From positions 1 to 61,217 of IMG/VR virus record IMGVR_UViG_3300035128_000109: a DNA stretch of 61,217 nucleotides, one strand, 5' to 3'. The stretch's first letter is position 1; each line of letters starts with the position of its first letter. Below are positions 1 through 61,217 of this stretch, piece after piece. The notes beneath the pieces were generated by a model. It worked only from the letters and a program-made list of their open reading frames with translations, had not been told where the DNA came from and did not search any database. This stretch comes from a virus. Made by a program: the position numbers and the translations under genes.

Positions 1-20
1 AATTTGCAATAGGGTCCCAT
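1..20 (-). CDS. Cassette ORF start, cut by the window edge
   Basis: A start codon at 20-18 follows an AAAGGA ribosome-binding site and begins a reading frame (Met-Gly-Pro-Tyr-Cys-Lys) that leaves the window at base 1. If the molecule is circular and closes exactly at the window ends, this frame stops after 11 codons. A different frame (see 61147-61217) stays open across the join without a clear start. Either a few bases are missing at the join or the cassette gene is broken. Its position between two attC sites makes it part of the integron array. Confidence 0.3.
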
Positions 21-75
21 TTGAAAATCCTTTCTACTGAGAGTAAGCAGCCGGGCTTGCGAATTGATCCGCTGC

Positions 76-128
76 GCCGTTCGGCTGCCAAGACCCCTGC
101 ACTTGGGGTCGCAGCGCAGCCGAACGGC
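76..128. repeat. Cassette leader hairpin A
   Basis: Perfect 13-bp inverted repeat (GCCGTTCGGCTGC at 76-88 and its complement at 116-128) with an inner 6-bp stem (GACCCC/GGGGTC, 92-97 and 105-110). On the minus strand it begins exactly at the core site of attC-2 and leads into the next cassette. Hairpins of the same design follow attC core sites at 60082-60157 and 61032-61107. Confidence 0.7.
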
Positions 129-245
129 CTGCGTTACTGGCAGGCGGATTATGACGGATCCGGCTCATTGCCAGAACTAGACGATTTGACGGTGTGATCT
201 TCGGGCGGCTGTAATGCCGCCTGTCCAGTGCACGCTTTGTTAGCC
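119..245 (-). other. attC-2 recombination site
   Basis: Read on the minus strand, the left arm begins GGCTAAC (245-239) and the right arm ends GTTCGGC (125-119). The inner arms pair almost continuously (GCGT-ACTGG-CAGGCGG-ATTA at about 237-205 against 131-153), with single unpaired bases on one side as in integron attC sites. It overlaps the 3' end of the ORF at 149-367, a common property of integron cassettes. Core sequences deviate from RYYYAAC/GTTRRRY at one position each. Confidence 0.75.
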
Positions 246-367
246 GCCATCACGACGAACAGGGCAAGCTGGCTGCCGCGCCCGCGAGATACGCGGAAGC
301 CGCACTTGATAGCGGCCTCCACGATTTGCCGATATGCTTCATCTGTGAGATAGATCGATTTAGGCAT
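149..367 (-). CDS. Ribbon-helix-helix-like protein (putative antitoxin), integron cassette
   Basis: 72 residues. The ATG at 367 overlaps the stop of the preceding ORF (ATGCCTAA), so the two are translationally coupled. A longer start at 388 lies inside the upstream gene and is less likely. The N-terminus has a beta-strand (KSIYLTD) followed by two helices, as in small RHH/CopG DNA-binding antitoxins. The C-terminal 30 residues, from MAANKACTG on, are encoded by the attC site and are probably not functional. With the 360-704 ORF it forms one cassette with its own promoter and a palindromic operator, the usual layout of toxin-antitoxin cassettes. The RHH call rests on pattern only. Confidence 0.6.
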   Translation of the reverse strand: MPKSIYLTDEAYRQIVEAAIKCGFRVSRGRGSQLALFVVMAANKACTGQAALQPPEDHTVKSSSSGNEPDPS

Positions 368-704
368 TACTTGCCTTTTCGTAAGCATTCCAAGCTGCCA
401 AATACTCTTTTGGAACCCTGGAAATATCTTTCACATCCTCCCATGCTTGAGTTCCGTCCGGCAGCGTCTTCGATAGACATTGCCAAGTATAGTCAAATGG
501 TCGGAGCGGATGAGTCCACTCCCTATACTTGGCCTCCATCTTGCGGAGTTCTTTTGTAATTTCTAAGAACTCCCGATATCTTTTTTCTCGCTCACGCTTA
601 TCTTCTATGGCGTTCACGAGAGATTGCCTTGCGATTTCTGGATTTATTTCTTTCAAAATTGCAAAACCTTCAAGCTCTTGTTTGTTTCTAAAAATGCCGT
701 TCAT
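360..704 (-). CDS. Putative toxin or partner protein, integron cassette
   Basis: 114-residue, charged, mostly helical protein with no motif I can name. The start at 704 has a strong ribosome-binding site (AAAGGAGAT) and follows a consensus promoter at 736-763. It is coupled by a 4-base stop/start overlap to the RHH-like ORF downstream. Toxin-antitoxin pairs are frequent integron cassettes and, unlike most cassettes, bring their own promoters; that is the reason for the suggestion. The gene order (this ORF first, RHH second) would be toxin-antitoxin or the reverse; the sequence does not decide it. Confidence 0.6.
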   Translation of the reverse strand: MNGIFRNKQELEGFAILKEINPEIARQSLVNAIEDKREREKRYREFLEITKELRKMEAKYREWTHPLRPFDYTWQCLSKTLPDGTQAWEDVKDISRVPKEYLAAWNAYEKASNA

Positions 705-723
705 TTTTTATCTCCTTTTGTTT

Positions 724-763
724 ATCTATAGTTATATTATACTCATATTCTATAGATTGTCAA
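724..763 (-). promoter_or_regulatory. Cassette promoter with palindromic operator
   Basis: On the minus strand TTGACA (763-758), a 16-nt spacer and TATAAT (741-736), followed by AAAGGAG and the ATG at 704. The 8-bp inverted repeat ATCTATAG (757-750) / CTATAGAT (731-724) flanks the -10 box. This is the geometry expected for an autoregulated toxin-antitoxin promoter. Confidence 0.75.
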
Positions 764-786
764 GAGGCAATTTCTAGTAAAGTGGC

Positions 787-915
787 GGCTAATGGCTTGC
801 GTTAGCGGCTCGCCGATTCGTCCTGACAACCATGCGGACACATATAACGATAACCGTGCAGGCACAATTCTGGCGGGGGCGGTACAGGCGAGTCCGCCTG
901 CACGCTTTGTTGGGC
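787..915 (-). other. attC-1 recombination site
   Basis: Left arm begins with a perfect RYYYAAC core, GCCCAAC (915-909), followed by AAAGCGTGCAGGCGGAC; the right arm ends at ATTAGCC (793-787). Internal arms pair (GCGT-AGCGG-CTCGCC) with extrahelical bases on the left arm. The right core is ATT instead of GTT, so this half may be degenerate. The site overlaps the end of the ORF at 802-1038, giving the AAQQSVQAD peptide that is typical of attC-encoded C-termini. Confidence 0.75.
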
Positions 916-1038
916 GGCTTCTTTGAGAACAGTGTTTTCGTTTTGCACCTGACGCAACTTTGCAAGAGTTACATTTAGTGCATCTCGACAATTGCCATGC
1001 AAGGCAATCAACTCATCCAATTCAGTTGTTATGCTCAT
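802..1038 (-). CDS. Small coiled-coil protein, first integron cassette
   Basis: 78 residues. The first half is a helical heptad-like stretch (ELDELIALHGNCRDALNVTL and following), and the second half is the peptide encoded by attC-1. The start at 1038 has an AAAGGAAG ribosome-binding site and lies 24 nt beyond the attI core GTTGGGC, so this is the attI-proximal cassette. Function unknown; no homologue recognised. Confidence 0.65.
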   Translation of the reverse strand: MSITTELDELIALHGNCRDALNVTLAKLRQVQNENTVLKEAAQQSVQADSPVPPPPELCLHGYRYMCPHGCQDESASR

Positions 1039-1061
1039 GACTTCCTTTCGGCGGAGTGTCC

Positions 1062-1068
1062 GCCCAAC
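1062..1068 (-). other. attI core site at the 3' end of intI
   Basis: On the minus strand the intI stop codon TAA (1071-1069) is followed without a gap by GTTGGGC, a perfect match to the integron core GTTRRRY. The first cassette starts here. attI usually lies at the other (5') end of intI; a 3' location with co-directional cassettes is known from reverse integrons such as that of Treponema denticola. Accessory integrase-binding sites were not resolved. Confidence 0.8.
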
Positions 1069-2064
1069 TTATGATTCTACTATCACCTTCTGCATAACAG
1101 GAAGTGCTTTCATGTAATCCAACGGCGAACTAACCGACGCAGCCCTCAAGTGGTGCGTGTAAATCATTGTTGTTTCAAGTTTTTTGTGACCTAACAGTTC
1201 CTGCACAGTCCTAATATCTGTGCCATGTTGAAGCAAATGGGTTGCAAAACAATGACGAAAAATGTGTGGATAACACCGCTTTGCTATGCCGGCTTTCTCG
1301 CCCGCCCTTCTAACTGCACGTTGAATACTGGACTCATGAATGTGATGCCGGCCAACGCGCTCACTTCGAGGATCTTTTGATAACTGCGAAGATGGAAAAA
1401 CATACTGCCATTTCCATTGAAAAGCAGCATTCGGATATTTTCTCCTCAACGCATAAGGCAATTCTACTTCTCCATAACCGTTAGCGAGATCTGCCTGATG
1501 TTGTGCTTTTACAATATTCAAATGCAATTGCAGAGCTGGAATAACAACCAAGGGAAGGCAAGTGGTTCGGTCTGCATTCCCCTTCGTATCGCGGAGGACG
1601 ATCACGTGATTATAAAAGTCTATTTCTTTCACCCGTAACTTCAAGCATTCATTCAAGCGCAGTCCTGCACCATACATCAACTGCGCCATGATCTTGTAAA
1701 CTCCATCCATATTTTCAACGACACAATGAATCTCGCCCTCTGTCAAAACCTCCGGAATCCGATTATCACGCTTAGCTCGAAATAGCTCTATGTTTTCAAT
1801 CCGAATACCATAAAGTTTGTATAAAAACAAAACAGCCGCCAGCGCCTGACCTTGGGTGGTTGGGCTTAGATTCTTGACGACAGACAAATGAGTAATGTAT
1901 CGCTTCACGCCAAACGACCTTGCTTCCCGGGGATGCTCGCCGGCTAAGAACCGGATATACCGACGAATCCAGCCCACATAAGTCTTTTCTGTTCTCGCAG
2001 ATCGACCTTTCCGTCGCAAAGCATTCTTATATTCAGCAATCAGTGTGTTTTCTGTCATTTTCAT
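1069..2064 (-). CDS. intI: Integron integrase IntI (tyrosine recombinase)
   Basis: 331 residues, close to IntI1 in length. The tyrosine recombinase catalytic set is complete: R136 (GAGLRLNE), K161 region, H267-x-x-R270 (PHIFRH), H293 (LGHKKLETT) and Y302 (MIYTHH). Residues about 205-250 ([20 protein letters not shown] to [20 protein letters not shown]) form the extra IntI domain that binds folded single-stranded attC and separates IntI from XerC/D and phage integrases. The gene is co-directional with the cassette array that starts at its stop codon. It overlaps a small ORF at its start (2033-2260), so expression may be coupled. It shows the same GCCGGC-rich composition as the phage backbone. 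No frameshift or missing catalytic residue. Confidence 0.96.
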
Positions 2065-2260
2065 TCACTCTCGATTTGTCAGACAACTCCGCCGGCGGGG
2101 GTGGGGAAGAAGTCTGATCGCCAATCCACAAAATGAAACTTGCTAAACTATCAGAGCAAGGAACAACAATATGCCAACGTCCAATACGCCAACGGAACTT
2201 GTATACGCCATTTTGATTGATAGAAAGTCCGAAATTTTTCCTAACCTTGATAGCTTTCAC
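2033..2260 (-). CDS. Small ORF upstream of and overlapping intI
   Basis: 75 residues from a GTG at 2260 that has a good ribosome-binding site (TAGGAG, 7 nt). It overlaps the first 32 bases of intI in another frame. It is basic and aromatic in the first half ([17 protein letters not shown]) and has a Pro run in the second. No family recognised. It may be a leader or coupling ORF for intI, and a genuine protein is uncertain. Confidence 0.4.
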
Positions 2261-2277
2261 GTTTTCTCCTACAGACG

Positions 2278-2313
2278 TATAATCTATAAGGTACATTACA
2301 GATTATACAACCA
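2278..2313 (-). promoter_or_regulatory. Palindromic operator and -10 box upstream of intI
   Basis: On the minus strand a TATAAT box lies inside a perfect 8-bp inverted repeat, TATAATCT (2307-2300) / AGATTATA (2285-2278), about 40 nt before the GTG of the small ORF that precedes intI. I see no convincing -35. The layout suggests repressor control of the intI transcript. The sequence does not match the known CTGT-N8-ACAG LexA box. Confidence 0.5.
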
Positions 2314-2370
2314 TTTTGCCAGCCTGACTAGGGTCTCTGCATTACCAACTATTCTGTATTAGTTGGTGAA

Positions 2371-3249
2371 CTACAACTTCGCAGTTAATTCTTTTAGTTT
2401 AGACAGGTTTTTTTCTTGCATTGCTTTTGCTTCATTCCAAAAACCTTCATCAATGTGCAACTCTATTTCTTCTCTTACCAAATCGGCCAAGTCATTAGCC
2501 CTGATTGCATCCAACTCCCACGAGAAGCGACCAAACTCGGACACATAACCCGGAGCCCTGGAATCTGTCATCTTGGCCGGGTTGGGCGGAAGCGACCATA
2601 AATCAACTTGATCCCTGAGCAGCGCAATGCGCGTTATTTCAATATCAAATTCACCCTCCAAAAGTAGCCTTGTCCGTTCTGCAATGTCCCTATCCATGTC
2701 GAGACCGGAGGCGTCGTGGTCGCCCAAATAAATTATATGGAGTTCTTTCATATCGTCGCCCTGCTTTATAAACCTGTCCGCAACATCTTTCAACAATGAA
2801 GCGGAAGCGTAGCCGCGATTGGCTGTAAAGCCTACGCCTAATTCGTTGCACACAGGTTCTATGATGTTTGAGACTGCATCTTTTTCACACATGACTTCGA
2901 TGTAGCACGGCTGAAGCAGCCACAAATCTTCCCTGTATGAGTTCAGCACAGAACGCATGATTGACCTTGGGCTTCCCCAGGTTGATGGCCTTTCGGTGGA
3001 GCGCCCACGATCTTCGATAGCATCCCAATCCACAAGCCCAGACCAACGCGCATCGTTGATTATAGAAGCTAGGCGCTTATACGTTTTCAGGTTGTTGGGT
3101 ATCAGGTCGGCAGATACCATCTGGTAGTAAAGTTGTCTCAATGTCATTCGATACCCCATATCAAAATACGCTTCGATGATTGAGTTTGCTTGCTCGATTA
3201 GTTCAAGGCTTGATTTCTGAAAATTCTTTTCAATATATGCGTACTTCAC
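2371..3249 (-). CDS. Topoisomerase VI subunit A-like protein (Mini-A type)
   Basis: 292 residues, GTG start at 3249 overlapping the previous stop (GTGA) with a GAGGAG ribosome-binding site. The N-terminal part has the TLRQLYYQM signature of the 5Y-CAP winged helix of Topo VI-A/Spo11, with candidate catalytic tyrosines near residue 41. The centre has a Toprim domain: EVMCEKDAV (acidic residue) and IIYLGDHDASGLDMDRDI (DxD motif). Single-subunit mobile-element relatives of Topo VI-A called Mini-A have been described from plasmids and phages; the length and motif order fit. No VI-B-type ATPase gene is visible next to it. Inferred role: DNA cleavage or topology during phage replication or recombination. 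Confidence 0.65.
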   Translation of the reverse strand: MKYAYIEKNFQKSSLELIEQANSIIEAYFDMGYRMTLRQLYYQMVSADLIPNNLKTYKRLASIINDARWSGLVDWDAIEDRGRSTERPSTWGSPRSIMRSVLNSYREDLWLLQPCYIEVMCEKDAVSNIIEPVCNELGVGFTANRGYASASLLKDVADRFIKQGDDMKELHIIYLGDHDASGLDMDRDIAERTRLLLEGEFDIEITRIALLRDQVDLWSLPPNPAKMTDSRAPGYVSEFGRFSWELDAIRANDLADLVREEIELHIDEGFWNEAKAMQEKNLSKLKELTAKL

Positions 3250-3725
3250 CTCGTTACTCCTCGCTCCGCTTTCAAAGCATACACCCGCCGAATAGCCCGA
3301 TCACAGACCTCCAACAGATCATCTCTGTCTGACATTCTTTCATAGACCATGGTAGCCGTGATCCCCTCACGCCCCAACGACTCCCGCAACCGTTCCATAA
3401 AAGCCTCCGGATCCGTTCGAACCAGGAACACAACCTCATCCCCAGAGGCATAATTCGCCTTGAGGAGCAGGTCATCATGTCGAAAGTCAAACGCCCTCCG
3501 TATCATATCATTGACAGGCTCTTGGGAACCGTGTCGGTCATTCAACTGGTGGAGGTAATCAATATCGATCATGACTACATACCTCTCACCTTTCAGCCGG
3601 CGATTCTCGATCTCCAGCGCCTGGCGCGTGAGGGTCCCGTAATTGGGATTCACGCGCAGGGCTTTGTTTTCCTGCTCGAGCTCGGCAATGCGCCGCAATA
3701 AAGCGGCACGACTCAGGTTATTCAT
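3246..3725 (-). CDS. Degenerate GGDEF-domain protein
   Basis: 159 residues from ATG 3725, chosen because TTGGAGG lies 8 nt upstream; the ATG at 3743 has no such site. A short N-terminal coiled coil (RRIAELEQENKALR) is followed by a GGDEF-like domain: NPNYGTLTR (cf. DxLTGL), MIDIDYLHQLNDRHG (metal-binding DID-x-FK-x-ND-x-G) and ASGDEVVFLV in place of the GGDEF loop. The first Gly of the signature is changed to Ala-Ser, so diguanylate cyclase activity is doubtful. It might bind or make another nucleotide. It is coupled by overlaps to both neighbours. Confidence 0.65.
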   Translation of the reverse strand: MNNLSRAALLRRIAELEQENKALRVNPNYGTLTRQALEIENRRLKGERYVVMIDIDYLHQLNDRHGSQEPVNDMIRRAFDFRHDDLLLKANYASGDEVVFLVRTDPEAFMERLRESLGREGITATMVYERMSDRDDLLEVCDRAIRRVYALKAERGVTR

Positions 3726-3939
3726 TGCGCCCTCCAATGTCAATTTTACTCAAAGATTCAACCGGGAACGTCCAGTAGGATACAAACGTGTCCACGCTCG
3801 TGTCTCCATCTCCAGGGAAACACATAGACATCTGGTGATTCAGATAAACTACCTTGTCTTTACGGCTGACTTTTTCCACCCGGGCGATTCCCTGGCATCG
3901 ATCAACTCGCACGAAGTCACCCTTCTTGATTGTCGGCAT
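3718..3939 (-). CDS. Small conserved-type phage protein (SH3-like)
   Basis: 73 residues; the first half (KKGDFVRVDRCQGIARVEKV) has the pattern of a small SH3/KOW-type beta barrel. It overlaps the gene on each side, so it belongs to the 3246-5030 operon. Function unknown. Confidence 0.5.
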   Translation of the reverse strand: MPTIKKGDFVRVDRCQGIARVEKVSRKDKVVYLNHQMSMCFPGDGDTSVDTFVSYWTFPVESLSKIDIGGRNE

Positions 3940-4198
3940 CGTCCACCTCCTCCGCCGGAACCCGACCGGTCCCCTTGCAGGTCTCGCAGTGTTTTATAAG
4001 AGGATAAACAGAAATGGTTTGTGGAATCCATTTATGACCAGACCCATCGCACCCAGGACATTTCTCCCAGGCATTAGGATTCCTTGGGCATCCGGGAGTT
4101 TGGCACTCATACGATACCGGCCCCCAGCGTAGCCTGGCATACCCCTCGTTCACATCCACCAGGTCATACCCGCACTCAGGGCAAATAGGACTACCCAC
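3917..4198 (-). CDS. Zinc-finger protein with DnaJ-type CxxCxG repeats
   Basis: 93 residues. Four Cys pairs are visible: CPEC near residue 6, CQTPGC near 32, CPGCDGSG near 47 and CETCKGTG near 71; the last two match the DnaJ central zinc-finger repeat. Probably two zinc sites. Overlaps both neighbours. Small zinc proteins of this kind are common in phage early regions; no specific role can be read. Confidence 0.6.
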   Translation of the reverse strand: MGSPICPECGYDLVDVNEGYARLRWGPVSYECQTPGCPRNPNAWEKCPGCDGSGHKWIPQTISVYPLIKHCETCKGTGRVPAEEVDDADNQEG

Positions 4199-4403
4199 GA
4201 TTCACATCCTGTCTGGCAACCTCCAGCCAGGACTCCGTATCGACCAAGTCGCCAGTGGTCAGACAACGGCCAACCTGCTCGCCTTTCACCTCGGCCAACT
4301 TAGCCCGGAATGTCTCGGCAAACCACTTCGTAAACTCAGGCTCCCCCATGAGATCACTAAGGGCCCTATACAATTCTATTCTCAATTTCATCAACTCACC
4401 CAC
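4191..4403 (-). CDS. Hypothetical early protein
   Basis: 70 residues from a GTG at 4403 (GGGAGAG upstream), overlapping the previous stop; an ATG at 4391 is an alternative start. Amphipathic helical N-terminus (LRIELYRALSDLMGEPEFTK). No family recognised. Confidence 0.45.
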   Translation of the reverse strand: MGELMKLRIELYRALSDLMGEPEFTKWFAETFRAKLAEVKGEQVGRCLTTGDLVDTESWLEVARQDVNRG

Positions 4404-4680
4404 TGGACTCTCCCTTCAACTCAGCAATCCTGGCCTGAATGAGCTCGATCCGCTCAGAGACAGGACCGAACGCCGGCACATTACGGTCATCGGCATACCA
4501 ATCATGCGCTCCATCAGGATCCAGCTCCAGCAACATAGAAAACACGTTTCGCTCTTCCTCCAGCTTGCGCTCGAGTCGATCCTTGCGCTCGGCCTCCCAG
4601 GCCTCTTCCTGCCAGGCCTGCACACGCTCACGATAGGATTGATTTACATGATAATTGCCATTCGATAAACCAGTAGGCAT
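4396..4680 (-). CDS. Hypothetical helical early protein
   Basis: 94 residues with a strongly charged central helix (EAWEAERKDRLERKLEEE), probably a coiled coil. Start overlaps the upstream stop at 4680 by one base. Function unknown. Confidence 0.5.
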   Translation of the reverse strand: MPTGLSNGNYHVNQSYRERVQAWQEEAWEAERKDRLERKLEEERNVFSMLLELDPDGAHDWYADDRNVPAFGPVSERIELIQARIAELKGESSG

Positions 4681-5030
4681 TATCTAAACTCCCAAGGCCG
4701 GCGAGGAGAAAGTTTCCGCAAATTGACAGGTTTCGCCTCGTGCCCAATAAATCTCGCGTTATCCTCTTCATCCGTTGACTCCCCCATCCAGATGTTGCGG
4801 GTTACGATGGTACGACCGTCAAAGGTCTCAATCACGAACTTACGGCCGGCAAACCCCTTCGAAGGCCGAACCCAACGCTGGCCATAGGAATTTCCGGCCA
4901 GGACTTTGCCAGTAACATCCGGTTCCACGGTGTACCGGATACCACCGATCACAAAGCACTCAGCCTCCACCAGGCGCTCTGCCGGCGAAGTCGAAACTAT
5001 AACTTGAAACTTTTCCTGAATTTCAGACAT
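4680..5030 (-). CDS. Hypothetical early protein, first gene after a promoter
   Basis: 116 residues, ribosome-binding site TAGGAG before ATG 5030. It is the first gene behind the consensus promoter at 5067-5095 and heads the tightly overlapping operon down to 2371. Mostly beta-type sequence (FVIETFDGRTIVTRNIW). No family recognised. Confidence 0.55.
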   Translation of the reverse strand: MSEIQEKFQVIVSTSPAERLVEAECFVIGGIRYTVEPDVTGKVLAGNSYGQRWVRPSKGFAGRKFVIETFDGRTIVTRNIWMGESTDEEDNARFIGHEAKPVNLRKLSPRRPWEFR

Positions 5031-5066
5031 ACTAACTCCTAGACTTTGGATGGTTACTACGTTACA

Positions 5067-5095
5067 AGTATAAGCGATAAACTATTATTTGTCAA
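5067..5095 (-). promoter_or_regulatory. Sigma70-type early promoter
   Basis: Minus strand TTGACA (5095-5090), 17-nt spacer, TATACT (5072-5067), in an AT-rich gap before the ATG at 5030. The segment after the -10 box resembles the one after the promoter at 7318-7347 (both TATACTTGT, then AACCATC and CTAGGAG), so the two form a repeated promoter-leader module. Confidence 0.8.
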
Positions 5096-5103
5096 TGGTT
5101 TTA

Positions 5104-5928
5104 TTATAACAACTTCATTTGATCGGCTCCCCCGTCCGCAGCCGGCCCGGTATAGCTCGGGAACTCCCGGATCCACAACCTATCAGGGATTCTTCCCCGG
5201 TTCCCAGGCCGAAGCCCGGAGTCCTGTTTGACAAAAACACTCACCCCATAGTTCCGGCACTCATCAATATTGAATTGCAACCCATCCAGATCAAGAGGCG
5301 TATACCCAGGCCCCGACTCACCCCCAAATATCGCCATTGAGATCCAGTTCTCAACCGACAGATGCCGCGATAGGTACGCCGGCCCCAGCATCGGCTCGAA
5401 ACTCACGAAGATCGGATGGGCATCCAACTCACGCAAAAGCGGAAGCCGCGTCCGAGCCGTGGTCTCGTTTGTGATCGATACTCCAGGCCAGATGTTCTCA
5501 GGCACCCGCCCCAGCTTCTCGAAAAATCTCAGCATCCGCTTGACCCGCTTGGTCAAGATCATGTAAATGTGAGGAGTGGACTCCAGAGCCGGAACGAACT
5601 CAACCAGCCAATCTAGCGGGAGTCCCTTGGTGAACGTATCGCCCATATCATTCAGGAAAATCAACCGGGGCATTTCGGGCGGGATCCAGGGTTTATCCGG
5701 TCTTGGCTTCCCCCGCAGGTCTGACCAGGACAGAGCATATTTGATGCGCTCGGGGAAGATCGCCGGCTGGTCGAACGAGGCCGGCCAGCCCTTCGAACCT
5801 GCGTACTTCTCGGTCATACGCCCGGCGTAGCAGGATCGGTTTTTTGTATTCCACAATTCGCATCCCTGGCAGCCCATCTGCAAATTCAGTGTTGAGTCGC
5901 ACCAGGCGATATCAGTCTTGATCGCCAT
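5104..5928 (-). CDS. DUF5131 (phage Gp37/Gp68-like) protein
   Basis: 274 residues from ATG 5928 (GAAGAGG upstream; the longer 5985 start lies inside the neighbouring ORF). The N-terminus IAWCDSTLNLQMGCQGCELW matches the conserved opening of DUF5131 proteins (I-x-W-x-x-x-T-x-N with clustered Cys), followed by CYAGR, and the centre has the family's LTKR segment (MILTKRVKRM). The family is widespread in phages, has a radical-SAM-like Cys pattern and no established reaction. Likely an accessory enzyme. Confidence 0.75.
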   Translation of the reverse strand: MAIKTDIAWCDSTLNLQMGCQGCELWNTKNRSCYAGRMTEKYAGSKGWPASFDQPAIFPERIKYALSWSDLRGKPRPDKPWIPPEMPRLIFLNDMGDTFTKGLPLDWLVEFVPALESTPHIYMILTKRVKRMLRFFEKLGRVPENIWPGVSITNETTARTRLPLLRELDAHPIFVSFEPMLGPAYLSRHLSVENWISMAIFGGESGPGYTPLDLDGLQFNIDECRNYGVSVFVKQDSGLRPGNRGRIPDRLWIREFPSYTGPAADGGADQMKLL

Positions 5929-6058
5929 TGCCGACAGCCTCTTCGAATAACTCCACAATAAACCTTGCAGGAGGATCCTCGTCAAACTCTGCCGCTATCC
6001 CAAGAAAAAGACCAGCAATAGCAACAAAGAAAGCTGAAAAAAGTTTTTTGAAGTTCAT
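5912..6058 (-). CDS. Small single-pass membrane protein
   Basis: 48 residues. ATG 6058 (GAGAGAA upstream) is preferred over the 6094 start. A basic start (MNFKKLF) is followed by a hydrophobic helix (SAFFVAIAGLFLGIAA) and an acidic tail. It overlaps the DUF5131 gene by 17 bases. Function unknown. Confidence 0.5.
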   Translation of the reverse strand: MNFKKLFSAFFVAIAGLFLGIAAEFDEDPPARFIVELFEEAVGNGDQD

Positions 6059-6141
6059 ATTTTTTATTCTCTCAAAATCGCCGGCCCGATCCACTGGCAG
6101 TCAGGCTGCTCGGGAACCAGGCCGGCGAGAACCCCTACACT

Positions 6142-7017
6142 TTAGAACGGAATATCGTCATCGTCGTACACTTCCATAGGCGGTTCTTCTGGCATAGGTG
6201 GTTCGTGATACTCGTTCCCACCCCCGGCCCCATTTTTGGGAGCCTGCATATTATCGAACACATGCAACCACTCATGAGCCTGGTCGGCCAAATCGTTCAT
6301 CCACTCAGCAATCTCACGACCGACGTAACGCCGTTCAATGTTGGACGCATTCAAGTCATCCGGGACAAGACAGGTTATGGGCGTGATCGGCTGTTTTTTA
6401 TTTTTCCCGACCATCTCCTGCTTGCGCTCCTGGCCAAACGTGCCGATCTGCATCCAAAAGTACGGGAACGCGCTGGCTGCCACGCCGGCCTTTTTCAACA
6501 CCGGAGCAAGTGCAGCCTTCCAGGTAGAGATCGCCTTCTGCACATGGTTGACCTGATAACCCTTCGGGGATAACAGCACCGGAGCCCAGGGATATACAGT
6601 CTTATCACTCACAAACCCGAGCAAGCCCAGGACCTGCAAACCAGGCCGGGCCCCAGGAGTAAAGGGAGCAACTCGACGATCATATCCATTTATCTCCATG
6701 GTCGAGTATTGGCGTATCCCCATCGGGCAGATCAACAACGAACGGGAGGTGTACACAGGCAAAGTCCCCTGAGCAATATCCACCTCGGTCTCTTCAAACC
6801 CAGGAATTGGGAACGTCATATTGTCCGATTCCCAGAAGTCCATGGGGGCCTGCAATTTTTCAGACGAACAAGCCCAGCCACCGAAGTAGTGCGCGCCTCC
6901 CACCTGTTTCAGCGCAGCATTCCCATTCATAACCCAGAACGCCGGCGTCGGGAACGGAAGTTCTGTCGAACCCCCGGTATCAAGATCAATTTGGCTTTCA
7001 GGTAAATCTAATGGCAT
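6142..7017 (-). CDS. Putative single-stranded DNA-binding protein (SSB-type acidic tail)
   Basis: 291 residues. The last residues, EVYDDDDIPF, reproduce the acidic D-D-D-I-P-F tip of bacterial and phage SSB proteins that docks replication partners; a Pro/Gly-rich spacer (about residues 255-280) precedes it. I cannot assign an OB fold in the first 250 residues, so the family is unclear. The place inside the replication region supports an SSB-like role. An unrelated protein with a borrowed SSB tail remains possible. Confidence 0.55.
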   Translation of the reverse strand: MPLDLPESQIDLDTGGSTELPFPTPAFWVMNGNAALKQVGGAHYFGGWACSSEKLQAPMDFWESDNMTFPIPGFEETEVDIAQGTLPVYTSRSLLICPMGIRQYSTMEINGYDRRVAPFTPGARPGLQVLGLLGFVSDKTVYPWAPVLLSPKGYQVNHVQKAISTWKAALAPVLKKAGVAASAFPYFWMQIGTFGQERKQEMVGKNKKQPITPITCLVPDDLNASNIERRYVGREIAEWMNDLADQAHEWLHVFDNMQAPKNGAGGGNEYHEPPMPEEPPMEVYDDDDIPF

Positions 7018-7019
7018 TT

Positions 7020-7280
7020 CTAACTCCCTTCTTTCTCTTCATCATTATTGCCCCCACTCATCTCTTCGGCCAGACGTTCGCCCTGCTCTCGCTGGTACTG
7101 CTGATAGTGCGATCGCAGGAACGAGATAGCCTCACTCATAGCCCAGGACAGGTTCCCATCAATTTTCCTGGTCTGGGGATTAGTGCGCATGTGCCCGGTC
7201 ACCCGCGCCAAGCGCACCAGCCAATCCCGATCATTCACAGGGATGACAACAGTTGTTGAGATTTTCAATTCTTTTGGCAT
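7020..7280 (-). CDS. Hypothetical early protein
   Basis: 86 residues, two bases upstream of the SSB-like gene and first behind the promoter at 7318-7347, with ribosome-binding site TAGGAGAAA. Begins with a strand (LKISTTVVIPVNDRDWL) and ends in acidic residues; it may be a small DNA-binding protein, but nothing is specific. Confidence 0.5.
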   Translation of the reverse strand: MPKELKISTTVVIPVNDRDWLVRLARVTGHMRTNPQTRKIDGNLSWAMSEAISFLRSHYQQYQREQGERLAEEMSGGNNDEEKEGS

Positions 7281-7317
7281 AAAAATTCCGTTTCTCCTAG
7301 ATGATGGTTGTAGAACA

Positions 7318-7347
7318 AGTATACCATGAAAAACTATTATAAATCAA
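7318..7347 (-). promoter_or_regulatory. Sigma70-type early promoter
   Basis: Minus strand TTGATT (7347-7342), 18-nt spacer, TATACT (7323-7318), overlapping the last codons of the DNA methyltransferase gene. Its downstream sequence resembles that of the 5067-5095 promoter. Confidence 0.7.
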
Positions 7348-8771
7348 GGGTTTTTTACCATGCAATATACGGTTTCCCAATCTATTCGAGGACTCCCCTT
7401 TTTTTCAGCTAATCTTCTAAAAAACGACTTCGACTCAGTTTTTATTTCTACGGGCTCTCCAAATAAAGTCTCTTGTGTACCTTTGTGATGCACCAGCATA
7501 GCGCGATGTTCGTGCAGGGTTTCAAAGCCGACGGCCTCGCACAACTGCCGCCACTGGTGCGAGAACGGCACCCGCTCTTTATTCTTGACAAAATCCTTGA
7601 CCACCCAGACAGCATGGGCACCTGGGGCAAGCAGTGCATAGGTCTGCTCGACGATCACTCGGGCGGCGGCCCAGAAGTCAGATTGGTCAGATTGTGCCGC
7701 TTTAGACGGCATCGCGCCGAGTTGGCCAGAAGTAACTCCATAATCGCTACCGGGGTGAAACACATTTCCACCTTGGATATGCTCTGGATTTGGGTCTTTT
7801 CCGCCCGTGTGCTGCGCTCCATCCGCGTACGGAGGGCTCGAAATACAGGCCTTCATCGCGCCGAGTTGGCCGGGAGTAGAACCATAATTCTGTTTTTTTC
7901 TGGCCACCCCCGCCGGCCCTCCGACATTCTCTTTTTTGTCAACGTCAATGCCGGCCTTACGCATACGCTCGATCCGGGCTTCGGTATCGTTGGCGCCCTC
8001 CGATTGATTCATCGATCCCGTGTACGGCGGAGAGCTCACTGCCCCATGGAAACCTTGCTCACTCCCACGCATATTCCCGAGTTGCCCCTCTTCCCCACCG
8101 TACCCTTCGGCGGCTGAATTGCCGGCGGAATGGCGCTTGTAAAGCGATTTGTCAATCGGGCCACCCTCTTTCGGTTCGGGAGTGCCGCCCTCCGACTGTA
8201 GGAATGGCGGGGAGGTGATGGAGGCCTGAAATCCTTCGTCGGTCATGGGCATTCCCTCAAGCTGACCGTCAGAATTTCCATATTTTACAAAGGCTCCATC
8301 TTCGCTAGGGGTAGTCCCCCTCCGGCCACCCCGACTGCCATTATGATCTTGCGACATAGGTAGGTTGTAAGGTGGGGAGCTTACCGATCCGTCGCACGCC
8401 TCATCAACGACTCTCACAAGCTCCCGACTATCACCCTGTAATAAAACCGCATTGGGATTCCAACCGGGCATTTGGGAGTAGGTCTCATTCCACAGCTCGA
8501 TATTTTCTCCGCCCAGTTCCACAAACTTCGGCTCCAATTCCACACCGATCCAATTCATCCCTAGATGCATGGCGTTGATCGCTCCCAGGGCCACACCGCC
8601 AAAGGGATCCAGGACAGTATCCCCAGGCTTGACCCATCCCTCCTCGATCAAGTGAGCGTAAATCCTCTTTACTAATTTAGATGAGAATTTAGCCGGATGT
8701 TCGAAGGCCCTATCTATGATAACTCCCTTCCACTGTGAAGGGTAACAATTTTTCCATCGATCAACTTTCAT
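7344..8771 (-). CDS. DNA N4/N6 methyltransferase with four SPPY/F motifs
   Basis: 475 residues from ATG 8771 (TTTGGAG 6 nt upstream). Residues 53-60 hold the SAM-binding motif (VLDPFGGV). The catalytic motif occurs four times: SPPY about 132-135, SPPF 187-190, SPPY 247-250 and SPPY 312-315. The C-terminal part has a normal MTase strand (VWVVKDFVKNKERVPFSHQW). Between the SPPY copies lies a repeated YGxxxGQLxxM segment (about 164, 224, 296 and 344), so the middle of the protein looks like four units of an internal repeat, rich in Gly and polar residues. Motif order (SAM site first) suggests the alpha or gamma class. Likely modifies phage DNA against restriction; target unknown. Confidence 0.85.
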   Translation of the reverse strand: MKVDRWKNCYPSQWKGVIIDRAFEHPAKFSSKLVKRIYAHLIEEGWVKPGDTVLDPFGGVALGAINAMHLGMNWIGVELEPKFVELGGENIELWNETYSQMPGWNPNAVLLQGDSRELVRVVDEACDGSVSSPPYNLPMSQDHNGSRGGRRGTTPSEDGAFVKYGNSDGQLEGMPMTDEGFQASITSPPFLQSEGGTPEPKEGGPIDKSLYKRHSAGNSAAEGYGGEEGQLGNMRGSEQGFHGAVSSPPYTGSMNQSEGANDTEARIERMRKAGIDVDKKENVGGPAGVARKKQNYGSTPGQLGAMKACISSPPYADGAQHTGGKDPNPEHIQGGNVFHPGSDYGVTSGQLGAMPSKAAQSDQSDFWAAARVIVEQTYALLAPGAHAVWVVKDFVKNKERVPFSHQWRQLCEAVGFETLHEHRAMLVHHKGTQETLFGEPVEIKTESKSFFRRLAEKKGSPRIDWETVYCMVKNP

Positions 8772-9522
8772 CACATACTCCAAACGTCACAGCCCAGACC
8801 CAGGGATTCCCGTACACGTACCACGGTTTTCCCCGATATTCCTTGGTCTCCCTGCCTTCATACCATGGGAACGACTCATAATAGGCTATTTTCTTTTTCC
8901 CGTTCTCAGTGACATAGCGAGGCCGGGGTTTCGCGTTGATCGAATCCCATAAATCCATAAATCGAGTTAAACACAATTCATAAAAACTCTGTTTATTGGG
9001 AGATAACGGTCGCTCTATCCCCTCCGCAAGGGCATCCTCAGCGCTGATCTCCTGGATCCGCTGAACGCGAATATTCAGCACATCCAGATCCAGCCGGCTT
9101 GTTGCCCTGGGCATGAAGATAGATGGGGTGTACTTGTATCCCAAATCCTTCCTGGCCTTTTCGATCTCTTTGAAGCCAGGCCCCAGGGTATCGGCTTTAT
9201 ATCCATACTTCGGAGGCCAATGAGATCGGTCGAACTTTACAAACGTTTCCTTTACCCACAGCCGGCCCCCAGGCATCCCATAAGGGCACCGGACTCCCCA
9301 TTCCCCATCTTCCGTGTATACGCCATATACCTCTTTCCCGGGTTGCTCAATCCCATCCCGGTCAATGACAATCGGCGCGTACATAGCCGGCCCGATAAGC
9401 CGGCTGAACTCTCCGATCGGCTGCGGGTTGATCACGCGCCGGGTTTGTGTCTTTATCCCGTCCAGGATTGCCCGAACCATATGGGGAGAAAACAGGATTG
9501 GAAGCTCACTCGAGGTCATCAT
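8761..9522 (-). CDS. ASCH/PUA-like domain protein
   Basis: 253 residues from ATG 9522 (AGGAGG 7 nt upstream). The N-terminus LPILFSPHMVRAILDGIKTQ followed by TRRVI matches the opening of phage ASCH-domain proteins (small RNA-binding PUA-like fold). The C-terminus is aromatic (GKPWYVYGNPWVWAVTF). It overlaps the methyltransferase start by 11 bases. Role unknown. Confidence 0.7.
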   Translation of the reverse strand: MMTSSELPILFSPHMVRAILDGIKTQTRRVINPQPIGEFSRLIGPAMYAPIVIDRDGIEQPGKEVYGVYTEDGEWGVRCPYGMPGGRLWVKETFVKFDRSHWPPKYGYKADTLGPGFKEIEKARKDLGYKYTPSIFMPRATSRLDLDVLNIRVQRIQEISAEDALAEGIERPLSPNKQSFYELCLTRFMDLWDSINAKPRPRYVTENGKKKIAYYESFPWYEGRETKEYRGKPWYVYGNPWVWAVTFGVCDES

Positions 9523-9841
9523 GAAGAACCTCCTCGTCGTCAATATCGCCCCAATCAGGGCCAGATCGTCCCGATGATAGTTGAGGCAGATTCAGCTTCC
9601 ACACCTCGACCGGTCGCTTTTTCAATCCCTGGACCGCAGACATCATTGTCTCTTCGTCCACGGGCGTGATCGCGTAAATTGCGCCGGCTCCGTAGAACTT
9701 CGTGAACCCGTCCTGGCCTTCGATCGCCGGCACGTCCACGCGCACGAACCCCTGGCCGCCGATCACCTGCTCGGTTACCTCGCCGGCGATCATTTGATGA
9801 CCAAACAACTCCACTATTGCAAACTGCTTGAATTCAGACAT
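9506..9841 (-). CDS. Hypothetical acidic early protein
   Basis: 111 residues, ribosome-binding site AGGAGG before ATG 9841, overlapping the ASCH gene by 17 bases. A beta-rich body and very acidic C-terminus (DWGDIDDEEVLHDDLE). No family recognised. Confidence 0.55.
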   Translation of the reverse strand: MSEFKQFAIVELFGHQMIAGEVTEQVIGGQGFVRVDVPAIEGQDGFTKFYGAGAIYAITPVDEETMMSAVQGLKKRPVEVWKLNLPQLSSGRSGPDWGDIDDEEVLHDDLE

Positions 9842-9851
9842 TACAAACCTC

Positions 9852-10010
9852 CTAGATTTTTAGCCATTTGACTGAAAATATCCATTCATACAGCCAAATG
9901 CGAACCAACAAATAATAGCCGGCAAAGTTTCCAAACAATTGCATCTCCAGAAGCGGATTACTCCTGTTGTGTGCACGCCGGCCAACTATCTCCATTTTAC
10001 CCAGACGCAT
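9852..10010 (-). CDS. Small basic protein with hydrophobic C-terminus
   Basis: 52 residues. ATG 10010 follows TTGGAGGGTGAGA and overlaps the end of the zinc-ribbon gene; the stop lies 11 nt before the next gene. The first half is basic (RRAHNRSN), the second hydrophobic and aromatic (GYYLLVRIWLYEWIF), possibly membrane-bound. No family recognised. Confidence 0.5.
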   Translation of the reverse strand: MRLGKMEIVGRRAHNRSNPLLEMQLFGNFAGYYLLVRIWLYEWIFSVKWLKI

Positions 10011-10149
10011 TCTCACCCTCCAATACAGTTATGGTGCCACACAAAAGACACCTGTACTCACCCGAGGCATGGATAAGCCCCTGATCGGTGAAAGTTTTGC
10101 AGGTCTCGCACCAGAGCACCATGGTCTCAGTTTTTATGACTATTATCAT
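9997..10149 (-). CDS. Small zinc-ribbon protein
   Basis: 50 residues with two Cys pairs (CETC near residue 14, CLLC near 35) forming one zinc ribbon. ATG 10149 overlaps the primase stop (ATGA), so it is coupled to that gene. Confidence 0.6.
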   Translation of the reverse strand: MIIVIKTETMVLWCETCKTFTDQGLIHASGEYRCLLCGTITVLEGENASG

Positions 10150-11135
10150 ACGCGCCTCGCCTGTTTCACGACGGCACGGAACGACTGCTTGTCGAAGCCG
10201 GCTCCCAGGATGTAGTCATCCACTTTCTGGTTGAGTCTAAGGATTTTCAAATCCCGATCTCCATATGTTTCCTTGACATTTTTCAACGCCCAGGGTCTTA
10301 CGTCGGGATCCGGAATATAGCAGATATGAGCGGCATTGATTGACTCGAGCAGATCACGGCTGGGTGACATCGGCAACCCAAACGCCTGGGTGCGAGGATC
10401 ATCGAAGGTCAGCCAAGCGACCGCCGCTTTTTTCTCTCCCTCCACCAAGAAGGCCCAATCCGCGTCATTGCATAGATCAAGGTTGGCGATGAATACCGGC
10501 TCGAACCCGACAGAATATTCCATGCGGTACTTCGTCCCGTCCGGTTGCGGAACGATCAAGCGATGCTTGACATTGACCACGCCCCCATCCAGATTCCGCT
10601 CTGCAATCGTGGCTGTGGGAGTGACGTGCTTCGCCCACCCATCACCAGAGTCGTAATAGAACTCATGCTCACGATCCCAACCTAACCCCCACTCAATCCA
10701 CTTCTCCGCAATATCTATGCCGGCATCAGACCAGTACCTCGCGCCGGCATCCTCAAAAAATAGCGCATCCGTATAGAGCTCCCATTTTTTCTCGTCGCGT
10801 AGCAACTGTAGAGCCTTCTCAGCCTCGGCCTTGCGCCGCTCCTCCTCAACAATCCGTTCCTGTTTCCACTGTTCTAGCTTTTCAGGATCCGGCTTGAACT
10901 CTTTGTCGGGCAGCCACTTGAACCCACAGACCCGGCACCAGCCAATAGTGACTCCGGTCTTACTGTGAGCCTGGGGAAACATCCGGAACCGGTCAGGCCA
11001 CTCCCCGCTCGAGTGTGGAGCACCTCCGCACTCCGGGCAGGTACTGGACCATTCCTTCCCCCGGATCCGTTCGACAATATATTGAACATGACCTTGCAAT
11101 TCGTAAAATTCAGGGTGCAGTGATGACTCACGCAT
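10146..11135 (-). CDS. DNA primase (zinc-binding plus Toprim)
   Basis: 329 residues from ATG 11135 (TCTGGAGG 6 nt upstream). Residues about 30-80 contain CPEC and CRVC zinc ligands. A charged helical linker follows. The centre carries a primase-like core (RLIVPQPDGTKYRMEYSVG) and Toprim motifs: FLVEGEKKA (catalytic Glu) and CYIPDPD. This is the architecture of short DnaG-like phage primases. The start overlaps the helicase stop, and the pair forms the replication core with the loader-like protein upstream. Confidence 0.85.
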   Translation of the reverse strand: MRESSLHPEFYELQGHVQYIVERIRGKEWSSTCPECGGAPHSSGEWPDRFRMFPQAHSKTGVTIGWCRVCGFKWLPDKEFKPDPEKLEQWKQERIVEEERRKAEAEKALQLLRDEKKWELYTDALFFEDAGARYWSDAGIDIAEKWIEWGLGWDREHEFYYDSGDGWAKHVTPTATIAERNLDGGVVNVKHRLIVPQPDGTKYRMEYSVGFEPVFIANLDLCNDADWAFLVEGEKKAAVAWLTFDDPRTQAFGLPMSPSRDLLESINAAHICYIPDPDVRPWALKNVKETYGDRDLKILRLNQKVDDYILGAGFDKQSFRAVVKQARRV

Positions 11136-12177
11136 TGGCTTCCTCCAGACTGTCATTATCTCTTTCAGGATCGTAATATTTCATCTCCCCCTGGACCAGG
11201 TAATTGTATTCCGGTTCAAACTTTACAAACTTCTTGAAATTCTCAGGTCCCTTCTTTCTCTTCAAAACCGAAACGATCATATCGTTATGGTCTTTCACAT
11301 ATAGCAGCGGAGCATCCTTTTTTCCAAACCCTGGCGGCGTTTTATCGTCAGGCGTAACGTAGTGACTCGGACGAACTACAGACAACACTCCATCAGAGAA
11401 CTGCTCCACAGTCGAGGTCCACTGGCCGTCATCCATCATGGGGATCGGAACCTGACGGGTATCGACCTCGCGCTTGGCCTGGCAGCCCAGGACCATGCGC
11501 GTGTTGAAGTCCTCCGCCAGGTTCTTCAACCCATTGACCAGATCCCCATAGAACTCCACCCAAGCGCTTCCTCGAGGCCGGAACCGCTGTAGGTAGTCGA
11601 TGAAGATAGAGTCGATCTCCTGCACGACCTGATTCCCCTGCCACTCTTCCACGTTCCCCATGGCATCCCTCAAAGTGGTCTCGGTGATCTCAGTCTTATC
11701 GCGCCGGCGCTGTTTGCTCTTCCCGATAAACCACAACGGGCTGGTCATCATGTGAGGGCTCGCCAGATGGGTCTGCACACGACCCCAATCTTTCGGCTCC
11801 AGCTTGCCGGCGGCCATGTCTGTGATAGATATCCGGAGCTCGGCAGCCACATGGAAGAGGCGCAATTCCTCGACCAACTGCTCCGCCGTCATATAAAGCA
11901 CGATCTTATTGTCGACTCCCATGTGTTTGAGATGGCCGGCACGCATCCGGGCCCACCTCATCAAGAGGCTCGACTTCCCGCTCCCGGGCCGGCCTAAGAC
12001 CGTGATCAACTCCCCGGGCACCACGGGCAGGAATCCCTTCCCGGACTCCGGGTCATAATCCATGCCGTTGATATAGATCGGCATTCCCTGGTCGCCGCCC
12101 TTGCGAATGTGGTCCACGTACTCGGTTGTAGCATTCGAGGCCTCGACCGCAGTAAAGACAAGCGTTGAACTGGTCAT
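11128..12177 (-). CDS. Replicative DNA helicase, DnaB/RecA-like
   Basis: 349 residues. Walker A GRPGSGKS near residue 63, Walker B/DnaB-type signature IFIDYLQRF near 188, and a RecA-core strand (VLGCQAKREVDTRQ) that carries the sensor Gln region. The N-terminal DnaB domain is missing, as in several phage helicases. Overlaps the genes on both sides by 4-8 bases. Confidence 0.88.
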   Translation of the reverse strand: MTSSTLVFTAVEASNATTEYVDHIRKGGDQGMPIYINGMDYDPESGKGFLPVVPGELITVLGRPGSGKSSLLMRWARMRAGHLKHMGVDNKIVLYMTAEQLVEELRLFHVAAELRISITDMAAGKLEPKDWGRVQTHLASPHMMTSPLWFIGKSKQRRRDKTEITETTLRDAMGNVEEWQGNQVVQEIDSIFIDYLQRFRPRGSAWVEFYGDLVNGLKNLAEDFNTRMVLGCQAKREVDTRQVPIPMMDDGQWTSTVEQFSDGVLSVVRPSHYVTPDDKTPPGFGKKDAPLLYVKDHNDMIVSVLKRKKGPENFKKFVKFEPEYNYLVQGEMKYYDPERDNDSLEEANA

Positions 12178-13082
12178 AGCGTCTCCAATCTGTCAGAAGG
12201 CTCAGATTCAGCATCTGAATCATCATCAACAAAAGCTAATCCCCAGGTATCTTTGAGCAAACTAAGTTTTTGAGCAATCTGGAAAAACTTCGGCATGTTA
12301 TATGGGTCATCTTTGCAGGCTTTAGCAAAAGTCTCAATCGTCTCTCCGTGCTCATCTTTTTCCAAAAGGAAATCCATTACCCGCTCCCGATACCAACGGT
12401 CACTGACGGTCAGGCCAGTAGACTTATAAATCCTGTCCTCCATTTCGTTGTAACGTTGCTCTTTATCACTAGAGAGCTTGCCCCACTCAACCAAAATGTC
12501 AGTTGATTCCCGCAGAGCATCCGCTTTTGCCTTGCGTTTTTTAGCTTCTTCAATTCCTTTAGCACGGTCGTAAGGTTTCGAATTTTCGTTGTTGTTATTT
12601 CCTTTTTTTTCTTCTTTTTCTTTCTTCTTTGTTTCATGTGGTGACCCACCTCCTTCACATGTTGGGACACCTTCTTCATCTCGTGAAGACTTCATCTCGT
12701 GAAGGCTCTTTTTGAACTCAATCCTTGACTTTATGGATAGGTGGTTCTCCGCCCATTTTATATTTTTTGACCATAGGTCGGGAATAGTCAGGTGCCAAAC
12801 CGGTTGAGGATAACCGGCATCCCGCCTAATCTCCCCATCGAGAAAACCTAACTCAATCCAGTATTTCCGGCACTCTGAAACCTTACCAGCAGACATACCA
12901 CTAAGAGCCGCCAAATCTTCGGTAGACAAATAACACTCACTGGAATCGCCGGCAACCTCTTTGACCGTATCCCAGAGAGCATAATCGTATGGGGAGCGAC
13001 TGTAATATTTCACAATGCGAGGATTGATCGTGAAGTATTTTGCGTCTCGGCTTTTATCAACAGCTTTGTGCATTTCACTCAT
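12174..13082 (-). CDS. Replication initiator / helicase-loader-like protein with wHTH
   Basis: 302 residues. The N-terminal 110 residues look like a winged helix (YDYALWDTVKEVAGD, YLSTEDLAALSGMSAGKVSE). A Lys/Glu/Asn linker (about 145-165, encoded by A-rich DNA) leads to a helical C-terminal domain. wHTH plus linker plus helical domain next to helicase and primase is typical of DnaD-like replisome organisers. Overlaps the helicase by 4 bases. Confidence 0.65.
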   Translation of the reverse strand: MSEMHKAVDKSRDAKYFTINPRIVKYYSRSPYDYALWDTVKEVAGDSSECYLSTEDLAALSGMSAGKVSECRKYWIELGFLDGEIRRDAGYPQPVWHLTIPDLWSKNIKWAENHLSIKSRIEFKKSLHEMKSSRDEEGVPTCEGGGSPHETKKKEKEEKKGNNNNENSKPYDRAKGIEEAKKRKAKADALRESTDILVEWGKLSSDKEQRYNEMEDRIYKSTGLTVSDRWYRERVMDFLLEKDEHGETIETFAKACKDDPYNMPKFFQIAQKLSLLKDTWGLAFVDDDSDAESEPSDRLETL

Positions 13083-13786
13083 GAAATTACCCTCCAGTCA
13101 ATCCCAATATTTAACAACTTATCCAATTCATCTTTAGACAAATCAAACCACTCTCGATGGGTTTGATTTTTGCAAAAAGCCACGTGTAACGATATTTCTA
13201 CTTCGCTATAATCTTCCACAAACGCACAGGCCAACATACGAAAAGAAGGATTGGTGCTCTGAATCTCCCTCTCTCTTTTTCTCACGTGAACAGTTTTCCC
13301 AATTTTATATCCCTTATTAGAATTGTCTTGACCTATATAAACATACCCTCTCATGACTCCCTCTCCCTTTTTTGCCAACTCATCCAACGCCGGCCACTCA
13401 ACGGCCTCAATCTCCCCAACGCGCTGCTCTGGATGATATCCGAGTGTATAGGCCATAATACGCATCCGGCACGAATTACACCGTTTGCACAATTCCCGCC
13501 GGCTCTCCTCACGATCCACCTTCGCAAAAACCTGATCGTGAGATAGATATGATAAATCCGGCAAGGAATACGGACTCTGGTGCTTGTATCCTCGCCGGAC
13601 CATTTCAGCAGCCAGGTCATTATGCCGGCGCTCCATCTCGATAGGCTCGATCTGCACGACCGGAGAGAGCCGGCCATCAATCGAGTGCTGCTTGACAAAG
13701 TTATGCCTGAACTTGTGAATCTCAGCGTGCTCCCCGAGCAAGTGCTGCCGGCATAACAACATTGGGTCAATCATCCACATTCTCAT
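13079..13786 (-). CDS. Pyrimidine-dimer DNA glycosylase fused to a T5orf172 (GIY-YIG-like) domain
   Basis: 235 residues. Residues 1-75 match the DenV/endonuclease V-type glycosylase family (MRMWMIDPMLLCRQHLLGEH, then the QIEPIEMERRHNDLAAEMVR segment and KHQSPY). A middle zinc-like CKRCNSC follows near residue 100. The C-terminal part (about 145-230) has the T5orf172/MUG113 pattern: GYVYIGQD, KGYKIGKT, then EVEISLHVAF and HREWFDL, a GIY-YIG nuclease relative. The fusion suggests glycosylase and nuclease steps of UV-damage repair in one protein. Start overlaps the next gene (ATGA). Confidence 0.75.
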   Translation of the reverse strand: MRMWMIDPMLLCRQHLLGEHAEIHKFRHNFVKQHSIDGRLSPVVQIEPIEMERRHNDLAAEMVRRGYKHQSPYSLPDLSYLSHDQVFAKVDREESRRELCKRCNSCRMRIMAYTLGYHPEQRVGEIEAVEWPALDELAKKGEGVMRGYVYIGQDNSNKGYKIGKTVHVRKREREIQSTNPSFRMLACAFVEDYSEVEISLHVAFCKNQTHREWFDLSKDELDKLLNIGIDWRVIS

Positions 13787-13977
13787 GACTCCCCATCCTG
13801 GTTCACCTGCCGGGCCTGCTCGTTCATCGCCTCAGCTTCCGGGTGCCCACAGTGACCATACCGCTCCCAGCAGTCGCTGCAAAGCGGCCCCTGGCAATAC
13901 CAGCAAATCTCAGGATCCAGGCCGGCATCCTCGCCGCAGCGCCGGCAGATAAATCTTGTTGCAGGGTGTGAAAACAT
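13783..13977 (-). CDS. Zinc-finger protein, first gene of the replication operon
   Basis: 64 residues from ATG 13977 (TTAGGAGG 5 nt upstream), preferred to the 14019 start. Cys/His pairs CRRC, CWYC, CSDC and CGH give a B-box/RING-like count of two zinc sites. First gene downstream of the 14228-14256 promoter. Confidence 0.6.
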   Translation of the reverse strand: MFSHPATRFICRRCGEDAGLDPEICWYCQGPLCSDCWERYGHCGHPEAEAMNEQARQVNQDGES

Positions 13978-14063
13978 ACGACCTCCTAAATAATTCCTAC
14001 CGCTGATTACCTTACGCACGATTGGGTCTCACAGTCGAGGCCAGCGGCCAACCTCGTTGTGGA

Positions 14064-14178
14064 TAAAAAAATCACCTCTTGGGGGTGCTTCCGTTTCCGC
14101 TGGCAGGTTATAGACCCAAACGCTTCTATGACTTGCGGTACGGAAACACTCCGAAAAGGTGATTCTCGTTTTTGGGTC
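14064..14178. other. Long imperfect hairpin with possible pseudoknot
   Basis: Three stacked stems: ATCACCT (14071) with AGGTGAT (14157), TTCCGT (14089) with ACGGAA (14139), and CAGGTTATAG (14104) with CTATGACTTG (14125). Some pairs are G-T and work better as RNA from the plus strand. The loop GACCCAAA (14113-14120) is complementary to TTTGGGTC (14171-14178) just outside the hairpin. In addition, GGCAGG-N5-GACCCAAA occurs twice in inverted orientation (14102-14120, 14171-14189). It lies in the non-coding control region. A replication origin, operator array or structured RNA are all possible. Confidence 0.6.
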
Positions 14179-14227
14179 GCCGGCCTGCCAAACCGGGGGT
14201 GCGCTCACGCGCCTAAGTTGTACTTAC

Positions 14228-14256
14228 ATACTAGCACAGACGTACAGGCATGTCAA
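14228..14256 (-). promoter_or_regulatory. Consensus promoter of the replication operon
   Basis: Minus strand TTGACA (14256-14251), 17-nt spacer, TAGTAT (14233-14228). It reads towards the 13977 gene; the predicted leader contains the hairpin at 14064-14178. The repeated motif GTCGTAGACGTAGAAGT sits directly upstream of the -35 box. Confidence 0.85.
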
Positions 14257-14257
14257 G

Positions 14258-14274
14258 GTCGTAGACGTAGAAGT
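14258..14274 (+). repeat. Dispersed 17-bp motif, copy 1
   Basis: GTCGTAGACGTAGAAGT, in non-coding DNA immediately upstream of the -35 box of the promoter at 14228-14256. Exact copies are at 18530 and 38174, and variants at 26908 and 45932, all in the same orientation. Confidence 0.6.
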
Positions 14275-14402
14275 CAAAACGGCCATGGCAGCCAGCCGGC
14301 TACCAAAGAGATCACGAACGCGATCACAAGCACGATGCAGACCACGCCCAGGGATGAGAGAATATCGGCTATCAGACCAGAGAAAAAATCCCAGAGTTTC
14401 AT
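14274..14402 (-). CDS. Small membrane protein
   Basis: 42 residues; ATG 14402 overlaps the stop of the preceding gene (ATGA). One long hydrophobic helix (LGVVCIVLVIAFVISLVAGW). Last gene before the control region. Function unknown. Confidence 0.55.
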   Translation of the reverse strand: MKLWDFFSGLIADILSSLGVVCIVLVIAFVISLVAGWLPWPF

Positions 14403-14662
14403 ACGATCCAACCTTTCAAATCAGCCAGGTGCCAGCGACCACATTGGCATTTCCAATAATACTTATTGCTATAAGGGCCAACCAACTTATGCAGCCGTTC
14501 CTTATCGCAATGATTACAATACATCGTTTCCATAGCCCCTTTCGAAACTTTTATAGCCTCTTGAGTTTCCTCAGCTTCCCGGCATTCAGGGCATTTCGTC
14601 ATCGAGGTATTGGCCTGCCTGAACTTTTTTCCGCAAGCACAATAACGCAATCCATAAGTCAT
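14399..14662 (-). CDS. Zinc-ribbon protein
   Basis: 87 residues with CxC/CxxC clusters: CAC at about 8, CPEC near 24, CNHC near 49 and CQC near 72; probably two ribbons. Coupled to both neighbours. Function unknown. Confidence 0.6.
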   Translation of the reverse strand: MTYGLRYCACGKKFRQANTSMTKCPECREAEETQEAIKVSKGAMETMYCNHCDKERLHKLVGPYSNKYYWKCQCGRWHLADLKGWIV

Positions 14663-14934
14663 CAGATTTCCTCGACCTTGTAATCTTTATGATTTCCTCG
14701 GCCGGCCTTCTGGATCGTGTGCCATATGGCGCTCTGTGCCTTGTTTTTGGCAAAGAATACAAAATGATTTCCATCTTCCCCGATGAAAAGGACTTTTTTT
14801 TCATCGTCCCAATCCATCAACCTGTCAAAGGGCAGGAAACGTACCACAGACGGCTTGGCCGGCTCGGGTGGAGTCTTTGGTTTCCGCCACTGCTGACCGC
14901 GATTCTGTTTTGATTTTGGGTGATAATTACTCAT
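14662..14934 (-). CDS. Hypothetical protein behind a structured leader
   Basis: 90 residues from ATG 14934 (AGGAGG 6 nt upstream); the longer frame to 15069 runs through the leader hairpins and is not used. Basic Gln/Lys/Pro-rich N-terminus, then KVLFIGEDGNHFVFFAKNKA, a small beta-type domain. Expression is probably controlled by the leader at 14942-15068. Confidence 0.6.
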   Translation of the reverse strand: MSNYHPKSKQNRGQQWRKPKTPPEPAKPSVVRFLPFDRLMDWDDEKKVLFIGEDGNHFVFFAKNKAQSAIWHTIQKAGRGNHKDYKVEEI

Positions 14935-14941
14935 AGTATCC

Positions 14942-15068
14942 TCCTGAAAAAAAAAGACTGCCGGTCTAGGAGTTACGGGGTGGCCAGGGATACTGGCTGA
15001 TAGCCCGAAAACTTTCCGGCAGTCCTGGGGATACAACGGGAGCAAACCGGCATTGTATCCACCATCCA
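14942..15068 (-). promoter_or_regulatory. Structured 5' leader with intrinsic terminator (candidate riboswitch or attenuator)
   Basis: The predicted transcript begins near 15068. It can fold hairpin GGATACAA/TTGTATCC (15060-15053 with 15036-15029), then a 9-bp stem GACTGCCGG/CCGGCAGTC (15024-15016 with 14964-14956). That stem encloses a further hairpin GCCAG/CTGGC (14997-14993 with 14987-14983). A run of nine T follows (14955-14947), then the ribosome-binding site at 14946-14941. A terminator placed between promoter and start codon is the layout of transcription attenuation. It matches no riboswitch class I know. Confidence 0.6.
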
Positions 15069-15074
15069 CAACCT

Positions 15075-15102
15075 ATTATATAGGAAAAGTCGTAAAAGTC
15101 AA
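15075..15102 (-). promoter_or_regulatory. Promoter of the structured leader
   Basis: Minus strand TTGACT (15102-15097), 16-nt spacer, TATAAT (15080-15075), directly upstream of the leader RNA at 14942-15068 and at the very end of the gene 15103-15255. Confidence 0.75.
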
Positions 15103-15255
15103 TCATTTCGGCCTGGGTGTGTAGGCCGGCTTTTTCACAACCACGACCCTACGCTTGTCAACTTTATCCAGATTGCGTACCCAGGTCACAGATTCGGACG
15201 GCTTACGATCCGGGTTAGTAGGCTGCTTCGGATATTTCTGATTCTTATCGGTCAT
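15103..15255 (-). CDS. Small basic hypothetical protein
   Basis: 50 residues from ATG 15255 (GGAGGTGATGGAG upstream). Very basic, Pro-rich, with a short strand (RRVVVVKKPAY); possibly nucleic-acid binding. Overlaps the end of the regulator gene. Confidence 0.5.
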   Translation of the reverse strand: MTDKNQKYPKQPTNPDRKPSESVTWVRNLDKVDKRRVVVVKKPAYTPRPK

Positions 15256-15556
15256 CTCCATCACCTCCTTTCTGTTTAGAGTGCCAGGCAAGCAGTTCCT
15301 TGCCCAGGTTTGTCACATGCAATGTTCGGGGAGCCATGTGACCGCTTTCCAAAAAGTGGCCATCGATCAGGCCGGCGTCGATCATTGGGGCTAAGGCGTA
15401 ATTTACAACACTGGTCGAAGTGATACCCGTGGCGTCTCCGATCTCTCGCATCTCAGGACAGTATGAATTTTTCCTCTGATACCTGTCCAGGAACTCCAAT
15501 ACCTCCCAGCGTCGGGGATTCATTTTTGCGCGGTTCGCTATATCACTAAAATCCAT
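15245..15556 (-). CDS. LexA-like winged-helix regulator without protease domain
   Basis: 103 residues. Residues about 14-65 match the LexA N-terminal wHTH (RRWEVLEFLDRYQRKNSYCP, then MREIGDATGITSTSVVNYAL). The autocleavage/peptidase domain of LexA is absent. It is divergent from the plus-strand genes and faces a short palindrome-rich gap (15557-15653), so it is the best candidate for the repressor of that region. Confidence 0.7.
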   Translation of the reverse strand: MDFSDIANRAKMNPRRWEVLEFLDRYQRKNSYCPEMREIGDATGITSTSVVNYALAPMIDAGLIDGHFLESGHMAPRTLHVTNLGKELLAWHSKQKGGDGDDR

Positions 15557-15571
15557 AACATTCTCCTAAAA

Positions 15572-15636
15572 TATCTTGTATATAAGACCATTATGGTGTA
15601 GAATGGAAAAACAAGATAGTTTTCATATACTATAAT
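15572..15636. promoter_or_regulatory. Divergent control region with operator-like palindromes
   Basis: Inverted repeat TATCTTGT (15572-15579) / ACAAGATA (15611-15618) encloses the palindrome ACCATTATGGT (15587-15597). A plus-strand -10 box TATAAT lies at 15631-15636 before the gene at 15654; no good -35 is seen. The layout suits repressor control by the neighbouring wHTH protein. Confidence 0.55.
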
Positions 15637-15653
15637 ACGAAAGGTTGTGCTAA

Positions 15654-15860
15654 ATGTCAAGAGACAAAACGAAACCCAAAACCTATCGATTGACCGCCGG
15701 CGAGGAAGAAGCGATCCAGGAACTTGCCCTGGCCGGCTGGGTAAAAGACCCGGAGAAATTCAAAAATCGGACAGAAGTAGGAGTTCTTCGCAAGGCGCTA
15801 CGGGATGCCTGGAATTTTTGCCCGGCAACAAAAGACAAGCCCTTCCCAGGGGAGGAGTGA
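15654..15860 (+). CDS. Hypothetical protein, possible ribbon-helix-helix
   Basis: 68 residues, first gene of the plus-strand block. KTYRLTAGEEEAIQELALAG and the following RTEVGVLRKALRDA give a strand-helix-helix pattern as in RHH regulators. Function unproven. Confidence 0.5.
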   Translation: MSRDKTKPKTYRLTAGEEEAIQELALAGWVKDPEKFKNRTEVGVLRKALRDAWNFCPATKDKPFPGEE

Positions 15861-15863
15861 TCT

Positions 15864-16097
15864 ATGAAAAATATTCGAAAACGCAACAGCATGAAAGTCG
15901 AGATCATCAATCGGTCAATATATGGTCCAGATGACACCCTTTCAGAGAGGGCATCGGGAACCATAAATGGCCATGAGGTACAGGTTATCCATGATGTTGA
16001 CCCCCCAAGCAGCACGTCCCTGGTCAAAGTAGATGACAGTATAGCCATCATCAGAAATGATGACGTGACCACTCATATAAACTCAAGAACAAGTTAG
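15864..16097 (+). CDS. Hypothetical protein
   Basis: 77 residues, ribosome-binding site GGGGAGGAG. Beta-type sequence (VEIINRSIYG, GHEVQVIHDVD). No family recognised. Confidence 0.55.
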   Translation: MKNIRKRNSMKVEIINRSIYGPDDTLSERASGTINGHEVQVIHDVDPPSSTSLVKVDDSIAIIRNDDVTTHINSRTS

Positions 16098-16109
16098 GAG
16101 GCAAAATAA

Positions 16110-17036
16110 ATGAATGAAAACTTTCTCTTCAACGAAAACGACACCTTGGACGAAGAATTGAACGAATACGTTAGCCGACGCACGCTGGTCAGCAGCATGA
16201 AAGAAACTGCTAACAAGCGAACAGACCTGGACGATATGTCCCTGGAAGCAGAGATCCGCAAAAACGGGTGGTTGTACTTTTTCCTGTTGGTCTCCTCCCT
16301 GTTTACAGCCACGCTCGGATTCATGATGGGAATCGCCCCCGAGCGAACCGAAGCCGGCATTTTCTACCACACCGATGTAGGTCACATCGTCCTGTCGGTG
16401 ATCTATGCAATCGCATTCGTCACGGTCACTGAATTTGCGTTCGGCCTGGCAAAATGGCTGTACTTCCGCCGCGAAGAAAAAAACTCCCGCCAAAAATTTT
16501 CAATGATTACTATGATGGGAATATCTGGGATTTCGATTGTAGCCACAGGTATCGCCGGCGGGATGGTGATCGCCTCCACAATCGCATTCTTGACAGACTT
16601 CCGAGAGATCCCCCACCAGGCGCAACTCTGGGTGATCGTGGCTATCCCCACCTTGATGTTCATTTATGCCCTTTGTGGGACTGTCTACATTCTGTCATCC
16701 GAAGAGGCCGCCGCAAAGAGACTGGTCAGCGAGAAGGAACGCGAGAACGACCTGGATCACAAAACTCGCCAAAAGCTGATCAAACAATGGGGCCGCGAAC
16801 AGGTGCAACGTGAGGAGATCAAGGTCTATATTCACATGATCCAGGAAGGAAAACTGACCGCCGGCGAGGCGAACGCCGCTATCGAAGCCGGTATGACCCT
16901 CGGACAACTCGAAGAACAGCTTGGACGCGACATCAACGAAGATGGTAGGATCGGCTCGAGAGTTCACCAACGTCCTCGCCATCCAGCCTACGCTTCCGAA
17001 GCCCGGGATTTTACCCGCCCGCCGGATCGGAGCTAA
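16110..17036 (+). CDS. Polytopic membrane protein with charged C-terminal domain
   Basis: 308 residues, ribosome-binding site TAGGAGG. About four membrane helices between residues 55 and 205 (LYFFLLVSSLFTATLGFMMG, HIVLSVIYAIAFVTV, ISGISIVATGIAGGMVIAST, WVIVAIPTLMFIYALCGTVY), then a Glu/Lys/Arg-rich soluble tail. The family is not recognised; a lysogeny-expressed membrane function is plausible from position only. Confidence 0.65.
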   Translation: MNENFLFNENDTLDEELNEYVSRRTLVSSMKETANKRTDLDDMSLEAEIRKNGWLYFFLLVSSLFTATLGFMMGIAPERTEAGIFYHTDVGHIVLSVIYAIAFVTVTEFAFGLAKWLYFRREEKNSRQKFSMITMMGISGISIVATGIAGGMVIASTIAFLTDFREIPHQAQLWVIVAIPTLMFIYALCGTVYILSSEEAAAKRLVSEKERENDLDHKTRQKLIKQWGREQVQREEIKVYIHMIQEGKLTAGEANAAIEAGMTLGQLEEQLGRDINEDGRIGSRVHQRPRHPAYASEARDFTRPPDRS

Positions 17037-17067
17037 CCGAGCCGGCGGAGACAGATGACAAGGTAGC

Positions 17068-17623
17068 GCCATTAGAAATGCCGTTAGATTTTGAGCCTGA
17101 GCCATTAGATTCAGACACTCTTGAATCTATGGCTCAGGAGTTTGAAGAAGCTCTGAAATCTAATGGCAGTAACGAGGTAAATCTAACGGCAGCCTACAAT
17201 ATCGAGTTTACAGAAGGAAGGACCAAAAAAAATGGAAAATGGATCAAAACAGGGAAGTTCTATTGGATCTACACCAAATATAAGGATGGGAAAAGACAAC
17301 GCATCAGCCCAACTCAGGTCCACGGAAAAATCCGATTCCTCACCAGACTTGAAAACTGTCCCCACAAAGGAAGGGTCAAGTCCTTCCTTAGAAACAACGA
17401 ACGGGCAGCCATTAGAATTGACACCGAAGATTCTAATGGCTGTGATGATCTTGATCGAGGACTTCAAAGCGTTGAAGGAACTATCTTCGACAAGTCGGCA
17501 AGTCGCAAATAACGGAAAAGTGTATCAAGTTATAGACTTGCCGGGGCACGATCTAATGGCTGTAGATGGAATTCTAATGGTGAACGGTCAGCCATTAGAA
17601 GATTTACTCGAAAATCTAATGGC
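17068..17623. repeat. Cluster of about twelve inverted/direct repeats GCCATTAGATT
   Basis: Direct copies at 17068, 17080, 17101, 17408 and 17591; inverted copies (AATCTAATGGC and variants) at 17124, 17157, 17180, 17430, 17550, 17570 and 17613. Three direct copies followed by three inverted ones (17068-17190) can form a large cruciform. The copies fall in different reading frames of the ORFs here, so DNA sequence rather than protein is conserved. Copies at 17080 and 17180 contain GTTAGAT/ATCTAAC, matching the integron core consensus. Confidence 0.75.
17078..17512 (+). CDS. Hypothetical protein overlapping the repeat cluster
   Basis: 144 residues. The central part GKFYWIYTKYKDGKRQRISP resembles small phage proteins with a Y-W-x-Y pattern; both ends are repeat-encoded. 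No ribosome-binding site at the ATG, so the true start is uncertain. Confidence 0.4.
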   Translation: MPLDFEPEPLDSDTLESMAQEFEEALKSNGSNEVNLTAAYNIEFTEGRTKKNGKWIKTGKFYWIYTKYKDGKRQRISPTQVHGKIRFLTRLENCPHKGRVKSFLRNNERAAIRIDTEDSNGCDDLDRGLQSVEGTIFDKSASRK

Positions 17624-17642
17624 TAAATCTAAAGAGAGGTAA
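17436..17642 (+). CDS. Hypothetical repeat-encoded protein
   Basis: 68 residues if the ATG at 17436 is used; the frame is open further upstream. It contains segments such as QPLEDLLENLMAKS that are translations of the inverted repeats. Overlaps the preceding ORF in another frame; only one of the two overlapping parts may be real. Confidence 0.35.
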   Translation: MAVMILIEDFKALKELSSTSRQVANNGKVYQVIDLPGHDLMAVDGILMVNGQPLEDLLENLMAKSKER

Positions 17643-17644
17643 AG

Positions 17645-17800
17645 ATGAAAAAGAGCTACGCGGCATTTGGATTCTGTATTGGGCTTCTGGTAGCCGGCCT
17701 TGTTTTCCTAGCAGAGCGCACAACTCAACAAATTGCCTGGCTGCTGATTGCATCCTTCCCACTATCCTGGGGATTCGCCGGCTATTTATTCCAACGGTAA
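17645..17800 (+). CDS. Small two-helix membrane protein
   Basis: 51 residues, ribosome-binding site GAGAGG. Two hydrophobic helices (FGFCIGLLVAGLVFLAE and WLLIASFPLSWGFAGYLF) with a short polar turn. Function unknown. Confidence 0.6.
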   Translation: MKKSYAAFGFCIGLLVAGLVFLAERTTQQIAWLLIASFPLSWGFAGYLFQR

Positions 17801-17817
17801 CCCATTTTTCGAGCCAC

Positions 17818-17834
17818 TGTCAGAGCTTCTGACA
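17818..17834. promoter_or_regulatory. Perfect palindrome between small genes
   Basis: TGTCAGAGCTTCTGACA, 7-bp arms, without a T-run. It sits 41 bases upstream of the gene at 17875; an operator is more likely than a terminator. Confidence 0.4.
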
Positions 17835-17874
17835 CCCACAAGTTCAATCGAAAAGTAAAAACAGGTAATCTGAT

Positions 17875-18171
17875 ATGGATAAGACCAAAAAACTCAGGGA
17901 GACGCTAAAAAAGTTGCATGACCAGGACGGCCTCTCCTGGCGTACAATCGCCGGCCTGCGTAAGTATAAAGGTATTCCAGCTGGCACGCTCTGTTCGATC
18001 TATAACGGAGATCCGGTTCCGGATGTTCACAAGCAGCGACTCGGCATTCCAAAAAAGCCGGCCCCGCCGGCCTGGGTCACTGAAGCCGCCGACAATCTTG
18101 CAAGACTCGAAGCAAAAGCGCTGCCTCAACAAAAGCGGACCTACAATCGCAAAGGAAAACGAGTGACATGA
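17875..18171 (+). CDS. Putative HTH DNA-binding protein
   Basis: 98 residues. LSWRTIAGLRKYKGIPAGTL followed by CSIYNGD is a helix-turn-helix-like segment of the type found in small phage regulators. The C-terminus is basic (KRTYNRKGKR). Overlaps the next gene (ATGA). Confidence 0.5.
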   Translation: MDKTKKLRETLKKLHDQDGLSWRTIAGLRKYKGIPAGTLCSIYNGDPVPDVHKQRLGIPKKPAPPAWVTEAADNLARLEAKALPQQKRTYNRKGKRVT

Positions 18172-18437
18172 AAAAAACATTAAAAGAGATATCAGAAGAT
18201 CTGGACAATAGTATGAGTGAGGAGGAGAAAAAACTTGTACAAGCTAGACAATATCTTATTGAAGCTAAAGAGGCAGAGGAAAAAGCAAAAAGAAATAAAA
18301 GTCATGCTTTGAAGATGTTCTCTGAAGCCGGATACTGCGATTGTCCATATCCTTATTATGCGAAGGATAAAAAAGGAAACTGCACAGTATGCAAAAAACC
18401 ATCCAGAGAATCACTTCTAAAAACATTCTTGCCATAA
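18168..18437 (+). CDS. Hypothetical protein with coiled coil and zinc-like Cys
   Basis: 89 residues: Glu/Lys-rich helix (MSEEEKKLVQARQYLIEAKE), then CDCP and CTVC that may bind zinc. AT-rich compared with its neighbours. Function unknown. Confidence 0.5.
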   Translation: MKKTLKEISEDLDNSMSEEEKKLVQARQYLIEAKEAEEKAKRNKSHALKMFSEAGYCDCPYPYYAKDKKGNCTVCKKPSRESLLKTFLP

Positions 18438-18766
18438 TAATCTTCCTGGGACTATCCCTGGCCTGCGCACTCCAGGCTGCGCCGGCTATACTTGCAAACC
18501 CCACCCAGGCACCAACTCCCACCGCCACCGTCGTAGACGTAGAAGTTGAACCGGAGCCGACCCCCAAGCTCCGCACCTACACCGTGACCGCATACCGCTT
18601 GTGGGTGCGCGACATGGACATGGAGAGAGTCGGCTACCTGCGCCATGGAGAACCGGTCGAATGTGTGCCAACAGACTCCGGGTGGTGTATGATGGAGGGG
18701 GGTTGGCGAGTATGGGAGGGATGCCTGGAGCCGAACCCAAACGAATTAGGATGTGAGGCGAGGTGA
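18389..18766 (+). CDS. Lipoprotein with SH3-like domain
   Basis: 125 residues. Signal peptide (NILAIIIFLGLSLACALQ) with a lipobox L-S-L-A-C near residue 26, a Thr/Pro linker (PTQAPTPTATVV) and a bacterial SH3-like domain (LRTYTVTAYRLWVRD to the WCMMEGGWRVWEGCLE segment). It would be anchored outside the cytoplasmic membrane. Prophage lipoproteins of this size often block superinfection; that role is inferred. There is no clear ribosome-binding site, and the start overlaps the previous gene by 49 bases. Confidence 0.7.
   Translation: MQKTIQRITSKNILAIIIFLGLSLACALQAAPAILANPTQAPTPTATVVDVEVEPEPTPKLRTYTVTAYRLWVRDMDMERVGYLRHGEPVECVPTDSGWCMMEGGWRVWEGCLEPNPNELGCEAR
18530..18546 (+). repeat. Dispersed 17-bp motif, copy 2
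   Basis: GTCGTAGACGTAGAAGT, here encoding Val-Val-Asp-Val-Glu-Val on the plus strand, a different translation from the 38174 copy. It is followed by TTGAACCG, also found after the 38174 copy. Confidence 0.6.
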
Positions 18767-18900
18767 TAAAATTTCTGGCAAGATTAATTTTGAACCTCAT
18801 GGACATGACAGAGACAATGAAAAAAAGAAAAATACACTGTCGAGTCTGTGGATATTACAGAACAGAATGGCCTAGTGGATTGGTTGATCGATGCGGATAA
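18763..18900 (+). CDS. Small zinc-finger protein
   Basis: 45 residues from GTG 18763, which overlaps the lipoprotein stop (GTGA). CRVC and a later C-G pair suggest a partial zinc ribbon. Short and without recognised relatives. Confidence 0.4.
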   Translation: MIKFLARLILNLMDMTETMKKRKIHCRVCGYYRTEWPSGLVDRCG

Positions 18901-18911
18901 GGAGAACGGCG

Positions 18912-19109
18912 ATGGAAATCAAAAAAGCTAAACAGGAAGTCGAAAAGTTAGAGGCTGCAATTAATAACCTGATCGGGAATTTCGAAAAACAGACAGGCTT
19001 GCCCGTCGAGGGTATTGACCTTAGAACTATCAACCACGTTGGAGGCGGAAAAGTGATTGGTACACAACATATCGTAAATGTACGCGTTCTTCTTTCGCCA
19101 CACTTGTAG
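18912..19109 (+). CDS. Small coiled-coil protein
   Basis: 65 residues from ATG 18912 (AAGGAGA upstream). First half heptad-like (AKQEVEKLEAAINNLIGNFE), second half beta-type. Function unknown. Confidence 0.5.
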   Translation: MEIKKAKQEVEKLEAAINNLIGNFEKQTGLPVEGIDLRTINHVGGGKVIGTQHIVNVRVLLSPHL

Positions 19110-19116
19110 GTAAAAT

Positions 19117-19260
19117 ATGAAACACAAGATCAAACCCGTCCAACGCTGGGATGAATTCAGCCAACTGAACGAATGGGTGTGCGCCGTATGCCATTTTAGG
19201 CTCATCCGGTTGATCGGTTTCTCGCAGCCATTCTGCCATCATTGGAGAAAGGTAGAGTAG
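19117..19260 (+). CDS. Small Cys-containing protein
   Basis: 47 residues with CAVC and C-H-H, compatible with one zinc site. Short gene in an uninterrupted small-gene operon; function unknown. Confidence 0.45.
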   Translation: MKHKIKPVQRWDEFSQLNEWVCAVCHFRLIRLIGFSQPFCHHWRKVE

Positions 19261-19264
19261 GAAA

Positions 19265-19576
19265 ATGAAAATCATCATTCGACAATATGATATCGAAAAC
19301 ACGTCTGAAATCCCATCTATCAATAAGCCGTCATTGCAACCCAGAATACAAGAGTTTTATTTTGAAAATGCTGAGATAATAATCCACTCAAAAGGCAAAA
19401 GTCAGAATGGCATGGTTTTTGATTCAGAAGGAGTCCTGGTTCTGGATGAAATTGTTGCATATTCAAAAGACGGATCCAGATTGACTCGAGGGTATTCAGT
19501 AAGCGGCACCTTCATGTCGCCGGAATCTGATGTGCATGGATTGATCCTAAAAGACAAAATGGTAGGAAAGAAATGA
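19265..19576 (+). CDS. Hypothetical protein
   Basis: 103 residues; beta-rich (EFYFENAEIIIHSKGKSQNG, GVLVLDEIVAYSKDG). Overlaps the resolvase-like gene start (ATGA). No family recognised. Confidence 0.5.
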   Translation: MKIIIRQYDIENTSEIPSINKPSLQPRIQEFYFENAEIIIHSKGKSQNGMVFDSEGVLVLDEIVAYSKDGSRLTRGYSVSGTFMSPESDVHGLILKDKMVGKK

Positions 19577-20049
19577 AATTACAAGCCGCATGGCAATCCA
19601 GCAGGAACAAGAAACTCGGTAACGCCGGCGAAGAGGCCGCTGCCGCAGCCCTGCGCCGGATTGGGGTTTTGATGGTCGAGGAAATCGGGACTCCGTTCGT
19701 GGTGACCAATCGCAAGGGAACCTGGGTCAAAGGGTTCTGGAAAACGAAAGTCTCGGGCGACCTGAGAGGACACACCCGAAAAGGAACCTCTGTCCTGGCA
19801 GAAGTAAAAACCATATTTGACCGCAACCTGCGATGGAGCGACCTGGATGATCACCAGAATAGAGCTCTCGAAGAACACTCCAAATACGCAATCTCTCTCC
19901 TAATCTGGATAAACGAAACTGGCCCCCACGTTATGAATTGGTGGACACTCACCCAAAGCAGTATTCTATTCGAACCAGGAAAATCAATCACTCCAGAGCA
20001 GGCCATTGACCTGGAGTTGCGTGAAATCAATATGGCAGAGGTGCTTTAG
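19573..20049 (+). CDS. RecU-like Holliday junction resolvase / PD-(D/E)xK nuclease
   Basis: 158 residues. NAGEEAAAAALRRIG (conserved Glu), KVSGDLRGHT and VLAEVKTIFDRNLRW give the E...D...E-x-K pattern of PD-(D/E)xK nucleases, followed by a HQ segment (DLDDHQNRALEEHSK) as in RecU resolvases. Probably processes phage recombination or replication junctions. Last gene of the plus-strand block, followed by a terminator. Confidence 0.7.
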   Translation: MKLQAAWQSSRNKKLGNAGEEAAAAALRRIGVLMVEEIGTPFVVTNRKGTWVKGFWKTKVSGDLRGHTRKGTSVLAEVKTIFDRNLRWSDLDDHQNRALEEHSKYAISLLIWINETGPHVMNWWTLTQSSILFEPGKSITPEQAIDLELREINMAEVL

Positions 20050-20075
20050 CCGGCGCTCTTTCCGCCCTGTACCGA

Positions 20076-20106
20076 AACTCCCCTCAAATTGAGGGGAGTT
20101 TTTTTA
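20076..20106 (+). terminator. Intrinsic terminator of the plus-strand block
   Basis: Perfect 10-bp stem AACTCCCCTC/GAGGGGAGTT with a 5-nt loop and a T-run at 20099-20106, between the convergent genes ending at 20049 and 20126. Confidence 0.9.
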
Positions 20107-20125
20107 TTCTATGGATGGAAAACGT

Positions 20126-20491
20126 TTATCCTTTTGCACTTCCCCATAGTTTTTCGCCAATCCCAAACAGGGCCAGGATAGCCAAAACGAATACAATCCC
20201 GGAAATGGCAACACCGCCGAAAGCATCAGGAACCGCATTCTCGATCAGAGAAATGAAATAGGCCGACAGAGTCAATGCAACCTGCATTTCATACTGCTTG
20301 AAATATTCAAGGAATGGCAGCAGCAAAACCACCTTCGTGAATACCCAGCCAACAACGAACACGACCACGGCTGTAATACCGGTCTCGACGCTCTGCGGAA
20401 GATCCACAAAGCCGAGGCCAACGCCGGCCTGTGTAGCCGGCAAAAGCAAAATTGCCAGGCCGATCACAATAGGTGCAATAAACTTTTTCAT
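20126..20491 (-). CDS. Small polytopic membrane protein, holin candidate
   Basis: 121 residues from ATG 20491 (AAAAGGAG upstream). Four hydrophobic segments (FIAPIVIGLAILLLPATQAG, GITAVVVFVVGWVFTKVVLL, MQVALTLSAYFISLI, AISGIVFVLAILALFGIG). It is the last gene of the late transcript. Holin is one possibility, but no lysin is seen beside it. Confidence 0.5.
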   Translation of the reverse strand: MKKFIAPIVIGLAILLLPATQAGVGLGFVDLPQSVETGITAVVVFVVGWVFTKVVLLLPFLEYFKQYEMQVALTLSAYFISLIENAVPDAFGGVAISGIVFVLAILALFGIGEKLWGSAKG

Positions 20492-20502
20492 GAAAATCTC
20501 CT

Positions 20503-20533
20503 TTTCCCGGAACGCCCGGGAATCACTAGTGAT
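20503..20533. repeat. Palindromes upstream of the membrane protein gene
   Basis: ATCACTAGTGAT, a perfect 12-bp palindrome at 20522-20533, and a CCCGG/CCGGG hairpin just downstream on the minus strand. Possible operator or processing site between the glycosyltransferase and membrane genes. Confidence 0.4.
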
Positions 20534-20545
20534 AACCATATTTTA

Positions 20546-21658
20546 CTACAAATACTTTTCAATCTTGGCCAAGAACCGGTCCCGCCGGAAGGGGCTTCCG
20601 ATCATGCGCCGCTTCCAGTCGGTAACCTCTTCATCGTCCCGGACCGCACGCCGGAGCAGGCTGAGAGTCTGCTCCTTGTTCTCGCACTGCATAATGTCAT
20701 AGGGAAACGCGACCAGATGTTCATATTTTTTCCAGCTACGCGCCCACAGGACCGGTCCACGACGGTGCTGGACGTGGGTCGGCATATCCGTTGCCATGGC
20801 TACCGCTGGCGTGCCTCGGGCCACAGCCAGGTACAAGAACGTCTGGTGAGCTACAACCATGTCGGCTCCATCGATCTGGTCATACATATTATTCATGAAA
20901 CCAACCGTGTAGCTGATATTTGGGTGATCGATTTTATCAAGCCCAGACTCTCCCAGGTCTTTGACAAAGCGCACAGTCAGCTTGATATCGTCGTCATAAG
21001 CCAGCCGCGCCAGACGCTCGAACGTCCCCCGATTGACATCCTGATCCACCCCGCTGCATCTTGGATGAATGGGAGCAAATAGCACCTCCCGGGGTTCGTC
21101 TTTGGGCTTGAAATTCCGGATCGGGCACAGGGACCAGCCGACCACTTCCAGCGGGCGCGAATATCCAAAGGCTCTCATAACCTCGATATGCCCCTGGGCG
21201 CTCACAAAATGGGCGCTCGTCCAGGCCCACTCTTTGAAAATATCGTTCACAAGATCGGGCCTGGCAGCATGGGGATAGACAAAAAAAGCCTTCGTCCCGA
21301 CCTTGCGCATTTTTTCAAGTTTATGCTGCCGGCCTCCCATGTCCGTATCGGTCAGGACAAAATGAGTTCTCGGGTAGTTGAAGCCATCTATCAGGTGATA
21401 TTTACCACCATGGTTGAGGGCCTGAATAAATTTATCTGCTTTTCCTTGGTGGTTGAAACATGCAAAAGCGATCTTGTCCGAGGGAACCGAAGAGGGGAGA
21501 AACTGTTTTCGAGGAGGCCGCCTTCGAGGAGGCCGGCCTGTTGAATGTTCCTTAGCGACAAAGGTAGTTTTTCTGCAATCCCGACAAATATATTTATCAA
21601 CATTGGTCATTGACCGGACAAAACGCAGCCTGGGACTATCGCAATGCTGGCATCTCAT
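20546..21658 (-). CDS. Glycosyltransferase-like protein with N-terminal zinc ribbon
   Basis: 370 residues. CQHC and CRDC form a zinc ribbon in the first 30 residues, followed by a basic linker and a GT-B-like domain. ADMVVAHQTFLYLAVARGTP is the kind of nucleotide-sugar loop found in CDP-glycerol/GT-B enzymes. It is a paralogue of the 23920 gene: they share FxYPH, the MxAFGYSRPLEVVGW-type segment and DRFLxxxxxY at the end. Part of the sugar block 20546-27718. Confidence 0.6.
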   Translation of the reverse strand: MRCQHCDSPRLRFVRSMTNVDKYICRDCRKTTFVAKEHSTGRPPRRRPPRKQFLPSSVPSDKIAFACFNHQGKADKFIQALNHGGKYHLIDGFNYPRTHFVLTDTDMGGRQHKLEKMRKVGTKAFFVYPHAARPDLVNDIFKEWAWTSAHFVSAQGHIEVMRAFGYSRPLEVVGWSLCPIRNFKPKDEPREVLFAPIHPRCSGVDQDVNRGTFERLARLAYDDDIKLTVRFVKDLGESGLDKIDHPNISYTVGFMNNMYDQIDGADMVVAHQTFLYLAVARGTPAVAMATDMPTHVQHRRGPVLWARSWKKYEHLVAFPYDIMQCENKEQTLSLLRRAVRDDEEVTDWKRRMIGSPFRRDRFLAKIEKYL

Positions 21659-22265
21659 TTTCTATCCGGTTTTTGTTGGGAATTTTTAGGAACACTCTGG
21701 CCACATAATGCCCGTTAGCGCCTGGCACATGGTAAACCGTATCGATACATTTCATTCCATAGCTCTGGAATATCTTTCGATAGTTGCGGGAAGTATGCAG
21801 AGAACTGCTTTTACTCTTTTCATCCTCGATAGTAACGATCAATTTCCGTGTGCGCTCGGCCATTTTGGCGAAGACCCATTCGCTATTGGGATGGATGTGC
21901 ATCAGCACCGCCACGGTAAAAATAACATGTACCGTCCTGTGGGTGGGCAGTTGTTCTTCAATGGTGCCAACTCTGATTTTGGCTCCAATTTCCGGGTATT
22001 CATTTTGCATCAGGCCAACTGCATCCGGGTTGATCTCGATTCCGTAGAGTCGTTCATAGCCCTCTCGCCTGAGCGCCAATAAATTTCTGCCTACATTACA
22101 CCCTAACTCGAGGATGGTATCGGTATGAAAAACATGGTGTTTTTGAAAGAGTTCCAGTAAGAATTTGCTGCGTTTGTTGGGTCTATTCCCAAGGATGTAC
22201 CGCTCGGGCCCGTTCTCCGCCGGCGGGTTATACCAGTAATCCCAGACATCTTCCCGTTTATTCAT
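21636..22265 (-). CDS. SAM-dependent methyltransferase
   Basis: 209 residues from ATG 22265, a few bases before the upstream stop; the longer frame to 22586 overlaps the neighbour and is not used. Class I motif I DTILELGCNVGRNLLALR near residue 53, acidic motif GIEINPDAV. Probably methylates a small molecule or glycan made by neighbouring enzymes. Confidence 0.75.
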   Translation of the reverse strand: MNKREDVWDYWYNPPAENGPERYILGNRPNKRSKFLLELFQKHHVFHTDTILELGCNVGRNLLALRREGYERLYGIEINPDAVGLMQNEYPEIGAKIRVGTIEEQLPTHRTVHVIFTVAVLMHIHPNSEWVFAKMAERTRKLIVTIEDEKSKSSSLHTSRNYRKIFQSYGMKCIDTVYHVPGANGHYVARVFLKIPNKNRIENEMPALR

Positions 22266-23094
22266 TTGCACACCAGACTCCCATCCTGGACAACATTCCA
22301 TTCGAATGGTCTTTCCAATCCAGGCCGGCTTGTTTGAAAACAGGTTCGATCTCACCGGCAAACTCGGCAGCCTCGACCCAATCCCACTGCGTATCGACTC
22401 CCAGGTAGTTGGTAAACAATTTCTCAACTCGAAACGCATCCGGTTCATAATCGGGCGGACCCTTCCACCAGTGATGACTCGCGTTCCTGCCATCCGGGAA
22501 ACATAGATCGAAGCCGATAGTGTGGACTTTTGAGCAACCCAGGATGCCAGCCCAATGCAAGCACTGGAAAGCGACGCCCCCCACACTCCAATCTGTTCGA
22601 CATCCTATCTCGGCTCGTTTCTTGAATCTGGCACCTAACATCAGTCCTGGTCCATACTCCCGCAAGTTGAAGTCCTTTCCAATCCAAGCCCTGTTGAACC
22701 TGATAATGTTGGGAGAATGGAGGTGGAAGTGAGAAGCTACAGACTCTAGGTCTTTGTGACAGTTCGGCATCCAGTTCTGCCAATTGATAAGCCGGAATTT
22801 AGACGTATTCTTCGCCCGGAACACGTGCAAATATTGATAATCCCTCTCGACGTGCCCTGAGTGGATAAACGCCCTATTTAGATTCTCCCCGACAACCCAA
22901 TACTCCGCCCCTGGGATCGCGGTCGCGCTGTTGCAGGTAATGATGACATCTGGGTCAATTTCCTTCCTAACCCGGTTCCATTGTTTCCCGCTCGGACCGC
23001 CCAGAATAATCAAAGCACGGCTCCCCTCGAATTTCCCTTTGTGTTTATTGATGACAACCGGCTCATCTGGTCGATTGTGTAAAGCGTCAAACAT
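22258..23094 (-). CDS. DUF115-like (Rossmann/NTP-type) protein, sugar block, paralogue 1
   Basis: 278 residues from ATG 23094 (GAGGATC upstream). Begins with ALIILGGPSGKQW, then DPDVIITCNSA, and contains ILGCSKVHTIGFDLC and TQWDWVEAA. The same landmarks recur in the gene 26888-27718, so they are paralogues. This GGPS/DPD/GxD pattern is that of DUF115/MptE-like proteins often linked to surface glycans. Confidence 0.6.
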   Translation of the reverse strand: MFDALHNRPDEPVVINKHKGKFEGSRALIILGGPSGKQWNRVRKEIDPDVIITCNSATAIPGAEYWVVGENLNRAFIHSGHVERDYQYLHVFRAKNTSKFRLINWQNWMPNCHKDLESVASHFHLHSPNIIRFNRAWIGKDFNLREYGPGLMLGARFKKRAEIGCRTDWSVGGVAFQCLHWAGILGCSKVHTIGFDLCFPDGRNASHHWWKGPPDYEPDAFRVEKLFTNYLGVDTQWDWVEAAEFAGEIEPVFKQAGLDWKDHSNGMLSRMGVWCANE

Positions 23095-23920
23095 CTCGAA
23101 GATCCTCGTCCAACACATTTCCCATGTGCCGGCACAGTCTCTCCACGGTGCAAAGCCTAAGTCCTACCTCGTCAAGGGCAACATCAAAGGGCCACTCATC
23201 AGGAGTCAACAATCCATCCACTGCCTCGCCTGCGACCCTGGAAACATTCCTGACAAATCCTACAAATTGGCAATGGTGAGATTGGGCATAGACCTGCTGG
23301 CCCAGGTAGCTGATCCTGTAGTCCAGATCGTCCTTTGTAAGGTTTTTGTATTTTTTCCAACTCCATCCGACAGAGGCGGCGTGTTCTTTCTCCCATTTTT
23401 CAGGGATAAAACGACCCTGTTCCAGTTTTGCATTCTCCCTGGCCCATTCCAGGGTTTTATCAATACCATGTCGGAATTGCGTTCTGATCGGGTATCCGCT
23501 GACCGCGGATACACCAGGGAACAATCTCAATAACCCTAATTGAGGAAAAAACCAATCATCATAATAATAGATATCATCATCCGAATAACAAACAATAGAG
23601 TGGGGAGACAGCATCTTCAACATCAAAGCCCTGGCTACGCCTTTGCCAAGATTGGGGGATTGAATCAGGATGTCCGGTTGAAAATCTTCCTGCAACCATT
23701 CCAATAAAGGCCAGCCGGATCCGTTGTCCCATACAATGAACGTGTGCTCACAATGACCTCCGGCCCGCATCGTCCGTAGACAGGTCTGTATCACCTCGAG
23801 TCTGTTTTTGTGATAATCGGATTCGTCGTTGTCCAGCCAGTGAGTAACGACCAAAAATACGGTTGATTTTATTTCATAGCCAGCCGGCTTTTTGAAGTTT
23901 GGATTACGACCGACTCGCAT
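23087..23920 (-). CDS. Family 2 (GT-A) glycosyltransferase
   Basis: 277 residues. FLVVTHWLDNDES opening, FIVWDNGSGW (nucleotide-binding strand), NLGKGVARALML and the metal-binding SDDDIYYYDDWF near residue 120. Likely transfers a sugar onto a phage tail, wall or lipid acceptor. Confidence 0.75.
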   Translation of the reverse strand: MRVGRNPNFKKPAGYEIKSTVFLVVTHWLDNDESDYHKNRLEVIQTCLRTMRAGGHCEHTFIVWDNGSGWPLLEWLQEDFQPDILIQSPNLGKGVARALMLKMLSPHSIVCYSDDDIYYYDDWFFPQLGLLRLFPGVSAVSGYPIRTQFRHGIDKTLEWARENAKLEQGRFIPEKWEKEHAASVGWSWKKYKNLTKDDLDYRISYLGQQVYAQSHHCQFVGFVRNVSRVAGEAVDGLLTPDEWPFDVALDEVGLRLCTVERLCRHMGNVLDEDLRDV

Positions 23921-24828
23921 TATATATATTCCTTGACGATTTCTAAGAAACGATTTGCATCAAAGTTTCCGCCAATGTGCGCATCTTTCCATTTCTCTAC
24001 CATACTGGCCCCGGATCTGGAAAATCTGAGCACTTCATCAATTGTCATACGCTCCAGGGAAAGGGGATAAGCATAGATATCGCGGTACTGCTCGAAATGC
24101 TTGGCTCGCCGGCCCGTGATCGTCTCGAGCGGTTCATCCTGCCCATACATAATAGTGGGGCATCCCCGGGCAACTCCCAGGGCCGCCGGGGTGGTAACGG
24201 AAATCATAAGGTCGGCCTTGTCGATTCGCTCGATCATTTCATCTGCCGGACTTTTGGAGCTTTTCGGATTGGTCGTGATCACATGCCAACCCAAGTCGCC
24301 ATTGTGTAAATTGGGGAATTGGCCGGCTATTCGGCAAACTATTACACTATCCCAAATATCATGGTAATCGAGAATGAATTTTAGAACTCCCTCGTCTAGT
24401 CGAGCTTGCCGGCCTTTATCTCGCCTGGGCCTGGCCGGGACAAATAACAGGTTTAGTTTTTTGGCCGGCCGGAAGGGCAATACTTCACAACGAGGGAAAC
24501 CACATGACTCCACGCGACTCGCGTATCCGTAAGCCTTCATCACGGCTCGCTGCCCCTCGCCGGCTACGAAATTGCAGGCTACCGGTAAGGGCTCATATAT
24601 CCCATCCCAGATATAACTGGTCAATGGGGTATGCGGGTAGATGAACGCCGGTCCCCGGTTAGCAATAAACTCTGCCTTCATATCTCGACGCCTGAAATGG
24701 TTCTCAATATCGTACAGGATGAAATCGGCTTGATTGATCTTCGTAGCTCGGTCGAAGCTGGCCGACTCCAGGGCCTTCACATAGGCTCGGGAAGAGTCCT
24801 TGTTCTCGAAAACAAAGAATTTTTTCAT
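23920..24828 (-). CDS. GT-B-type glycosyltransferase, paralogue of 20546-21658
   Basis: 302 residues. AFIYPHTPLTSYIWDG, VMKAYGYASRVESCGFPRCE and IDKADLMISVTTPAALGVAR correspond to segments of the first glycosyltransferase, and both end in a DANRFLEIVKEYI-like motif. No zinc ribbon here. Confidence 0.6.
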   Translation of the reverse strand: MKKFFVFENKDSSRAYVKALESASFDRATKINQADFILYDIENHFRRRDMKAEFIANRGPAFIYPHTPLTSYIWDGIYEPLPVACNFVAGEGQRAVMKAYGYASRVESCGFPRCEVLPFRPAKKLNLLFVPARPRRDKGRQARLDEGVLKFILDYHDIWDSVIVCRIAGQFPNLHNGDLGWHVITTNPKSSKSPADEMIERIDKADLMISVTTPAALGVARGCPTIMYGQDEPLETITGRRAKHFEQYRDIYAYPLSLERMTIDEVLRFSRSGASMVEKWKDAHIGGNFDANRFLEIVKEYI

Positions 24829-25460
24829 CTCATCACCTTCAAGAAATCTACATAAGACTCAAAATTTGCCATATCGAAATAATACTCCATTTTGAAACCA
24901 TGCCATGGTAACTCCTGCATGGCCAGGTTTATCGCGTCTGTATAGGTTTCCAGATGCGCAGCCAGCCACAGGTCACGTACCTCACGACTCCAGCCCAGGA
25001 CTCCCCAAGCTAAACCAGGCTTGCCCATCTGTTTATTGACGATCGCCCCGTTCCTGAGCATCCCGAATCGCTCTGACATATTTGTCTGGTGCAAACCCAG
25101 CGAGATCCCATCCATAGGGAACTCTCCAAAAACGCTTATATCCGGGTAAGTGTCGGGCATCGCAAAATAATAATAGTCGGCATACTCCTCCAGGCCGGCC
25201 AGGATAGATCCCCAGAAATCGAGATCCATCCGCTCGTTAGGCCTAAGTGATACACGCTCGTTGAGATTGCAACGGTCGATATGCCGCACGATTTCTGCTC
25301 CGGTCGCGTCTCCATATACTATAATGGCCTTCTCCGCCGGCATTGTTTTGATAGCCCTATCCAATAACCATTCCCGCTCCCCGCAGGGCAACAGGAACTT
25401 CGGATACCCGCCCCAACGGGATCCAACGCCGGCAGCTGGAATAATCCCTATCTTGCGCAT
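24825..25460 (-). CDS. Sugar-phosphate nucleotidyltransferase
   Basis: 211 residues. IIPAAGVGSRWGGYPKFLLP is the G-x-G-x-R...PK signature of NTP transferases. It would make an activated sugar for the neighbouring glycosyltransferases. Overlaps both neighbours by 1-4 bases. Confidence 0.8.
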   Translation of the reverse strand: MRKIGIIPAAGVGSRWGGYPKFLLPCGEREWLLDRAIKTMPAEKAIIVYGDATGAEIVRHIDRCNLNERVSLRPNERMDLDFWGSILAGLEEYADYYYFAMPDTYPDISVFGEFPMDGISLGLHQTNMSERFGMLRNGAIVNKQMGKPGLAWGVLGWSREVRDLWLAAHLETYTDAINLAMQELPWHGFKMEYYFDMANFESYVDFLKVMR

Positions 25461-26749
25461 TAGTATTCCTTCAATCCCATGGCCCCGACGGCGGATATAC
25501 TAGCCGTCATTGGGGTGATACACAATATAAGCTGGTCCTGGGTACCATCCAGACTCTGTCCCAGGTAAGCCAGTATATTCTCTTCAAAAATCGTCTCCGG
25601 GAATTTGCTCCCATGGATATGATACCCGGAGGCAATGATTGTGCCGGCTGCGGCTACTGTGATGTTTCCATCCCCGTCTGCTTCTCGTAGGGCAGAGTTG
25701 GGAACATTCGAATATGATAACGCCCCAGAGAGAGTCGGGTTGCGTTCGAGGGTCCAAAGCACACGATCATTGATAGAATCAACCAATAGGTCAAGGCCGC
25801 TCAATTTAATAACAATATCACGATAGGCGTTTTGCCGGCTGACCGCCTTGACTGGATATTTTGTGCCCACCAGTGAATAGGTAACATCGACATGCCCGCA
25901 ATCAATCCCATGGCTATGACCGCTCTCCTCGATGGTCCCCTCAGTCGAAACCTGTGCGCAAATGTAGCGGAACGAACCGCTGCCTGAGGACGAGCGGATC
26001 TCGTGCCTAATTGGCTGGTTCGGAGAGAGCATAAAAACGTCTGGCTCTGTGCCGGCCCAAACGAACTGGTGCGCCAGGCGGAATCCTTTACTGGTCATTA
26101 TCGATAAGCGCAGGATTGCGCCTCCCAACCACAGGAAGTCAATTAGAATGACTGTGAAGTTTTTCCAGTTAGACGCCTCTTTATATTCTTCGATCGTCGA
26201 GTATCCGCTCCAATCTTCTAACGCCACATTGAGCGTTTCCGTGCCGGCCCGAGAACAGATCAAACGAATGGTTTCTCCGTCGCTCTCCAGCCATACCCCG
26301 TCCAGAATTGCAGAGTAGGGACTTACAACAGAAGATGAGAAATACCCACAGCGTTTTACAACACCCGACTGTGGTTGAAAATTATCGAAAGTCAATTCAA
26401 CCACCTGGCTCTTGCCGCTAAAATACTGGTGGAACCATCTGGTGGACTTGACAAACCATTGGCCGGCAGTCACGGACATGTTGAATTTATTAGCATCCAC
26501 GGCCCCCGTCCCCGTGCCGGCATTTTCCCACAGGAGTGAATGTTCATAGCCTAAAGATTTGTAATCGCCCAGGGTAGTAAGCTGGCCGACGCGGACTCTC
26601 CCGCCGGCATCGAATTGGATCCCGATTGGAGCCTGGGCAACCGCCTCAGCATGGGTGCCATCCCCCATGTCAACATAGCGTTTGGTTATGTCGATATTGG
26701 CAGAGTCCCCAAAACCGTTGATACGTTCAACGCCAAACTGGTCAGCCAT
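25460..26749 (-). CDS. Virion structural protein, probable tail fibre/appendage
   Basis: 429 residues of beta-rich, Gly/Ser-rich sequence without enzyme motif; start MADQFGVERINGFGDSANID. Position after the fibre and esterase genes and before the sugar genes suggests an appendage whose surface may be glycosylated. Unusually few charged clusters; no family recognised. Confidence 0.5.
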   Translation of the reverse strand: MADQFGVERINGFGDSANIDITKRYVDMGDGTHAEAVAQAPIGIQFDAGGRVRVGQLTTLGDYKSLGYEHSLLWENAGTGTGAVDANKFNMSVTAGQWFVKSTRWFHQYFSGKSQVVELTFDNFQPQSGVVKRCGYFSSSVVSPYSAILDGVWLESDGETIRLICSRAGTETLNVALEDWSGYSTIEEYKEASNWKNFTVILIDFLWLGGAILRLSIMTSKGFRLAHQFVWAGTEPDVFMLSPNQPIRHEIRSSSGSGSFRYICAQVSTEGTIEESGHSHGIDCGHVDVTYSLVGTKYPVKAVSRQNAYRDIVIKLSGLDLLVDSINDRVLWTLERNPTLSGALSYSNVPNSALREADGDGNITVAAAGTIIASGYHIHGSKFPETIFEENILAYLGQSLDGTQDQLILCITPMTASISAVGAMGLKEY

Positions 26750-26885
26750 TTTTCAAACTCTCTTTGAAATACCCAACATGGGTGGAGCACTTCAACTTAG
26801 CGCCGATCACCTTCGAGCCCAACCCGGACTCGCGGATCAACACCTTGACGTGCTCAGATTTTTGTTTCCCGCAGACTTTGCACAT
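26742..26885 (-). CDS. Small zinc-like protein
   Basis: 47 residues; ATG 26885 with GAGAGG upstream, stop overlapping the next start. CKVC and a later C-x-x-H may bind zinc. Confidence 0.45.
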   Translation of the reverse strand: MCKVCGKQKSEHVKVLIRESGLGSKVIGAKLKCSTHVGYFKESLKNG

Positions 26886-26887
26886 GC

Positions 26888-27718
26888 TCACCTCTCAGCC
26901 GACGCGGTCGTTGACGTAGAAGCGCAAAATAAATCCATCGCATCAAACAGACCATGACTATGATCGACCCACTGCAAGCCATCACGTTCGAACAGCGGTT
27001 CGAGCGTCCCCAGCCACCGCGCCCCCTGCATCCAATCCCATTGGGTCTGCAAGCCGGCAAACTCCGTGAACATCGCTCCAGTCCGGAATCGGTCAGGCTG
27101 GTATTTAGGATATTTATACCAGTGATTCAGGTTACAAAAATCCATTCCGATGGTGTGAACCTCCGCACACCCCAGCACGCCGGCCAGGTGAATGGCCTGC
27201 GTTCCAACGGTCCCCACCCTAAATTTTATGCGGTTGGAACTCAACGCCCCAGGATGGTCGAATAGCGGGCCGGCTAAGAACCCATCCCCATACTCCCTAA
27301 AATTGAACCGTTCCATCTGCGACTCGTAATCATTCCCGAGCTCGCCCATACGCTTGATCTTGACCACATTCTTGATTCGGTCATCAATCAACACCGGCGG
27401 ATTCCAATTCAGGAAAGAGTACATCCGCACCCGAGCATGATGAGAGGGGGAGAGTATCTTCATCATTTGTCGATAACGATCCTCGCCCCGTTTAGCCCGG
27501 CCGGCTGCCATGTGCATGTTTTCTACCACTAGATGGAAGTCCAGGTCATCGATCTCAAAACATACCCCATTGACTCCGATGATCACATCCGGGTCAAGGT
27601 CATCACGCAGTGATTCCCAGGTCCGAGCCGACTCTCCACCCAGGACCACCAGGGCCTGTCCCCCATGATAGGCATCCTTGAATCTCTCTACACCTTTTGG
27701 GTTATCCCTTGTGGTCAT
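26888..27718 (-). CDS. DUF115-like protein, sugar block, paralogue 2
   Basis: 276 residues. ALVVLGGESARTWESL, DPDVIIGVNGVC, VLGCAEVHTIGMDFC and QTQWDWMQGARW align with the 22258-23094 protein, so the pair arose by duplication. The last codons (TSTSTTA) are encoded by a variant of the dispersed 17-bp motif. Confidence 0.6.
   Translation of the reverse strand: MTTRDNPKGVERFKDAYHGGQALVVLGGESARTWESLRDDLDPDVIIGVNGVCFEIDDLDFHLVVENMHMAAGRAKRGEDRYRQMMKILSPSHHARVRMYSFLNWNPPVLIDDRIKNVVKIKRMGELGNDYESQMERFNFREYGDGFLAGPLFDHPGALSSNRIKFRVGTVGTQAIHLAGVLGCAEVHTIGMDFCNLNHWYKYPKYQPDRFRTGAMFTEFAGLQTQWDWMQGARWLGTLEPLFERDGLQWVDHSHGLFDAMDLFCASTSTTASAER
26908..26924 (+). repeat. Dispersed 17-bp motif, variant copy 3
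   Basis: GTCGTTGACGTAGAAGC, two differences from the consensus, inside the end of the gene 26888-27718 (encodes Ser-Thr-Ser-Thr-Thr on the minus strand). Confidence 0.5.
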
Positions 27719-28224
27719 CTTTTCCCTTCGCCGGTATCTTTCTTCACTTCCTCGACCTCCTTATCAACCTGTACCAGCCGTATTTTCAGATTTTCTATTT
27801 CGGTGTAGGCAACCGACAATCTCTCCTCGGTAATGGATAGCTTTTCGGTCAAGCGATTGACTAATTTTTTCAAATCAACATTTTCAAGACGGTATTTTTC
27901 TTTTTCTTCCTCAACAGCAGTCAGCCGGGTCTCGAGATTTTTTATGCGCTTCATATCACTGTCCATGACGGTTTGAGCGTGTTTTTGATATTCTGAGACT
28001 TTTTTAGTGCATTCGGTTTTGTATACCTCAACCTTTAGGGTTAGTTCAGAAATTTTCTTGGACTGGTTGTCTCTTTCTTCCTGGATCTGGTCCAGAAGTT
28101 TGTCAAGTTCCTCGACCGTAGAGCCTCCCCCACGCCTCTGTAGAACCCACATGAAGTATCCGAGCACGAACACCAAGAGTGGAGGTAAGATCGTGTTGTA
28201 GAAGATGCCGGCTATTTGTTCCAT
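27715..28224 (-). CDS. Membrane-anchored coiled-coil protein (spanin-like candidate)
   Basis: 169 residues: one N-terminal membrane helix (ILPPLLVFVLGYFMWVL) followed by about 130 residues of heptad coiled coil. This is the form of an inner-membrane spanin/Rz-type or tail-associated protein. It is next to a small membrane protein, which could make a lysis pair. Confidence 0.5.
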   Translation of the reverse strand: MEQIAGIFYNTILPPLLVFVLGYFMWVLQRRGGGSTVEELDKLLDQIQEERDNQSKKISELTLKVEVYKTECTKKVSEYQKHAQTVMDSDMKRIKNLETRLTAVEEEKEKYRLENVDLKKLVNRLTEKLSITEERLSVAYTEIENLKIRLVQVDKEVEEVKKDTGEGKR

Positions 28225-28493
28225 TTTTTTCTCAAATCAGATAAAGCCGGCCAGAAAAGGGCGGAAGTCACAAGAGCGGTTTGGATCAATCCCGAATAGG
28301 GGGACGATTCCATCCCAAAATCTCTCATACCCAAAAACAGGATAGGAATATAATAACCACATCCCACGAGGCCAAACAACAGCCATATGGTCAACGACGG
28401 CCTTTTTCTGGGAGTGCAGAAAAAACCGATGACGGCAGAGACAACAACGATAATGTTCAAAAATAGAGTCATATACTGTAGCGCCATTCTCAT
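28212..28493 (-). CDS. Small three-helix membrane protein, holin candidate
   Basis: 93 residues from ATG 28493. Three hydrophobic segments (LFLNIIVVVSAVIGFFC, IWLLFGLVGCGYYIPILFLG, LIQTALVTSALFWPAL) and a basic tail. Size and topology fit a holin and the neighbour is a membrane-anchored coiled coil, but no endolysin is identified. Confidence 0.5.
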   Translation of the reverse strand: MRMALQYMTLFLNIIVVVSAVIGFFCTPRKRPSLTIWLLFGLVGCGYYIPILFLGMRDFGMESSPYSGLIQTALVTSALFWPALSDLRKKWNK

Positions 28494-28511
28494 AATTATC
28501 ATCCTTCAAAA

Positions 28512-29243
28512 TTAGAGTAGTCCCATCAAATCCAACATTCCATTGGCAACACGGTTCCCAATGATCGTGTGACTTACAGTAACCATATGGATGCCATCGC
28601 TCGTATCAAGGTCTTTACTTACGATCATTCTCATGCCTGGCCTGTTGGCGAGAACAGTTTGTCGTTCATCTCGCAGATAGTCCCAAAACAAATGGGGAGG
28701 CGCGTTGTTATTGCCTTCCGCGATCTGCACATATACCATCGGTAGCTCTTCTTCGAATCCTAAACTGCGGCTGAATTGGCGTCTGAATGAAGCTACTTTC
28801 ATCGGCCATGAAGTTGCCAATTCTTCGGTGTAGGTATCTCGTTCCCCCTGCCAGAGCAAGATGCCAGCGATCTCGCCCTCGTAATTCGCCTGGACGTATT
28901 GAGCGCGCGCCAGGGCCGACCCATACAGGCTGTCACGACTCAAATTATAGGCCCAATCATCCATTCCCGATCCCGTTTTTGCACATGGGATCAAGCCCAC
29001 ATCCCCGCCCGCGGTTTGCCGGAATTTGCGGGCAAATTGCAGCGCAAAGCCAAATTCTGCATTGTCATCTCGTGAGACTTCATCTATCTGATCGATTGGG
29101 TCATCGATTGGCTCGAATGGGCCCTGGATAAGCTGCCAAGCGTTAGAAAAGCAAAACAGCCTGTTATTGGTGTATTGAATTTCAGGTAGTGGGGCAGTAC
29201 CCACTGCCCCACTTTGCCCGATTATAGGGAACCAGCGGAACAT
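28512..29243 (-). CDS. SGNH-type carbohydrate (sialate O-acetyl-like) esterase
   Basis: 243 residues. WFPIIGQSGAVG corresponds to the GQS nucleophile block of SASA-family esterases; ILLWQGERDTY is the family's WxQGE motif; SDGIHM supplies the catalytic Asp/His. In tail regions such enzymes de-acetylate host polysaccharide during adsorption. Confidence 0.75.
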   Translation of the reverse strand: MFRWFPIIGQSGAVGTAPLPEIQYTNNRLFCFSNAWQLIQGPFEPIDDPIDQIDEVSRDDNAEFGFALQFARKFRQTAGGDVGLIPCAKTGSGMDDWAYNLSRDSLYGSALARAQYVQANYEGEIAGILLWQGERDTYTEELATSWPMKVASFRRQFSRSLGFEEELPMVYVQIAEGNNNAPPHLFWDYLRDERQTVLANRPGMRMIVSKDLDTSDGIHMVTVSHTIIGNRVANGMLDLMGLL

Positions 29244-29246
29244 ATA

Positions 29247-29462
29247 CTATACCCACAACAACAGGTCTGGATCGTCAGACCCATCGTGGTTTTCAACAAT
29301 GGTCTTTGCTAATTCTGCATCTTTTTCTTCATTCACCAGATGTATTATCAATCGACCAGACGAGAGCGGACTTATGCCGTTGTGGTCGATTCCGGCGGCG
29401 TCCAGTTCTTTGCCTAGCTTATCCGCGTAAATGTTTTTATCTTTATCAACAGTAATTTTCAT
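29247..29462 (-). CDS. Hypothetical protein
   Basis: 71 residues, acidic, between fibre and esterase genes; no family recognised. Confidence 0.45.
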   Translation of the reverse strand: MKITVDKDKNIYADKLGKELDAAGIDHNGISPLSSGRLIIHLVNEEKDAELAKTIVENHDGSDDPDLLLWV

Positions 29463-29465
29463 TGG

Positions 29466-31520
29466 TCACCTTTCGAAAAAATATCCTTTCACATCAATAT
29501 ACAATGCACCAGTAGTTCGCCCTGCCAGAACGAGATACCAAATTTGCTGACTGCCATCCATACTGATATTGGCGAATGCCAATGTGTTGACCGTGCTGCC
29601 GTCTGGCAGGGCAATTGTGGCTTGTCCGCCGCTGCCGACATTGCTGTCTTCACTGACTCGGATAGCTACATCAGAGGTGTTTTGAGTTTTTATATCCGCT
29701 ATCGTTGCGGTTTCTGGAATTGCTCCGGTCAAATCAACAGCCGCTCCGGCTGTCGCAGTGCCACCATTTAGCACTCTGAAAGGAGATGAAGCTAAGGCGA
29801 AATTTTTGTAGGTTACATAGCCCGCTTGCGGCAAGTGGGTGACTTCGATAATGTCCCCACTGCTATCAGTCAATACGCTAAACAGGTAACGCCGGGAAGT
29901 ATCCCCTGTCTTGCTTTTTGCCGTCCCCTTCCAGGCAGTTGGGGCGGTTGTGACAACTTCGGCGGCTGGTGTGCCCGTATCTAAATAGGCATAGACGTGA
30001 TACCAAGTATCACTATCTAAACTACTCAGTCCACTCTTTGTGATGCTGCTGGTCACATCGATTTCATCGCCGTTTTCAGCATAGCAGCGCCCCGTTAGGA
30101 CAGTGATGGACGATGCGCTATCCCACTGTAGGCCAAGACCCTCAATAATAGTGCTGATTCGGCTGTGGCTATGCAGAGTTGTTTCGCTGCCGTCGGTAAG
30201 TTCTTCTAACTCCGCGCCGGTGACATCTGTATCGCCATCGTTGCCAGAAATATCATCGTAATCAGCATCCGCAGGTAAAAACAGAGCCGTTATTTGAGCG
30301 AGCAGATTCACCCAATCGATATATCGCAACAATCCGCTTTGTTCGAACGGGATATTGTCCCCAGATGCGAGCGATGGAGCGGACGATCCACCGCTAATGT
30401 ATCCCGCGACCTTTGTTCCGATATAGGTCGCTACCCTCGACCAGGCGAAACGTACCCAGGCCGAGGCGGATGTATTGTAGATGATTCCCTGATCGCCATC
30501 AGCAATGGCTTCGCCGATGTCAGATGAACTGGTCTCGTCAATATCGGTAATGTCCCCGTCCCATGATCCGCCGCCTCCCTCTGGCAGTGCATCGATCTTC
30601 GTTTCCAGTTCCTCAAGATAGGACTGTAAATCAGTCGACTCGATACATCCATAGGGGTCCACAACGATATTCGATGCGTTGTGGAAATGGAAATCATCCG
30701 CCGGCAAACCTTTGACTAACCCCTCCCACTGAGCTACAGTCAGATGATAAGCCTCCACCACTCCCAGATAGTCTCCGCCCCCGTCAATTTCAGACATATT
30801 GTTGTGGGGAGGGTTTGGGTCGTACAATTGGAATCGCGGATCAACAAAATCATATAGTCCGTTCGGGTCACGGTTGATCTGAGTTTGGGATGCGTACAAA
30901 CGGATAGCACAAAGTGGGTGATCGGTCACGGCGGAAATGTCAGAGAGGGCAAGCGCGTCTTTACTGTAGGCGCTCGTTCCAACCGTGACAGAGATCGTGC
31001 CAGTGTCATCGTACTCGAGCAGGACATACACAGCCCCAGACGCCGGCTGGTAACCGGATAGATCTACCTGTTGGTTTTGCAGGACTCCGAACTCTCCCGC
31101 ACTGGTGATGAACACGCCCCCGAAAACCTGAACAGTAAAACCGCTATAGGGAAGCACAGAAAAGGGTTTGATTTGTTCTTTTGTAATGAAAATCGGGTTT
31201 TCCCCACCGTACCCGTGATCATGCGGACCAACATACGACTCTGACGTTTCCCCAGCGCCGTAGATGTTCCAGAACCCAATAACGTACAACTCACGACCGC
31301 GTTGCTCGACATTGACCAGCCGGCCAGGTACATTCGGAACTGACACGTTCTTAGCAACGAACGTGAAGCCACTAATGATGTCCCGGACATATACATTATT
31401 TCCGCCGGCTGACACGGTGCCATTACGATCCCCCAAACTAGCTATAAAACTCTTGGGCAGGTTCTCAAGTTTCCTTTGTTGAGCTAAGGCCCGTTCGATT
31501 TGGAGTCTGGTCTTTGCCAT
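29466..31520 (-). CDS. Tail fibre protein
   Basis: 684 residues. Short helical start (LQIERALAQQRKLENLPKSF), beta-rich body with VGPHDHGYGG (possible metal-binding His), a small coiled coil near residue 310 and a Ser/Thr/Asp-rich trimer-like body, ending in ALYIDVKGYFFER. Position follows the tail-tip protein; typical of a receptor-binding fibre. Confidence 0.65.
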   Translation of the reverse strand: MAKTRLQIERALAQQRKLENLPKSFIASLGDRNGTVSAGGNNVYVRDIISGFTFVAKNVSVPNVPGRLVNVEQRGRELYVIGFWNIYGAGETSESYVGPHDHGYGGENPIFITKEQIKPFSVLPYSGFTVQVFGGVFITSAGEFGVLQNQQVDLSGYQPASGAVYVLLEYDDTGTISVTVGTSAYSKDALALSDISAVTDHPLCAIRLYASQTQINRDPNGLYDFVDPRFQLYDPNPPHNNMSEIDGGGDYLGVVEAYHLTVAQWEGLVKGLPADDFHFHNASNIVVDPYGCIESTDLQSYLEELETKIDALPEGGGGSWDGDITDIDETSSSDIGEAIADGDQGIIYNTSASAWVRFAWSRVATYIGTKVAGYISGGSSAPSLASGDNIPFEQSGLLRYIDWVNLLAQITALFLPADADYDDISGNDGDTDVTGAELEELTDGSETTLHSHSRISTIIEGLGLQWDSASSITVLTGRCYAENGDEIDVTSSITKSGLSSLDSDTWYHVYAYLDTGTPAAEVVTTAPTAWKGTAKSKTGDTSRRYLFSVLTDSSGDIIEVTHLPQAGYVTYKNFALASSPFRVLNGGTATAGAAVDLTGAIPETATIADIKTQNTSDVAIRVSEDSNVGSGGQATIALPDGSTVNTLAFANISMDGSQQIWYLVLAGRTTGALYIDVKGYFFER

Positions 31521-31523
31521 GGG

Positions 31524-34451
31524 TTACCAACTCACAAACTTGACCCACCGGATATCACACAGAGGTGCGACGGAGGGAAGATTCCCGGACTTATCCGTCC
31601 AGGAGGAACCAAAGTCACCGGTGTAGTTCACATCCTGCGTGGTAGCAGCCAACCAGGCATTCGGGCTGGCACAGTTCTCCCAATTGTCATAGCCGACTCC
31701 CAGGGAAACATCAATGTTCGAGAAACTGGCCCCGTAGTCACTGGACTTTTTTCCGATCACAGGATGATACCCGCCCATCAGGTATTGTCCTGTCGGGTCG
31801 CAGGCCAACAACTGCGGAACAGGAAAGCCTAGCCCTCCCAAGTTCGGCATCGTCGTGTCGGATCCATTTATGTCACCGTCGATATACGTTCTCAAATATC
31901 GAGCGTCAGCGTTCCAGCCATACACATAACCACCACCGCCACAAACATGATGCGGATTGGCACTAAAGCCTTGCCCTAATGGAGGGTTGGTCGTGTTGAT
32001 CTGCAAAGTGCCGTCATTATCAAAGCGAGAGGCCGCCTGAGATCCAAAAATATCATCCTCACAGTGTTGCACGATCCACTGTTCTCCACTCTTGGCAATG
32101 CCGGCGCCACGTGGATCCGCGTCAATCCCTGCCGAAACCGAGTCAAACGATTTTGTGGATGGGTTGTAGTACAGCGACTGCATATTCCCGTCAGGCCCCC
32201 CAATGGCAAGCACAGCCTCCTCCGCGTCAGGGTCAACATTGAAGCAGATAATATCCCCGACCTCAGAGTTGTCATACACCTGTTCCCACGGGTATCCGAC
32301 TCCCTCGGCACGCCAAATCTCCTCGCCGGCCTCTAACCCGTTGTCGATCATCAATGCGAATATCGCCCCGTTGGGACAGACGTGCACCTCAAGCACATCG
32401 TTGTACCTGGTTGCATCCAGACCAGCGTTCATCTGTGACCACTCCGGCTCATCCTCGTCGAAGTTGGTCGTATACAAAAACCCAAAGTTACTGGTAGAGA
32501 TCAATACCGTAGATGGACCGACAGACTCATCCCCGACCGTGGTAGGCGTGAGAGTCGTATCAATGGGAGGCAGGGGAGGCAAGGGAGGCAGGGGAGGCAA
32601 GGGAGGAATTACCCCATCATCCACACTGCCGGGAATATCCCCGTTGATAGCCAATCCCTCGAACGTCTCAGGCTCTACGACTAGGAACACATCCAGGATG
32701 CCTGATTGTGGGTTGTGCTTAAACTCCAGCCGGCGGGGAATAGCGCGTCCGCTGTAGCCGACACCCCGAGGATCCTCAGCCGCAGAAACGGTCAGGTTGA
32801 TATACTGCCTGGGCCACAGGTCCAACAGACGAGGCGTGTAAACCAGGTCAATCTCATATTGGAACGCGCCATTCTTCCATCCGAAGTACAACCCGCACAT
32901 CTGATTGCACTGATTCTGGCTCGAAACCAGGTAGTTAGCGCCGGCCTCAGTCGCTCCATAGCGTTTATGGATATGGCCAGGGGAGAGCGAAACGTAAGCA
33001 ACCGGCTTCCCGCTGGCGTTGACTGACACCCCAGACCAATAGAGCATAGACAGAACATCGTGAGTCTCCAGCACCTTGATACTTGACCAGTCGGCCTCGG
33101 TCAGCGTGATCACCTCGGGAATGGATCCGCGTGAGGCTTCCATCTGCGGTTCAACTTCGCAGAAAAAGCGGTTGAAGCGGTCTACCCCAGGACGGGCGTA
33201 GATGGTAGTCAATGCAATCGTGTTGACCTGCTCCCACAACGCACCTGTGATGGTTTTCAAGCCGGCCATATATTTTGAGTCATCTGTCACGTACACATCC
33301 ATGACCCTCGTGGACGTAGTACGCCAATGCAGAAAATGCCACAGCATCCGCCGCACGGTCAATTCGGGCATGTTGGTCCAATCGCCGGCTGTGCCGGCCG
33401 TGATCTCGATCCCGGACAGATAGCCTTCCATGTTTTTGAACCAGTACGCCGCGTTGTGGACCGTGAACTCGACCACGCTCGACTTCTGGTGGAAATCAAT
33501 ATTTTCCTGGCCGATCCAGCCAACTCCTAAGATGTTCTCACTCCCACTGATAGGGCAGGGCGGTGACTCGTTGACGTTATCCAGCGTGTCCTCGGTCACC
33601 AGAATGGCCAACGCCCGTTCACGGATCTCACTCTCGCCGGCTCCGGTATCCATCTCGATATTGTAGGACAGGCCTCCACTCTCATAGTCGTAAGACCAGC
33701 CCCGCAGCCTGGCCTTTTTTAACGGGTTGTCATCATCGTAAATGACGATATAGCGCACCCCTTTGAAGCTCTTTCCGTTGGCAGCCGTGACTGTGCAATA
33801 CGCCAGGTATGTGCCGGCGGAACTAAAGGTAGCGGTAGGGGAGGCGATAGTTGAATTGCTGATAGAGTCGGCCCCATCGATCGACCAGGAATAGGAGGAT
33901 ATGGTGCTATCTTCCACCCAGGACTCTGTGTCACTGGATGGCCCCAACTGGACGGTCACTGTGCCGTCGGATAACTTGCCGACTTTATGACTTCCCAGGA
34001 CCGGGATCGGGTCAAATTCCTCGTGCTGATCGGAGTAATCGACATCGTACTCCATCTTGGCCACACCGCTGACCAGGCGTACTGGACGAGACCAGAGTCC
34101 ATAATCATCCACGACCGTGAGATAAATCGTACCTCCGGCATCCCACTCGATCTCGCTTATTTCACCCACATAGAACGTGCCGGCGATGGGAGCCTTACGG
34201 ATACGGCACATACCCAGATCAAACGCGCCGGCGCTAGTGCCGACGTACAGGGTCATATCAGCCAGGACATCCCCCAGGGTCCCGGATCCGTTGGTAAAAG
34301 CAATCTCCCCTACCTGGTCATTAGAAGATGGAGCCGTGTCAAGCTCGGCAGTATAGATCGTGTGGAATTCAGGGAACGCAACCTGAATGCGTGTGGCGTG
34401 CCCACTCGAACGGAGGGCCGTCAGTTCTCCGGCAGTGTAAGCGCGTGCCAT
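31524..34451 (-). CDS. Tail-tip protein with PKD-like domain and beta-propeller repeats
   Basis: 975 residues. The N-terminal 150 residues look like a tail hub domain. A PKD-like Ig domain follows (SSYSWSIDGADSISNSTIAS, TYLAYCTVTAANG). A Pro-rich linker PLPPLPPLPPLPP near residue 630, encoded by a tandem DNA repeat (32569-32606), separates it from a C-terminal part with BNR/sialidase-like repeats (KKSSDYGASFSNID, SSWTDKSGNLP), suggesting a carbohydrate-binding propeller. Confidence 0.65.
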   Translation of the reverse strand: MARAYTAGELTALRSSGHATRIQVAFPEFHTIYTAELDTAPSSNDQVGEIAFTNGSGTLGDVLADMTLYVGTSAGAFDLGMCRIRKAPIAGTFYVGEISEIEWDAGGTIYLTVVDDYGLWSRPVRLVSGVAKMEYDVDYSDQHEEFDPIPVLGSHKVGKLSDGTVTVQLGPSSDTESWVEDSTISSYSWSIDGADSISNSTIASPTATFSSAGTYLAYCTVTAANGKSFKGVRYIVIYDDDNPLKKARLRGWSYDYESGGLSYNIEMDTGAGESEIRERALAILVTEDTLDNVNESPPCPISGSENILGVGWIGQENIDFHQKSSVVEFTVHNAAYWFKNMEGYLSGIEITAGTAGDWTNMPELTVRRMLWHFLHWRTTSTRVMDVYVTDDSKYMAGLKTITGALWEQVNTIALTTIYARPGVDRFNRFFCEVEPQMEASRGSIPEVITLTEADWSSIKVLETHDVLSMLYWSGVSVNASGKPVAYVSLSPGHIHKRYGATEAGANYLVSSQNQCNQMCGLYFGWKNGAFQYEIDLVYTPRLLDLWPRQYINLTVSAAEDPRGVGYSGRAIPRRLEFKHNPQSGILDVFLVVEPETFEGLAINGDIPGSVDDGVIPPLPPLPPLPPLPPIDTTLTPTTVGDESVGPSTVLISTSNFGFLYTTNFDEDEPEWSQMNAGLDATRYNDVLEVHVCPNGAIFALMIDNGLEAGEEIWRAEGVGYPWEQVYDNSEVGDIICFNVDPDAEEAVLAIGGPDGNMQSLYYNPSTKSFDSVSAGIDADPRGAGIAKSGEQWIVQHCEDDIFGSQAASRFDNDGTLQINTTNPPLGQGFSANPHHVCGGGGYVYGWNADARYLRTYIDGDINGSDTTMPNLGGLGFPVPQLLACDPTGQYLMGGYHPVIGKKSSDYGASFSNIDVSLGVGYDNWENCASPNAWLAATTQDVNYTGDFGSSWTDKSGNLPSVAPLCDIRWVKFVSW
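32569..32606. repeat. Tandem repeat encoding a Pro-Leu linker
   Basis: Alternating GGAGGCAGG and GGAGGCAAG units, giving PLPPLPP on the minus strand within the tail-tip gene; a coding minisatellite, likely slippage-prone. Confidence 0.8.
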
Positions 34452-34828
34452 CAGTCAATTTGCTCCAGCACAATGAACCGGATGGAAACCTTCATGGAGT
34501 GATTGTTCTGGATGTCAGGCGACTCCACTGGCCATACCATCCGGCACCGGTAGGTATGCCATGCCAACTCCTCATTCAGGGTGCGAGCATAAACTTCCGC
34601 TGATAGGTCATCGGCGCAAAAGGACTTGATAATATCCCGGTGGGTCTGGGACAGGTAATTCCAGTACCACTCGAACCAGGACCATCCACGTCCGACTACC
34701 GTACCATCCGCAGCCCCCTTACCCTCGCTGTATTTCTGGAAGTGCTGATAGGGAGCCGGCACGCCGTACTCGACCAGGTAATTGACCGGAGTAGAGATTT
34801 CAGATAGTGCAAATTGATAGGGAGTCAT
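34451..34828 (-). CDS. Tail-tip-associated protein
   Basis: 125 residues between tape measure and tail tip, overlapping both by one base. The SWFEWYWNYLSQTHRDI segment is aromatic. Position fits a distal-tail or adaptor component; no family recognised. Confidence 0.5.
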   Translation of the reverse strand: MTPYQFALSEISTPVNYLVEYGVPAPYQHFQKYSEGKGAADGTVVGRGWSWFEWYWNYLSQTHRDIIKSFCADDLSAEVYARTLNEELAWHTYRCRMVWPVESPDIQNNHSMKVSIRFIVLEQID

Positions 34829-37476
34829 TAGATAATCCCGTGAATGTTCTCGAGCAAGTCCTGGGTATCTTCCTGGATCATGCGACGCTCTTCGTTGGAA
34901 ATAGAACCATAGAACCGGCGCTGGTCGTTCAGGGTTACCCCACCACCGCCCCGAGCAACAACCTGAGCAAATGACCGCTGCGTCAGCCGGCCCCCAACCA
35001 ATCCCTCGAGCATCCTGGTCGTTGAGCGGGAAGTCACGAACTCACCGGCTCCCACATACCCAGGCCCATACCCGCCAGCCTGGTGGGTCTCAGTGGGGTA
35101 GCCGGGGAGGTTACTGCCAGCAGCGCCGGCGGTCGACTCCAGGAAATTCATCAAATCCTGCTGCATACGCTCGTAATACTGAGCACGCAAGTTCTTCTCG
35201 TTCAACAGATTGGCATCCAGGTCCCGCAGGATGTCGTAAAAAGCATTACGTCTGGCGATCTGCTCTTCCCTGTATTGCTCTTGCAATTGGCGCAATTTCT
35301 CAGCCGTATTTCTGCGGGCCAGGGCAAGCTCGGCCTCGTGCTCCTCATCCAATTGCTCGAGCCGTTCTTCGAATTGTTCACGGGCCAGTTTTTGTTGGCG
35401 CTCGAATTGTTCTAAAGCCTGCTGCTGTCGGAATTCGAATTCCTGCCGCCGGCGAGCCCGCTCCTGTTGGAACTCTTGTTCTCGTTCCTGCTGCTGGCGC
35501 TGGAAGTCCTGCCGGCGACGCTGGGAATCGGTGCGGTATTCTGACTCGGCATCTTGACGCCGGCGAGCATAATCCCGGTTTTCATCGATGATTCCCAGGG
35601 CATCCCTAGCGATAGCAAGGTCGCGGAGCCGGTCCTGGTGATCTTCGGCCAGTTTTCGCATCTCACGAAGATGATCTTCACGCGACCGTTGTTCGTCGCG
35701 CTGGAACTCTTCCCGCGCCTCGGCGCGTTGCTCGTTGAAATCACGAACCGCCTGCGCCTCAGAGAACGCGAATTGCTCTTCGGCCTGTCTTTGAGAGAAC
35801 TCGAAGTTCGCCACAGCCTGTGCACTCGAGGCTGCGAACTGTTCAATTAGGCGAGTCCGCTGTTTTGTATAGTTGGACTCGATCTGGGCAATCTGCCGTG
35901 CCCCCTGCTCCACGATCTGGGCGCGTTGAGCCATGTACTGCTCTTCGGCCTGTTGTTCCTGTTGGCGGTATTGGATGAAGGCACCAGTGGCTTGGGTCTG
36001 GGTAGCTTCCTGATTGAAATCTCGTAAGCCGGAGTCTATATTTTCAACTGCATTTTCAGCTTCCTCAGCCGATCCTGTCAACTTTTGTAAAGCGTCAAAA
36101 AGTTTCTCAGCATTCGCACCTGCACTGACTAAAGGGCCGGCTGGTCCTAATAGAGGAGCTAAACTTGTAAACAAATCAGCGATTGGGGCTCCGCCTTCAT
36201 TTCGCAAATAATCTGCCAGCTTGAAACTCCCCGCGAATCCAGCAATACCAGCAGCAATGCCGGCTCCACCAGCAACAAGCCCCGCAGCCCCCGCCCCCTT
36301 TACAGCACCGCTAACCCCACCTCCACCGGGCAAAGCAGAGCCGGCTAGAAATTCACGTACTGAATTTTGAAAACGTGTCGTGGCCAGGGAATATTCAGCC
36401 GTAGCAGCCAAGTACTTGAAATCTGCATAGAGCTTGATCCCTTTTGAAACCGCAACTCCAACAGCGCCCAAAGTCGCCACAACCAAACCGGTATTGAGAG
36501 CCGCCTGAACTAAGTCCGGATTCTCCTGCACGAACGCCGCTGCCTTTTCAGCGAGTTCGGCAGCCTTCTCGTAAACGGGGAGTAACACCTCGGCTGAGGC
36601 CTGCCCCAGATTCAATTGAGCGTTTTTGACTCTCTTTGTGGCTGCGATCCAGCGGTCGGCGGTCTCATCTCCCTGGATGCCGGCCTGCTCTACAAAACCA
36701 ACATACTGTTGGGCACTTACCGCAATTCCTCCTACAATGGCAGCGCCGGCACCAGCCAAAATTGCAGATATTTGGCCGATATCTGTGGCGAGCCGATTTA
36801 ATTCAGTAATCTTCGAAATCTGCTCGTTATATTGCTCATTTTCTTGATCTAAAGCGTCTACATACTTAAGTAATTCCTTGCTGGTAGATTCGTATTCAGT
36901 GTCATTCAGGGCATCGGATGCCCGTCTGGTTGATTGTTCAATCTGTTCAGTTTTTGTTGTCGCTTCATCAAGTTTTTTGGAATAGGGTTCTAACTCAATT
37001 CTTGCATCTTCCCACTTTTGATTGAGTTTCTCGTTTTCGGCTGCGAGAGCAGATGTAGACTTTGCAGCACGATCTTGTTCTTTTGCCAGATCCCTTGTAG
37101 TCGAAACGCGCTCAGAGGCCTGTTTTTCTAATTTATAAACAGTCTCTACATTTCTGGCAATGTCGGCAAAAGGACCAGTTTCTCCTGCGAACGCATTATA
37201 GTCCTGGTCTTTACCAGCCAACAAGTCAGAGAATCGGTTGACTTTCTTTGCAACCTCCGCATTGAAAGCTGCTACTGCTGTACCGGCAATGTTAGTGAAC
37301 TGATTTTTTACAGATTCGACTTGTTCGCGTCCGAGAGCCTTGTCAAGCGTTATTTTTTCAGCACTTTTTCCAATACTCTCGATACTATCCCCAATATCAG
37401 AAAGACCGCGCTCGGTCTCTATTTTCGCGGCCTTATCTAATAAAAGCCCTAATAATAAATCTAATCTATCAGCCAT
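34828..37476 (-). CDS. Tape measure protein
   Basis: 882 residues: Ala-rich helical N-terminus, hydrophobic Gly/Ala centre (residues about 330-430, GLVAGGAGIAAGIAGFAGSF), then a very long Gln/Arg/Glu coiled coil (about 500-800), ending in GYVGAGEFVTSRSTTRMLEG, the C-terminal motif common in tape measure proteins. Immediately follows the frameshifted chaperone gene, as in siphophages. Confidence 0.85.
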   Translation of the reverse strand: MADRLDLLLGLLLDKAAKIETERGLSDIGDSIESIGKSAEKITLDKALGREQVESVKNQFTNIAGTAVAAFNAEVAKKVNRFSDLLAGKDQDYNAFAGETGPFADIARNVETVYKLEKQASERVSTTRDLAKEQDRAAKSTSALAAENEKLNQKWEDARIELEPYSKKLDEATTKTEQIEQSTRRASDALNDTEYESTSKELLKYVDALDQENEQYNEQISKITELNRLATDIGQISAILAGAGAAIVGGIAVSAQQYVGFVEQAGIQGDETADRWIAATKRVKNAQLNLGQASAEVLLPVYEKAAELAEKAAAFVQENPDLVQAALNTGLVVATLGAVGVAVSKGIKLYADFKYLAATAEYSLATTRFQNSVREFLAGSALPGGGGVSGAVKGAGAAGLVAGGAGIAAGIAGFAGSFKLADYLRNEGGAPIADLFTSLAPLLGPAGPLVSAGANAEKLFDALQKLTGSAEEAENAVENIDSGLRDFNQEATQTQATGAFIQYRQQEQQAEEQYMAQRAQIVEQGARQIAQIESNYTKQRTRLIEQFAASSAQAVANFEFSQRQAEEQFAFSEAQAVRDFNEQRAEAREEFQRDEQRSREDHLREMRKLAEDHQDRLRDLAIARDALGIIDENRDYARRRQDAESEYRTDSQRRRQDFQRQQQEREQEFQQERARRRQEFEFRQQQALEQFERQQKLAREQFEERLEQLDEEHEAELALARRNTAEKLRQLQEQYREEQIARRNAFYDILRDLDANLLNEKNLRAQYYERMQQDLMNFLESTAGAAGSNLPGYPTETHQAGGYGPGYVGAGEFVTSRSTTRMLEGLVGGRLTQRSFAQVVARGGGGVTLNDQRRFYGSISNEERRMIQEDTQDLLENIHGII

Positions 37477-37764
37477 TGCCTTGTTGCTCTTTGTATCGCT
37501 CCATCACCTGACCAACCATCTTTTCGAAGATCGAGTCCAGATATAGAATGTTACTCATCAGCGGCTCTGGCTGCCGGCGGAGTTCAGTCGGTAAGAAGCG
37601 CCGGTCCGTCGCTCGCCATTTTACCCAAACATCATAAGTTTCCTCGAAGTCCTCAAAGTCTATCTCAAGCTCATCTGGAAGGTAGAAATCGGGATTGTTC
37701 GGATCCCGGGGTACCGACTTCAGGAGTCTTTGATAGATTCTTTGGGTTTCTTCCCTTTTTTTTT
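37469..37764 (-). CDS. Tail assembly chaperone, -1 frameshift extension
   Basis: This frame has no start of its own. It is open from the A-run in the chaperone gene (37756-37764) to a TGA at 37471-37469, which overlaps the tape-measure start. Relative to the chaperone frame it is -1. A slip at AAA-AAA-AAA-G would fuse about 93 residues, including NPDFYLPDELEIDFEDFEET and LMSNILYLDSIFEKM, to the chaperone. This is the lambda G/GT arrangement. Confidence 0.75.
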
Positions 37765-38217
37765 GTTGTCGGCCTGTTCTCGTTCCCGTCGAGTAATCTG
37801 GGTTTCATACAGCTGGTTCAAACCATCTAACCAGCTAAACTCGTGCCCGAGTTCCTTGGCCGTCTCGACCCAAAAGGCAATATCCGCCTGGGGCATGGCC
37901 AGGAACTGCTCGTAAGTCGGCACCTCGCCCTCAGAGCACACCTTCAAGGGAGCCCAGACCTCCGTGATCATGTTCCTGCGAACCATTCCCTCGTATTCTT
38001 TGGGGATTTCCCCTAGTTCTTTCAAGGTCTCAGTTACTAAAGAACTCAATTTGAAGCGGGAAAAGCCGTCCGCCTCGACTACCGTCACCTTGAACTTGCG
38101 AAGTTGAATCTCGACCGTGACCAGACCAGTGTCCGTTTCACCAACGGAGAGTCGTTGCGGTTTTGGGAGCACGGTCGTAGACGTAGAAGTATTTGAACCG
38201 TTATTTTTGCTAGTCAT
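37720..38217 (-). CDS. Tail assembly chaperone (gpG-like)
   Basis: 165 residues between major tail protein and tape measure. TKELGHEFSW and LYETQITRREREQADNKKKG near the end; the last codons carry nine consecutive A (37764-37756), a slippery site for -1 frameshifting into the ORF that ends at 37469. The N-terminus TSTSTTV is encoded by a copy of the dispersed motif. Confidence 0.75.
   Translation of the reverse strand: MTSKNNGSNTSTSTTVLPKPQRLSVGETDTGLVTVEIQLRKFKVTVVEADGFSRFKLSSLVTETLKELGEIPKEYEGMVRRNMITEVWAPLKVCSEGEVPTYEQFLAMPQADIAFWVETAKELGHEFSWLDGLNQLYETQITRREREQADNKKKGKKPKESIKDS
38174..38190 (+). repeat. Dispersed 17-bp motif, copy 4
   Basis: GTCGTAGACGTAGAAGT, identical to copies 1 and 2 but here read on the minus strand as Thr-Ser-Thr-Ser-Thr-Thr within the chaperone gene; followed by TTGAACCG as at 18530. 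Confidence 0.6.
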
Positions 38218-38238
38218 GCTAGTCTCCTGAAATTGGGT

Positions 38239-39126
38239 TTACGAATCGGCAATTTGATAGAGCACCAGGATTTCGACGCCGGCTCCATAGGTCGTGACTG
38301 GAGCAGTATCAAACGTGATTGCGGCAGTCGTGGCCGTGTAATCGCCAGCGTCCACAACGACCGGAGTGCCGGTCCCCAGCACAGCCACCACCTCGACATT
38401 GGTCGCGTCGGCGGCCTGCTTGTCAGCGGGGAATGAAAACGCCACTTGGTCGGCCTGGGCAGAGAAGGCCGCTATCCTGGGACGATAAGCGCAGAACCCA
38501 GACCAAATGCCGGCGTTGTCCGCACCCGACTCAGATACGCCTGAGAACGGATCTGACGGATCGGACAGAACAGATAGGTCACCGCCCCACAGGTATTTGT
38601 CAACCGGATCCGGGGCCAGGTCGAAAATCAGATCCACAGGCTCCTGGGCGGCCCCAGGCTCGCGCACGATGGCCTTGGTGTTGGGGATCATGTGGAATCG
38701 CCAACGTTGGGAGCCACTTTGGGCAATAGCGGCCTGGTACATGATCATGCCTACATTCGGCTCCGCGCCTTGCAGGTCAGACATGTGCGGCAATATGCGC
38801 ATCCCGGCCTTGTTGACTATTGTCGCGCCGGTCAGGGCTGCGATAATCTCCAGATTCGTAGCCCCTACGGAAATCTCGCCGGTAGCCGGCTCGATGGGCG
38901 GGAACACCTGTTGTTTCAACAGACGGTCATTGCCGATATGGGCAATACGACGCGCCGGCGGAATGGTCAGGTTGTAGGTCTTGAAGCCGTACAACTCAAG
39001 CCCAGTATAAGCCGCGCCGGCCCCATCGGCCTTGGAGCCATCAGGACGGTTGTTGGCATTGAGCTCGTAGATGATTACTTGCTTCGAGCCAGAAAACACA
39101 TAAGGTTCAACAGTGATATCGGTCAT
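38239..39126 (-). CDS. Major tail (tube) protein
   Basis: 295 residues, beta-rich, start TDITVEPYVFSGSKQVIIYE. The C-terminal part (ATNVEVVAVLGTGTPVVVDA, TTAAITFDTAP) is Ig-like, a common decoration of tail tube proteins. Located between connector genes and chaperone. Confidence 0.7.
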   Translation of the reverse strand: MTDITVEPYVFSGSKQVIIYELNANNRPDGSKADGAGAAYTGLELYGFKTYNLTIPPARRIAHIGNDRLLKQQVFPPIEPATGEISVGATNLEIIAALTGATIVNKAGMRILPHMSDLQGAEPNVGMIMYQAAIAQSGSQRWRFHMIPNTKAIVREPGAAQEPVDLIFDLAPDPVDKYLWGGDLSVLSDPSDPFSGVSESGADNAGIWSGFCAYRPRIAAFSAQADQVAFSFPADKQAADATNVEVVAVLGTGTPVVVDAGDYTATTAAITFDTAPVTTYGAGVEILVLYQIADS

Positions 39127-39129
39127 AGG

Positions 39130-39444
39130 TTACTCCTTGTAACTAGGCACTTGGTATTTGAACGGTTTCGCAGTCCTTCGGACTTGCAGAATCGCATCAA
39201 TGATCTCGTCCTTGACCTGTGGTTTCGGAGAGGGAACATCCTCCCACTCTGGGAGTCCCTTCAACTGCGGGACGGTCATGGAGTCCAGCAAGCCGGCCTC
39301 CTGGGCCAGATGGTCATGGCCGGAGGCGCGATACACGATCCGGTCTCCACAACGAGCAATAACCATATCGGGCCGTTCTGGATCAGTCTCTATAGGCAGA
39401 AGGTGGGAATGCCAACGCACAGGACAATTCACATTTTTAGGCAT
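39130..39444 (-). CDS. Structural protein with SAP/LEM-like C-terminal module
   Basis: 104 residues. The C-terminus SMTVPQLKGLPEWEDVPSPK followed by KDEIIDAIL recurs in the gene 40855-41160 (TVEQLKSLPEWDEVEPPRPT, KDEIVKAIL). The pattern x-L-K-x-L-P-E-W ... K-D-E-I-x-x-A-I-L resembles small SAP/Rho-N helix pairs found in connector-region proteins. Confidence 0.55.
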   Translation of the reverse strand: MPKNVNCPVRWHSHLLPIETDPERPDMVIARCGDRIVYRASGHDHLAQEAGLLDSMTVPQLKGLPEWEDVPSPKPQVKDEIIDAILQVRRTAKPFKYQVPSYKE

Positions 39445-39938
39445 TACAACCCTACTCTCGGCACGATCTGCGTAACGGTCACGAGGCAGACCTGCCGGAT
39501 ATGAGAATAAACAACCATGCCTTCCTCTGTGCCGCGCACCGGGATATAGTTGGGCCGGTCCTCAGAACTCAGAATCGCATCACGCACGTAGTTGGTCTTA
39601 TTTAGATTTCGGCCTTTTTGGGTGTGATTTAGCAGATATATCACATCGCCACGATAGGCCTTGAAGCCGTTCTCGTTCCAGGCCTTTGACTCGGATGTTT
39701 TCCAGCGAGTCATCAGATCCAGAAGGATCTCCCAGGAATACTCGATGAAACCAGAAGTCTCTTCGGTCTGGGGAAAGGCACCGGGGTAGGTGATCGCAAA
39801 GTAGTCGTAGCCGGCATCCAGGAACGAATCGTCGGAGGCCGTCACCTGTTTGGTAGAGTCCGTCCAATACGAAGATAGCTCCGTCCGCAGCAGGTTGATC
39901 AATCCGGTCTCGCATAATTTCCAGTAATCAGTAGCCAT
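39444..39938 (-). CDS. Tail completion/terminator-like protein
   Basis: 164 residues, between the HK97 gp10-like gene and the major tail protein genes, where the tail terminator lies in siphophages. SEDRPNYIPVRGTEEGMVVY is beta-type. No motif is conclusive. Confidence 0.55.
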   Translation of the reverse strand: MATDYWKLCETGLINLLRTELSSYWTDSTKQVTASDDSFLDAGYDYFAITYPGAFPQTEETSGFIEYSWEILLDLMTRWKTSESKAWNENGFKAYRGDVIYLLNHTQKGRNLNKTNYVRDAILSSEDRPNYIPVRGTEEGMVVYSHIRQVCLVTVTQIVPRVGL

Positions 39939-40429
39939 TAGTCTTTGACTCCGAAACCTTCCTGACGGGCTATCTCTTTCAGCACCCGCTTGACGGTCTT
40001 AGGTAGTTTCTTGATGACTCTATCTTTCACGACCTTGAACAGATTCCAGCGGCCTTTGTGAATGCGGGACTGCCGGCGGGTAGAACGCGCCGTGCTGCCG
40101 ATGTACTTGGAGTGCGACAGCGGATTGCCGACATCGTACCCGTCCTCGCGTCTGATCACCTGCCAGGCCTTCAAATAGTCACCAGTGCGCCTGGTGGGGA
40201 TTCCACGACCGAAGCCGTCCGAGGCGAAAAATGCCTTGCGCTGTCTGACCGTATCCCACTGGATCGGGTAAACGGGAGGCCGGCCCGGCTCTTTCATTTT
40301 CTTTCGGATCGCAACCGCAGCATCGAACAGGCGCTGACGGCTGACCAGCGGAATCTTCTTCCGCAGTCGCTCGAACCGCCTGGCAACGATGGAAGCCGGC
40401 GGAATGATCTTGATACTCAGGAACGGCAT
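39938..40429 (-). CDS. HK97 gp10-like head-tail connector
   Basis: 163 residues, very basic (RKKIPLVSRQRLFDAAVAIR, KKLPKTVKRVLKEIARQ). The basic helical build and position match HK97 gp10-like proteins. Confidence 0.6.
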   Translation of the reverse strand: MPFLSIKIIPPASIVARRFERLRKKIPLVSRQRLFDAAVAIRKKMKEPGRPPVYPIQWDTVRQRKAFFASDGFGRGIPTRRTGDYLKAWQVIRREDGYDVGNPLSHSKYIGSTARSTRRQSRIHKGRWNLFKVVKDRVIKKLPKTVKRVLKEIARQEGFGVKD

Positions 40430-40438
40430 GGTAAGGTA

Positions 40439-40855
40439 CTAAAGCAAGTCAAAACTTGCCACTTTTCGACCAGTATCCGCCTTGGGGACTCCCTGGTTCT
40501 CAAAACCAACAGACTTGCGTTGGACCCAGGCATGAACCTCTTTGTCGATGGTGATGAATGGGCTAAGTCCACGAGTCAGGATATTCTCAGAGAAAAACCG
40601 ACCAGTGCGATGACTTGCATCTACCAGGTCACTCACGATCCCCTCGACCAACAGGTCGAGTTCTTTGACCACCGCAGCAACCGTGACTGGAACCGTGAAG
40701 CCTTCATCAGCCAGCGCCGTATCTACCAGTGCACTGACATGATCCAGCCAGTCGGTCACCTGGGCAGAAGTCGGGGTCGTGGAGGCCGTGAAGCTCCCAC
40801 TGTCCGACCAGAGGGCGTTCATTGCGCCCACGCCGGCGACCGTCCCGTAGGCCAT
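40439..40855 (-). CDS. Head-tail connector (gp6-like)
   Basis: 138 residues. The PTSAQVTDWLDHVSALVDTA segment and helical build fit head-completion/adaptor proteins that follow the capsid gene. Confidence 0.55.
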   Translation of the reverse strand: MAYGTVAGVGAMNALWSDSGSFTASTTPTSAQVTDWLDHVSALVDTALADEGFTVPVTVAAVVKELDLLVEGIVSDLVDASHRTGRFFSENILTRGLSPFITIDKEVHAWVQRKSVGFENQGVPKADTGRKVASFDLL

Positions 40856-41160
40856 TATTTTGCAGCCTTGACTTCGAGGATAGCCTTGACGATCTCATCC
40901 TTCTTGGTTGGCCGGGGAGGTTCAACCTCGTCCCATTCGGGCAGAGACTTCAACTGCTCAACAGTCAGGGTCTCTAAGTGGGCGGCTTTATCGGGCGGGT
41001 CCTCAGGCGGTTTGTTCTTGCCTTTGACCAGGGCCAGGGTGTCGGGAAAACCCTCCGCCTCAGCAGTCGTCAATTCAATGGTGTCACCGGGACCGTACTC
41101 ATCATACGGCCCCCAGCGACGACCAGGTTTTACAGCGTAAGTGTACTTTTTTTCAGGCAT
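40855..41160 (-). CDS. Structural protein with SAP/LEM-like C-terminal module
   Basis: 101 residues; the C-terminal 45 residues are homologous to the end of the 39130-39444 protein. The N-terminus (YAVKPGRRWGPYDEYGPGDT) is different. First gene after the major capsid protein. Confidence 0.55.
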   Translation of the reverse strand: MPEKKYTYAVKPGRRWGPYDEYGPGDTIELTTAEAEGFPDTLALVKGKNKPPEDPPDKAAHLETLTVEQLKSLPEWDEVEPPRPTKKDEIVKAILEVKAAK

Positions 41161-41214
41161 TGCTTATCTCCTTATACCCCGTGGGGTACGTAAGTCAAAC
41201 CTTGCGTTTAAGAA

Positions 41215-42204
41215 TCAACACCCCGTCGCATGTAATACGCCACAATTGCTGTTGGCGTCGTATTTGATGCGGGGTACCTGTGCGGTCATGATCCTAAAGT
41301 CTGTGATCATGCCCCCCATCTCGGTCCACTGGATTGGGGCCATGCTCATGCCTATAGCCAGGTCGACTACGTTCGAGGTCATCTGGACCATGACCATGTG
41401 GCCGGCGGTCAACTCGTAGGACGGCTTTACATCGATGACTTCTGGGATGTTCTTCTTGACCGTCGAAATTTCACTGTTAGCGTTTGTCGGATCGATCAGG
41501 TTGAGAGTCTCTCCGTATTGGGTCGAGGCCAGATAGATCATGAACGGGCCCTTGAAGCCTTTGGCTCGCAGAGCCGTGAGAGCACCCGTCACCGCTTTGT
41601 ATAAGTTGCCGGCGGTTCCAAAATCTCCCGAACCAAGAGCAGCCGCAGTCGTTTGGATACGATTGGTGGCTGTGGTGTAACCCTGGATGGTATAGCCGGC
41701 CAATTGCTTAGCATGGCCAGAGAAAAGCATGGTCTCCAACGATTCGGTTACCACTCGGGTAGCCGCAGCAATGTGGTCGGTTTCCAACGGGTCACCGCTC
41801 TGGCGAGCGGATTCCAGATCACGGAGATCAAAGGAGAATTCCTTATAGATCACAGGAACCGGAATATTGACCTGCGTATATTCCACGCGATCACGTTCGC
41901 CCTGCACGTCCACAGACATCGTGACGTTGGCGGCTGTCATTTCACCGACCTGTTCGTAGGCGCTGACCTTGGACCCGAGTCCGCCCAATGTCTTGGTCAG
42001 ACCACGGCTCATCAGGTCGGCCACGCCATTGAGCTCAACTTTGGCGGTCTGAAGGACCACGTTGTCGAGTTCGAGCCATTCATCCTTCTGGAGTAGGGCG
42101 TTCTGGTGTAGACCCACATGAGGCCGGATTTTATGCTGCACGGCAGCCACGCCGCCACGGCCAAACAGGGTCATGATGTCACTTGATTTTGCTTTGAAAG
42201 TCAT
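41215..42204 (-). CDS. Major capsid protein (HK97 fold, probable)
   Basis: 329 residues. ERDRVEYTQVNIPVPVIYKE and ALRAKGFKGPFMIYLASTQY with DVKPSYELTAGHMVMVQMTS follow the pattern of encapsulin/HK97-type capsid proteins. It lies directly downstream of scaffold and decoration genes. Confidence 0.75.
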   Translation of the reverse strand: MTFKAKSSDIMTLFGRGGVAAVQHKIRPHVGLHQNALLQKDEWLELDNVVLQTAKVELNGVADLMSRGLTKTLGGLGSKVSAYEQVGEMTAANVTMSVDVQGERDRVEYTQVNIPVPVIYKEFSFDLRDLESARQSGDPLETDHIAAATRVVTESLETMLFSGHAKQLAGYTIQGYTTATNRIQTTAAALGSGDFGTAGNLYKAVTGALTALRAKGFKGPFMIYLASTQYGETLNLIDPTNANSEISTVKKNIPEVIDVKPSYELTAGHMVMVQMTSNVVDLAIGMSMAPIQWTEMGGMITDFRIMTAQVPRIKYDANSNCGVLHATGC

Positions 42205-42695
42205 TAGATTACCCTCACTCTCACGCGAGCCGCGCTTGTGCCGGCGGAATTATCCACGGCCTCGGTAGCACGACCAACGATCTTCTCGGGTTTTTGAGCA
42301 GCAGCCGCGTAAGGCATCAGGTAGCCGTCGGAGGCGCTTTGTACCAGGCCTTCGGCAGCCACGCTCTGGCCGGCCCCTAACAGAGCGTACACAATGTCGC
42401 CGGGTCTCGGGAACCATACCTTGACTGCGGCGTTATCATCGTCGTAATCGGTGTCGATATCCCCCAAGGTCTTGGAGTTGGCATCCTCGTTCAAGCCCTC
42501 GATTGCGAACATACGTTCAGCGTCACCACCCTGGGTGGAGTGCGGGCGAACCTCGCCGGCTACGGTCTCGACCAACATACCGGGGGTGATCGCAGTCACA
42601 CCCGAGGCGCTGATGGGAGCCAGCGGGAACTCTTCCTTGCGAGGAGTCCCAGCGCACTTCAGAATGATTGTGCTGGGGTTAGTTTTTGCCATCAT
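42204..42695 (-). CDS. Capsid decoration protein
   Basis: 163 residues from ATG 42695 (AGGAGG 7 nt upstream). Gly/Ala/Val-rich small beta protein (FPLAPISASGVTAITPGMLV, VKVWFPRPGDIVYALLGAGQ) between scaffold and capsid genes, the usual place for a decoration/head-fibre protein. Confidence 0.6.
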   Translation of the reverse strand: MMAKTNPSTIILKCAGTPRKEEFPLAPISASGVTAITPGMLVETVAGEVRPHSTQGGDAERMFAIEGLNEDANSKTLGDIDTDYDDDNAAVKVWFPRPGDIVYALLGAGQSVAAEGLVQSASDGYLMPYAAAAQKPEKIVGRATEAVDNSAGTSAARVRVRVI

Positions 42696-42697
42696 CA

Positions 42698-43315
42698 CTA
42701 ATCCTCCTTCTTGTTGGTGAACAATGCGGAGACATCGGGTAGAGGCGCGATATCGTCTTTATTCGTTTTGGCGGTCTGGGAATTCAGGACACTATAGTCC
42801 ACCGTCACATCATGGCCGCCGTAAGCGCGCGCCATCTTTTTCAAGGTCGGCACGGGTACGTTCTCCAAGTCGGCCTCTTCGAACTGGCCGGCGGAATTGG
42901 CCACAATCTGACTGACCAGGGTGTCACGGTCTGCGTTCTGTCGGGCCTGGAAGTCCTCTACAGCCTCGACTGCATTCAATAGCAGCCCTTTGTAGGCATC
43001 GAACCCGCCGATCTCATCGATCAACGAATTGAGCTTAAAAAGGTTTTGGATATCAGGTTGACTCGCGCCGCGAGTCTGAGCCTGGCGAGCGTTCTGCCTG
43101 GTTTTGGGTGCCGGCTTGACTTCGGGCTCATCGCCCTCAGACGAATTGTCCTTCATCTTGCCGTGCTTTTCTTTCCAGGCCATCTGCTCTTCCTCGCTCA
43201 TCTCGTCCCAATTGTCAGGGTAGTCCATCTCATTGGTAGAGAGCTCCTCAATGGCATCCGCGTTTACATGGAAGCCAAAAAGTTTGGCGAGTTTTTGGAA
43301 GGTTGTTTTTTCCAT
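42698..43315 (-). CDS. Scaffold-like protein
   Basis: 205 residues, acidic and helical with a disordered centre; it immediately precedes the capsid genes and follows the protease. Role inferred from position and composition. Confidence 0.6.
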   Translation of the reverse strand: MEKTTFQKLAKLFGFHVNADAIEELSTNEMDYPDNWDEMSEEEQMAWKEKHGKMKDNSSEGDEPEVKPAPKTRQNARQAQTRGASQPDIQNLFKLNSLIDEIGGFDAYKGLLLNAVEAVEDFQARQNADRDTLVSQIVANSAGQFEEADLENVPVPTLKKMARAYGGHDVTVDYSVLNSQTAKTNKDDIAPLPDVSALFTNKKED

Positions 43316-43326
43316 CTATCTCTCCT

Positions 43327-44817
43327 TTAACTAGCAGATTCCAATAACAATAGTGCAACAGCAAGACCTTCCAGGTCCTGCTGGTTTTGCTTAGTTGATT
43401 TTTTATGCCACTTGCCGTCTTTATCTTTTTCCCAGCCGGCCTTGCGAACCGCGCCCCATGCGATCTGGGCGGCTCTCTCTTCCCCTTTATCCTTGTTTTC
43501 CTCGTATACAGACTCCCAGAGCGTTTTCCCCTCAGCCGGCAGGGAACCGGTCACGTTCTGGGCCATCTTCTCGATATAGCGCTCTTCTTTGATGACAGGC
43601 ACCCACTCAGACTCATCATCGAAAAAGACCTTCCCGTTTGACTCGTTGTAGGTGTAGCCGACTTTGAATAATTCCGCCCCTTTGCGAGCGATCACATAGG
43701 TATCTTTGGTCCCCTCGATCCAATAATTCGAAACAGGTACATCGGTTTCAGACCCGAGTTCACTGGCGCGTTTATCCCGCAGGCGCATGGTTTCATCAAA
43801 AGCCATTTGGATATCGCTCATGCGTTTCTCATAGGTTCCATCAACCGCATTCTGGTACATCTCATCAGAAAAAATTATTTTCATTACGTTCTCTTTATAA
43901 GAACTTTCTATCTTTTCAATCGGAACCAATAGCTGAAAAGACTGCGGACCTATGTGTTCCAATTCGGCTAAACCACCCTTGGCAATACGCCTTTTGAGCT
44001 TCCCTTCTAGCCTTCTCAAGATTGTTGGGCTGGTAGTTTTTACTATATATCTATAGTGTGTGTCAGTTTTTGTACCTAGAGAAACATCAACACCATGATC
44101 CTCATATGAATTTATTGTTTTTTCGAGATCGCTCAAAAAACGTTTTGACGAGTCAACAGAACCTATTTTTTTCGATGAGCTTCCACCAACCTTCCCAGGC
44201 CGGCCAGAATGTCCGAAATTACCCGATCCTTCTCCTCCATTCCAAACCATCTGGTTATTCCTGTTCATCCCGCACCCATCCGCCAAGGAGCAAGCCCCGG
44301 CCTCCTGGGTAAGCAGAGCAATATGATCTGGATGTATTTTCTGGTCTACATAACTATATTTTCGCCCCTTGAAGTTTCCCGATCTCGGGACAGACTCCGA
44401 CCAGTACCCCGTCGAGGTCTCGACCTCCTGCTTGTTATCAATACGCTCCAAAACCAGGCCGGCATCCTGATTGCCGTCGTTATCTCTCAACGATTCAAGC
44501 AGGGCCTTGTCCAACCAGTATTCTCCAACCAGACGATTCCCGTCCATTTTGGCGTTATAGAACCGACCGACAACAGGAACATCGGGATCCGGGACACGGG
44601 CGGAACCACCATTCCTCTTCGGGTGGGGTAGCACCACCGGAATGTCGTTCCAATCGTTCACAAACGATCCGAATTCATCCGCCGGCACAAAACGCCCATT
44701 CAATACCCCTTCGACCAGGGGAACTCCGTTCACGACAAGCCATTGCTTGCCGGCGCGTTCCACCGTTCGGAAGGTATCAAACAGGCGATTTGAGGCAAAA
44801 GTTAGGGATGTATCCAT
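43327..44817 (-). CDS. Prohead protease-like (DUF2213) protein fused to ChaB-like C-terminus
   Basis: 496 residues. N-terminal 200 residues follow the DUF2213 pattern (GVPLVEGVLNGRFVPADEFG, IPVVLPHPKRNGGSARVPDP, EVETSTGYWSE). NGGEGSGNFGHSGRPGKVGG at about 193-212 is a Gly-rich linker seen in phage head proteins. The C-terminal WESVYEENKDKGEERAAQIA and WEKDKDGKWHKK form a ChaB-like domain. There is no ribosome-binding site at the ATG; a hairpin and T-run lie directly upstream. Confidence 0.7.
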   Translation of the reverse strand: MDTSLTFASNRLFDTFRTVERAGKQWLVVNGVPLVEGVLNGRFVPADEFGSFVNDWNDIPVVLPHPKRNGGSARVPDPDVPVVGRFYNAKMDGNRLVGEYWLDKALLESLRDNDGNQDAGLVLERIDNKQEVETSTGYWSESVPRSGNFKGRKYSYVDQKIHPDHIALLTQEAGACSLADGCGMNRNNQMVWNGGEGSGNFGHSGRPGKVGGSSSKKIGSVDSSKRFLSDLEKTINSYEDHGVDVSLGTKTDTHYRYIVKTTSPTILRRLEGKLKRRIAKGGLAELEHIGPQSFQLLVPIEKIESSYKENVMKIIFSDEMYQNAVDGTYEKRMSDIQMAFDETMRLRDKRASELGSETDVPVSNYWIEGTKDTYVIARKGAELFKVGYTYNESNGKVFFDDESEWVPVIKEERYIEKMAQNVTGSLPAEGKTLWESVYEENKDKGEERAAQIAWGAVRKAGWEKDKDGKWHKKSTKQNQQDLEGLAVALLLLESAS

Positions 44818-44825
44818 AAAAAATA

Positions 44826-44857
44826 GCGCGACTCCGGGTTTTTAATCCGAAGTCACG
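44826..44857 (-). terminator. Hairpin plus T-run directly before the protease ATG
   Basis: Imperfect stem of about 14 bp (GCGCGACTCCGGGTT / AATCCGAAGTCACGC) followed on the minus strand by TATTTTTT and the start codon at 44817. Either an attenuator in the leader of the head operon or a residual terminator. Confidence 0.55.
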
Positions 44858-44870
44858 CTTCTGTATCAGT

Positions 44871-44900
44871 ATCTTAACACAAACGTGTGTAAACTGTCAA
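44871..44900 (-). promoter_or_regulatory. Promoter facing the head genes
   Basis: Minus strand TTGACA (44900-44895), 18-nt spacer, TAAGAT (44876-44871). It would restart transcription of the head operon downstream of the plus-strand insert. Confidence 0.6.
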
Positions 44901-44932
44901 TCTAGGACAGGGGTACTAAACTCCAAAAACCA

Positions 44933-44961
44933 TTGACGTATAGGGGTTTGTGTGTTATATT
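44933..44961 (+). promoter_or_regulatory. Promoter of the AT-rich insert
   Basis: TTGACG (44933-44938), 17-nt spacer, TATATT (44956-44961), reading into the two plus-strand genes at 45061-45580. Confidence 0.75.
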
Positions 44962-45060
44962 GAGCATATCATCCAATCTAGGAGAGATTATACACTGTCC
45001 AAAAATCGGGACCCATGCACGTCCTTTGAGTTTCTTTTATGCAAACAGAAAGAGTTTGAC

Positions 45061-45354
45061 ATGATAAAAGAATCGGAAAATATAAGCGGGGAAAGTATTT
45101 ATATAGAGAATTTAATCTCTTTTGTTGATTCAAATGAATTATCATTTGACATTTTAGAATCCTTAATTGAAATTGTTGACGGCTATGAATATCATGAATT
45201 CTATTTTCGTGGAAAGTGGATTATAAATTATTGTCCAATTTGTGAAGGGGAAAAAGAATCTACATTTACCGAAGTCCCTGGACATTTAGAAAATTGTCCT
45301 GTTGAAAAGCTCATGAAAACACTACAAAGGAAACTGGAAAATGAAAAAAAATAA
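45061..45354 (+). CDS. Accessory (moron) protein with zinc-like Cys/His
   Basis: 97 residues from ATG 45061; the longer frame from 44950 runs over the promoter. Strongly AT-rich and opposite to the surrounding late genes. CPICEGE and HLENCPVEK suggest one zinc site. No family recognised. Transcribed from its own promoter, as lysogeny-expressed morons are. Confidence 0.6.
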   Translation: MIKESENISGESIYIENLISFVDSNELSFDILESLIEIVDGYEYHEFYFRGKWIINYCPICEGEKESTFTEVPGHLENCPVEKLMKTLQRKLENEKK

Positions 45355-45580
45355 TAGTTTTGACCAAATCATAGACCACTTGGTTAGTCGCTATGGTGTT
45401 CCAAAAAAATTTCCACTAGGACAAGCTAATAATTTACAACTTCACAATAGAACAAGAATTATTTTAGGAAAAAGATTTGCAAAAGTCTATTTTTTTTCAG
45501 TTATTTGGATAATAAGGTGCTTTGCAATAATAATCTCGCATAAAATTAAGCACCTCCTAATAAAGCATGTACGCGGATAG
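45341..45580 (+). CDS. Accessory (moron) protein with hydrophobic segment
   Basis: 79 residues overlapping the end of the preceding gene in another frame. Basic, with a hydrophobic stretch (VYFFSVIWIIRCFAIII). AT-rich. Function unknown. Confidence 0.5.
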   Translation: MKKNNSFDQIIDHLVSRYGVPKKFPLGQANNLQLHNRTRIILGKRFAKVYFFSVIWIIRCFAIIISHKIKHLLIKHVRG

Positions 45581-45660
45581 CGGGAGAGTCCCAAAAAGTA
45601 TGCACGTCAACCGCTCCGGCCACTACTGCTAGATTAAATAACCCTGGCAATGGAAATCAA

Positions 45661-45699
45661 CCGTCATAATCCAGCCACTGGTAACGCAGGCTGTTCGGC
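45661..45699 (+). other. attC-like 3' half outside the integron
   Basis: CCGTCATAATCC, eight bases, GTAACGCAGGC, one base, then GTTCGGC. The same series with nearly the same spacing forms the right half of attC-2 (119-156, minus strand), including CTGGCAATG further left (45643-45651). I could not find a pairing left arm. It follows the AT-rich insert, in the same orientation as its genes. Confidence 0.6.
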
Positions 45700-45702
45700 G
45701 AC

Positions 45703-45742
45703 AACAAAAAATCTCCCGCTGATAACTGGGAGATTTTTTGTT
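45703..45742. terminator. Bidirectional intrinsic terminator
   Basis: Perfect 15-bp stem AACAAAAAATCTCCC / GGGAGATTTTTTGTT with a 10-nt loop, between the plus-strand insert and the convergent beta-helix gene. Confidence 0.9.
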
Positions 45743-45752
45743 ACGGAAGCCT

Positions 45753-48320
45753 TTATTCCCGCGGGCACGTCACGCGGTAATGCAGATAGTTCTCCGTCTC
45801 GTACTCCAGGAACCAATCGCAAACGGGAGCCGGATCGGTTGACACAAGAGTGGGGGTAATGCTTGGCGTCGCCGGCGGCGGAGCCGGCGTCATAGTCCCC
45901 GTGTTCGTGGGTGTGGCGGTTGGCGGAGGCACGGTTGTAGAAGTAGAAGTCGGGGTAAGGATCGGAGGCGTTGGGGTGGAAGTATCTGGAGCCGGCACGG
46001 TAGCCGTCGGAGTTAGCGGCGGAGCCTGTCCACCGTACTCATAAGCGCCGATATCCCAACCGTTCCCTTGTGGCCGCAAGAAACCATCCTTATCTACGTT
46101 ATACGGCTCACCCAGGATCACGCCGGCGTCAATGGCCTCAGACCCAAGGAGTAAGTGCAGGTCGAAGGAATTGTAATTAGCATTTACGAAGCCGGGATTA
46201 CTGGATGTAAACAAATTGTCTGACACGTCACTTCCCGATCCAGCATGATAATAATTAGCATTGTTCAACCGATAGAACAAATTGTTTTTAGCTACTAAGC
46301 GTCCATCCCCACCCATGATCTTTCCATAGCCTATGAATGTGTTTCCGTAAACGATGCCGAGATAATCACCACCGCTGGACTGTTTCAGGCGTATTGCCCA
46401 ATCCAAAGCCTGTGGAGCATCCCTATAGAACACATTGTTGACAAAGCGATGTTCGCCACGACCTGCTTCGGTAAACAGCATTTGCGTGCCAAGAGTCTTG
46501 TCGCTCTTTTGCACCACAATATTGTTTGAGTAGGTAATATCATCCACCCAAAAGGCCTGGATATTGTCAGAATGCACATCCTCGCGCCCGGTGTAGTTGT
46601 TGTCCAGGATAATGTAGTTGTTATCTGCCGTAAAATCTTTTAGATGTTGCACGTAGATTCCATCAGCCTGACCGGTGTAGTTGTCATCATCATCCAGGTA
46701 CGAATTCTTTACCACAAGCCCAAAGTTGCCGGCATCATTCCCGTTCCCCTCGAGAAAAATCCCGGCCCGGTGGAAGTCAAGTACACGAACGTTGTCTATT
46801 GTAATGTTGTGCATCCCTCCGGACTGCTCACCGGTTCCATAAATGCCATAACTCGAAAAGCGTCTCACAGTCAGGTTAGAAATCGTAATGTTTTCACATA
46901 CGGCATTGCTGGATCCACGACAGGTTATCTTGATTCCGCGTGAGTTTTTGAACTCGCCGTCTATCACAACCTCACCGCCGCGCCCCTTTGTTATGGTCAA
47001 GTCATCAATACCAACAGGTAGGTCGAGCGGTGTGAAATAGGTATCACCGTCCAGGAAGATAGTTGCCGGCGTCTCTACCTGATCCCACTCGATCTGGTCA
47101 AGCTCTTTCCAGGCGCTCTCCCACGACAGCCCATCCCGGTTGCTCCCACCCCGTGAAACATAGTAAATATTCCCCACTGGCATCGTCGGTGGAATCTCTG
47201 CTGGCAAAGAAGGGGTATTGGTTGCAATTACAGGAGTAGACGGGGAGTCGACACCATCAACCCAGGCCGGATAGTTGGGCCGGCCAATCCCAGGATAAAC
47301 TTGGTCGGCAATCAGGCTGCCGCAATCAAGGGAGGGTTCTTCGTCGTACAACTTATCGACCTGTACATCGTTGTAATAAATCTCAAGCCGGCAAGGATCG
47401 TCGTTGAAGTCAATAAAATAGAACTCAGGCGCTCCCAGGCCACGAATCGTGTTGTTGAACACCACGGCCAGGTTGCCATCCATCCCGTCCACCTTCAGGA
47501 AGCTGTTCTTTCGACCATTATCCCCGGATGGGTTTTCGGTCACGGTCTGCTGGTTATCGTAGATGTAAACCTGGTCATTGGTTCCAATTGAGACGGCCCG
47601 GTGAGTCTCCGTGAATTGATTGTCATAAACATGGATATCGAAGCCGTCCCCCTCGAGCTCTACCGGATCATCGATCACGTTCTCGAATTCGTTGCCATGG
47701 ATGAAAATATGGTTGTTGTAATCACCAGGGCTGCCCCGATCATCCGTTACATAAATGGAGTTGAAAACGTCGTGGAACTGGTTATTTCGCACCACATCCC
47801 AGCCCAGGGAGCCGCTGGAAAAGTAGACTCCACCCCCTTCCCAGCGCGTATCTTTGAGAGAGTCCCAGGTCGAGCCGGCGGGGAACTCCTGGTAGAACTC
47901 GTTCCCTTCAATCAGGATATTCTCCGCACCATCCTGGAAGTACAAGCCCCGCGTGATGTAATTGATTTTCAACCCACGGAACACAACATACTCGGAGTAA
48001 GTCACTGCAAAAGTTCCCTCTTCGTCACCCTCGATCGTTCCACCTGTGATGACATAGGGGGAGTCGGGCTGGCCATGCAGGTCATTGACCCGCAAATCAT
48101 GAGCAGAATAAGACCCGCTCTGAATATGGATAGTGTCCCCAGGCTCGGCCAGACCCTGGGCCCGCTCAATGCTGGCGCAAGGCTGGGCCAGGGTGCAAGG
48201 ATTACCGTCGTTTCCGTTTGGGGAAACATAATAGGTAAGCCCGCTCAACACATAGCTGGAAACGACTAATAATATAGCAGCAGTCAGGCCGCCGCCAAGA
48301 AGTAAATTTCGTTTGTTCAT
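45753..48320 (-). CDS. Secreted right-handed parallel beta-helix protein
   Basis: 855 residues from ATG 48320 (AGAGGAG upstream). Signal/anchor helix (LLLGGGLTAAILLVVSSYVL), two beta-helix domains: residues about 30-320 (TYYVSPNGNDGNPCTLAQPC and repeated N-x-I/F-x-x-N turns) and about 400-740, then a Thr/Pro-rich stalk (PTSTSTTVPPPTATPTNTG region). The pattern is that of pectate-lyase-fold carbohydrate enzymes. It sits with other surface-type genes within the head cluster, so it is more likely a lysogenic-conversion protein than a virion part. The Thr/Pro stalk is typical of Chloroflexota secreted proteins. Confidence 0.7.
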   Translation of the reverse strand: MNKRNLLLGGGLTAAILLVVSSYVLSGLTYYVSPNGNDGNPCTLAQPCASIERAQGLAEPGDTIHIQSGSYSAHDLRVNDLHGQPDSPYVITGGTIEGDEEGTFAVTYSEYVVFRGLKINYITRGLYFQDGAENILIEGNEFYQEFPAGSTWDSLKDTRWEGGGVYFSSGSLGWDVVRNNQFHDVFNSIYVTDDRGSPGDYNNHIFIHGNEFENVIDDPVELEGDGFDIHVYDNQFTETHRAVSIGTNDQVYIYDNQQTVTENPSGDNGRKNSFLKVDGMDGNLAVVFNNTIRGLGAPEFYFIDFNDDPCRLEIYYNDVQVDKLYDEEPSLDCGSLIADQVYPGIGRPNYPAWVDGVDSPSTPVIATNTPSLPAEIPPTMPVGNIYYVSRGGSNRDGLSWESAWKELDQIEWDQVETPATIFLDGDTYFTPLDLPVGIDDLTITKGRGGEVVIDGEFKNSRGIKITCRGSSNAVCENITISNLTVRRFSSYGIYGTGEQSGGMHNITIDNVRVLDFHRAGIFLEGNGNDAGNFGLVVKNSYLDDDDNYTGQADGIYVQHLKDFTADNNYIILDNNYTGREDVHSDNIQAFWVDDITYSNNIVVQKSDKTLGTQMLFTEAGRGEHRFVNNVFYRDAPQALDWAIRLKQSSGGDYLGIVYGNTFIGYGKIMGGDGRLVAKNNLFYRLNNANYYHAGSGSDVSDNLFTSSNPGFVNANYNSFDLHLLLGSEAIDAGVILGEPYNVDKDGFLRPQGNGWDIGAYEYGGQAPPLTPTATVPAPDTSTPTPPILTPTSTSTTVPPPTATPTNTGTMTPAPPPATPSITPTLVSTDPAPVCDWFLEYETENYLHYRVTCPRE
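45932..45948 (+). repeat. Dispersed 17-bp motif, variant copy 5
   Basis: GTTGTAGAAGTAGAAGT, two differences from the consensus, encoding Thr-Ser-Thr-Ser-Thr-Thr in the stalk of the beta-helix protein. Confidence 0.4.
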
Positions 48321-48322
48321 TT

Positions 48323-49423
48323 TTAAACACTCCTCTGCCATCCACACCGTGGAGCACGATGACCCAGCCGGCCCATCCAGGGCTCGGCGCTCACTATCCC
48401 GTCATCACCTATCCGAGAGACATAACAGCGATAATCGAAGCCTTTGCCGGCATACGGCTCTACAACCGTGACCAGCATTTCTTCGGCCAGATACCATAAG
48501 CCTGTCTCCCAATCCTCCACATACGTTTTTGACCCATAAACCATGACAGCACCCAGGGTAATGGCCAATCCCGGACTCCACTCGGTCAGGTTCCCGTCCT
48601 CGATAAGGGAATTTCTATACACCATCAGCTTTGATCCAAGAGGGGGGTATCGCCCGATTTTATAACGCTCAATGGCCGCCGGCCCGTTTGTAATCGTCGG
48701 CCAGGCCTCATCCCCCTTGGGAACATCTGTCACAGCTACCACCATTTTGTCGGGATCGTCCAGGTGAGTAAGCCAAGTATTTTTTCGGGTATTCCTGCGA
48801 TTCACTCGATTCGTGAACATGTGCGGATATTCTAACTCGTTGTAGGGAATCCCGTTCACGCGCCAAATTCCGTCTGCGCCTTTCACGGGGGGGGTATTGT
48901 AGTCGAAACAGCGAATAACATCGAACCAACCGTTTTGAAAAATACTATCTTCGATGAGTAGGAAAGAACCACCGGTTTTTGCAGCCATGATTTTTATCTC
49001 CGGGCTGGTTGGAGTCGTTCCATCTTCGTCCGTGTCGCAGAACCCATCTTCGGGCTCCACGAACTTGCCGGCATTTCTCTCCCCTATCAGGTCCACGATC
49101 CAGAGCATCCATGAATAAATACCGCTTGTTCCTATGTTGAGAATGATCTTCCCATTTGAAGATACCTGTACTCCAAATAGGTTCATGATAAATCCCACGA
49201 CACCAGTATAGATAGGCCTGAGAGGATGGACGGCATTGGTCTCCCCTAAATTCGTCCCCCTGTCATCCATGCTGGCGTCTTGAAAAACAACCCCGATCTC
49301 ACATTTTTCGGCCATGGAGTAGTCGAAGATAAACCCATTCGGAAGCGTATCGACGGGCACGCCGGCATTCGCCGGCGGAGTCGTATCCGGTTTTTTTACC
49401 TGTACATTTATCGAAACTTTCAT
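48323..49423 (-). CDS. Hypothetical structural or surface protein
   Basis: 366 residues, beta-rich, no signal peptide. Shares the phrase PNGxxxxxx with the following gene (DTLPNGFIFDYSM). Forms a unit with 49420-49767. No family recognised. Confidence 0.45.
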   Translation of the reverse strand: MKVSINVQVKKPDTTPPANAGVPVDTLPNGFIFDYSMAEKCEIGVVFQDASMDDRGTNLGETNAVHPLRPIYTGVVGFIMNLFGVQVSSNGKIILNIGTSGIYSWMLWIVDLIGERNAGKFVEPEDGFCDTDEDGTTPTSPEIKIMAAKTGGSFLLIEDSIFQNGWFDVIRCFDYNTPPVKGADGIWRVNGIPYNELEYPHMFTNRVNRRNTRKNTWLTHLDDPDKMVVAVTDVPKGDEAWPTITNGPAAIERYKIGRYPPLGSKLMVYRNSLIEDGNLTEWSPGLAITLGAVMVYGSKTYVEDWETGLWYLAEEMLVTVVEPYAGKGFDYRCYVSRIGDDGIVSAEPWMGRLGHRAPRCGWQRSV

Positions 49424-49767
49424 ATTTTTTTCAACGAACCTGTGACTGTCTTGGTGTCCGGTTCATACCCCTCGACCTCAACGGTCAAATCTACGGAATA
49501 TTCAAGATCATCAGGCTCCGGTTCTGGATCTCCTCCGCCTCCACTATCAACCACCTCAAGATACTTAGTGGAAACGGAAAAATTTTTTCCGTTCTTCGGC
49601 CATCTCGGACTCTCGATCACCACCCCATTCGGCAGTTTTCCCGTGCTAACGCCGTCTCCTGTAACAACTGGCACACCTACCAAACCGCCGGGGACGTTGC
49701 CCCATGGTATCGTGCCGGCTTCATTCCATGCCTGAGCACCGGATTTTATATACGTTGCTGTAGTCAT
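49420..49767 (-). CDS. Hypothetical protein
   Basis: 115 residues; start overlaps nothing upstream, stop overlaps the next gene. Gly/Pro linker (VVDSGGGGDPEPEPDD) followed by a beta domain. No family recognised. Confidence 0.45.
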   Translation of the reverse strand: MTTATYIKSGAQAWNEAGTIPWGNVPGGLVGVPVVTGDGVSTGKLPNGVVIESPRWPKNGKNFSVSTKYLEVVDSGGGGDPEPEPDDLEYSVDLTVEVEGYEPDTKTVTGSLKKI

Positions 49768-49888
49768 TTATCCTCCAATTGAGAAGTGCGGCCACGCTCA
49801 TCCTGAGCGGCTGGGCGATTTACCTGATAACTTTGAGTTTTGGCACAGTGGCCGCGCCTGTGACAAAGGTATTATAATTCATTTCCAT

Positions 49889-49917
49889 CTTGCGGTATTG
49901 TACAATGTGTAGTACAA
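49889..49917 (+). promoter_or_regulatory. Promoter with operator-like inverted repeat
   Basis: TTGCGG, 17-nt spacer, TACAAT before the gene at 49925; the inverted repeat TTGTAC-N8-GTACAA overlaps the spacer and -10 box. TTGTACAAT also occurs at the end of the gene, so it may autoregulate. Confidence 0.55.
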
Positions 49918-49924
49918 TAATTAC

Positions 49925-50161
49925 ATGAAAAACGATGAAGTTTGGAGACCATTACTTCGTAAACCGTACCTGAGGGTGGCTCTCAAGATTGCTGGCAAAT
50001 TAAACGAAACTGCATTACAAAAATGGAATGTTTTGGATGTGTGCCGGCTTGCATTATATGAGTTATGGAAGAGGGCGTTTCCAGATGAAGAATTTCCAAT
50101 GGATGCAAAAATATTGTTGAAACGTTATGATGCCGACCCAGACATTGTACAATCCGTTTAA
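49925..50161 (+). CDS. Accessory (moron) protein, small and helical
   Basis: 78 residues, AT-richer than the surroundings and opposite in strand. Helical, basic (PYLRVALKIAGKLNETALQK, CRLALYELWKRAF). It has its own promoter and is followed 8 nt after the stop by a GC-rich palindrome. Function unknown. Confidence 0.55.
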   Translation: MKNDEVWRPLLRKPYLRVALKIAGKLNETALQKWNVLDVCRLALYELWKRAFPDEEFPMDAKILLKRYDADPDIVQSV

Positions 50162-50168
50162 GTCATAG

Positions 50169-50256
50169 TTAGACCGCGCGCGGCGAGCGGCAAAGAGCGC
50201 CGCCCTCCTTCGCGGTCTAATGGCGCGAGCACGAATGCCCCATTAGGTGCTAAATG
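50169..50256. repeat. GC-rich palindrome after the accessory gene, cassette-leader-like
   Basis: Perfect outer stem TTAGACCGCG (50169-50178) / CGCGGTCTAA (50211-50220) with inner GCGGCG/CGCCGC. It is preceded by G so that it reads GTTAGAC (integron core consensus). The loop GGCAAAGAGCGCCGCC resembles GCCAAAGAGCGGCCCC in the array leader at 61032-61107. GTCTAAT ... ATTAGGT follows (to about 50253). It may be a stray integron-type site or only a terminator-like hairpin. Confidence 0.45.
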
Positions 50257-50291
50257 AAAAAGATAATGACTCGCATTTTATTCTTTCAAAA

Positions 50292-51134
50292 TCAAGCCGG
50301 CGCATTTTTCCTCAACTCTCGATAGGCTGCCAAGTTCTCAGGAACCAGCAACAGGATACCAAACCAAACCACAGCCCAGGTATGCAGGGTCACATAGGGA
50401 GCAAAAAACGGGGAGGAGGCGATAGCAAAGCGGATATCCTGCCTCCAGATCGCAATCCCTAACAGTATCAACCCAATCGGAATCCCATAGGGAAATATAC
50501 TACTATCCCACCATACCCCGGCCAAGTTTGGAGATCTCGCCGGCCAAAATCCGAACATGACAAACGACAGGATGACCGCCACGCTTGCCGGAGCAACGAC
50601 TCTCACGACCCGCCGAATCCCGCCCTGGAGACAGGCCTCAACAATCCAAAAGGTTGCCACGCCAATCCCAAACTGCGGTTTACATAAAACAAAAAACAGT
50701 CCAATTTGGGGAGGCAGGATGAAACCAAGCACAACCAAACCTTCCACGTTCCCATTCCAGGAATTGAGCAACACCCCTGAGAATAAAGAGAAAAGGACGA
50801 ACATGATCGCATTCATCCGCATCTTCAAGGCGGAGAAAAAATATCCGTACAGGTTGAGCACGAATATCACCGCCGACCCGAGCGGAGCAGATAACAGTGC
50901 AATCGGGATAAGCGGGAGTAATAGCCATGGGGGATTATAGAACCCCGAGTCCGTATACGGCGAGTGGCCGGCCAGGATGGATAGGGTAGCCGGCCTGAAG
51001 GAATACTTCCAATCGACCCCGATATTAGGCAGGCCGTCGGTGGTCAACTCCATTTGGGAGGGGAGGAAGTTGTACACGTAGTAGACTCCCAGGATGAACA
51101 GGGCGATGAAGAAAAGGACTCGGATGGTTTTCAT
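50292..51134 (-). CDS. Polytopic membrane protein, GT87-like mannosyltransferase candidate
   Basis: 280 residues with about eight membrane helices. SPYTDSGFYNPPWLLLPLIP resembles the conserved loop of DUF2029/GT87 polyprenol-phosphate mannosyltransferases, although the family is usually longer (about 400). Host-like enzyme in a phage late region; surface glycan modification (serotype conversion) is the natural inference. Confidence 0.55.
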   Translation of the reverse strand: MKTIRVLFFIALFILGVYYVYNFLPSQMELTTDGLPNIGVDWKYSFRPATLSILAGHSPYTDSGFYNPPWLLLPLIPIALLSAPLGSAVIFVLNLYGYFFSALKMRMNAIMFVLFSLFSGVLLNSWNGNVEGLVVLGFILPPQIGLFFVLCKPQFGIGVATFWIVEACLQGGIRRVVRVVAPASVAVILSFVMFGFWPARSPNLAGVWWDSSIFPYGIPIGLILLGIAIWRQDIRFAIASSPFFAPYVTLHTWAVVWFGILLLVPENLAAYRELRKNAPA

Positions 51135-51343
51135 GAGCCGGACTCGACTAAATTCAACTCCAATAACTTGTTGTATTTTTTCACAAAATCATCTTTCAAC
51201 ACGTTCAACTCGGTCCAGAAAGTATCCCACTTTCCAAACTCGGCTTTATAGTCCCCATTAGGGCAAACCACAAAGCCATCTTTCTGGTGCATTTTTTCTT
51301 GACACAAAGGGCATAGGCCGGCTTTATCATCAGTTTCAGGCAT
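51131..51343 (-). CDS. Zinc-ribbon protein
   Basis: 70 residues from ATG 51343 (GGAGGAGG upstream). CPLC and CPNGD make a zinc-ribbon-like site, followed by a helix. Confidence 0.55.
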   Translation of the reverse strand: MPETDDKAGLCPLCQEKMHQKDGFVVCPNGDYKAEFGKWDTFWTELNVLKDDFVKKYNKLLELNLVESGS

Positions 51344-51584
51344 CCTGAACCTCCTCCACAACCGCCACGACCTCATGGGTGGGAGTCGTGGTCAAAAGAT
51401 TGCGCATCCCGGCGGATCGCAATTTATCAGTGTCAATAATACATTTGACCTTACGTTTTCCATCCAGCCGGCGGCCACGAACGGGAACAAGTTCAATAGA
51501 GCGATTCGTAGGGTTGTAGATAAACAACAGATGACCTTCATCGTCCACGACTCTGATCATGCCGTTATGTTTTTCATCGCTCAT
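51336..51584 (-). CDS. Hypothetical protein
   Basis: 82 residues from ATG 51584; beta-type (LLFIYNPTNRSIELVPVRGR). Overlaps the next gene. No family recognised. Confidence 0.5.
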   Translation of the reverse strand: MSDEKHNGMIRVVDDEGHLLFIYNPTNRSIELVPVRGRRLDGKRKVKCIIDTDKLRSAGMRNLLTTTPTHEVVAVVEEVQDA

Positions 51585-51598
51585 AGTCAACCATTTCC

Positions 51599-51763
51599 TT
51601 ATATCCGTCGAGATTTCAATTCATTTTGCATGGCGGACTCCATCAATGGATTCAAAACCGCCGACTTAATCTCTGCCGCGCAAGCATGGCACGGAATGAT
51701 GGCCACGGTTCCATTCCCAAAACTATACATATTTCCTGAATTGACGCGATGACCATTATCCAT
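51599..51763 (-). CDS. Small protein with one Cys pair
   Basis: 54 residues; VAIIPCHACAAEIKSAVLNP, no good ribosome-binding site. A second frame over the same stretch (to 51900) is also open; which is real is uncertain. Confidence 0.35.
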   Translation of the reverse strand: MDNGHRVNSGNMYSFGNGTVAIIPCHACAAEIKSAVLNPLMESAMQNELKSRRI

Positions 51764-51869
51764 AAAACATGCGTAAACCAGAACCTTTTCCCCGGAGGTT
51801 TAGGATGAAAGCTTTTCTGCAAAATTCCTTGAAACGAAAAATTGGAAGGTACGTTTTTGACAATTTGTT

Positions 51870-52730
51870 TCATCTTCGAAACTCCAGTCCACAAAGACAA
51901 TTACTGAGACATAGCGCCTCTCCCAGAGGAGTCATCTCTGAAATAGACACCCAACCCAGGCCGGCTAATTCAATACATCCGGGCCGGATAGCAGTTCCAC
52001 CTTCATCCGTACAATGCGATTCATTTGGCCCTAGGACTCTCCGGGCCTCCGTGTAGCCGGCTTCCCTTGCAACGCGCATTCTCTCGTTCTCATAAATGGC
52101 ATTGGCAGCCCGAGCATACATGCCTGCACGCACCACCGCGAAGCCGTTCAATCCCTGTTTCCCGGATTCGAGCTCGGCCAGGAAGTTGTTCAGCCAGCGG
52201 TAATGTGGACGCATCCGCCAGCCGAATTTGGAAATCTCAGAGCGATCGTAGTTCTCCAGGCCCCCAATGGAGGCCAGGTACGCCGCCCGGTATTCATGCT
52301 TCATGGTGGCCCGCATTGCATCGTACCATTGCTGCCGGCTGATCTCGCCGTTTACAAGCCGGCCCGTCAGGTCCCGCAGGTCTCTCTGTACAGCATTGGC
52401 AACCCGCTGGACTCCCATCTTGATCCGAAAGTCAGGGACCCGCCGGCCGGCGATCACATAGCGCCAGACTCCGGTTTCTGTGTCGAAAAAGATTTCAGCA
52501 AGCCGGCGAGCCTGTTGTTGCACCTCTGTGATGGGTCGGGTATTCAAAAGCCCCGGAATCCCCGAGTATTTATCCCACAGGTCGACCGTCTCTTGTAGAT
52601 CGTCGGTATCCTCCAGGTAGTCCTGGAGTTCATCCTCGGTCAGAGGCCGGATGTGAACGTTGTCGCCATCCGTGTATCGCCGGCGGGGAGGCAGGCCAGG
52701 AACCTGGGGGAGAGGGTTGGGGAGGGTCAA
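51870..52730 (-). CDS. MuF-like head morphogenesis protein
   Basis: 286 residues. The C-terminus has the SPP1 gp7/MuF minor-head pattern: NESHCTDEGG...IRPGCIELA...LCLSNCLCGLEF, with zinc-like Cys. Located after the portal, as expected. Confidence 0.75.
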   Translation of the reverse strand: MTLPNPLPQVPGLPPRRRYTDGDNVHIRPLTEDELQDYLEDTDDLQETVDLWDKYSGIPGLLNTRPITEVQQQARRLAEIFFDTETGVWRYVIAGRRVPDFRIKMGVQRVANAVQRDLRDLTGRLVNGEISRQQWYDAMRATMKHEYRAAYLASIGGLENYDRSEISKFGWRMRPHYRWLNNFLAELESGKQGLNGFAVVRAGMYARAANAIYENERMRVAREAGYTEARRVLGPNESHCTDEGGTAIRPGCIELAGLGWVSISEMTPLGEALCLSNCLCGLEFRR

Positions 52731-52744
52731 TTTGAAGCAGCCTC

Positions 52745-52939
52745 CTATTGCAAGACTGTAGCCTTGAACAGCTTAGAATTCATTTCTCCGATAGTAGAAA
52801 CGTTTTCACAACTAACAGCAACTGTCCGTTTTTTTGTGCGACACTTTATAAGAAAACCGTTTTTTCCGACTTTCAAGCGGTCGCCTTTTTTAACTTTACG
52901 TCCAGGAGGTAATTCAAAATAGCACTCCACTCTTTTCAT
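52745..52939 (-). CDS. Small hypothetical head-region protein
   Basis: 64 residues from ATG 52939 (CGGAGTA upstream). Basic beta-type (KVKKGDRLKVGKNGFLIKCR). No family recognised. Confidence 0.5.
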   Translation of the reverse strand: MKRVECYFELPPGRKVKKGDRLKVGKNGFLIKCRTKKRTVAVSCENVSTIGEMNSKLFKATVLQ

Positions 52940-53181
52940 GATTCTGTACTCCGACAAGTCGGCTCAATTACAATCGGCCCCTTATACATTTCTCGAACTT
53001 TATAATCAAGCATCTTCCATTCATTCTGATGTTCAAAGCACGGTTTCAAGTTCAAGTCAAGCCAGAACACCTCACCATATTCCAGCGAAGTCGGCCAGCC
53101 GGCACGCCAGGAAATTGCATAACGCATCAAGGTGGAATGCCACCAAGAAATGAAGTTCAAGTCAATCAAAAGGATATCCAT
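52936..53181 (-). CDS. Small hypothetical head-region protein
   Basis: 81 residues, aromatic, starting one base before the portal stop. No family recognised. Confidence 0.5.
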   Translation of the reverse strand: MDILLIDLNFISWWHSTLMRYAISWRAGWPTSLEYGEVFWLDLNLKPCFEHQNEWKMLDYKVREMYKGPIVIEPTCRSTES

Positions 53182-55365
53182 TTATTCACCATCCTTTTCG
53201 GGAGCCGATTCTTCTGATAATTCAGGTTCAGTCACTTCCAGATTGAACCCGCGCCATTCACCGCCATCCACCAGGTACACCTTGGAGAAATTCAATTCCA
53301 TCGGCTCCACGGTATCAATCGGCATCTCATCGCCGGCGTAGATGTACGCCAGAGTCATGTGGGGGATAAAGCCATGATTCTTGTGGTAGGGTATCCCTTG
53401 TTTACCCAGATAGGCGCAAAGTTCCTGTCGGAATTCGGGTAAGTCGGGGGAGTCTATAGTAGCCACAATCGGATCCTCTTCGCCGCCCGAAACGAACCGG
53501 GCAATACCCTGCAAGGTGGTCTTGATCGGGTTCGAAGTCTTAGCAAACTCACTGACAGCTAACGCGGCCTTTTCCATGTCCAGGGTGCGAGAGTCGCCCA
53601 GGAACGCCAGGGTAATATGAAGATTATCCCGCGTCTCATCGCTCATAAATGGGTATTTCTCTTGCAACTCATCCCGTAGAGCCGGCGGAATCCGGAACGC
53701 AACCATGGCCGAATTCTCGTTCTCGTTGTGAATGAGAACCGGGCCGGCGGTCGTGGGATACCAATGGTCACCGGTGGCCATTACTATATGGCCGGCTTGG
53801 ATATTGGACAATTTTATAGAATGTGTATCGGTCTCTAGCGCCTTGCGTATTCTGTTCAACTCGACCGTCACTGGCTTAGAATCTTTCTCACCTCCACCTT
53901 GTGGGGGATTAGAACCGTTCTTGCCCTGGTCGCCGGGTGGATTCATACGATTGCGCTCTTCAAGTTCGGCTTGTTTGCGTTTCTGTTCGGGAGTCCAGAC
54001 GTAATCCATGTAACGGCTGGCAAACTCTTCGAGCGGCATGACGATCTCGGGAGCGTTGCCTGAAGCCGTAGCAATAGCCTGGGCAGCTTTGAGGGCCAAA
54101 TCCATCTTTTGCATGTCATTCAACTCGATGAGAGACGGCCAAAAGACAAAATACTTATCTGGGAGGTCCAGAATACCAAGTTCATCACAACGTTTCATGA
54201 ATGGTCTTAGGATGTAAGGCTCCGCGAAGTTGTGCCGGCGAGCATCAATCAGGTCCATGAAATTATCATCGTCCTGAGAACTGGCCAATTGGCCGCGTTC
54301 GGAGCCCAGGAGTCTCCGCTGGGGGATTCCTTTTGCGCCGGCAATGTACTCTACGATCACATCGAATTGTTCCCTGGAATCTACAGGTTTTCCTCCAAGC
54401 TCTTTCACATTCAATCCTTGAGCCCGAACAACCCGACGGAGATTATGTTCCCATTCATCCCATTCATCTTGCATATCTTCATATTCAGTTGAATCTTTTG
54501 GAGGCGCAGAAAATCCTTCATCTGCTTGTAGAACAACACCCTGATAAATAAGTTTCCAAAACGCCTCAGAGCCGCCCCCCAGCACCTTCTCGAGATCCCA
54601 CAGGCGATTGATAATATTCTTCAACCCCGGAACACCGTACACGCGCCCTAAACCACCAACGCGCTGCCGGCCCTGTTTGATGTGGATTACACGAGAATAA
54701 TGAACTCGCCTGGTAATTTCTCCCTGGTCATCGATGATGATATTGTAATAATTAGGCTGGCCAAACCTTTCAGACTCCGGGTTTTTTTCGATGTTGGCCT
54801 CATCAACGGTAGCAGTGCCTTCATCACAGGCGATCACGTAGGCCAGTTCGCCGGCCTGTCCCTCCACCTTTTCCTCAGGCTTCCCTGGTAGCCCCAGATA
54901 CAGCAAGGAGAACCGGGAGATCCCGAGCATCCGGTCAACCTCCAGGAACTGAGCCCAGAGATCGTGCTGGTCTGCCAATTCCTTAAAACTTTCGTGCAGC
55001 GTGCCAGGGTCGGCTTTATCATCCTCGGCTTTGTCCTCGCTTTCAAACAGTACCGGATGTTTCCGCCAAGTCTCGTCGGCAACAATATCGACGACTCGCG
55101 TCCCCAAGCCGTCACGTTCGTAGATGTTGAGATAATCCACATACTCAGGATCAAGTTTATACCCAAGGGTATCGTAAAGATTACGTTTTCCATCAAAAGA
55201 CTGCCCCAGGGCACGCCCCAGGCCGGCGCGGGTCAGTCGCGAAAGATACGCATTGGCCTGCATAGCATGATCAAGCTCGCGGTGGGCTGCGTTGAGTTTG
55301 TTCTGCAAATCAGCTTTGGTACCGGCCCGGGGTTTCTTGGTATTACTCTTACTCTGAACGGTCAT
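53182..55365 (-). CDS. Portal protein (DUF1073-type) with C-terminal 2H phosphoesterase domain
   Basis: 727 residues. The first 460 residues follow the DUF1073/anti-CBASS-associated portal pattern (YLNIYERDGLGTRVVDIVAD, IPQRRLLGSERGQLASSQDD). The C-terminal 170 residues have the two H-x-T motifs of 2H phosphoesterases: HITLAFLG at about 583 and HMTLAYI at about 669. Related 2H enzymes (Acb1) cleave cyclic nucleotides of CBASS immunity. A segment before it (HWYPTTAGPVLIHN) resembles the end of a Hint/intein domain. Confidence 0.75.
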   Translation of the reverse strand: MTVQSKSNTKKPRAGTKADLQNKLNAAHRELDHAMQANAYLSRLTRAGLGRALGQSFDGKRNLYDTLGYKLDPEYVDYLNIYERDGLGTRVVDIVADETWRKHPVLFESEDKAEDDKADPGTLHESFKELADQHDLWAQFLEVDRMLGISRFSLLYLGLPGKPEEKVEGQAGELAYVIACDEGTATVDEANIEKNPESERFGQPNYYNIIIDDQGEITRRVHYSRVIHIKQGRQRVGGLGRVYGVPGLKNIINRLWDLEKVLGGGSEAFWKLIYQGVVLQADEGFSAPPKDSTEYEDMQDEWDEWEHNLRRVVRAQGLNVKELGGKPVDSREQFDVIVEYIAGAKGIPQRRLLGSERGQLASSQDDDNFMDLIDARRHNFAEPYILRPFMKRCDELGILDLPDKYFVFWPSLIELNDMQKMDLALKAAQAIATASGNAPEIVMPLEEFASRYMDYVWTPEQKRKQAELEERNRMNPPGDQGKNGSNPPQGGGEKDSKPVTVELNRIRKALETDTHSIKLSNIQAGHIVMATGDHWYPTTAGPVLIHNENENSAMVAFRIPPALRDELQEKYPFMSDETRDNLHITLAFLGDSRTLDMEKAALAVSEFAKTSNPIKTTLQGIARFVSGGEEDPIVATIDSPDLPEFRQELCAYLGKQGIPYHKNHGFIPHMTLAYIYAGDEMPIDTVEPMELNFSKVYLVDGGEWRGFNLEVTEPELSEESAPEKDGE

Positions 55366-55368
55366 TGA

Positions 55369-56841
55369 TTACCTTCTTCCAAATGTGCCGTAATATTTTT
55401 TCACCGGCTTAGGAGCGAATACCTGTATCACTGTGTCGGCGTAATTGGTAGAACGCCCAATTCTCTTTTTTATATCATCCTTCCCCTCAACCTGGATTTT
55501 ACCACCTGATTGCACCTTCCACTTCGGTGCAACGAGCTCCCCCGTTAATTCATCATCGGGAGGCAGGTCAATCTCATCATACTGCAAAGATTCGCGTATA
55601 TTCCACCAAGCAGCCGACCTCATATTCGCAAAACCCAACTCTCCCGACCTGTCTGTCATTTCTGTTTTTTCGCTTGCGTTGAAGGGGATAACACGCTCCT
55701 TTATCTTCCATCCCTCGGCCTCACGCGCCCGATCATAAACGCCGGCACCGACCCCGATCAGGTCAATAACTGCTCTAGCATCCGTATGCGCTTGAAGTAA
55801 ACCCACCACGACTCCAGTAACGTGCATCACGTCCCGGACATCCAGCCGGCGAAATTCAGTGATCGCGTTTCCGCACCGAATCCCAATTACAGACGGGTCA
55901 CCACCACGACCAACATCGACACCAAAGCCGACAACATCCCCCCAATCCTCAAGCTCTTTCCTGACAAGCCAGCGTTCATTTGAACGCTCAACCCACGAGA
56001 GAGGAATAACACTATCTTCATCACTGGATGCAAAGTCGCCAAGGACGCGGTTTATATAAACGCTTGAGTCTTCTCCCCACTGCCTTTTTCTAGCCTTCGC
56101 CCAATTCTCGTTGATCCTGCCGGCTGTGATTGCCATCTCCAGTGTAACCCGGAACACTTCCCAATCCTCGTATCCGCGCTTTCTTGAGTGTATATCATAG
56201 AACCGACCAATCGGCTCCCCTGGAGTGGAAACAGCCAACCAGAAGCAATCCCCCGTTGACATTGCACCTTCGGCGGCATCCCAGGTATCATCAGGGACGG
56301 CCTTGCTCTCATCGAATAGGTAGAGAATATTATCCGCGTGAGCCCCTTCGATCAGGGCTGCATTGTCTGAGGCGATAGCAAACGCTTCACCAGTATCCAG
56401 TTTTATACTTAACGTGAGCATTTCATTACGAGTGAATGGAAGCCGGCCTATTTTATCCCATTTCAACCGGTAAGACCATTTATGTATTTCTGGCCATAGG
56501 AAGTGAGACAGCTGTCTCCAGGCACTTGCAAGAGTCGGGATCTTCCAATCCTCTCCATCCCTGGTAAGCGCAAACCATAAAATAACAATTGCAGCGAAGG
56601 CCGTTTTTCCCAGGCCATGTGGACCACGCATAGAAAAACGCCGATATTTGACCAGCCGTCGCATTCCTTCAAGTTGGTATTCGGTTATCTCCTCCCCTCT
56701 CCAATCTATACATTCCCGAGCAAACCCCGCCAGATCCGACCAGTACTTTTTCTGGAATAGTTGGTAGGCGCTTTGAGAATCGCCAGTGATCCTCCGCCGG
56801 CGCTCCAGTTCAGCCTTAGCTCTTGTTTGCAAGTACATCAT
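55369..56841 (-). CDS. Terminase large subunit
   Basis: 490 residues. Walker A GPHGLGKT near residue 75, Walker B ILYLFDES near 172, and a nuclease domain beginning VVGFGVDVGRGGDPSVIGIR near 287. Start overlaps the small subunit by 26 bases. Confidence 0.92.
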   Translation of the reverse strand: MMYLQTRAKAELERRRRITGDSQSAYQLFQKKYWSDLAGFARECIDWRGEEITEYQLEGMRRLVKYRRFSMRGPHGLGKTAFAAIVILWFALTRDGEDWKIPTLASAWRQLSHFLWPEIHKWSYRLKWDKIGRLPFTRNEMLTLSIKLDTGEAFAIASDNAALIEGAHADNILYLFDESKAVPDDTWDAAEGAMSTGDCFWLAVSTPGEPIGRFYDIHSRKRGYEDWEVFRVTLEMAITAGRINENWAKARKRQWGEDSSVYINRVLGDFASSDEDSVIPLSWVERSNERWLVRKELEDWGDVVGFGVDVGRGGDPSVIGIRCGNAITEFRRLDVRDVMHVTGVVVGLLQAHTDARAVIDLIGVGAGVYDRAREAEGWKIKERVIPFNASEKTEMTDRSGELGFANMRSAAWWNIRESLQYDEIDLPPDDELTGELVAPKWKVQSGGKIQVEGKDDIKKRIGRSTNYADTVIQVFAPKPVKKYYGTFGRR

Positions 56842-57385
56842 AGATATTATCGCCTTTGGCTAAACGCTCCAATTGATCGGTTGTAAGGTTGGTCAGGTCC
56901 AGACTTTTTATATTATCCGTGAATAAGGCATGATGCCGGCCCAATTGCACAAGCGCATCTTTCGCATCGTACAACTCAACCTCGACCCACTCATGTTCCC
57001 ATACCTCAGCATCTTTCCCTCTTCCGGAAACCAATCGCTTCCTCTTTGTCTTTATCTTTTTGATGAGATGCAGATAATCTTTTGCATCTGGGTGTGAAAA
57101 ATCGAAAAAAACGAAACCATCCTTGGTTATATTGATAAATGGAACCAAGCTGCCCCTGGCCATATCTGACAGCCGCTTTAGAACTTCATTGGCCGACATG
57201 GCAGCTTCCGATAGGCGTTCTTCGATATATTTTCGGATATGGGGCTTTTGTAGATTTTGGAAACCTATGATCTTGGCTGATTTTTCCGAGTAGCCGGCTT
57301 CCCTGGCAGCCCTGGCAGCGTTCCAGTGAATCAGGTAGTGCTCAACGAATAGTTTTTGTAGATCGGTTAGTTTTTGGGATGACAT
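56816..57385 (-). CDS. Terminase small subunit
   Basis: 189 residues. N-terminal HTH of the Terminase_2 family (LTDLQKLFVEHYLIHWNAAR, AAREAGYSEKSAKIIG) and a helical oligomerisation part. Immediately upstream of the large subunit. Confidence 0.88.
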   Translation of the reverse strand: MSSQKLTDLQKLFVEHYLIHWNAARAAREAGYSEKSAKIIGFQNLQKPHIRKYIEERLSEAAMSANEVLKRLSDMARGSLVPFINITKDGFVFFDFSHPDAKDYLHLIKKIKTKRKRLVSGRGKDAEVWEHEWVEVELYDAKDALVQLGRHHALFTDNIKSLDLTNLTTDQLERLAKGDNIYDVLANKS

Positions 57386-57461
57386 ATATCCGTGCTTTTC
57401 AAGAAAGTCATTGGATCAGAAGTAAAGCAAAGTTTAGCAGATGTTTTTATGAATATACAAC

Positions 57462-57485
57462 AAAAAAGAGCCTTTCGCAAGGCTC
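57462..57485 (-). terminator. Intrinsic terminator upstream of the terminase genes
   Basis: GAGCCTT-GCGA-AAGGCTC (57485-57468) followed on the minus strand by TTTTTT (57467-57462). It separates the DUF4942-like gene from the terminase operon. A GGAGGTGATC sequence on the minus strand at about 57505-57514 is a near-perfect ribosome-binding site with no ORF after it. Confidence 0.8.
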
Positions 57486-57519
57486 CTAGTGGTACTAGAG
57501 GTAGATCACCTCCTTTTTT

Positions 57520-58332
57520 TTACTCAGTCAATATACCCGAATCTGCATTGATAACGTTCAATTTTTTCACCAAATCCATGCGCTTGAATTCTAAGTGCAT
57601 GTTCCCGTTTTTGTAAAGTTTGAATTTGAAGTATTCGGTTTCTCCAGCACCTTCGGACTGTTTCGTGGTTTGAATTGCATCTATCAGAGGGGATCTGTTC
57701 GCATCCTCCATTCCGCGCAGGTTTCCGTCAAGTGCATGAAACACCCTGTCGATTGCCATTAGTTTTGTATCGACATATCCCCACCCAACCCTGAAACAAC
57801 CATTGTAACCAAACTCTATGTAGTTCGCCAGAATCACCTTTTGGCCTAGTTCGTATTTGGCGTATTTCTGATTCGTTTTGTATTTTGAAGGCCATCCGCT
57901 TCTGCTTGCCGGCCTCAAAACCTCAAACACCTCGGCGGCGGCTTCTTTCACAAAATCGTCTGCGTTGTTCATCAGAGAATCAAGCATAGATAAGACTTCA
58001 TCCAATGTGATTTCAGGCAGATCGCCATTATGTAACCTCTCACGCATTTGTTCCGCACGCTTCGAAGATAGCATTTTTTCTATCTGGGAAATAGAGATAA
58101 TCCTACGCCAAGCCGAACGTTTCAACTCTTCCAAAACCTTCTCGCGCGCCCTATTTGTGCGTTCGTTTTTAGGCAACACGGTCATGTAGGCTTCACGCCC
58201 AAACGTCGCCTCCAGTTCAGACTCAACACTTTCTAAAATAGCATACGCCTCATTCGTTCGATCAATAGCCTTTCTATACGACTCCACAAGTTGTGTGGCA
58301 GTTTTTTTAGTAGCAAGTTTGTTGTTTTCCAA
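57520..58332 (-). CDS. DUF4942-like mobile-element protein
   Basis: 270 residues. The central part (NGCFRVGWGYVDTKLMAIDR, VFHALDGN) and C-terminal YFKFKLYKNGNMHLEFKRMD match DUF4942, a domain of unknown role in phages and plasmids. Good ribosome-binding site (TAGGAGG). Confidence 0.65.
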   Translation of the reverse strand: MENNKLATKKTATQLVESYRKAIDRTNEAYAILESVESELEATFGREAYMTVLPKNERTNRAREKVLEELKRSAWRRIISISQIEKMLSSKRAEQMRERLHNGDLPEITLDEVLSMLDSLMNNADDFVKEAAAEVFEVLRPASRSGWPSKYKTNQKYAKYELGQKVILANYIEFGYNGCFRVGWGYVDTKLMAIDRVFHALDGNLRGMEDANRSPLIDAIQTTKQSEGAGETEYFKFKLYKNGNMHLEFKRMDLVKKLNVINADSGILTE

Positions 58333-58356
58333 TTTTTCCTCCTAAAAATTGGGGAG

Positions 58357-59301
58357 TTAGTCGTAGTTAATCACGTCCTCCGCCGGCTGCTCGAGCCGGT
58401 CCACGTCATGCGCGTAAACCATCAGAGTATCAAGGCGCTTATGACGTGAGACACTCATGACCTTGGTGGGGGAGAGGCCTTCAACGATCATTTTTGTGAT
58501 AGCCGTGTGGCGCAGGGAATGAGTCGTTTTGCGATCGCTGAAAATCCCGGCCAGGCGAAAATACCTCTTGACCATGGCACGGATCGCCGGCAGGGATAGA
58601 CGCCCCCCCAGATTTCGATTAGAGAAGGAAATGAATAGCGGACCAGGTTTGTCTCCACGCTCGGCTAACCAAACGCCTATAATAGACTCGGCCCAATCGT
58701 TCAGGACCACCAGGTCGTCGGACTCCCTGTGGCCCTTCCCATGGACCATCATCACAGTCTTGCTGGCTCGAGTCTGGATATCCTCGAGGTCGGCCCGATG
58801 GACTTCCACGGTTCGAAGAGCAGCATAAGCCATCAAGGCCAGAATAGCAGAGTCCCGAGCACCGGCTGGGGTCTCTGGATCCGGAAGAGTCAGAACCCTG
58901 CGAACTTCGGCGTCAGTCAGAATGTCTCGTTCGTGCCGGCGCATCTGCTTCGCCTGGGGAACTCCCTCGGCTGGATTATCCAGGATACGACCAGACGCCT
59001 TCGCCCAGGCAAAAAAGGACTTCACGCCGGCCAGCCAGGCATTGACCGTCCTGGACTTGTAGGCCGTCAAGAGCTCCGCCTTCCATTCTCTCACACGATC
59101 CTCGGTCGTGGAGGTGGGCAGGAATTCCAGGAACTTCGACATCCCGCGTTTATATAGGACGGCTGTATTCTGGGCGAGCTCGCCGGCGCTCACTCTCAGA
59201 TCCAGGGATCGATGCCAATCATCAAGAATGGAAGCGAGGAAGCCGGCGGGAGTCGTCTGGACGAGATCATTTCCTACATAATGTATTTTATGTTGCGACA
59301 T
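58357..59301 (-). CDS. Phage tyrosine integrase
   Basis: 314 residues from ATG 59301 (AAAAGGA upstream); the longer frame to 59481 runs into a cassette. N-terminal SAM-like core-binding domain; catalytic residues R (AYAALRTVEVHR), HSLRHTAITKM (H-x-x-R), SRHKRLDT (H) and YAHD (Y). It lacks the IntI extra domain. Likely integrates the prophage. It lies at the distal end of the cassette array. Confidence 0.9.
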   Translation of the reverse strand: MSQHKIHYVGNDLVQTTPAGFLASILDDWHRSLDLRVSAGELAQNTAVLYKRGMSKFLEFLPTSTTEDRVREWKAELLTAYKSRTVNAWLAGVKSFFAWAKASGRILDNPAEGVPQAKQMRRHERDILTDAEVRRVLTLPDPETPAGARDSAILALMAYAALRTVEVHRADLEDIQTRASKTVMMVHGKGHRESDDLVVLNDWAESIIGVWLAERGDKPGPLFISFSNRNLGGRLSLPAIRAMVKRYFRLAGIFSDRKTTHSLRHTAITKMIVEGLSPTKVMSVSRHKRLDTLMVYAHDVDRLEQPAEDVINYD

Positions 59302-59341
59302 TTTTTTCCTTTTATGAAGCTGAAACTTCGTAAGGTTTTCA

Positions 59342-59560
59342 TTACCAGCTTGCCCCGCACTGAGGGCAATGAGTTGCGCCATCCTTCGGCGTTGTGCCAG
59401 ACTGAAAATTTGCGCCGCACTTTGGGCAAGTCTGGTGTATGCGTTGTTGAGCAGCTGCAACGAGAATAAGTGCTTCTTCAAGCCATGCCTTTGCGTTTAT
59501 AAGAGTTTTTGCTTCAACTGCTGTTTTTGCAGAGTCAATAGCAAACAAAATTTTTTCCAT
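59342..59560 (-). CDS. Double zinc-ribbon protein, last cassette
   Basis: 72 residues. Helical first half, then CPKCG and CPQCG ribbons. AAAQQRIHQTC is encoded by an attC-like left arm (GCTCAAC at 59452-59446 with CCAGACT pairing). No matching right arm precedes the phage integrase, so this cassette is probably truncated or fused to the phage backbone. Confidence 0.65.
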   Translation of the reverse strand: MEKILFAIDSAKTAVEAKTLINAKAWLEEALILVAAAQQRIHQTCPKCGANFQSGTTPKDGATHCPQCGASW

Positions 59561-59624
59561 ACTTCACCTACTCTCGGACGAGTCGGGGGTGGTACTCGTA
59601 GCTTGCGGAGGGTGCCCGAGCGAC

Positions 59625-59852
59625 GCCTAACGGGGCGCGTGATAAGCTGCCAACGGAGTACGGGGCAGGCTAGACGCCGTTTTCATAGCGGGATTTACGG
59701 ATGCGTTCATCTACATATCTAATAATTTGCCTATAAATTTCATTTCTGTAGTCGGCTTCTTCTTTTGAGATATAAGCATCCGTTTCACTTGTAGGCTGTT
59801 CGGAAACGGGAGTTTCCCCGTACCGTTGGACAGCTTCATTACGAAGTTCGGC
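59625..59852 (-). other. attC-4 recombination site with long loop
   Basis: Left arm GCCGAAC (59852-59846) with CGTAATGAAGCTG and CCAACGGTACGGGG pairs with the right arm, ending in a perfect GTTAGGC (59631-59625). The two arms are about 150 nt apart; the loop holds the C-terminal coding part of the gene 59670-60035. Confidence 0.75.
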
Positions 59853-60035
59853 GTCGCGTAGACTTCCAACCCCCGCCTGTCGCACGTCATGACAATTCCA
59901 ACAAATCACGAAATGTGGGAAATTAGCATCATCGGGAACCAAAACGTCTGACTCTGTGAAATCATTACAAGAAGGACACCAGGCATGACCTCCATAAGGT
60001 TCCACGAGTTTATATTTTGATTTACTCAAGTTCAT
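59670..60035 (-). CDS. Zinc-ribbon protein, integron cassette
   Basis: 121 residues; ribosome-binding site CAGGAGA. CPSC and CWNC form a zinc ribbon in the first 50 residues; the rest includes an attC-encoded peptide (AELRNEAVQRYGETPVSEQP) and a charged helix. Function unknown. Confidence 0.65.
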   Translation of the reverse strand: MNLSKSKYKLVEPYGGHAWCPSCNDFTESDVLVPDDANFPHFVICWNCHDVRQAGVGSLRDAELRNEAVQRYGETPVSEQPTSETDAYISKEEADYRNEIYRQIIRYVDERIRKSRYENGV

Positions 60036-60081
60036 TTGCTATCTCCTGTTTTTGCAAGTAAGACGCCGTGCTTCGTAATTG

Positions 60082-60157
60082 ATCACGCGCGCCGTTCGAC
60101 CGGGCGATTGTGGTCGCTCCCCAGACCACATGAGCGACGCCGAACGGTGGCGCGGAT
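60082..60157. repeat. Cassette leader hairpin C
   Basis: Arms ATCACGCGCGCCGTTCG (60082-60098) and CGAACGGTGGCGCGGAT (60141-60157), plus inner GTGGTC/GACCAC (60110-60115, 60124-60129). Begins at the attC core and leads into the 59670-60035 cassette. Confidence 0.65.
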
Positions 60158-60937
60158 GAGCCGCCAACGGAGTACAGGGGGGGGTTAGCATCCTGTTTCC
60201 ATAGCGGTCGGCAGGGCGTGTTTGAGAAGATACCCGCCGATAAACTCTGTATAGGCTGGCGGGATTGCTTCTGCCAATTCTCGCCTATTCATCCAGTCAA
60301 TATCTTGTGCAATTGAACCGTCCTTTCGATCAAAATTATTTCCAACACACGATATTGCTTGCGCTCCGTTTCGGAATGCAGAATACCCGTGAAAGGCGTT
60401 GGTAAATAATTTGCGACACTGGCACGTTGCAGGAGCAAAATAAATAGGCGGGTTTACTTCAAATAACCTGTGCCTAATCAGTGGCAATCCAAACATTGTT
60501 CCACAAAGCATCAACGGATTGCGAAGTGGTGCGCCTGGTACATTTTCTATTACAAAAGGCTTTTTTGTTCTCATAAGTAGTTTTCTAACCGGCACAATTA
60601 ATTTTGGATACTTTTTTGTTGATAAACCCTTTAGTCTGGAATACCTTTGGCATGGCGGGCTTGCATGAAAAGCGTCAAATATATCAGCGAATTCTCGTAT
60701 AGCTTGCAAGGCATCCATTTTGTGAAATTCAAAAGGATAGCGAGGCTGATCTTCGACATCAAACCCTACGACTTCGAACCCTGCTCGATAGTATCCCATC
60801 CCTGCTCCGCCAGCCTTGCAAAATAGGTCGGCTATTTTTGGCTAGACACAAAAGCCCTGCCCTTTTCGCTTGTAGGATGTTGAGATAACGGGATTGCTCC
60901 CTGTACCGTTGGTCGGTCTCCATTCGCTTGTTAGGGC
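60139..60937 (-). other. attC-3, arms split by the methyltransferase gene
   Basis: Left arm at 60937-60900 (GCCCTAAC, GCGAATGGAG, CCAACGG, TACAGGG) pairs with the right arm at 60182-60139 (plus strand GCCGAAC, GCGGATGAG, CCAACGG, TACAGGG), about 32 matches in 40 with extrahelical bases. The arms are about 720 nt apart, and the methyltransferase gene lies wholly in the loop. In ordinary attC sites the loop is a few to about 100 nt. Confidence 0.7.
60185..60841 (-). CDS. C5 cytosine DNA methyltransferase, no canonical start
   Basis: 218 residues counted from the first codon after an in-frame TAG (60844-60842). Motif I IADLFCKAGGAGMGYYRAGF, motif IV SPPCQRYS (catalytic Cys), motif VI VIENVPG, motif VIII RHRLFE, and motif X AIPPAYTEFIGG are all present. 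Motif I lies upstream of the first ATG (60799), so a start there would delete the SAM site. Between TAG and motif I only CCA-AAA-ATA-GCC is available; ATA at 60835-60833 is the only near-start. The TAG may replace an original ATG (TAG-CCA-AAA for ATG-CCA-AAA). Target and activity unknown. Confidence 0.75.
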   Translation of the reverse strand, partial: PKIADLFCKAGGAGMGYYRAGFEVVGFDVEDQPRYPFEFHKMDALQAIREFADIFDAFHASPPCQRYSRLKGLSTKKYPKLIVPVRKLLMRTKKPFVIENVPGAPLRNPLMLCGTMFGLPLIRHRLFEVNPPIYFAPATCQCRKLFTNAFHGYSAFRNGAQAISCVGNNFDRKDGSIAQDIDWMNRRELAEAIPPAYTEFIGGYLLKHALPTAMETGC

Positions 60938-60979
60938 GAACGGCCCTTGCAAGTCTAGTGGTTTTGATCTCGAAATCAT
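60842..60979 (-). CDS. Small cassette ORF in frame with the methyltransferase
   Basis: 45 residues: starts ISRSKPLDLQGPFALTSEWR, ends at the TAG directly before and in the same frame as the methyltransferase, so read-through would fuse the two. Most of it is encoded by the attC-3 left arm. Weak evidence for a functional protein. Confidence 0.3.
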   Translation of the reverse strand: MISRSKPLDLQGPFALTSEWRPTNGTGSNPVISTSYKRKGQGFCV

Positions 60980-61031
60980 GATTGTTTGGACACCTTTTAC
61001 CTTTCAGCGAAAGCCCTTACAAAGCGAATTG

Positions 61032-61107
61032 CATCCGCGCCACCGTTAGGGCGAGCGATTGGGGCCGCTCTTTGGCTCCATGAGTTCGCCCTAACGGCGC
61101 AGCGGAT
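61032..61107. repeat. Cassette leader hairpin B
   Basis: Imperfect 22-bp arms at 61032-61053 and 61086-61107 sharing CCGTTAGGGCGA and its complement; 19 of 22 match. Same design as hairpins A and C. After the second arm comes GAT-CAATTCGC-like sequence shared with the other cassettes. Confidence 0.65.
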
Positions 61108-61217
61108 AAGCTACACAGGGCGGGCTTGTATCCGCTGCCATAACGGTTAATTCTTCTCGCTTGCAAGCTGTTCAGGGTTAGTAGCCTGCCCTGTGATAGC
61201 TTCATTCGCAAGTTCGG
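61089..61217 (-). other. attC-5 reaching the window edge
   Basis: Right arm ends GTTAGGG (61095-61089). On the minus strand the left arm GCGAATGAAGCTATCACAGGG near 61206-61186 pairs with GCGGATAAGCTACACAGGG of the right arm, with an extrahelical T. The left core (CCGAAC, 61217-61212) sits exactly at the window end. Confidence 0.65.
61147..61217 (-). CDS. Cassette ORF end, cut by the window edge
   Basis: Open frame ending ELANEAITGQATNPEQLASE and a TAA at 61149-61147; it continues to the window end. SELANEA/AELRNEA-type peptides are encoded by attC left arms in this array, as in the 59670 gene. If the ends join directly, the same frame extends through bases 1-60 on the minus strand (LSVERIFKWDPIANSELANE) but has no start codon. 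Confidence 0.35.
   Translation of the reverse strand, partial: ELANEAITGQATNPEQLASEKN

Follow-up and report, generated by a model that had tools for sequence, protein, structure and literature searches.

A DNA methyltransferase gene probably inserted in the loop of an attC site of a phage integron

Cassette 3 of the phage integron described here probably carries a genuine attC site, attC-3, in whose variable terminal structure a complete or nearly complete C5 cytosine DNA methyltransferase gene is inserted. This reading draws on sequence comparison and predicted folding, and attC-3 is a single example. We consider it one attC and not the halves of two because the leader of the cassette copies both arms of the site and because the ends of its loop match the loops of related attC sites. 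The best reading is the simplest one, in which an existing attC received the gene in its loop.

The phage contig and its integron

The window, that is, the whole stretch of DNA analysed, is an IMG/VR virus record of 61,217 bp that is classed as linear. Its phage genes and the integron features other than cassettes 3 and 4 are as follows.

53182-55365: portal-like gene, weak HI1409-family match
55369-56841: terminase-like gene, related to phage terminases
58357-59481: second tyrosine recombinase
1069..2064, minus: IntI, integron integrase of 331 aa (TIGR02249, 2a3v; motifs GLRLNE, HIFRH and MIYTH)
1061..1068, minus: attI-like/first cassette junction G|TTGGGC, just beyond the IntI stop, cut position computed
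793..1067, minus: cassette W_attI, attC R'' about 918-909, R' cut 793|792
125..792, minus: cassette W1, attC R'' about 248-239, R' cut 125|124
1..124, minus: first part of cassette W2, with a leader containing an inverted mini-copy of attC-1 and a gene start (MGPYC...), exiting the contig
61095..61217, minus: last part of cassette W2 with attC-1 (L'' 61202-61189, 68-nt loop, L' 61120-61108, R' cut 61095|61094)

The integron is real, and IntI belongs to the integron integrase family: it scored 376.4 bits against TIGR02249 (cut-off 265), and its best solved relative was IntI4 of V. cholerae (2a3v, E 5e-69). It is distant from the integrases of phage records, to which the best full-length matches had 38-44% identity. 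We infer the attI solely from its position beside the intI stop. The cassette array lies downstream of intI on the same strand and exits both contig ends. Six cut sites were counted in the window, and the cassettes have an R'' complementary to their own 5' ends. For example, R'' of W_attI (GCCGCCCAAC) is complementary to the start of that cassette (TTGGGCGG), and R'' of W1 (GGCGGCTAAC) to the start of W1 (TTAGCCGCC). The first-pass annotation, made from the sequence alone, had called the sites attC, and this complementarity and the TIGR02249 score of 376 bits show that it was right.

The leader at 1-124 matches the attC-1 arms at the opposite end of the contig (left 10, right 13). Because it copies the arms at 61217-61095, a single cassette most likely spans the two contig ends, and the phage genome is most likely circular or circularly permuted. 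We observed that the assembly broke within the cassette array (cassette 2). The gene start of W2 is the same in the sister phage L012, which is 90-96% identical to the window over most of the shared backbone and differs in its array. Relatives of the cassette-2 gene were found at 13 loci, L012 among them, and no integron was seen among the loci examined. IntI matches in other viral contigs were L006-L011; the ORF layout of one of them, L006, showed no cassette array. No Rfam family was found in the window.

Integron integrases and/or attC arrays occur in phage genomes, methyltransferases are among the cassette genes, and phage attC sites are used by IntI1 (Qi et al. 2023, PMC9892861). The present integron resembles those phage integrons and CALINs in its integrase and attC array and in its methyltransferase cassette, but its IntI is distant from the IntIs of phage records, its leaders contain inverted attC copies and a gene lies inside an attC. 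As in the atypical integrons of Treponema (PMC3607928), the cassettes lie on the intI strand, whereas the location here is a phage.

The arms of attC-3 and the gene in its loop

The features of cassettes 3 and 4 are listed below. The minus strand is the coding, or top, strand of attC-3.

60145..61094, minus: cassette 3, whole unit of 950 nt between computed cuts, with the methyltransferase gene within its attC
61013..61094, minus: leader of cassette 3, with R', an inner hairpin and an inverted mini-copy of the attC-3 flanks (61013-61053)
60842..60979, minus: 45-codon ORF of cassette 3, crossing the left arm into the loop, stop TAG 60844
60899..60941, minus: left arm of attC-3 (R'' GTTCGCCCTAAC 60941-60930, spacer, L'' 60921-60899)
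60861..60898, minus: left conserved part of the attC-3 loop, homologous to the loops of attC-4, L097 and L137
60208..60860, minus: insert of about 653 nt, between segments shared with attC-4 and attC-1
60185..60799, minus: C5 cytosine DNA methyltransferase ORF, 204 aa from ATG (PF00145, phrog_363)
60180..60207, minus: right conserved tail of the attC-3 loop (CCGCTATGGAAACAGGATGCTAACC), homologous to the tails of attC-4 and attC-1, encoding the last methyltransferase codons
60139..60179, minus: right arm of attC-3 (L' 60179-60158, spacer, R' GTTCGGC 60145-60139, scissile step 60145|60144)
60146 joined to 61094: predicted junction of the excised cassette 3 circle, ...CCACCG|TTAGGGCG
59631..60144, minus: cassette 4, with a leader, an ORF (60035-59670) and attC-4
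attC-4, minus: R'' 59857-59846, L'' 59837-59816, 150-nt coding loop 59815-59666, L' 59665-59646

The first-pass annotation had placed complementary arms at 60900-60937 and 60139-60182, with about 32 matches plus extrahelical bases and a loop of about 720 nt. Both arms were found there, with limits refined to 60941-60899 and 60179-60139, and the loop measured 719 nt (60898-60180). Counting by eye gave the same total of about 32 matches, to which the L stem contributed about 20 pairs, the spacer 5 and the R box 7, with extrahelical bases in addition. The left arm scored 16.5 against the right arm. In 300 random 720-nt phage stretches the score had a mean of 10.0, a standard deviation of 1.3 and a maximum of 14.0; chance complementarity of the arms was therefore rejected. 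A closer, better-pairing partner had been named beforehand as the observation that would refute a single site. We sought one across the 719-nt gap and found none, the best score for the right arm there being 8.5. Each arm is the best partner of the other, the leader copy at 61032-61050 excepted.

Folding had also been proposed as a check, and we used a partition function with DNA parameters. L'' and L' were predicted to form 14 + 3 + 3 pairs, with T and T bulged out of L'' and AG out of L', and the L boxes paired with P about 0.99. Core L-arm pairs had P 0.95-1.0 on both strands with the natural 719-nt loop, and the mean predicted L-arm pairing was 0.74-0.86 when the loop was swapped for other phage DNA. 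The R boxes were predicted to pair with P 0.98 in the circular cassette. In the integrated array, where the neighbouring cassette supplies R', P was about 0.01. In the predicted fold of the circular cassette 3, pairing of the R and L boxes gives the standard attC anatomy; full R and L stems were likewise predicted in the circle for attC-4 and the L097 site. R'' of cassette 3 (60941-60930) is complementary at 12/12 positions to the start of the cassette (61095-61084), and R'' of cassette 4 is 12/12 complementary to its own 5' end. For cassette 3 this is the expectation if excision completes R'.

Reported attC sites are 57-141 bp long (PMC5371416), and their loops range from 3 nt up to the large branched loop of the VCR, 65 bp (PMC5371416, PMC2727003). 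Replacement of the VCR loop hardly altered recombination after delivery by conjugation (PMC2727003), and with long attC loops up to 4 logs were lost, only in replicative conditions (PMC8946536). Like the VCR of Vibrio cholerae and other long-loop sites, attC-3 has the order R''-L''-loop-L'-R', extrahelical bases, an unpaired spacer, a predicted bottom-strand hairpin, G|TT cassette boundaries and a dispensable variable terminal structure. It differs from them in its gene-bearing loop and in its length of about 800 nt from R'' to R', which is outside the range given above, a descriptive one. The R' boxes of the window are also looser (TTCGGC, TTAGGG): attC-3 does not fit the consensus GTTRRRY (GTTCGGC, with C at position 4), R' of attC-1 (GTTAGGG) is loose as well, and R' of attC-4 (GTTAGGC) fits.

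The two ends of the loop were compared with the loops of other sites. For the left part, the scores against attC-4, L097 and L137 were reached by 0/1000 shuffles. For the right tail, the score was reached by 1 to 3/1000 shuffles with attC-4 and by 0/1000 with attC-1; these matches are short (score 12 against a null mean of about 6), and the same shuffle-tested comparison gave no detectable match to the tails of L097 and L137. Comparable loop ends are separated by about 6 nt in attC-1, 86 nt in attC-4 and 96 nt in L137, and by about 653 nt in attC-3. Because the loop ends are homologous to other attC loops, the gene occupies the variable middle.

Coding loops occur in other sites of the same attC type, with lengths of 150 nt in attC-4, 163 nt in L097 and 159 nt in L137, so this attC family already employs the loop as coding space. 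The loop of about 150 nt with coding sequence that had been described for attC-4 was confirmed at 59815-59666. ORFs that run through the left arm into the loop are common (attC-4, L097, L137 and the second methyltransferase-like cassette of the relative G001), and they often end just short of the right arm. In the G001 cassette we observed a second cassette-borne DNA methyltransferase-like gene (L131:2529-3395; DPPY motif, by eye), whose ORF crosses the attC left arm and loop.

The methyltransferase of cassette 3 matched PF00145 with 29 bits when read from 60841, motif I included (cut-off 22), and phrog_363 with 9e-26. The protein is short and of a type known from phages. It has relatives in 299 phage records, and over 94% of its length it is up to 47.7% identical to mycobacteriophage proteins; a search of the two relative phages found none. 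Motifs IV (PPCQ), VI (ENV) and VIII (RHR) lie within the ORF. Motif I (DLFxxAGG) lies in the same frame, shortly before the annotated ATG, and the stop TAG 60844 precedes this motif. The methyltransferase ORF had been said to fill the loop. The gene does lie in the loop, but the ORF annotated from 60799 begins inside conserved motif I, and the conserved frame opens at 60841. GTG 60849 is the closest start to have a plausible ribosome site, and it is in a different frame. Between this likely start and motif I (60849-60830) we noted a frame break beside a run of A, for which mutation, error and recoding are options. As sequenced, the methyltransferase is truncated, frameshifted or provided with an unusual start, and its 5' end suggests that it may be inactive now.

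Cassette leaders and relatives

Leaders of the same structure were found in the window and in its relatives.

Window, minus: leaders at 61094-61013, 60144-60062 and 124-1
L012: leader-bearing cassettes at 123, 623, 1483, 1753, about 2040 and 2636
G001 and L137: leaders in L097 at 842 and 1360, in L131:3420-3520 and 3790-3865, and in L137 rc 3733-3850
L137, 9086-9588: solitary cassette with leader, ORF and attC (159-nt loop), directly after a phage ORF stop

The leaders begin with R', followed by an inner hairpin that covaries (its loop resembles CAAAGAGC/CAACGAAC). Next comes R' in reverse complement, and last an inverted mini-copy of the attC of the same cassette, without its L boxes and loop. 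These leaders are absent from Rfam. Across 9 cassettes from 3 phages, the leader fitted its own attC best for the right arm in 9/9 cases, and for the left arm its own attC was best or tied (own-versus-other permutation, p = 5e-6 for the left and p = 5e-6 for the right). The leader of cassette 3 matches both arms that flank the methyltransferase, with 14 contiguous nt in the right arm (CATCCGCGCCACCG).

Leaders of this structure also recur in the long array of the relative G001 (L097, L131). In L137 the cassette is intact and of the same attC type, and no further such attC was seen nearby. Because this solitary cassette includes its leader, the sequence suggests that the leader moves together with the cassette. 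The leaders could have been left as a footprint when cassettes formed, or could be a structure in competition with the folding of attC. In a limited search of the open-access literature we found no report of inverted attC copies in leaders, nor of a gene inside an attC hairpin.

A relative with the same attC and without the insert was not found in genome contigs or in viral contigs, the latter searched with DNA patterns of the attC-3/4 arms and the leader. The matches in viral contigs were mostly chance, the only real relatives being L012, L097/G001 and L137, and the scan of genome contigs gave two matches, both chance.

Alternative explanations and meaning

We judge it unlikely that cassette 3 is a fusion of two neighbouring cassettes with related attC sites, in which deletions removed the right half of the first site and the left half of the second and so left chimeric arms around the second gene. 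Fused cassettes are known to arise in class 1 integrons through loss of part of the first attC (PMC4670013), and arrays of these phages delete often. One case is a natural deletion fusion in L012 (2857-2977), where the left half of attC-4 is joined to a gene homologous to window 59566-59394 and an attC seems to be retained behind the second gene. Another is in G001, which has at least one orphan left attC half ahead of a gene (L131:5013-5050). Moreover, the methyltransferase frame has no proper start, as at a deletion end. However, a left arm near the 3' end of the methyltransferase is absent (best score 8.5), so two deletions would be needed. The leader of cassette 3 also copies the right arm exactly over its 14 nt, and the L boxes match each other at positions that vary between sites (TACAGGG/CCCTGTA versus TACGGGG/CCCCGTA). 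Cassette 3 resembles the class 1 fusions (blaGES-1/aacA4, PMC4670013) in that two coding units lie between consecutive, presumably functional junctions and would be moved as a single cassette, and in having an attC half upstream of the second gene. In a fused cassette the second gene has a complete attC and the first attC is partly lost; in cassette 3 the left half has a matching right half past the gene, and the second gene lacks a complete attC. The earlier claim that the methyltransferase lies inside one attC thus withstands comparison with a two-site chimera, given the leader copy and the shared loop flanks.

An error of metagenome assembly, joining two attC-containing fragments at a repeat, is very improbable. 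The repetitive array and the break of the contig within cassette 2 would allow it, but the attC-3 arms differ from the other copies, the leader, arms and loop ends of cassette 3 are mutually consistent, and the methyltransferase junctions lie outside repeated sequence.

That the arms are a chance or unrelated inverted repeat, such as a transcript hairpin, is hardly credible: R' and R'' stray from the strict consensus and known attC sites are far shorter than this one, but an IntI gene is present, several adjoining sites are of the same sequence type, R'' is complementary to its own 5' end at 12/12 positions in cassettes 3 and 4, the bulged bases are conserved, and a solitary intact cassette of this type occurs in another phage, L137.

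If a gene was inserted into one existing attC, its entry would have been an illegitimate, non-IntI event. IntI is not the likely agent of entry because the gene lacks an attC of its own, and of the two origins offered in the first-pass annotation, insertion by another mechanism is the one favoured. When the bottom strand is single-stranded, as on the lagging strand, in conjugation or in another single-stranded entry, it would fold through its R and L boxes and carry the gene as a giant loop. IntI could then mobilise the cassette and the gene as one unit. Use of attC-3 by IntI is plausible because the predicted folding is intact. Cruciform folding from double-stranded DNA would be nearly impossible; attC-3 is thus predicted to work after single-strand delivery and to fail from a supercoiled duplex.

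More generally, we suggest, tentatively and with considerable doubt, that the attC loop of this phage integron family accepts genes and that IntI then carries giant loops. In addition, the leaders, as inverted copies of the own attC with the L-stem hairpin skipped, may be the footprint of a way of making cassettes in which strands switch across the folded attC, or may act as a switch in competition with attC folding.

attC-3 is several times longer than any attC reported, and whole genes may lodge inside such sites. An attC is recognised by its shape, and its loop is thought free to vary; a natural 719-nt loop that bears a gene is an extreme test of this idea. The site would also cleanly separate the two folding pathways, from single-stranded DNA and by cruciform extrusion. 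Searches for attC sites that are limited by size are expected to miss such cases. The leader with its inverted attC copy is relevant to how cassettes are born, and, if attC-3 works, genes would be mobilisable from within a recombination site.
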